Positions 1 to 20,850 of a DNA stretch of 20,850 nt are shown here, in pieces. Every line of letters begins with the position of its first letter. The stretch's first letter is position 1. The notes under the pieces are model-generated. The model was not told the DNA's origin. It ran no database searches and saw only the letters and a program-made list of their open reading frames with translations. The DNA is taken from the IMG/VR virus record IMGVR_UViG_3300020467_000071, positions 1 through 20,850 of that record; one strand, written 5' to 3'. Made by a program: the position numbers and the translations under genes. This stretch comes from a virus.

Positions 1-112
1 AGTCGGCTTACTTGCGTCTCCTATACGGGAGATGAACGTTGTGTTAATACTAACACATTTCAACTATTTAGTCAAGTTAATATGTAAATTTGTTACATCG
101 ACCCTACAGAGC
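1..112. other. Non-coding or gene-end region with hairpins
   Basis: No gene can be firmly assigned here. On the plus strand the frame starting at base 1 stays open to a TAA at 85-87, so it could be the last 28 codons of a gene that enters from the left, but the protein is not recognised. The stretch holds two small inverted repeats: TCTCC/GGAGA (17-21 with 28-32) and GTGTTA/TAACAC (41-46 with 51-56, four-base loop). These suggest structured RNA or a weak terminator rather than coding sequence. It lies just beyond the terminator of the minus-strand gene cluster. Confidence 0.3.
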
Positions 113-139
113 AAAAAAATACCCCGATTTTTTTTCGGG
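113..139 (-). terminator. Rho-independent terminator for the minus-strand cluster
   Basis: On the minus strand a stem CCCGA/TCGGG (139-135 with 127-123) encloses a seven-A loop and is followed within three bases by seven U (119-113). It starts about 30 bases after the stop codon of the gene ending at 169. The stem is short, but the position and the U-run are right for an intrinsic terminator of the transcript that carries the glutaredoxin-to-basic-protein genes. Confidence 0.65.
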
Positions 140-168
140 ATATATGGGAAAAAAAGTTCGATTTTGGT

Positions 169-540
169 TTACACCTTTCTTTTTTTCTTTTTAGGTGGTG
201 CTGATTGATGTCCCCACAACTTTGGACTTATAGTACCACTACCATACTCTATAGACTGTAAACCTTCTTTGAACTTATCCCAATACATATCAAAGATTTT
301 TGTCTTAGTTCCTCTTGTTAAATCTAAAACATTCTTATCATTAACAACATATTTAACAATAAAAGCATCAGTAGGTACTTGTCTAGAATTAACATCATCT
401 AGACTACCATTAGAAACCAAAATCTCACAACAATATTTTTGCTTAGAAGTTTCTTTCTCTTCCTTAGACCAAGGTTCAAACTTAGACTCTGGTTTAGGTT
501 CTAATTTTTTTTCTTCTTTTGTTGCTACTTCTTTAGTCAT
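169..540 (-). CDS. Conserved marine-phage protein of unknown function with basic C-terminus
   Basis: A protein of 123 residues. The N-terminal 35 residues are charged and low in complexity (Lys/Glu/Pro rich), so probably disordered. A compact part follows at about 36-110, including a YCCEILVSNG segment and a LTRGTKTKIFDMYWDKF segment. The overall pattern resembles a small uncharacterised protein I associate with T4-like cyanophages, without a known role. The last nine residues are PPKKKKRKV, a strongly basic tail that resembles the SV40 nuclear localisation signal with one extra Lys; this may be chance or reflect nucleic-acid binding. The start ATG overlaps the stop of the upstream gene (ATGA), so translation is probably coupled. 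It is the last gene before a terminator. Confidence 0.75.
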   Translation of the reverse strand: MTKEVATKEEKKLEPKPESKFEPWSKEEKETSKQKYCCEILVSNGSLDDVNSRQVPTDAFIVKYVVNDKNVLDLTRGTKTKIFDMYWDKFKEGLQSIEYGSGTISPKLWGHQSAPPKKKKRKV

Positions 541-1163
541 GATCTACCACCCCATATAATTTCTGGATATGCTTCTGATACCATATCCTTATCAAACTTA
601 TACTTATCAGTTAATTTCTTATCTTTAGTAAGAATAAGAATTTCTGCCTCTAATGGATGTAATCCTGTAAGAATATTAATGAACATAGTCTCTCTACGAA
701 GACCACTTAATGAATCATTACCACCCTTAATAAAATTATAGAATTTAGTATATTCTTTTCTAATACTTGCCTTTCCTTGATCTTGAGAACCAAGAGAAGT
801 AGTTCTCAGTTCACCCATTTTATCCACAGCATCCTGAATCTTTTCAGATAAAGTTCCTGTTGCTGTTTCATCCTCTATATTACTACCATAAGGAACTTCT
901 CCTTGAGGTAAAAGAGATATAACACTCTCATCAAAATTCCATATACAAACTGCCATTATAGATGGATGCTTATATCTTGAAAGTACTTCTATCTTCTTTG
1001 CTTTACTTCTCATCTTAGAAGCAGCATCAAATACCTCAAATACAAAAGGATTTGTTGGAAGATCTGGAACCTTTTGTGGTGCTGCTGGTTTCCTGGCAGC
1101 AGGTTTCTTAGTTGCTGTTGTTGACTTCTTTCTAGTCGTCGTCTTCTTCTTTGTCGTTGTCAT
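537..1163 (-). CDS. Conserved cyanophage-type protein with Lys-rich N-terminal tail
   Basis: A protein of 208 residues from the ATG at 1163; a TTG three codons upstream would give 211. The first 30 residues are a histone-H1-like tail rich in Lys, Thr and Ala (TTTKKKTTTRKKSTT, then KKPAARKPAAPQK). The rest is a globular domain with conserved-looking segments (FEVFDAASK, HPSIMAVCIWNFDES, FYNFIKGGNDSLS, GLHPLEAEILILTKDKKL, AYPEIIWGG). I recognise this domain as a family recurring in T4-like cyanophages (possibly the one catalogued as DUF6433), with no known activity. The basic tail suggests contact with nucleic acid, which is inference. It overlaps the upstream membrane-protein gene by 32 bases and the downstream gene by 4. 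Confidence 0.8.
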   Translation of the reverse strand: MTTTKKKTTTRKKSTTATKKPAARKPAAPQKVPDLPTNPFVFEVFDAASKMRSKAKKIEVLSRYKHPSIMAVCIWNFDESVISLLPQGEVPYGSNIEDETATGTLSEKIQDAVDKMGELRTTSLGSQDQGKASIRKEYTKFYNFIKGGNDSLSGLRRETMFINILTGLHPLEAEILILTKDKKLTDKYKFDKDMVSEAYPEIIWGGRS

Positions 1164-1353
1164 AATTTTCAAATCTAAATGCTACAATGTCATCGGGAAC
1201 TAAATTACCATTACCATCAAACATCTCAGGATGTATTCTAGGTATCTCTTGGTAGTTCATCATGTACTCTCTGGCAACCCAACCACCAATAGCTCCCACT
1301 ATTAGGAACAATAATGTTAGAAAAGATCCAAATACTAAACTTATTGCTAACAT
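1132..1353 (-). CDS. Small single-helix membrane protein
   Basis: A protein of 73 residues from the ATG at 1353. This start is chosen because AGGAGG lies seven bases upstream. The longer frame to 1551 would overlap the glutaredoxin gene by 80 bases and put its start inside it. Residues 2-24 form one hydrophobic transmembrane helix (LVFGSFLTLLFLIVGAIGG), followed by WVAREYMMNY, a HPEMFDGNGNLVPDD segment and a very acidic C-terminus (NDKEEDDD). The likely topology is an anchored N-terminus with an exposed acidic tail. Similar small proteins sit near structural and glutaredoxin genes in cyanophages, but no function is known. A consensus late promoter about 105 bases upstream indicates late expression. 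Confidence 0.7.
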   Translation of the reverse strand: MLAISLVFGSFLTLLFLIVGAIGGWVAREYMMNYQEIPRIHPEMFDGNGNLVPDDIVAFRFENYDNDKEEDDD

Positions 1354-1360
1354 GTCCCTT

Positions 1361-1366
1361 CCTCCT
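1361..1366 (-). promoter_or_regulatory. Strong ribosome binding site fixing the start at 1353
   Basis: The minus strand reads AGGAGG seven bases before the ATG at 1353. This perfect Shine-Dalgarno sequence decides against the longer open frame that reaches to 1551. Confidence 0.8.
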
Positions 1367-1457
1367 ATTTTAAGTGTGGTTATATGTATTGGTTTGGTTT
1401 TTGGTTTACCCCCCGTTAAGATGAATTCAAACCCACGATTAATATCATAATCTGGTT

Positions 1458-1465
1458 TATTTATA
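1458..1465 (-). promoter_or_regulatory. T4-type late promoter TATAAATA
   Basis: An exact TATAAATA on the minus strand lies just after the glutaredoxin stop, in a 118-base gene-free gap (1354-1471). In T4-like phages this sequence is recognised by the phage late sigma factor gp55. Transcription would start about 12 bases downstream and read the small membrane protein and the two following genes. The rest of the gap shows a run of six G and AT-rich leader sequence, and nothing else recognisable. Confidence 0.7.
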
Positions 1466-1471
1466 CTTCCC

Positions 1472-1720
1472 TTAGACGATTTTTTTCTCTCTAAGAAATT
1501 CAACTGTTTCAGTACATCCTCCAATCTTATGCCTTTGCCCTGTGTCATCACAGATTACCTGTGGGAATGTAGATCCTTGACCAAACTCCCCATAAAAATC
1601 CTCTCTTGTAAAATCATCCTCTAGATTATACACTACATGACTTAGATTTGTCAACGTCATTACTTGTTTTACTTTCTCACAATATGGACAACCATCTTTA
1701 CTATAAATCGTAAAATTCAT
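1472..1720 (-). CDS. nrdC: Glutaredoxin
   Basis: A protein of 82 residues, the usual size for a small glutaredoxin. It has the CPYC dithiol active site at about residues 11-14, the cis-proline loop TFPQV at about 52-56, and the GGCTETV glutathione-contacting motif near 67-73. It should reduce disulfides with glutathione; in T4-like phages the equivalent protein supplies electrons to ribonucleotide reductase for making phage DNA precursors. The symbol nrdC is used by analogy with T4 and has not been shown by function. The ATG at 1720 is the first Met and gives a normal N-terminus (MNFTIYSKDGCPYC). A TATAAT lies about 38 bases upstream, so it may have its own early promoter. Confidence 0.92.
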   Translation of the reverse strand: MNFTIYSKDGCPYCEKVKQVMTLTNLSHVVYNLEDDFTREDFYGEFGQGSTFPQVICDDTGQRHKIGGCTETVEFLREKKIV

Positions 1721-1753
1721 TTCTTGATATTGGGGTTTAAAAAATTATTTAGT

Positions 1754-1786
1754 ATCTATTATAACATAGATTAGAAACCAGCAGCA
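1754..1786 (-). promoter_or_regulatory. Possible sigma-70-like promoter for the glutaredoxin gene
   Basis: The minus strand carries a perfect -10 TATAAT at 1763-1758 and a poor -35 (TTGCTG, 18-base spacer) in the end of the tail-fibre gene. The -10 lies in the loop and arm of a 6-bp inverted repeat ATCTAT/ATAGAT (1754-1759 with 1766-1771), which could instead act as a weak end signal for the upstream late transcript. Confidence 0.35.
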
Positions 1787-3222
1787 AAAAATCCTGATAA
1801 ACTAACCTGACCTGCTCTAGAAGTTATTAAATCATCAACACCCTTTGTTGTACTTACATATGAAGTATTAACACCAGCAACACCAGGATAAGTATATGAA
1901 TTAGATTGTGTAATACCAAACCCTAAAACCTGATCATTATCAAGCACAACTACATCATTAATCTTATAATCCCCTCCTGTAGCTACATTTATTCCAGTAT
2001 TAAAGTCCCATTTATCAGTAAACTGATCCCATTGTATAGTTTTATCAAATCCACCTGGACCCATAACTTTAATACCACCACCATCAGCAGTAGCATTAGT
2101 AGGTCCGTTATGTTGGAAAGATACATTACTTTCTGATCCCGTACCACCAAGGGGATTCATCAAATTGACTTCATCATTAATAATAGAAGTAATAGTGTTA
2201 ATACCAGATGTAAATACAACAGTACCAGGTGTTGGTATTGTAAGTACTATTCCTGGAACAAGATTAGAGGTATCACTAACATCTTTTATCTTATCTTGTC
2301 CAGCAATAAGAGTACCACTAAAGGAACCACTAGTAAAATATCCAAGTTCTATATTATTATCTTTAACTCTAATCCTATTAGAAAATAAATTAGTACTTTC
2401 TCCTTTTACAGTAATCTCACTTTGACTAGTAAGATTTCCAGTAAGATTCAATGCTCCATCTAATTTAGTATCACCCAAAACATGTAACTTAGTTCCTGCT
2501 GTTATACCTACACCAAGATTACCAGTTACTCTCGCATTCCCTAAGACATACCTATCATCACTATCAAGAAGTCCACTTACAGCATAAAATAATTGTCCAT
2601 GACAGACAAAACTAACCATTGAATTTCTATTAGAGAATCCAATAATAGTTTGTCCTTCTTTTAATTTTATATCTGTTCTAGTATATGTCTGTCCTGGTTC
2701 AATTCTCTTACTATATTCAACATATTCAGTACTATCAAAATCACCTAGTGCTCCGTTAGAAATACCTATTGTAGCAACAGCTGCCTCAACACCCATGTTA
2801 CATACACTAAGAGTTGTATTAACCTGTGACCCTGAAGGAGCAGTGAATATAGATTTCTTTTGCTTATCATTAGATATAATATGACTAAGAACACCAGACC
2901 TTACTGGATGTAATGCATCACTGATAGTTTGACCGTAAAATAAAAAATTAATATCAGTCTGATCAGTTCTAGCTACTAATTTTTGTCCAGCACCTAAATG
3001 TATATCCTGAGTTTCATATGTCTGACCGTACTTAACCGTCTTATTATATTCAAAATACCTTAATGATGATCCATCCTCATACCCAAGTTGAATACGAGCA
3101 GGAGTAGAATTCTTACTTGATATAGATACCTTACCAACAGTAAGTTGGTCACTGCCTCCCATATATAATGTGCCAGGTTGGCCAACTGGTGGTATAATAC
3201 TATTTAATAGTCCAAAAGCCAT
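1771..3222 (-). CDS. Tail-fibre-like virion structural protein
   Basis: A protein of 483 residues. About residues 20-100 and 130-220 hold two copies of one beta-rich domain, each with an aromatic YFEYNKTV/YVEYSKRI strand, a YGQTYETQDI/PGQTYTRTDI turn, an L-x-x-GQ segment and a final FYGQ/CHGQ strand. A fibre-like part follows (GNARVTGNLGVGITAGTKLHVLGD), then beta-rich segments and a C-terminus ending in SGFFAAGF. The layout fits a trimeric receptor-binding fibre or baseplate decoration of a T4-like marine phage. The first domain type also forms the whole of the 106-residue protein at 13309-13629. A late promoter (GATAAATA) lies upstream, consistent with a structural gene. The exact virion location is unknown. 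Confidence 0.75.
   Translation of the reverse strand: MAFGLLNSIIPPVGQPGTLYMGGSDQLTVGKVSISSKNSTPARIQLGYEDGSSLRYFEYNKTVKYGQTYETQDIHLGAGQKLVARTDQTDINFLFYGQTISDALHPVRSGVLSHIISNDKQKKSIFTAPSGSQVNTTLSVCNMGVEAAVATIGISNGALGDFDSTEYVEYSKRIEPGQTYTRTDIKLKEGQTIIGFSNRNSMVSFVCHGQLFYAVSGLLDSDDRYVLGNARVTGNLGVGITAGTKLHVLGDTKLDGALNLTGNLTSQSEITVKGESTNLFSNRIRVKDNNIELGYFTSGSFSGTLIAGQDKIKDVSDTSNLVPGIVLTIPTPGTVVFTSGINTITSIINDEVNLMNPLGGTGSESNVSFQHNGPTNATADGGGIKVMGPGGFDKTIQWDQFTDKWDFNTGINVATGGDYKINDVVVLDNDQVLGFGITQSNSYTYPGVAGVNTSYVSTTKGVDDLITSRAGQVSLSGFFAAGF
3193..3198 (+). promoter_or_regulatory. Possible extended -10 promoter for the epimerase gene
   Basis: The plus strand reads TGG followed by TATAAT, an extended -10 element, about 55 bases upstream of the epimerase ATG and inside the first codons of the divergent fibre gene. 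No good -35 is visible, which is usual for extended -10 promoters. It would give host-polymerase (early) transcription of the two plus-strand genes. Confidence 0.4.
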
Positions 3223-3244
3223 TTAAAAACACAATAATTTTAAG

Positions 3245-3252
3245 TATTTATC
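3245..3252 (-). promoter_or_regulatory. T4-type late promoter GATAAATA
   Basis: The minus strand reads GATAAATA 23 bases before the ATG of the fibre gene at 3222. T4-like cyanophage late promoters follow the looser consensus NATAAATA. It lies in the 31-base gap between divergent genes, next to the start of the plus-strand epimerase gene. Confidence 0.6.
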
Positions 3253-3253
3253 T

Positions 3254-4072
3254 ATGATTATATTAACAGGATCAAAAGGATTCATTGGTCAAAACTTTCT
3301 CAAATATTTAATAGAACATTCTAAAGAAGAAATCGTCACAGTTGATGAACATGATTGTTGGGATTGGATAGCATACTTCAAAGATTGGGATAAAGTATCC
3401 CTCATATTACACCAAGGAGCGATCTCAGACACGACAGAAACAGATATAGATAAACTCCACAGAACTAATGTTTGGTTCACTATAGAACTGTTTGAGAAGG
3501 CAATAGAGCATCAAATAGATGTTAAGTTTGCCTCTTCTGCATCAGTGTATGGTAATACAAGGAAAAGTTTATGGGCAACCACACCTAATAAAATATCTCC
3601 ATTAAATTATTATGCTATCACTAAACTACAGATAGATTATTACATTCAAGACAACCTAGATAAGTTCTCATCCATTCAAAGTTTCAGATACTTTAATGTG
3701 TATGGAGAAGGAGAAGATAAAAAAGGAGATCAAGCAAGTCCTGTACATAAGTTTACACAACAAATAAAAGATACAGGTAAACTAAAACTATTTGAAGGAT
3801 CAGGTAAGTACCTAAGAGATTTTATTTGGGTTGGAGATATAGTAGAAGTCGTTCTTAATAATGATAAGCCATCTGGCATCTATGATCTAGGAACCAGTAA
3901 CCCAGTCAGTTTCAAAACTGTTGGTGAATTAATAGCATTAAAATATAAGGGGGAAATAGAATACATTCCATTTCCAGAACATCTAAAAGGAAAATATCAA
4001 TACCTAACTATCGCAGAGAAGGTATGGGACTATCAGTTTATAAACATAGCACAGTATCTTAATTTAATATGA
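3254..4072 (+). CDS. hldD: ADP-L-glycero-D-manno-heptose 6-epimerase (HldD-like)
   Basis: A protein of 272 residues, an extended short-chain dehydrogenase. It has the NAD(P)-binding GSKGFIGQN motif at residues 7-15, the HQGAISDTTETD segment, SSASVYG with the active-site Ser region, the YYAITK catalytic Tyr/Lys motif, FRYFNVYG, LFEGSGKYLRDFIWVGD and EYIPFPEHLKGKYQ. The last segments match HldD closely rather than other sugar epimerases; E. coli HldD has similar phrases and is about 310 residues, so this one is somewhat short. The reaction is epimerisation of ADP-D-glycero- to ADP-L-glycero-D-manno-heptose in the cytoplasm. Kinase and adenylyltransferase genes of the same pathway lie on the opposite strand at 5962-7099. 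It overlaps the next gene by four bases (ATGA). No clear Shine-Dalgarno sequence precedes the ATG. Confidence 0.88.
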   Translation: MIILTGSKGFIGQNFLKYLIEHSKEEIVTVDEHDCWDWIAYFKDWDKVSLILHQGAISDTTETDIDKLHRTNVWFTIELFEKAIEHQIDVKFASSASVYGNTRKSLWATTPNKISPLNYYAITKLQIDYYIQDNLDKFSSIQSFRYFNVYGEGEDKKGDQASPVHKFTQQIKDTGKLKLFEGSGKYLRDFIWVGDIVEVVLNNDKPSGIYDLGTSNPVSFKTVGELIALKYKGEIEYIPFPEHLKGKYQYLTIAEKVWDYQFINIAQYLNLI

Positions 4073-4632
4073 TTGACACAATACCACATTACATTTATTC
4101 AATAATAGATCCCCCGAATAAGGAAGATATTTTATATGCTTTAGAAAATGCAGAGTTAACAAAAGAACAAGAGTGTTCTTGGTCTGAAGGATGCTCAATT
4201 AAATTTGAAAGATTAGATTTAGAAAGAGAATTTAATTCACTATTTTCACCAACATTAAATATATTCTTCCAAGAATTAAATTTGAATACTAAAGATCTTA
4301 GCATCTACTGCCATGAAATTTGGAGAAATACTTATTCCAAAGGATTCTTTCAAGAAATACATGACCATCTACCTTTACATTTATCAGGTGTTGTTTTTTT
4401 AACTGATGAACAAGAAGATGATGGACAATTTTTCTTTTACCACAAACATTACTCAGAAGTTTCTAAAGAATGGAGAGATATTGGTTTATTCGGAGATAGA
4501 AAATTTGTAAAAGCTAGAAGAGGAAGAGTACTATTATTTCCATCACATATGTTACATGGCGTATCTGTACATAAATCAGATAATATTAGAAAAACTGTAG
4601 CATTTAATTTAGGATTCTTCAATCACCTTTAA
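4069..4632 (+). CDS. 2OG-Fe(II) oxygenase family protein (first)
   Basis: A protein of 187 residues. An H-x-D pair sits in FQEIHDHLPLHLSG at about residues 100-106, and the distal His with a basic residue lies in LFPSHMLHGVSVHKSDNIRKT at about 159-176. This is the iron and 2-oxoglutarate ligand set of small double-stranded beta-helix hydroxylases common in marine T4-like phages. The substrate is unknown; the gene is co-transcribed with the epimerase, so a sugar or glycan-related target is reasonable but is inference. Start and upstream stop overlap as ATGA, so translation is probably coupled. Its 3' end overlaps the convergent cupin gene by 14 bases. Confidence 0.72.
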   Translation: MIDTIPHYIYSIIDPPNKEDILYALENAELTKEQECSWSEGCSIKFERLDLEREFNSLFSPTLNIFFQELNLNTKDLSIYCHEIWRNTYSKGFFQEIHDHLPLHLSGVVFLTDEQEDDGQFFFYHKHYSEVSKEWRDIGLFGDRKFVKARRGRVLLFPSHMLHGVSVHKSDNIRKTVAFNLGFFNHL

Positions 4633-4975
4633 AAACCCTATGCGAATCTAAATCAAAATGTTGTGTAGAAAACTCAAATAATTCAGAGTCTTCCATAGCA
4701 TACATTTGATGTCTCATCTTTCTTTCAATATGAAACTTATCGCCTGGTTCTAAAACTATACTATCAGATAATGCAATATCATTATCAAAACCATAAAAGA
4801 GATGTATCTTACCAGACTGTAAGAAAAATGTTTCATCCTTTAGAAGATGATAATGCCAAGAACATCTCTTACCTTTAACAAAGAATAAAAGCTTACCACA
4901 ATATTCTGAGGTATTACATATCCACTTCTCATAACCCCATCCTTTAGGAACAAACTTTATATCGTTATTATTCAT
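4619..4975 (-). CDS. Cupin-domain protein, sugar-isomerase-like
   Basis: A protein of 118 residues, a single cupin barrel. The first motif GKRCSWHYHLLKDETFFLQSG (about residues 35-55) has the His-x-His and Glu metal ligands, and the second is LEPGDKFHIERKMRHQMYA (about 76-94). The opening KGWGYEKWI and the EFSTQHFDLDSHRV ending resemble the cupin domain of type II phosphomannose isomerase/GDP-mannose pyrophosphorylase, but the nucleotidyltransferase part is absent. Small cupins of this kind occur in sugar-nucleotide clusters as isomerases or epimerases, or as binding proteins. It is the last gene of the minus-strand sugar operon, overlaps its upstream neighbour by four bases, and converges on the plus-strand oxygenase gene. 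Its substrate is unknown. Confidence 0.72.
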   Translation of the reverse strand: MNNNDIKFVPKGWGYEKWICNTSEYCGKLLFFVKGKRCSWHYHLLKDETFFLQSGKIHLFYGFDNDIALSDSIVLEPGDKFHIERKMRHQMYAMEDSELFEFSTQHFDLDSHRVFKGD

Positions 4976-5640
4976 ACAAAATTAGGACCAGATCCCCATC
5001 CAGTAACAACTCTTCTCTTACCTTTTGTAACAGTAGTCACTCTGTGTACTATAAATGATGGTAATATTACTATTTCTCCTCTGCCAAGTTTAATATTTTT
5101 ATCCTCTACACCAAGTCTAAGTTGAAGATTACCACCCTCATACTCACTTACATCAGAAAGACCTATCATAAAAGAAACCTTTCTTTGATTACCCTTCATT
5201 CTCCTAGCAGGAATATCTATATGCCAATCAAACCTACCCTTCTCCTCTGCCCAATACTCTAAGTATTGAAGTGGTTCCCACCCAATAATATTATAACCCC
5301 ACAAATCATTATTAACAGATCTAACTAAATCAGAAATATATTCATAGACATCTAATAATTCATCACTAAAATCATCGCTAGTCATCCAAATCATTTTTGT
5401 TGATCTTATCTTCTCATTATCTGAAGCATATTCACTACCCATGACTAAAGCATCATTAAGTTCTTTATCACTTACAAAATTTTCTATTCTTTTTAATACT
5501 TCATCATCAAATACATTATTCATATGAACATGCCATAAGCTATGCTCTTCGTCTAATTTTATATAATTCTTATCTCTGAAAAAATAATCATACTTCTGAT
5601 CTATAATATTACCAAAAGCATCTTTAGCAGTCTCTCTCAT
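4972..5640 (-). CDS. 2OG-Fe(II) oxygenase, prolyl-4-hydroxylase-like (second)
   Basis: A protein of 222 residues from the ATG at 5640; a TTG one codon upstream is also open, but the ATG forms a TGATG junction with the preceding stop. The C-terminal half is a P4Hc-type barrel: the H-x-D motif in FDWHIDIPARR (about 139-145), the strand SFMIGLSDVSEYEGGNLQL, and the distal His plus 2-oxoglutarate-binding Arg in VILPSFIVHRVTTVTKGKRRV near the end. Such phage enzymes hydroxylate proteins or small molecules; the target here is unknown. It lies between the HAD phosphatase and the cupin in the sugar operon. It differs clearly from the plus-strand oxygenase at 4069-4632, so the two are not recent duplicates. 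Confidence 0.8.
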   Translation of the reverse strand: MRETAKDAFGNIIDQKYDYFFRDKNYIKLDEEHSLWHVHMNNVFDDEVLKRIENFVSDKELNDALVMGSEYASDNEKIRSTKMIWMTSDDFSDELLDVYEYISDLVRSVNNDLWGYNIIGWEPLQYLEYWAEEKGRFDWHIDIPARRMKGNQRKVSFMIGLSDVSEYEGGNLQLRLGVEDKNIKLGRGEIVILPSFIVHRVTTVTKGKRRVVTGWGSGPNFV

Positions 5641-5984
5641 CAATCAACACCAAAAAAGAATGTATCTGAATGCCATGCTTTATCATCAATAAAATGATCA
5701 GCATGTGGTTTACCCATTATCAATTCATTATACTTACATCCCCACTCATCTAATTGATCCTTTGTAAGATCAAATAAAACTCCTTCTGCTTTTACAGAAG
5801 CAATAGAGTGTGGTTCTTCCGAGAATCTACCCATTGCTCTCGCAGTAAAATATATTATATAATGACCTTCATCATATAACTTATTTATTTTTGCTATTCT
5901 ATCTTTCCAAGGTTCTGCTTTATGGTAATCTCTACCAACAGTTGGGGTACAGATAGTACCATCAATGTCTATACAGTATCTCAT
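5640..5984 (-). CDS. Small HAD-superfamily phosphatase
   Basis: A protein of 114 residues. It has all four HAD motifs: DIDGT near the N-terminus (residues 6-10; two Asp, nucleophile and acid), the Thr in YFTARAMGR, a Lys in MGKPHADHF, and the acidic pair in FIDDKAWHSD. It belongs to the short HAD proteins found in capsule and LPS gene clusters, which usually remove phosphate from sugar phosphates. Beside heptose genes it is a candidate replacement for GmhB (heptose-1,7-bisphosphate phosphatase), although it is much shorter than typical GmhB (about 190 residues). The ATG at 5984 has a perfect AGGAGG seven bases upstream, inside the end of the kinase gene. It overlaps the kinase gene by 23 bases. 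Confidence 0.8.
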   Translation of the reverse strand: MRYCIDIDGTICTPTVGRDYHKAEPWKDRIAKINKLYDEGHYIIYFTARAMGRFSEEPHSIASVKAEGVLFDLTKDQLDEWGCKYNELIMGKPHADHFIDDKAWHSDTFFFGVD

Positions 5985-6705
5985 GAATATCCTCCTGTTG
6001 TAAAACGTAAGTTCCTAATTGCTGAACAGCAACTGCTGCTGCCCTATTACCTAACATTAATGCTTCATCTATATTATTATATGTTAGATAACCATATACT
6101 AAAGCAGCAAGAAAGGTATCTCCAGCACCAACAACATCATAAACATTAACTTTATCTGCTGGATATAATGTATTATTGTAAATACATCCTTGAGATCCCT
6201 TTGTTACTATTAGATTCTCTATATTATAATTAGATAACTTCTCATATTCTACATCATTAATCTTAATAAAGCAATTAGATTTATTGGGTAGTACACTTTT
6301 TTTACTATCAATAAACACAGGACAAGATGTACTATCTACAATCTCAAATATCTTTTCCTCGGATAGATATCCTTTATTGTAATCTGATATAACAACAGCA
6401 TCAAAACTGTCTGTAGATACTGGTACTAATAAAGGTTTAACTCTTTCCTCATTATCAACTCTAAGAATATGTTGATTTGATTTCTCATCAATGAATCTAG
6501 TCTTTACTATCTTTTCAGGATTAGTTAAGAATGTAATATCCATATCAAATGATTGAAGATTCAAACAAACATTAGCTGCCATACCAGGTTTAGTTTGTAT
6601 CTTAGCATAGTCCAAGACAGGCACAGGAGCCTCTGGACTTAACCTAGTACATCTACCATAGATGTATTCATCCTCACAACTATCACCCAGTAACAATACT
6701 TTCAT
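5962..6705 (-). CDS. hldA: Heptose-7-phosphate kinase, PfkB/ribokinase family (HldE kinase half)
   Basis: A protein of 247 residues from the ATG at 6705 (MKVLLLGDSCEDEY); an ATG at 6735 would add ten residues. It shows RLSPEAPVPVL, GMAANVCLNLQSF, HILRVDNEE, SDYNKGYL, and the PfkB signature VVGAGDTFLAALVYG with the catalytic Asp near residue 200. RxSPEAPVPV and GGAANV are hallmarks of the HldE N-terminal kinase, which phosphorylates heptose 7-phosphate at C1. The family domain is about 315 residues; here a segment between LTNP and EKIVKTRFI seems to be missing, making a compact version. In many bacteria the kinase is fused to the adenylyltransferase, whereas here the two are separate, adjacent genes. 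The reaction is inferred from family and context. The start overlaps the upstream gene by 23 bases. Confidence 0.85.
   Translation of the reverse strand: MKVLLLGDSCEDEYIYGRCTRLSPEAPVPVLDYAKIQTKPGMAANVCLNLQSFDMDITFLTNPEKIVKTRFIDEKSNQHILRVDNEERVKPLLVPVSTDSFDAVVISDYNKGYLSEEKIFEIVDSTSCPVFIDSKKSVLPNKSNCFIKINDVEYEKLSNYNIENLIVTKGSQGCIYNNTLYPADKVNVYDVVGAGDTFLAALVYGYLTYNNIDEALMLGNRAAAVAVQQLGTYVLQQEDIHEILYRH
5991..5996 (-). promoter_or_regulatory. Strong ribosome binding site for the HAD phosphatase gene
   Basis: AGGAGG on the minus strand, seven bases before the ATG at 5984 and inside the last codons of the kinase gene. Most other starts in this operon rely on overlaps without a clear Shine-Dalgarno sequence, so this gene may be translated more strongly than its neighbours. 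Confidence 0.7.
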
Positions 6706-7099
6706 TAATCTTTTTGATGATATTACTGCTGGCATATCCACCAACTCTTGGAAGGTGTCTTACTTCCATAGCATGTTCCCATCCAACTACATCACCATCT
6801 CTCCAATCATCACCAAGTAATAATATATCAGGTTGGTATAGTTCAATTAGATCTTCTAACTCTTGTCTACTACCAAAGGTATGGACAACATCAATATACT
6901 TGATTGCCTCAAGCATAGCAACCCTAAAACTAAGATCGTTTATAGGGCGATGCTCTCCTTTGTCAGTACGAATCTTCTCATCAGTATCCGTAGCAACTAT
7001 TACTTTGTTTCCTAGAGATCTAGCAACCTTGAATAGTTCTATGTGTCCTGGATGAAGAATATCAAATGTGCCATTGCACCATACTATATTATTTTCCAA
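6683..7099 (-). CDS. hldC: Heptose-1-phosphate adenylyltransferase-like (HldE C-terminal half)
   Basis: A protein of 138 residues, a cytidylyltransferase-like Rossmann fold. It has NGTFDILHPGHIE with the HxGH nucleotide-binding motif, then EHRPINDLSFR, LLLGDDWRDGDVVGWE, and a GGYASSNIIKKI C-terminal motif matching the ST-x-x-I-x-KI signature. These fit the HldE/RfaE2 domain that turns heptose 1-phosphate into ADP-heptose. A glycerol-3-phosphate cytidylyltransferase is the main alternative, but the neighbouring kinase and epimerase favour heptose. The only possible start is a TTG at 7099, since an in-frame stop lies at 7109-7111 and no ATG or GTG comes before the motifs. It overlaps the carbamoyltransferase gene by 11 bases, so re-initiation after that stop is likely. 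Confidence 0.83.
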   Translation of the reverse strand: MENNIVWCNGTFDILHPGHIELFKVARSLGNKVIVATDTDEKIRTDKGEHRPINDLSFRVAMLEAIKYIDVVHTFGSRQELEDLIELYQPDILLLGDDWRDGDVVGWEHAMEVRHLPRVGGYASSNIIKKINESIVTG

Positions 7100-8867
7100 T
7101 AGTCTTTGCTATACTCTTTCCTTGATTTGCATTTGTGTCTATTGTAACTAGTTTCTGTATCTCAGGCAAATACATATGATTAATACCACTAGATGCTAAT
7201 GTAGCATAAGCATCTTCTATAGTTTCAACTAAAGGATATCCACCAAGATTGAAAGAAGTATTAAACAATATAGGAACACCACTTAACTTTTCAAAAGCAT
7301 CTATAAGTTTATAGTAATGTTTATTTTCATCTTCAGTAAGAGTTTGAATCCTACATGTACCATCAACATGAATAACTGATGGGATCTTTTCCTCAACACC
7401 AGGTAAACAATCAACAGCATACATCATATGTGGTGTTTCATCTCTACCTTGAAGATCAAACCATTCATGTACATTTTCTCTTTTAATTGTACAAGCAAAT
7501 GGTCTAAAGAATTCTCTCTGCTTTATCTTATTAACAATATCTTTACCATCCTTAATAGTAGGATCAAAAAGTATTGAACGATTACCAAGTGCTCTTGGTC
7601 CTGCCTCAGATTTACCTTGAAAAATTGTTACAATCTCACCACTACGAATCAACTTAGCAACATCACCATAAGAAGTATCAGTAACTTCATAATCTTTTAC
7701 AAAATCAAAATCTAAATAACGCTCAGGATAATATTGAGGACCATAATAAAGAGATGTTCTCTTAGGATATGGTTTTTCTGATTTAACTATCTGTTCATTC
7801 AACCAAATAGCACCACCTATAGATGTTCCTCCATCATGCGATACAGGTTCAACATAAATGTTTAAATCTGGAAACTCTTTCCAATACTTATAATTAGCAA
7901 CACAATTCAATCCATATCCACCAGAGATACAAATATTTGTTTCTCCTGTTAACTCATGTGCTTTACGTATTAAAGCAATTAAACCCTCCTCAGTTGCTTT
8001 TTGAACTGAATATGCTAAATCCTTTTGAATTTGAGTGTATGCTTTATCCTCTTTATCACCAAATTTTTTATATCTCTCTTTATTTTTATTAATTTCTACA
8101 ACATCTTCCTGCAGAATAGGAAATCTATCAATGTTAACAGCAGATTGATTTGGATAATCTGGAATAAATAAATCCCTACTTACCCATCCATCTCTAGTAA
8201 TAGGTGGTAGATCTGGATTCTCTTTACCATATGGAGATAACCCCATAGTTTTTCCAGCATCAATAGATTGAAATCCACAGTACTCTGTTATTGCTTCGTA
8301 TGCTTTAACATAACCTGGATATTCAGTTAAGGTAATTGGCAAGTCTGGATCTAACTTCTTAACACCAATGGATTTATCAGTACCCATATGCTTATAGGCA
8401 ACATCAAATTTCAATGGCCATTTTGCTTTAAATATAGTTTCAAATTCATAAATTACAGAATCAACAGCATCAGTTTGTAAAAAACTTCCAGCACCATCAG
8501 CAACTACTACAGCAGCAGTATCAAATCCAGAATTTTTAAAAGCACATGTAGCATGCATCTCATGATGTTTATCCGCTACCTTATGAGTTTTAAAGTCAAA
8601 CCTTCCTTTAGCCAATTTCCTTAAATACCCAGTGTATAGATCTTCACCAGTCCAATCTAACTCAGGTCCATATTCATGAGTATGGCATATTACTAAATGA
8701 TCTACATGATCAACAAAGTTAAACACATACATCAAACCCATTAAAGGTGATCCATCATATTTACGTCTAGAAAGTCGTTCTTCTTCTATGTAAAATACAA
8801 TCTCACCATCAACCATTAAAGTTGTGCTCGCATTATGTCCACGAGCAATAGAAACAATAACACTCAT
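7089..8867 (-). CDS. O-carbamoyltransferase, NodU/TobZ/CmcH family
   Basis: A protein of 592 residues, the full family length. The N-terminal Kae1-like domain has ARGHNAS (9-14), EEERLSRRKYDG (about 28-39), KHHEMHATCAF with the metal-binding His pair (about 100-110), VVVADGAGSF, and SGGYGLNCVANYKYW (about 315-330). The C-terminal YrdC-like domain has KSEAGPRALGNRSILFDP (about 415-435), REFFRPFACTI, and LFNTSFNLGG near the end. Family members use carbamoyl phosphate and ATP to make carbamoyl-AMP and then carbamoylate a hydroxyl, often on a sugar. In this operon a heptose or heptose-containing glycan is the obvious candidate substrate; Pseudomonas aeruginosa LPS core is known to contain 7-O-carbamoyl heptose. 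It follows the glycosyltransferase gene by three bases. Confidence 0.92.
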   Translation of the reverse strand: MSVIVSIARGHNASTTLMVDGEIVFYIEEERLSRRKYDGSPLMGLMYVFNFVDHVDHLVICHTHEYGPELDWTGEDLYTGYLRKLAKGRFDFKTHKVADKHHEMHATCAFKNSGFDTAAVVVADGAGSFLQTDAVDSVIYEFETIFKAKWPLKFDVAYKHMGTDKSIGVKKLDPDLPITLTEYPGYVKAYEAITEYCGFQSIDAGKTMGLSPYGKENPDLPPITRDGWVSRDLFIPDYPNQSAVNIDRFPILQEDVVEINKNKERYKKFGDKEDKAYTQIQKDLAYSVQKATEEGLIALIRKAHELTGETNICISGGYGLNCVANYKYWKEFPDLNIYVEPVSHDGGTSIGGAIWLNEQIVKSEKPYPKRTSLYYGPQYYPERYLDFDFVKDYEVTDTSYGDVAKLIRSGEIVTIFQGKSEAGPRALGNRSILFDPTIKDGKDIVNKIKQREFFRPFACTIKRENVHEWFDLQGRDETPHMMYAVDCLPGVEEKIPSVIHVDGTCRIQTLTEDENKHYYKLIDAFEKLSGVPILFNTSFNLGGYPLVETIEDAYATLASSGINHMYLPEIQKLVTIDTNANQGKSIAKTIGK

Positions 8868-8870
8868 TAC

Positions 8871-10010
8871 TTATACCTTTTTAGCTTCAATGTCCAATAA
8901 CTTATCTATGGGTTTCTTTTTATCTGATTTTGGTTTCTGAAATCCATTATACTTTACAGTAGATTTAGGAGTAGATAAAATCTTTTTAGGATAACTACCA
9001 CCCTTTACATCATTACAAACAGAACTACTATTAGAAGGAGATAATTTCTTTGGTGGAATTGCAGTGGGAGATTTAGAATCAGTAACTTTCTTACTTACAC
9101 CAATCTTATCTTTAATTGATTTTACGATTTCCTTAACTCTAGATGAATCAAGTACCATTAAATCTTCATTGTTTCTATCAGTATAAATGTCATGTGTCAA
9201 TCTAATAGGACTATATCTTCTTCTACCCTCACCATTATCAATAATAGTAAAGTTCTTATTATCAGGATAAGAAATATTTTGAGGATAAGTAGACCCAATA
9301 ACAACTGTAGCAGGTTTGCCAACAGAATTTGCCATGTGTTGTCCTACACTATCACAACCTAAGAAATAATCGGCAGCATTAATAACACCAATCCATTTAT
9401 TCAAATCAACACCTTTAGGATGAGCAATTCCTTGCTCTTGCCATCCAGGAATCTCAATCTCAGACATTAATATTATACCATAATCATCTCGTAATTCCTC
9501 AATTAATTGTTGGACATTTGTAACCTCAAAACTTCTACCTGTATTATCATATATAAATCTACCTTCCATCTTAGAACTTTGTCCAAAAGGTTGTAGTACT
9601 ATAACCTTTTCCTTTTGTAAGGTTTGTCTTACTTCATCTACAAGATTATATCCTGTTATCTGTTCTTCTTTACTTAAATCAAGATTAATTTTACCACTAT
9701 CTCTTACATCATCCAATCCATTGATTTCAATATCGAATGCTTGAATTAAATTACATTTTTGATTAAAATATTGATTTACTCTATAGGGTTCTGGAGATAT
9801 AATCTTTCTATCTTTTAGCTGATTCTCAAATAAATCTTTATTCATAGGGAAATATACCTTATCCCTAAGTTTTTTATTACAAAGATACAATTCTCCCCAA
9901 GACTCAGCAACGATGACAAAATTGTCATCTGTTTCTGCATACCTTTCTAATGCTGGCATGGAACAGAGCACACGCCCTGATCCACCATTAATGAAAAATG
10001 CTTTATTCAT
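8871..10010 (-). CDS. GT9-like (heptosyltransferase superfamily) glycosyltransferase with basic tail
   Basis: A protein of 379 residues. The N-terminus NGGSGRVLCSMPALERYA resembles the glycine-rich loop of GT-B enzymes of family 9. The donor-site region WIGVINAADYFLGCDSVGQHMANSVGKPATVVIGST (about 205-240) matches the GT9 pattern of 'ADLFIGNDSGPMHLA' followed by 'GTP', with conserved Asp/Ser and His. GT9 members include the ADP-heptose:LPS heptosyltransferases, so with the ADP-heptose genes downstream it may transfer heptose. The degree of divergence leaves the substrate open. About 75 C-terminal residues are rich in Lys, Ser and Pro and look disordered. It is the first gene after a strong early-type promoter and heads the seven-gene sugar operon. 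Confidence 0.75.
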   Translation of the reverse strand: MNKAFFINGGSGRVLCSMPALERYAETDDNFVIVAESWGELYLCNKKLRDKVYFPMNKDLFENQLKDRKIISPEPYRVNQYFNQKCNLIQAFDIEINGLDDVRDSGKINLDLSKEEQITGYNLVDEVRQTLQKEKVIVLQPFGQSSKMEGRFIYDNTGRSFEVTNVQQLIEELRDDYGIILMSEIEIPGWQEQGIAHPKGVDLNKWIGVINAADYFLGCDSVGQHMANSVGKPATVVIGSTYPQNISYPDNKNFTIIDNGEGRRRYSPIRLTHDIYTDRNNEDLMVLDSSRVKEIVKSIKDKIGVSKKVTDSKSPTAIPPKKLSPSNSSSVCNDVKGGSYPKKILSTPKSTVKYNGFQKPKSDKKKPIDKLLDIEAKKV

Positions 10011-10034
10011 TCAAATCAAACCTCAATGTTTAAT

Positions 10035-10063
10035 ATTATACCATTGTTAACTTATATAGTCAA
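10035..10063 (-). promoter_or_regulatory. Sigma-70-type early promoter of the sugar operon
   Basis: On the minus strand, TTGACT (10063-10058) is followed by exactly 17 bases and TATAAT (10040-10035). This is one mismatch from the full sigma-70 consensus. The ATG of the glycosyltransferase lies 25 bases downstream, giving a short leader. It differs in type from the TATAAATA late promoters of the structural genes on both sides, so the host polymerase should read the operon early in infection. Confidence 0.8.
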
Positions 10064-10100
10064 CAAAAAGAATTATGTTAGGTAATGATTATACTACTTC

Positions 10101-11177
10101 TTACTGATACTGAACGCAAACCATTCCGAGTCTACCTTGGTCTCCACAGTGACTAACACACCCACCCATTGCGTGAGACATCCAACCACCTGCTCCAGGG
10201 TACTGTAAATATCCATTCTGTGCTCTCCATCCACCACCACAACAGGTATTAGATGTAAAGTCTTGTATACACATTGTTCCTGTTTCAAATCCATAAACTG
10301 GAGCAGCATGGAAACATCCATAGGTGTTATCATGAATACACCATTTATTCCAGATTCCTCTTAGACCATAAATTACGTTCTCTGCAGTTGGACATGCGAT
10401 AGCAGTCGTACCATAGTATCCAGCACCTGCCACATAATCAAAGAATCCACCAGTTTGTCCACTATTACGGCACATAGAACCACCATAATGACAAGTACGG
10501 AAATCCATATTGTTTCCAGGATTGTTAAGGCATGGTGCGTAACATGGGTTTTGTTTACCCAATCTCATACCATGATACATTCCATGTCCACCATCACCAC
10601 CTTCAGCACAAACATAACATAATCCTGGTCCTGTAACGTATGAAGGACATCCTCTTAATCTTTGAGCACCTGACCATGATTCTGCCCAACAACAATAAGC
10701 ACATCCACTACAAATACTATAACTATTACCTTGTGTTACAGGTATAATAACTGAAAGATAAGCACCAGTAGATCCGAATAAAGTATATCCACAACATCTA
10801 CCTGGATGATTTGCTCCTCCACCAGCACCCCACATTTGGAATCTTGCTTTGGTTACACCACTAGGAACAGTCCAAGTACAACTTCTACCACAACGATAAT
10901 ATCCAGTATCATCACAAACTTTAAATCCACTAGTCCACCCACCAGGATCATATATTTTAGTCCATTTAGTGGTATCAGCAGGGCATATTTGTAAATACCT
11001 TTCTACAGAGGTTGATCCAACTAACCATTCCTTAGCAAAAGATTCAGCGTTACCGCCACCGCCACCACCAACATCAGCAGCGTTTGCTTTGAGATCAAAT
11101 AATTCTTTTCGTTTTTCAGCTACTTGTTTCTTTAAGTGAGCTTGCTCATTCAGAGCACTATAAACTAATACATCCAT
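10101..11177 (-). CDS. Cysteine-rich tail-fibre-like protein (paralog 2)
   Basis: A protein of 358 residues with 26 Cys (about 7 percent). Layout: a short DVLVYSAL start, a charged coiled-coil-like stretch (about 9-35), a Gly6 linker (37-42), then a Cys/Gly-rich domain. That domain has FKVCDDTGYYRCGRSCTWTVP, WGAGGG, GAYLSVIIPV, CSGCAYCC, RGCPSYVTGPGL, CAEGG and the end GRLGMVCVQYQ. It is clearly paralogous to 11939-13006, with the same order and many shared Cys. Coiled coil plus Gly linker suggests a trimeric fibre. A GGAGGG ribosome site precedes the ATG. The function is not known; the Cys could form disulfides outside the cell or bind metal. Confidence 0.75.
   Translation of the reverse strand: MDVLVYSALNEQAHLKKQVAEKRKELFDLKANAADVGGGGGGNAESFAKEWLVGSTSVERYLQICPADTTKWTKIYDPGGWTSGFKVCDDTGYYRCGRSCTWTVPSGVTKARFQMWGAGGGANHPGRCCGYTLFGSTGAYLSVIIPVTQGNSYSICSGCAYCCWAESWSGAQRLRGCPSYVTGPGLCYVCAEGGDGGHGMYHGMRLGKQNPCYAPCLNNPGNNMDFRTCHYGGSMCRNSGQTGGFFDYVAGAGYYGTTAIACPTAENVIYGLRGIWNKWCIHDNTYGCFHAAPVYGFETGTMCIQDFTSNTCCGGGWRAQNGYLQYPGAGGWMSHAMGGCVSHCGDQGRLGMVCVQYQ
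10621..10655 (-). repeat. Repeat A, copy in cysteine-rich paralog 2
   Basis: A 35-base segment identical except for one base to 12474-12508. It encodes the RGCPSY(V/I)TGPGL region of the cysteine-rich proteins. Confidence 0.85.
10864..10929 (-). repeat. Repeat B, copy in cysteine-rich paralog 2
   Basis: A 66-base segment with three differences from 12711-12776. It encodes the FKVCDDTGY and RCGRSC region of the cysteine-rich proteins. The identity includes third codon positions. Confidence 0.85.
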
Positions 11178-11183
11178 GTGCTA

Positions 11184-11900
11184 TCAACCCTCCGCAGTTG
11201 TGCCTGGGAAATTCAACTTACCTGAACCACCTAAAGCATAGTTAATAGGCATAGGCAAATTCTTAAATGCTGTCATTATCTCAACAGGAATTTTAGGAAT
11301 GGCAGGTGGAGTTGGTAATGTAGTATACTTCCAAGTTTCATACTTTGGATTATCATTCATATATGAAGTAATTCCTACGAGATATGCATCTATTTTGGCA
11401 TTAAGATCTGTCCCGAAATCAAATTGCGACTTATAGGTTTCTACATAATCCTTTCTACCTCTTGCTTCATCCCAAGCATCATTTCTTAAAGGTTTAAGAA
11501 GTTGATCAATTTTCCATGTACCAGTTTGAGCATCCCATCTTGGGGTATCATAAGCATCATCCAAATCTGGATTAGTTTGCTTCTTATACACTTCACCGTT
11601 AGATAAAGTTTCATCCTCATACTCATCAACCCAATTAAAGTCATCTTCATAAGCATGATTGACTGCCAAATAAGCAACGGGTAATTCTGAAGATGAATTA
11701 GCGTTTATAGTTTTCTTCCTTTCTGGGGATAAATCAGGATCTGTTGGATTAACCATAATGATCCTACCTTGTCCATCAATTTCAACTGTAAAGGTATCTG
11801 GTCCAACATAGGTATATGTCCCAATACCAACAGTTGAAATACCAGCCACATACAATTCAGTTGGAAGTGCGTAAGTAAATGTTTGCTGAATTTGAGCCAT
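11184..11900 (-). CDS. Possible tail-fibre assembly chaperone or fibre-associated protein
   Basis: A protein of 238 residues. The N-terminal part is beta-rich (PTELYVAGISTVGIGTYTYVGPDTF, then VEIDGQGRIIMVNPTDPDL). The middle is acidic and the C-terminal half helical: LLKPLRNDAWDEARGRKDYV, then a helix ending in NDNPKYETWKYTTLPTPPAIPKIP. A basic helix, a short alpha segment and a closing W-x-x-x-LPTPP resemble the C-terminal signature of Tfa/tail-assembly-chaperone proteins, which often end with EWPTPP. This is a resemblance by eye, not a confirmed match. Lying between two paralogous fibre genes fits a chaperone, since such genes usually neighbour their fibre. A late promoter precedes it. Alternatively it is a virion protein of unknown role. 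Confidence 0.55.
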   Translation of the reverse strand: MAQIQQTFTYALPTELYVAGISTVGIGTYTYVGPDTFTVEIDGQGRIIMVNPTDPDLSPERKKTINANSSSELPVAYLAVNHAYEDDFNWVDEYEDETLSNGEVYKKQTNPDLDDAYDTPRWDAQTGTWKIDQLLKPLRNDAWDEARGRKDYVETYKSQFDFGTDLNAKIDAYLVGITSYMNDNPKYETWKYTTLPTPPAIPKIPVEIMTAFKNLPMPINYALGGSGKLNFPGTTAEG

Positions 11901-11922
11901 CTTTAATGAACCTTATTTTAGT

Positions 11923-11930
11923 TATTTATA
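11923..11930 (-). promoter_or_regulatory. T4-type late promoter TATAAATA
   Basis: An exact TATAAATA on the minus strand, 23 bases before the ATG at 11900, in a 38-base gap after the upstream cysteine-rich gene. It should drive the chaperone-like gene and the second cysteine-rich fibre gene. Confidence 0.75.
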
Positions 11931-11938
11931 AGTATAAT

Positions 11939-13006
11939 TTAATTGTATGATATACAAACCATACCAAACCTACCTGAGTCACCACAGGTACAGTCACCAC
12001 CACAGGAAGATGTCATCCATCCACCAACACCAGGAACTTGTCTAACACCTGCAGGCCAAGCACTTTGGCAATGACCACCACAGTTATTACAGATATAACA
12101 TCCACCTCTACCACAACAAGCAGTATCATAACCATAAACTGTAGCAGACCATCCTCTCATAGGATATGACCAATCAGCATGAGCAGAACTATTTTGTCCC
12201 CTAATCTTCCAAACTTCACCGCCAGAAGCAGATCCATAAGCTAGTACAGTACATGATAACCAAGGCATAATACCATCATTATATCCATCGGGATATCCAA
12301 ATCCAGGAGTCTCAAAGTCAGCAGAACAAGTTGTTGCACCTGATCTACAGATACATCCATTATGCCATACACAGCAACAAGCATTACACTTAACTGGAAA
12401 ATATAAATCATTCCTATCACAAATTGTTTTGTAGATACAAGAACTCCAACCACCTTCAGCACATAAATTAGTTAATCCTGGTCCTGTAATGTATGAAGGA
12501 CATCCTCTACTTTGATTATATCCATCACCTTGAGAGTAGCAGCAATAAGCACATCCACCACACATTTGGTAAGTACTACCAGCAGTTACTGGCATAATTA
12601 CTGAAAGATACGCACCTGTATCACCTGTAGGTGACCACATACAACATCTAGATTCCGTACTACCTCCACCAGAACCCCATAATTGGAATCTTACACAAGT
12701 TGTTCCACCAGGAACAGTCCAACTACAACTTCTACCACAACGAAAATATCCAGTATCATCGCAAACTTTAAATCCATTTGTAAAAGATACAGTGTTATCA
12801 GTATGCTTAGTTGGAATCCTACACCACTGATTTGCTTGAAGCATTGAAGAATGCTCTACAACTTCAATAGCATCAGAATTAGCAGAACCTCCACCGCCAC
12901 CGCCACTTTGGGCAGTAGCAATATCTTCTGTTAATTGGGTAATCTCAGCTTTTAATTCTTGATTTACCTCTTGTAACGCATTATAGGTTAATACATCGAT
13001 TGCCAT
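11939..13006 (-). CDS. Cysteine-rich tail-fibre-like protein (paralog 1)
   Basis: A protein of 355 residues with 33 Cys (about 9 percent), extreme for a phage structural protein. Layout as in its paralog at 10101-11177: MAIDVLTYNAL, a coiled-coil-like stretch (about 12-33), a Gly6 linker (35-40), then FKVCDDTGYFRCGRSCSWTVP, WGSGGG, GAYLSVIMPV, CGGCAYCC, RGCPSYITGPGL, a CNACCC cluster, further Cys pairs, and the ending GRFGMVCISYN. It shares a TAATG stop/start overlap with the gene upstream, so they are co-translated. It is probably a virion fibre or adhesin, with Cys for disulfides or metal; neither is shown. Confidence 0.75.
   Translation of the reverse strand: MAIDVLTYNALQEVNQELKAEITQLTEDIATAQSGGGGGGSANSDAIEVVEHSSMLQANQWCRIPTKHTDNTVSFTNGFKVCDDTGYFRCGRSCSWTVPGGTTCVRFQLWGSGGGSTESRCCMWSPTGDTGAYLSVIMPVTAGSTYQMCGGCAYCCYSQGDGYNQSRGCPSYITGPGLTNLCAEGGWSSCIYKTICDRNDLYFPVKCNACCCVWHNGCICRSGATTCSADFETPGFGYPDGYNDGIMPWLSCTVLAYGSASGGEVWKIRGQNSSAHADWSYPMRGWSATVYGYDTACCGRGGCYICNNCGGHCQSAWPAGVRQVPGVGGWMTSSCGGDCTCGDSGRFGMVCISYN
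12474..12508 (-). repeat. Repeat A, copy in cysteine-rich paralog 1
   Basis: A 35-base segment differing by one base from 10621-10655. Confidence 0.85.
12711..12776 (-). repeat. Repeat B, copy in cysteine-rich paralog 1
   Basis: A 66-base segment with three differences from 10864-10929; the flanking sequence is much more diverged. Confidence 0.85.
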
Positions 13007-13296
13007 TAGCTTAGATCCTCCTCAACATTAGTTACAAGATTGGTATTTGAATCATATGTAAGTTTCCACTTTTTAGAAACACCACCAATGTTCTCAGTGA
13101 ACCCAGTAATAAGACCAACAGTAGATGCTTGAGCATCATATTGTATCGCAGAATAAGCAGTATCGCCAAGAGTTACAGCAGTAACATTATTATTACTATC
13201 TGTAGTAATACCCGATGCTCTACTAAAAGGTTCAGTAGGACCTAATCCTCCTCCACCTTTTCCTTTATTAATAATTAAACCTACATATCTACCCAT
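13006..13296 (-). CDS. Small structural-cluster protein, unknown
   Basis: A protein of 96 residues. The N-terminus MGRYVGLIINKGKGGGGLGP has a short Gly-rich linker like other fibre proteins here. The remainder is Thr/Asn/Val rich and looks beta-rich (SNNNVTAVTLGDTAYSAIQYD, then KKWKLTYDSNTNLVTNVEED). No family is recognised. It lies between the 106-residue beta-domain protein and the cysteine-rich fibre gene, which it meets in a TAATG overlap. A small virion or fibre-linker protein is plausible. A CGAGGT ribosome site lies seven bases before the ATG. Confidence 0.6.
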   Translation of the reverse strand: MGRYVGLIINKGKGGGGLGPTEPFSRASGITTDSNNNVTAVTLGDTAYSAIQYDAQASTVGLITGFTENIGGVSKKWKLTYDSNTNLVTNVEEDLS

Positions 13297-13308
13297 GTTT
13301 ATACCTCG

Positions 13309-13629
13309 TTATACTGCTTGTTCAAGGCCATAAACACTAACACTAGTATCAGCAGTTGAGACGTATACTACAACTTGTTTACCAGCTTGAAGTGCTATAC
13401 CAGTTCTCTCTACAACTCCTTTAGCAGGAACTGTAACATCATACTCAACCCACTCCGCAGTTGATGGAGTAGCACTTGCTGCTAACGCAATTCTCACATC
13501 AACAGGGTTAGATCCTGAACGATTAAGAACGTTTATATTAACAACAGAAAGAGTTGACGCAGGAACTGTATAAACAGAAGTATCAGTACTAGCAGAAGGG
13601 GAAGCTTGCCCCAATATTCCAGATGCCAT
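13309..13629 (-). CDS. Single beta-domain structural protein
   Basis: A protein of 106 residues that corresponds to one copy of the domain found twice in the fibre protein at 1771-3222. It has VNINVLNRSGSNPVDVRIALA, then EWVEYDVTVPAKGVVERTGI, LQAGKQVVVYVS and a closing VSVYGLE, matching the strand order and the EYVEYSKRI...PGQTYTRTDI...L-x-x-GQ pattern there. It is likely a small virion decoration or fibre-connector protein. A late promoter lies 25 bases upstream and it is the first gene of that transcript. Confidence 0.7.
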   Translation of the reverse strand: MASGILGQASPSASTDTSVYTVPASTLSVVNINVLNRSGSNPVDVRIALAASATPSTAEWVEYDVTVPAKGVVERTGIALQAGKQVVVYVSTADTSVSVYGLEQAV

Positions 13630-13653
13630 TTTTAAAAGATGTTCCTTTTCTTG

Positions 13654-13661
13654 TATTTATA
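13654..13661 (-). promoter_or_regulatory. T4-type late promoter TATAAATA
   Basis: An exact TATAAATA on the minus strand, 25 bases before the ATG at 13629, in the 44-base gap after the 1327-residue fibre gene. Confidence 0.75.
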
Positions 13662-13673
13662 AAGAAGATATCA

Positions 13674-16600
13674 TTAACTGTTTCCAGCCATGAAGAATGT
13701 GTTAACGTCTGAGTGGTACTTAGCAGTAGCAATTCCAGCATTAGCACGGCTCACTGCGTCTGCTAATGCTCCAGTTGTTTGTACACCAACATATGTTCTA
13801 ACTGCTGCCTGAGTTGGAACCTTACTATTACTATTCTGTGATAGTGTTCCATCAGTTGAGAATTCATCAATTGAAGCACCTAACTGAGCACCAATTGAAC
13901 CCAATCTCAATGAAGTTAGACCAGATAGATCGAACGCACTAGCATTCAATGTTGCGGAACCAGTTGCCTGGTTAACACGGAAGTACTTACCAACCCTGAA
14001 GTTACCATCTTGGTCAGTTGAAACATAAAATACACGTCCAGGGAATCCTTCAGTAATTTCTTGTGATTGAACAGCATCTACCTTTGGAACATCTGGCCAA
14101 TTAGTTGTTGATGTTCCACCAGTACCAACCTGTAAGAAGTCATGACCTGTTAGTCTTGCCTGACTGTAAAGGTAACGAACCTTCATGTTCTGTTCATCAA
14201 AACACTTAGCAGCTTTCTGTTCAACAAGTGTTAGAACAGTAATACCAGTAGTATCAGTTGATAATCCAGTTATCTTAATAAATTCATTATCAATCTTATA
14301 GAAATCATTCTCAATGAATGGAGTAGAAGTTACAACTCTTGCTTGTGTAGCAATTCCAGTAAAGTCTTTCCAAACTTCAACACTATTAATTAAATTAGTT
14401 GTTGCTCCGATTGAAGTAATCTTATCACCAATATTATATGCTACAGCAGAACCAGCACCATCTTGTGCCCTTGCTACCACCATCTGTGTTGCTGAGTTAA
14501 TGCTTTGAACTTTCATCAACTCGTAACCACTAGCAGCAGGTCCTAAAGCATACTCACCAGGAGCAAATCCAGTAATAGTATTAACGTTAATTGTAGTATC
14601 ACCAGAAGCAACTGGAGTCAAGAATGTTGCCTCACCATCTTGAACTGGATAATGTGTAAATGCCTTACTTCCACCAGTATGAGCAGCACCAGAGGTTGAC
14701 CATTGTCCCCTATCAATATCTAATGTTCCACGTCCATCAGCACCAGTCTGACTTACACCATCAACCACGAATGTAAATGGATCAGCACCAGTAATTGTAG
14801 TGTTATTATATCCACCATTACCAGATCCAGTAACAAATTCAACACTACCATTAGGTAATAGTGTAGGTGAAGTACTTAATCCAGAACAAACTAACGCAAA
14901 TCCAGACTGACCTCTATTAGCATCAGTGTTATTAATTAATGTTGCTGTAGTACCATTTGTCAAACCTGTTATAGTTTCATTCTGAACAAATCCAGTACCA
15001 ACACCAGCAGGACCAGCAGTAATCAATGAATAGAACAACTGATTTTTATTACCACCCTGAATTGAGTTGATATAACCTATTGCTTCTGATGTTCCACCTC
15101 TAATTCTTTCACCAACAGCAAAGTCATAAGGGTCACTACCATCGCCACCAACTACTTTAGTATCTTTATCAAATTCTACAATCAATCCTTCAATTTGACC
15201 TGCTCTATGCTTCTCTTGCTGGTTGAATCCAGAACTTACAATACCATAATTACCCCATGAACTGTTTCCAGCAAGAGATCTTATTCTACCACCACGAGTA
15301 GCACAATAAGAAACATGACAATAGTAAGTAAAGGATGAAACTAATTCAGAAGCACCATTATTAGTAACCCAGAATGCTACACCATCATCATGTATCTGAG
15401 TGAAGGAGTCCATAACAATTGATTTGTTAGATGGAGTAGGACCATCATCAGCAAACTGTCTATGAACATTACCATCTACAATTGCTCCAATACCGCCAAC
15501 TGATTTAGCAGAACAGTTTGAAACATATGGAGATTTAACAATAGGTGTTTCTGGGTTTAATGCCACAAACGTTCCTTTAATTGTTGCGTTATTAAGATCC
15601 TCTGGAGATGCAGTGAATGTTAATGATGTAGAAGATACAGTTTGACTCTTATCAACCTCTGCGGTAGAAGCATCAGTAACGTTAATAACTTTTGTTCCAG
15701 CAGCAACACCAACACCAGTTACAGTAGTTCCAACCAAATCAGGGAAGAACTCCGTACCTGTTATAATAGTATCACTAATGGATGCTGTTGTAGTAAGGGC
15801 AACTCCTGCCTTAACAAAACCAGTCATACCTTCCATTAGAAGGTCCTTCAACATAGTTTTGTCACTCATAAAGAACATTACTGATTCAGCATTTGATCTT
15901 TGTTCTATAGAATCGATGTTAACATCAGTTGCTCCATTCTCATAAGTATCAGATGTTGTCCACAATCCACCAGAAATTGGTCTGATATGTACTTTCTTCT
16001 CAGAATAATCAGTATACAAAATACTAGCACATTTAGTTCCAGCACCATTAAAGATAGAAGAACCATAAGAAACGTATGGTTTTGCTTTTGTAATGGAATT
16101 AGGATTAGCACTTACAAATGTATGAGCATTACTATTACTAATAGGAGTGCCTGGTGAAGAGTTAACATTGACTGTAATTGTAGTCGATGTTATAGCACTA
16201 ATTCTTAATTTTTGATCATAGGCATAATCAGCACCACTAGTTGTATTAGCACCTGCTGCTCTTGGATATTGTTTCTGAGCAGCAGATCCAGTAGCACCAC
16301 CAAAATTACAACTAAAGGTAATAGATTCTGTAGCAATGTTAATGAAGTCATTAACATTTAAGTTATGAAGTCCAATAGTTAAAGTTAAATCACCAGTTGA
16401 AGTACTATAACTAGCAAAACTAGGAGACCATGTTGATTGTGGTACAGAACTTAAACTTAAAACTTGATAATGAGCATCTCCTGCAGCAGCTACAATCTTT
16501 GATGTTCTTAAGTTGTCTCCAACAATTGAGACCTCATTCGGAACAACAATAGGTAAATTCTCTTCATAAGTACCAGCTTTTACATAAATTGTTGCTGGTC

Positions 16601-17657
16601 CAGTAACAATACCACAGGCATGTTTAAGAGTAGCAAATGATCTACTAATATTTTCTCCACTATTATTATCATTACCCTCTTCAGTTACATAGAAAACTGG
16701 GTGAGTAACACTATTATTTTCCCATCCAGGTACACCAGAAGAACTAATTGTAAGTGACTGTCCATTTGTTCCAGCTGGTAATCTTGCAGAACCAGTGGTG
16801 TAATAGACCATATCACCTTCGGTGGTCATCACATTGGTTGCTGCACCTTCCGCTACAACATCCCAAAATTCACCGATAGCATCCGTTGAAGGATCTTGGT
16901 TTGTACTACCAGCAGTAGCAACACCAATATAACTATTACTTAATCTCTTTACAACATCTCCTAGTTGATATGTTGTACTATTATTCCACGCACCTTTCCA
17001 ATTAAATCCTTTAGTAACTAAACTCCACTTAGAAGTATCTGTTGGAACAGTACCCGTGCTAGTAGAGATAGCAACATAACTATTTCCACCCCACTGTACA
17101 ACATTACCTTGGGTATAATCTGTTGCAACATCATAATATCCTACAACACTGAAACCAGTTGTTAGAATATCCCAATCCGCAGCTAGATTAAGAGATGGTA
17201 TTTTATTTGAATGCTGACTTGTAGCAACATAAGTATATCCACCATATGCTACAACGTCACCAACCTGATACTCTGTCGCAGAATCCCAAGTATCTTCATA
17301 ATTAAATGATTGTAAATATTCTTCTAAAGTAGCAGCATTTGTACTATCAAAAGTACTTGTACTAAAACCTGCTTTTACTCTATAATGTGTATTACCATAC
17401 TTAACTACATCATTAACTTTATACCAAGCACCTGATATCCAGTCACCTTTACTTGCGATACCTTCTGTATGTAAGGACCAGTTAGCAGTTATATCGCTAG
17501 AATAAAAGAGATTTTCGTCCGTTGTAGAAGTATGGTTTGCCTTACATACGTAAGTATTAGCACCATACTTAACAATGTCATCAATGACATATGCAGTTGA
17601 TACTGTCCAATTACCTCTCCAATTAAACTTTAGCCTCCCAAGTCTAAATTCAGCCAT
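13674..17657 (-). CDS. Large multidomain tail-fibre protein with five N-terminal CBM-like modules
   Basis: A protein of 1327 residues. The first 270 or so residues contain five tandem modules of about 50 residues, each with the pattern W-x(6-8)-Y-x(2)-(G/D)DVVKYG-x(3)-Y, for example RGNWTVSTAYVIDDIVKYGANTY and KGAWNNSTTYQLGDVVKR. This resembles carbohydrate-binding modules of family 5/12 (chitin-binding type), so host-surface glycan binding is likely. A right-handed beta-helix-like region follows (FYVTEEGNDNNSG, SRSFATLKHACGIV, IYVKAGTYEENLPI, EVSIVGDNLRTSKIV), then a long beta-rich shaft and a C-terminus with PTQAAVRTYVGVQ. Large proteins of this type are virion structural proteins in T4-like marine phages. 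AGGAG precedes the ATG. Confidence 0.82.
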   Translation of the reverse strand: MAEFRLGRLKFNWRGNWTVSTAYVIDDIVKYGANTYVCKANHTSTTDENLFYSSDITANWSLHTEGIASKGDWISGAWYKVNDVVKYGNTHYRVKAGFSTSTFDSTNAATLEEYLQSFNYEDTWDSATEYQVGDVVAYGGYTYVATSQHSNKIPSLNLAADWDILTTGFSVVGYYDVATDYTQGNVVQWGGNSYVAISTSTGTVPTDTSKWSLVTKGFNWKGAWNNSTTYQLGDVVKRLSNSYIGVATAGSTNQDPSTDAIGEFWDVVAEGAATNVMTTEGDMVYYTTGSARLPAGTNGQSLTISSSGVPGWENNSVTHPVFYVTEEGNDNNSGENISRSFATLKHACGIVTGPATIYVKAGTYEENLPIVVPNEVSIVGDNLRTSKIVAAAGDAHYQVLSLSSVPQSTWSPSFASYSTSTGDLTLTIGLHNLNVNDFINIATESITFSCNFGGATGSAAQKQYPRAAGANTTSGADYAYDQKLRISAITSTTITVNVNSSPGTPISNSNAHTFVSANPNSITKAKPYVSYGSSIFNGAGTKCASILYTDYSEKKVHIRPISGGLWTTSDTYENGATDVNIDSIEQRSNAESVMFFMSDKTMLKDLLMEGMTGFVKAGVALTTTASISDTIITGTEFFPDLVGTTVTGVGVAAGTKVINVTDASTAEVDKSQTVSSTSLTFTASPEDLNNATIKGTFVALNPETPIVKSPYVSNCSAKSVGGIGAIVDGNVHRQFADDGPTPSNKSIVMDSFTQIHDDGVAFWVTNNGASELVSSFTYYCHVSYCATRGGRIRSLAGNSSWGNYGIVSSGFNQQEKHRAGQIEGLIVEFDKDTKVVGGDGSDPYDFAVGERIRGGTSEAIGYINSIQGGNKNQLFYSLITAGPAGVGTGFVQNETITGLTNGTTATLINNTDANRGQSGFALVCSGLSTSPTLLPNGSVEFVTGSGNGGYNNTTITGADPFTFVVDGVSQTGADGRGTLDIDRGQWSTSGAAHTGGSKAFTHYPVQDGEATFLTPVASGDTTINVNTITGFAPGEYALGPAASGYELMKVQSINSATQMVVARAQDGAGSAVAYNIGDKITSIGATTNLINSVEVWKDFTGIATQARVVTSTPFIENDFYKIDNEFIKITGLSTDTTGITVLTLVEQKAAKCFDEQNMKVRYLYSQARLTGHDFLQVGTGGTSTTNWPDVPKVDAVQSQEITEGFPGRVFYVSTDQDGNFRVGKYFRVNQATGSATLNASAFDLSGLTSLRLGSIGAQLGASIDEFSTDGTLSQNSNSKVPTQAAVRTYVGVQTTGALADAVSRANAGIATAKYHSDVNTFFMAGNS

Positions 17658-17671
17658 TGTTTTTTAATCTC

Positions 17672-18043
17672 CTATTTTGGTCCTGCGGAATAATCATGAT
17701 CACCAAATTTTACAACTAAGTACCCATCGTCATCAATATGATAGGAGGTTCTCCTAAAATCAAATCGGAACTGTTGGTATTTATCTTGAATATGATTTGT
17801 ATAAGTCTTCTCTTCAGTGGTTTCTTCTACATAATCAACACCATCTAAAAAGTCTGGATATTGTGTTCCATCTAAACGATGAAAATCAGCAACATATCCA
17901 GGTTCAGTACTTTTAACCTTAGTATATCTCAACATGCCATCGGCATCTCTTCTTAGAGCATGAACATAAAAATTATTTTGCTGAGATACTAAAAGACCCC
18001 CACCTGCGGTGGAGCTAACGCTCTCGCTCAAAAACATTGTCAT
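17672..18043 (-). CDS. Small conserved structural-cluster protein
   Basis: A protein of 123 residues (MTMFLSESVSS at the start). It has an aromatic and acidic middle (RYTKVKSTEPGYVADFHRLDG, QYPDFLDGVDYVEE) and the end RRTSYHIDDDGYLVVKFGDHDYSAG. It looks like a conserved small protein of marine T4-like phages near large fibre genes; no function is assigned. It overlaps the upstream fibre gene by four bases (ATGA), and GGAGGG lies shortly before the start. The next gene, for the 1327-residue fibre, begins 14 bases after its stop. Confidence 0.65.
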   Translation of the reverse strand: MTMFLSESVSSTAGGGLLVSQQNNFYVHALRRDADGMLRYTKVKSTEPGYVADFHRLDGTQYPDFLDGVDYVEETTEEKTYTNHIQDKYQQFRFDFRRTSYHIDDDGYLVVKFGDHDYSAGPK

Positions 18044-18747
18044 GCAAATACCCTCCAGTAAGTATTATTCCAAACTAATTTTACAGCAGCACCTGCGAGA
18101 TCACATGCTAATGGGGAATCAATCACGCCTTCATAATTCTTAAACTGCTCATTATTTGGAGTTGCAACCATAAGATTATTTATGTCCCAAGTAGATTCAG
18201 CATCATGAAGTTCTACAAAATCTCCACTCTGTTTATTAGAAGGAAGAGTTACTGTAAAAGATCCTGATGTTGTATTGGCAGCATAACTTGTGTTTTTAAG
18301 TAACGTAGTACCAGAAGTTAATAATGTAAGAGATGGTACTGTAGCATCTACTGATAAAGAAAGGTTGTTAAAATCAACAACAAGAGTAGTACCATACCCA
18401 GTAAGACTAAGTCCAGCACCAACAAAATTAATATCAGTATAACCTACACCAATTCTTGGATCAATTATACCTGAATGTGGATTAAGTCCTGTTGATCCAA
18501 TACCAATACCACCACCAGGATTAAATTGAACACCATCCTGATAAAGATTTCCACGAAAATCAATATCTTGTGCAACAGTTAATCCACCACCTACATAAAC
18601 ATCTCCTCTTACATCGAGTTTATATAATGGATTTGTTGTTCCAATACCAACATAAGGTGTTGATGAAGTGGTAATAGCAATACTACCAGTGTTGTCATCA
18701 ACAACTACAAACGAACCAAGTTGAGAAAATTCCCTGTTTCTTGCCAT
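18040..18747 (-). CDS. Tail-fibre-like structural protein
   Basis: A protein of 235 residues. It contains PYVGIGTTNPLYKLDVRGDVYVGGGLTV, a motif of phage fibre and tail-spike proteins in which the 'IGTTNP-x-LDV-G' repeat precedes trimeric shafts or intramolecular chaperone domains. A beta-rich part follows (GFTVTLPSNKQSGDF-like segment, DLAGAAVKLVWNNTYWRVFA end). It is probably a fibre or baseplate-associated protein. A variant late promoter GATAAATA lies 20 bases upstream. It overlaps the next gene by four bases. Confidence 0.7.
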   Translation of the reverse strand: MARNREFSQLGSFVVVDDNTGSIAITTSSTPYVGIGTTNPLYKLDVRGDVYVGGGLTVAQDIDFRGNLYQDGVQFNPGGGIGIGSTGLNPHSGIIDPRIGVGYTDINFVGAGLSLTGYGTTLVVDFNNLSLSVDATVPSLTLLTSGTTLLKNTSYAANTTSGSFTVTLPSNKQSGDFVELHDAESTWDINNLMVATPNNEQFKNYEGVIDSPLACDLAGAAVKLVWNNTYWRVFA

Positions 18748-18766
18748 CTATTAACTACTTTTTACT

Positions 18767-18774
18767 TATTTATC
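18767..18774 (-). promoter_or_regulatory. T4-type late promoter GATAAATA
   Basis: GATAAATA on the minus strand, 20 bases before the ATG at 18747, in the 31-base gap after the glycine-rich/LamG gene. The same GATAAATA variant sits before the fibre gene at 1771-3222. Confidence 0.65.
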
Positions 18775-18778
18775 ACAA

Positions 18779-20662
18779 TTAATTAAAAGGGTTATCAGTA
18801 GAAGCAACTGGAGCATCATTTTGTACCACTGTTCCACTAACACCTAAATTACCAGTTCCCCAATATGCTGTATTAAGAACTGATGAATTATGATCTAACA
18901 ATACTGTACCTGTAATCTCAGATAAAGGTTGTTCTGAAGGTGTGAAGTTATTAGTATAACGAGCAACACCTTTTAAAATACGAAGGTTAGACATATATCC
19001 ATGAATATTATAGTTAGTAACATTGGACCAATTTCCAACTCTTACAGTAGTGGTATCAGTATCATTCATACTTGTAGTATAAGTTCCTCTACTTATTCCA
19101 TTTTTAAAATAAGTAACTGAATTACTATTATTATTTTTAACAAAAGCATGATGTACCCATACACCCTGATCTAAAGCATTAACTGTTGTTGTGAATTTAA
19201 TGCTACCACTTTCGATCCATACCAATTTACCACCAGTAGAATCTGCCTGAATAGCCCAAACTTGAGATAGTAAAGGACTTGCCTCATATCCCTCAACAAA
19301 AACAGCAAATGGAACTTGAGTAGATGGTGAAGACTTAAACCAAAATTCAACAGTAAAATTACCAGTACCCATCGTAAAGTTATTAGATATTCCTGGAGTA
19401 TAATCAAAATAATCATTAGTAGTATTACCTCTAAAGAAGGTACTTTTCTTACCATCAAGTAAAGGGAATCCACCACCTATCAAATAAGGAGTTCCCCAAG
19501 CAATAGCAACTCCACCATCACCACCATCACCACCAACCTCACCAGTACCTATACTTGTATCATTACCAGTTGTAACATCTTGTCTAACAACAGTCGGTAG
19601 TTTTGTTTGCCCAAAAACAGTTTGTAACACTCCAGTCCCATCAAGTTTATATTCCAAAGTTTGTCCTGGATAATTACTAGTTCCACTTGCTGTACTGATT
19701 ACACTAAGGTATGTAAGTTTCGCATAACCAGCTTGACTAGTTCTAAAAGCAATATTACTAATTGTTATCTCTGGTCCATTATAAAGTGTGGTTCCTGATA
19801 ATGTTCCATTTGCATTTGGCCAATTCCACCATCCAGCAGCAGGACTACCACCAGAACCTAAATTATATCCAATCTCAGATTGAAAATCACCACCTATATT
19901 AACGACACTAATATTTGTTAGAGGAGGATCAAAAACTATTTTTGTATCATTACTTCCAGCACCAGGTTTTAAATCGATATAATCATTACCAGTTCCAGGA
20001 TAAAAAACATAACCTACTGGATTTAATGAACATCCACCACCTCCACCAGATAGTCCACCAGTTCCACCAACACCACTAACACCATTAACACCATTAGCAC
20101 CAGTTTGATTTGGAATTACGGAAGATCCACCACCACCATCACCTGTAGTAAGACCAACAATACTAAATTCTCCAGCACGAGGTGAAGATTTATATACTTG
20201 TCCTGTAGTACTATGTGCAGAATTTGAAGTATTTGAATTACCACCCTGAATTATTTTACCATTACCAAAATTATAAACACCAATACCACCAAAAGCAGTA
20301 TTACCAATACCACTACTTCCCCCGTAAGATGTTAAAATATATTCTCCAGTCTGTCTTCTTACATAACTATCCCCACCAGTATGAGCAATACCTGTAGAAG
20401 ATTCACCAGTTCCAGCAGTACCTACACGAATAGAAAGTACTTCTCCAGGAGATACCGAAACATTATCACTCCAAACTAATCCACCACCGCCACCACCAGC
20501 TACTCCAGTATCTCTCTGCCCTCCACCACCAGCACCAATAGCCATGATGGAAAGTTCTGTCTGACCAGGCGGAACTATAAAATTAAAATCTCCTGGAGAT
20601 TCATATGTTTCATATCCAGGTGGTACTACTCCTAGTACCATTAATGCTTGTTGTATTGCCAT
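18779..20662 (-). CDS. Glycine-rich tail-fibre protein with LamG-like C-terminal domain
   Basis: A protein of 627 residues. About residues 1-390 are glycine-rich and repeat-like (IMAIGAGGGGQRD, AGGGGGGLVWSDNVSVSPGE, TGDGGGGSS, LSGGGGGCS, ending in GEVGGDGGDGGVAIAWGTP). About 400-610 form a concanavalin A/LamG-like sandwich: FTVEFWFKSSPS, then WAIQADSTGGKLVWIE, GVWVHHAFVKNNNSNSVTYFKNG, and YMSNLRILKGVARYTNNFTPS. The LamG strands (EFW, W-HHAFV, F-NG, I-NLRI) are distinct and point to glycan or surface recognition. The start MAIQQALMVLG lies directly after the stop of another Gly-rich gene. It is a virion fibre or adhesin by inference. Confidence 0.78.
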   Translation of the reverse strand: MAIQQALMVLGVVPPGYETYESPGDFNFIVPPGQTELSIMAIGAGGGGQRDTGVAGGGGGGLVWSDNVSVSPGEVLSIRVGTAGTGESSTGIAHTGGDSYVRRQTGEYILTSYGGSSGIGNTAFGGIGVYNFGNGKIIQGGNSNTSNSAHSTTGQVYKSSPRAGEFSIVGLTTGDGGGGSSVIPNQTGANGVNGVSGVGGTGGLSGGGGGCSLNPVGYVFYPGTGNDYIDLKPGAGSNDTKIVFDPPLTNISVVNIGGDFQSEIGYNLGSGGSPAAGWWNWPNANGTLSGTTLYNGPEITISNIAFRTSQAGYAKLTYLSVISTASGTSNYPGQTLEYKLDGTGVLQTVFGQTKLPTVVRQDVTTGNDTSIGTGEVGGDGGDGGVAIAWGTPYLIGGGFPLLDGKKSTFFRGNTTNDYFDYTPGISNNFTMGTGNFTVEFWFKSSPSTQVPFAVFVEGYEASPLLSQVWAIQADSTGGKLVWIESGSIKFTTTVNALDQGVWVHHAFVKNNNSNSVTYFKNGISRGTYTTSMNDTDTTTVRVGNWSNVTNYNIHGYMSNLRILKGVARYTNNFTPSEQPLSEITGTVLLDHNSSVLNTAYWGTGNLGVSGTVVQNDAPVASTDNPFN

Positions 20663-20665
20663 ATC

Positions 20666-20850
20666 TTATATATCTCCAGTGTTTGTATTTGGAAATTCTC
20701 TACCAGAACCCCAGATAATTCTTACAGCACCATGACCACCATCAGCACCATTATAAGCATGATAAGGTGGTGATGAGAACTGAGATCCTCCACCACCTCC
20801 TCCACCACCATAGGTGGCTCCAAGTCTTTGACCTTGATATCCTAATCCCA
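20666..20850 (-). CDS. Partial glycine-rich tail-fibre protein (C-terminus)
   Basis: A gene entering from the right edge; the last 60 codons are in the window and end at the TAA at 20666-20668. The visible protein has LGATYGGGGGGGG (an eight-Gly run), then GADGGHGAVRIIWGSGREFP and NTNTGDI. A Gly-rich stretch followed by GAVRIIWG-x-GR-x-FP is a C-terminal hallmark of glycine-rich fibre proteins in marine T4-like phages. Only three bases separate its stop from the next ATG. The start and full length are outside the window. Confidence 0.75.
   Translation of the reverse strand, partial: GLGYQGQRLGATYGGGGGGGGSQFSSPPYHAYNGADGGHGAVRIIWGSGREFPNTNTGDI

Follow-up and report, generated by a model that had tools for sequence, protein, structure and literature searches.

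Genes of the cassette

The window, by which we mean the whole 20,850-base virus record analysed here, has the character of a P-SSM2-like T4-type cyanophage, and every gene and feature given below in window coordinates lies on its minus strand. Between positions 10101 and 13006 it carries two cysteine-rich paralogues, very probably encoding fibre-tip proteins, and, between them, a third gene that a preliminary description of this span had missed. Gene B, the upstream paralogue (11939–13006, 355 amino acids), is the orthologue of PSSM2_304 in P-SSM2, and gene A, the downstream one (10101–11177, 358 amino acids), is that of PSSM2_306; both match phrog_35878 (E-values 1.5e-81 and 1.3e-103, respectively). 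The middle gene (11184–11900, 238 amino acids, no cysteine), the orthologue of PSSM2_305, encodes a probable fibre-assembly chaperone of the phrog_9740 group. PSSM2_304, 305 and 306 are laid out in P-SSM2 as in the window, inside a long syntenic block, and PSSM2_304 and PSSM2_306 are annotated as "hypothetical".

The composition given in the preliminary description, 26 and 33 cysteines or 7–9% in two paralogous proteins, is correct: gene A has 26 (7.26%) and gene B has 33 (9.3%), and the two proteins are 39–44% identical over their length. The other window proteins checked contain 0–1.4% cysteine. Among the 222 open reading frames of at least 100 amino acids in P-SSM2 (average 1.08% cysteine, median 0.98%, 95th percentile 3.2%), PSSM2_304 and PSSM2_306, at 10.1%, occupy the first two ranks, and at the P-SSM2 average rate the binomial probabilities are ~6e-14 for gene A (26/358) and ~2e-20 for gene B (33/355). 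The excess is far beyond chance and amounts to about ten times the usual amount.

Both paralogues possess an N-terminal helix followed by six glycines, and both contain the cluster CxxCAYCC; the second cluster formerly ascribed to the pair, CNACCC, occurs in gene B only. The helix of gene B (residues 5–34, 12905–12994, assigned by DSSP on the AlphaFold2 model) is a putative coiled-coil shaft with a conserved DVLxYNAL start (low entropy over residues 1–10), a type of start that is confined in P-SSM2 to the two orthologues. The apparent Gly6 hinge spans residues 35–40 in gene B (12887–12904; low pLDDT at 37–40) and residues 37–42 in gene A (11052–11069). The remainder of gene B, residues 72–355 (11942–12793), corresponds to a TNF-like and glycine/cysteine-rich head, as delimited by a VIA-align range of 70–355 on the fibre of phage Pam3.

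Directly upstream of gene B is a small conserved gene (13006–13296, 96 amino acids) that is often part of the syntenic block, followed by a second one (13309–13629, 106 amino acids) that is tail-fibre related (phrog_11338, E-value 2.3e-7) and by a large tail-fibre protein of 1327 amino acids with CBM_5_12 modules (13674–17657; full-length match to phrog_9851, CBM_5_12 E-value 8.1e-13), both of them also conserved in synteny; the large protein is a candidate attachment partner of the tips. The 106-residue protein shares phrog_11338 with a 483-residue fibre protein at 1771–3222; both are versions of one module, with a single repeat in the shorter protein and a longer form in the other. On the other side are a GT9-like glycosyltransferase (8871–10010) and a carbamoyltransferase (7089–8867), which in almost all loci come immediately or nearly immediately after the cassette; the substrates of these enzymes might be the tips or the host surface.

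Distribution, copy number and divergence

Searching IMG/VR with a profile of ten sequences returned 67 loci, and we count the cassette in about 65 viral loci, almost all of which have two cysteine-rich genes around one nearly cysteine-free gene of ~210–290 codons. The order is the same in nearly all: large fibre gene, small genes, upstream cysteine-rich gene (CysB), middle gene, downstream cysteine-rich gene (CysA), GT9, carbamoyltransferase. Across 100 non-redundant relatives the cysteine content ranges from 6.05 to 12.26% (median 9.44%), and the unusual composition has persisted in dozens of marine and freshwater relatives. In Sf-FS3, S-SSM7 and S-CAM1, three tandem cysteine-rich genes are followed by a middle-type gene, and a more distant group of loci has the same arrangement, the first copy lying mostly outside the fetched stretch. 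The two-copy and three-copy classes are related, as indicated by a profile–profile E-value of 4.8e-20 over ~97 columns and by mutual phrog matches.

Several loci depart from the common plan. The more distant loci L108–L117, with three tandem proteins of 9–10% cysteine and a middle-type gene after them, mostly contain a second GT9-like gene; L052 encodes a third, very divergent cysteine- and glycine-rich protein on the opposite strand (8377–9417 of that locus, minus strand); L036 and L037 have two extra open reading frames (231 and 187 amino acids) between the downstream cysteine-rich gene and GT9; and in Sf-FS3 several annotated prolyl 4-hydroxylase-like 2OG-Fe(II) oxygenases surround the three cysteine-rich tips.

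Matches occurred in 11 related records (one of them 250 kb long), always exactly two per record, and P-SSM2 likewise has exactly two. In the tree, the main marine clade splits into one group of 23 upstream copies and another of 23 downstream copies (support 99), which places the duplication before the radiation of this clade and implies that both copies have been retained. Gene conversion or a recent duplication, at which equal lengths in L021 and L025 had hinted, is ruled out by the 39% identity and the old, separate clades. A single scan of genome contigs from bacteria and archaea found no relative, and a cellular origin was rejected on this basis. The gene psbA was found in two of 12 related records, so that any assignment of hosts to the more distant relatives is tentative.

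Within the block, median identity to the window is 43% for CysB, 48% for the middle gene and 53% for CysA, compared with 62–77% for the small genes, 62% for the fibre gene, 63% for GT9, 64% for CarbT, 93% for NucT and 91% for PfkB. The tips and the middle gene thus belong to the most rapidly diverging genes of the block, a pattern to be expected of parts that bind a receptor and of a partner that has to keep up with them.

Structure of the cysteine-rich proteins

An AlphaFold2 model of gene B, built with 76 relatives, reached a pLDDT of 83 and a pTM of 0.80. Its N-terminal part forms a shaft of a long helix followed by short ones (residues 5–34, 42–51 and 55–63), in agreement with the fibre-like start proposed in the preliminary description. 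When compared with known structures using VIA-align, the model matched the Pam3 fibre best (Z 13.0 over 197 residues at 3.6 Å; Z 12.9 over 186 residues at 2.8 Å), followed by the Bxb1 tail tip (Z 11.9) and the glycine-rich domains of ALK/LTK (Z 7–9), the next entries falling to 3.4. Foldseek likewise returned Pam3 (E-value 2e-5) and ALK (7e-4), and a structure search of BFVD matched a Syn9 protein named Gp38 (2.5e-5). Searching the PDB by sequence with the tip profile gave no match.

At the sequence level, several cysteine-rich relatives exceed the gathering cut-off (24.3 bits) of the Pfam family Gly_rich_2 (PF21722), among them S-CAM1 with 40.4 bits (E-value 4.3e-10), SfFS3_97 with 27.1 (5e-6) and S-SSM7 with 24.9 (2.3e-5). 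The window genes miss it, gene A scoring 13.8 bits (E-value 0.06) and gene B giving no match. Elsewhere in the window, a 627-residue protein with a single cysteine (18779–20662) has a Gly_rich_2 domain (E-value 1.6e-6), so that a cysteine-poor protein with a glycine-rich domain of this family is present too.

Pam3 gp24 combines a helical shaft with a TNF-like domain and with a glycine-rich domain whose loops are stacked and whose distal end is variable, and it was detected in the virion by mass spectrometry (PMC9608196). On the strength of the fold match and the position in a fibre operon, we are highly confident that genes A and B encode Pam3 gp24-type fibre tips, with a helical shaft, a TNF-like domain and a glycine-rich domain in which many glycine-loop positions are cysteine. 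This bears out the earlier identification as fibre proteins and, together with the fast divergence, favours the cysteine-rich head as the part that would contact the host. By analogy with Pam3 gp24, the tip is presumably a trimer.

The middle gene

Among the middle proteins, 37 of 43 match phrog_9740, a group to which the S-CAM1 middle-type equivalent also belongs (E-value 2.4e-122) and whose genes, in nearly every locus, either separate the tip genes or follow them. The Pfam domain Phage_tail_APC is recognized in two phrog_9740 members, SfFS3_100 (5.3e-11) and S-SSM7_118 (1.1e-9), and was not found in the window's own middle protein; a profile of the window's middle family built without the Sf-FS3 protein matches that protein with an E-value of 1.2e-6, over the N-terminal half only. 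The AlphaFold2 model of the middle protein (pLDDT 91.7) has an N-terminal β part and a C-terminal helical hairpin, a layout that would suit a gp25-like chaperone, but Foldseek returned nothing significant for it. Its alignment with Pam3 gp25, the fibre chaperone, covers 72 residues in the helical part (Z 4.3) and ranks below unrelated helical proteins, the best hits being the helical lids of Hsp70, which we regard as unrelated. Genomic context and this chain of homology, rather than a direct domain match, make the middle gene a probable fibre-assembly chaperone.

Arrangement and possible roles of the cysteines

In the modelled head of gene B (residue 63 onward), 20 cysteines are in coil, nine in strands and three in helices, and 40 of the 47 glycines are in coil. 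Regions 187–216, 229–255, 256–292 and 293–330, the most variable among orthologues (23–41% identity), hold 13 cysteines; regions 79–110 and 171–186 are 72% identical. Within a set of 100 proteins, core cysteines such as 94, 122, 182 and 220 are kept in 95–99%. Cys90 (codon 12737–12739) and Cys155 (codon 12542–12544) behave as a pair, both being present in 79 proteins and neither in 16, with five discordant cases. They show the strongest co-change on the tree among 4186 pairs (P = 1.8e-6, the columns used for the tree including cysteines); independent contrasts provide five comparisons, scored 3.3 for and 0 against, which is not significant. Other coupled pairs are few. Even and odd cysteine counts are equally common (49 and 51 of the 100 proteins), which means that not all cysteines can be engaged in intramolecular disulfides and that unpaired or intermolecular ones must exist.

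The preliminary description proposed either a disulfide-knitted tip or the binding of iron or zinc. Disulfide bracing of the variable loops is the reading that we prefer, by a modest degree and as an unproven one: the coupled pair speaks for it and the lack of parity bias against its extending to all cysteines, so that the idea of disulfide knitting stays plausible but weakly supported. Clusters that hold iron or zinc, either structurally or as bait for host metal uptake (the Ferrojan Horse idea), would suit the dense crowding of so many cysteines, iron-binding tail proteins have been discussed for marine phages, and the coupling of Cys90 with Cys155 would fit shared ligands too. The metal reading is nevertheless improbable, given that CxxC and CC spacings are no more frequent than in shuffled sequences, that core cysteines are replaced by His, Asp or Glu in only seven of ~143 cases, that HxH occurs in nine of 100 proteins, that no metal-site family was matched and that the Pam3 paper mentions no cysteine (PMC9608196). 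Somewhat less doubtful is the possibility that most cysteines are free and buried, standing in for Gly, Ala or Ser as small residues that pack between glycine-rich strands, with no redox or metal chemistry; it would account for the absence of a parity bias and for the residues that most often replace core cysteines (Gly, Ser, Tyr, Thr, Arg, Gln and Ala), but individual core cysteines are kept in 88–99% of proteins despite strong divergence, more than packing needs, and Cys90 and Cys155 vanish together.

Proposed function of the cassette

Taken as a whole, the data are best explained, with a probability that we put at about 0.7, by two paralogous receptor-binding tips with a chaperone between them and with loops braced by cysteine. 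Under this proposal, the products of genes B and A would be two fibre-tip proteins of a T4-like cyanomyovirus, each built of a trimerising N-terminal helix that begins with a conserved docking segment, a Gly6 hinge and a head whose TNF-like β-sandwich passes into stacked glycine-rich loops, as in Pam3 gp24, many of the loop glycines having given way to cysteine. The middle gene product would fold one or both tips and probably leave before maturation; the Pam3 chaperone gp25 was not detected in virions (PMC9608196). During intracellular assembly the cysteines would probably stay reduced; disulfides would then form once lysis has occurred and brace the long, variable loops that contact the receptor, the fold being held otherwise by backbone hydrogen bonds between glycine-rich strands. 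A glutaredoxin gene lies in the same cluster (1472–1720) and also in P-SSM2; its product could hold thiols reduced during assembly.

The sugar-modifying enzymes encoded downstream might suggest that the cysteine-rich proteins are secreted or host-acting products that use a glycine-rich fold and are not virion parts. This is very unlikely, since the closest fold is that of the Pam3 fibre, which mass spectrometry detected in the virion, the genes sit right behind fibre genes, the N-terminal helix and the probable chaperone resemble those of fibres, and the genome contigs scanned contained no match. Compatible with two receptor-binding tips, and a minority possibility in our estimation, is that the paralogues form one mixed, heteromeric tip instead of two homotrimeric ones. 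Both copies stand side by side in nearly every locus and form separate old clades, the docking start is common to both, a single chaperone would serve both, and other phages keep three tandem copies; known relatives such as Pam3 gp24, however, are homotrimers. A more speculative extension, which we hold to be rather unlikely, is that two or three co-kept paralogues and a single chaperone build one mixed adhesin with hypervariable loops that is locked by disulfides only after it leaves the reducing cell, so that maturation of this receptor-binding part would be timed by redox state.

Implications and comparison with known systems

Our literature search on cysteine-rich cyanophage fibres found no description of this class in the titles and abstracts listed, and a search by locus tag gave no match; the virion proteome of S-SM1 has been analysed (Sullivan et al. 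2010), and none for P-SSM2 was found in the literature. Little is understood of how P-SSM2-type cyanophages recognize their hosts, and the likely tips and a probable chaperone can now be named among their hypothetical genes. The results suggest that cysteine can serve to brace the tips with which a phage binds its host; two or three such tips are retained jointly, and ~10% cysteine can persist in a phage adhesin fold over large divergence. If the cysteines are oxidised after lysis, this would be a rare phage receptor-binding part with a redox-dependent final form, testable on an existing phage–host pair.

The closest known system is Pam3 gp24/gp25 (PDB 7YPX, 7YFW), which shares the head fold, the long-then-short N-terminal helices, the glycine-loop tip and the adjacent chaperone gene. 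Unlike the proteins described here, Pam3 has a glycine-rich domain with 39% glycine and no cysteine mentioned (PMC9608196); it has one fibre gene where two or three are present here, and the middle gene is larger than gp25 (238 versus 162 amino acids) with a weak fold match. PSSM2_304/305/306 of P-SSM2 (phrog_35878 and relatives) and the genes of S-SSM7, S-CAM1 and Sf-FS3 (phrog_4205) are orthologues or paralogues with 8–12% cysteine in the same genomic place, annotated only as hypothetical, the last three phages differing in having three tandem tips and then the chaperone gene. With respect to Gly_rich_2, several cysteine-rich relatives qualify as members, whereas in the window's genes A and B cysteine replaces much of the glycine. 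Gp38 of T-even phages and S16 is likewise a tip adhesin with stacked glycine-rich motifs, and the Pam3 authors compare gp24 with it; however, gp38 has a β-helix body, sits on gp37 and is absent among the PDB matches listed for gene B. The TNF-like/glycine-rich domain of ALK/LTK has the same head fold, but belongs to an animal receptor kinase and implies no common function. The glycine-rich fibre-tip fold is known; what is unusual here is a cysteine-packed version of it that is kept across related viruses.
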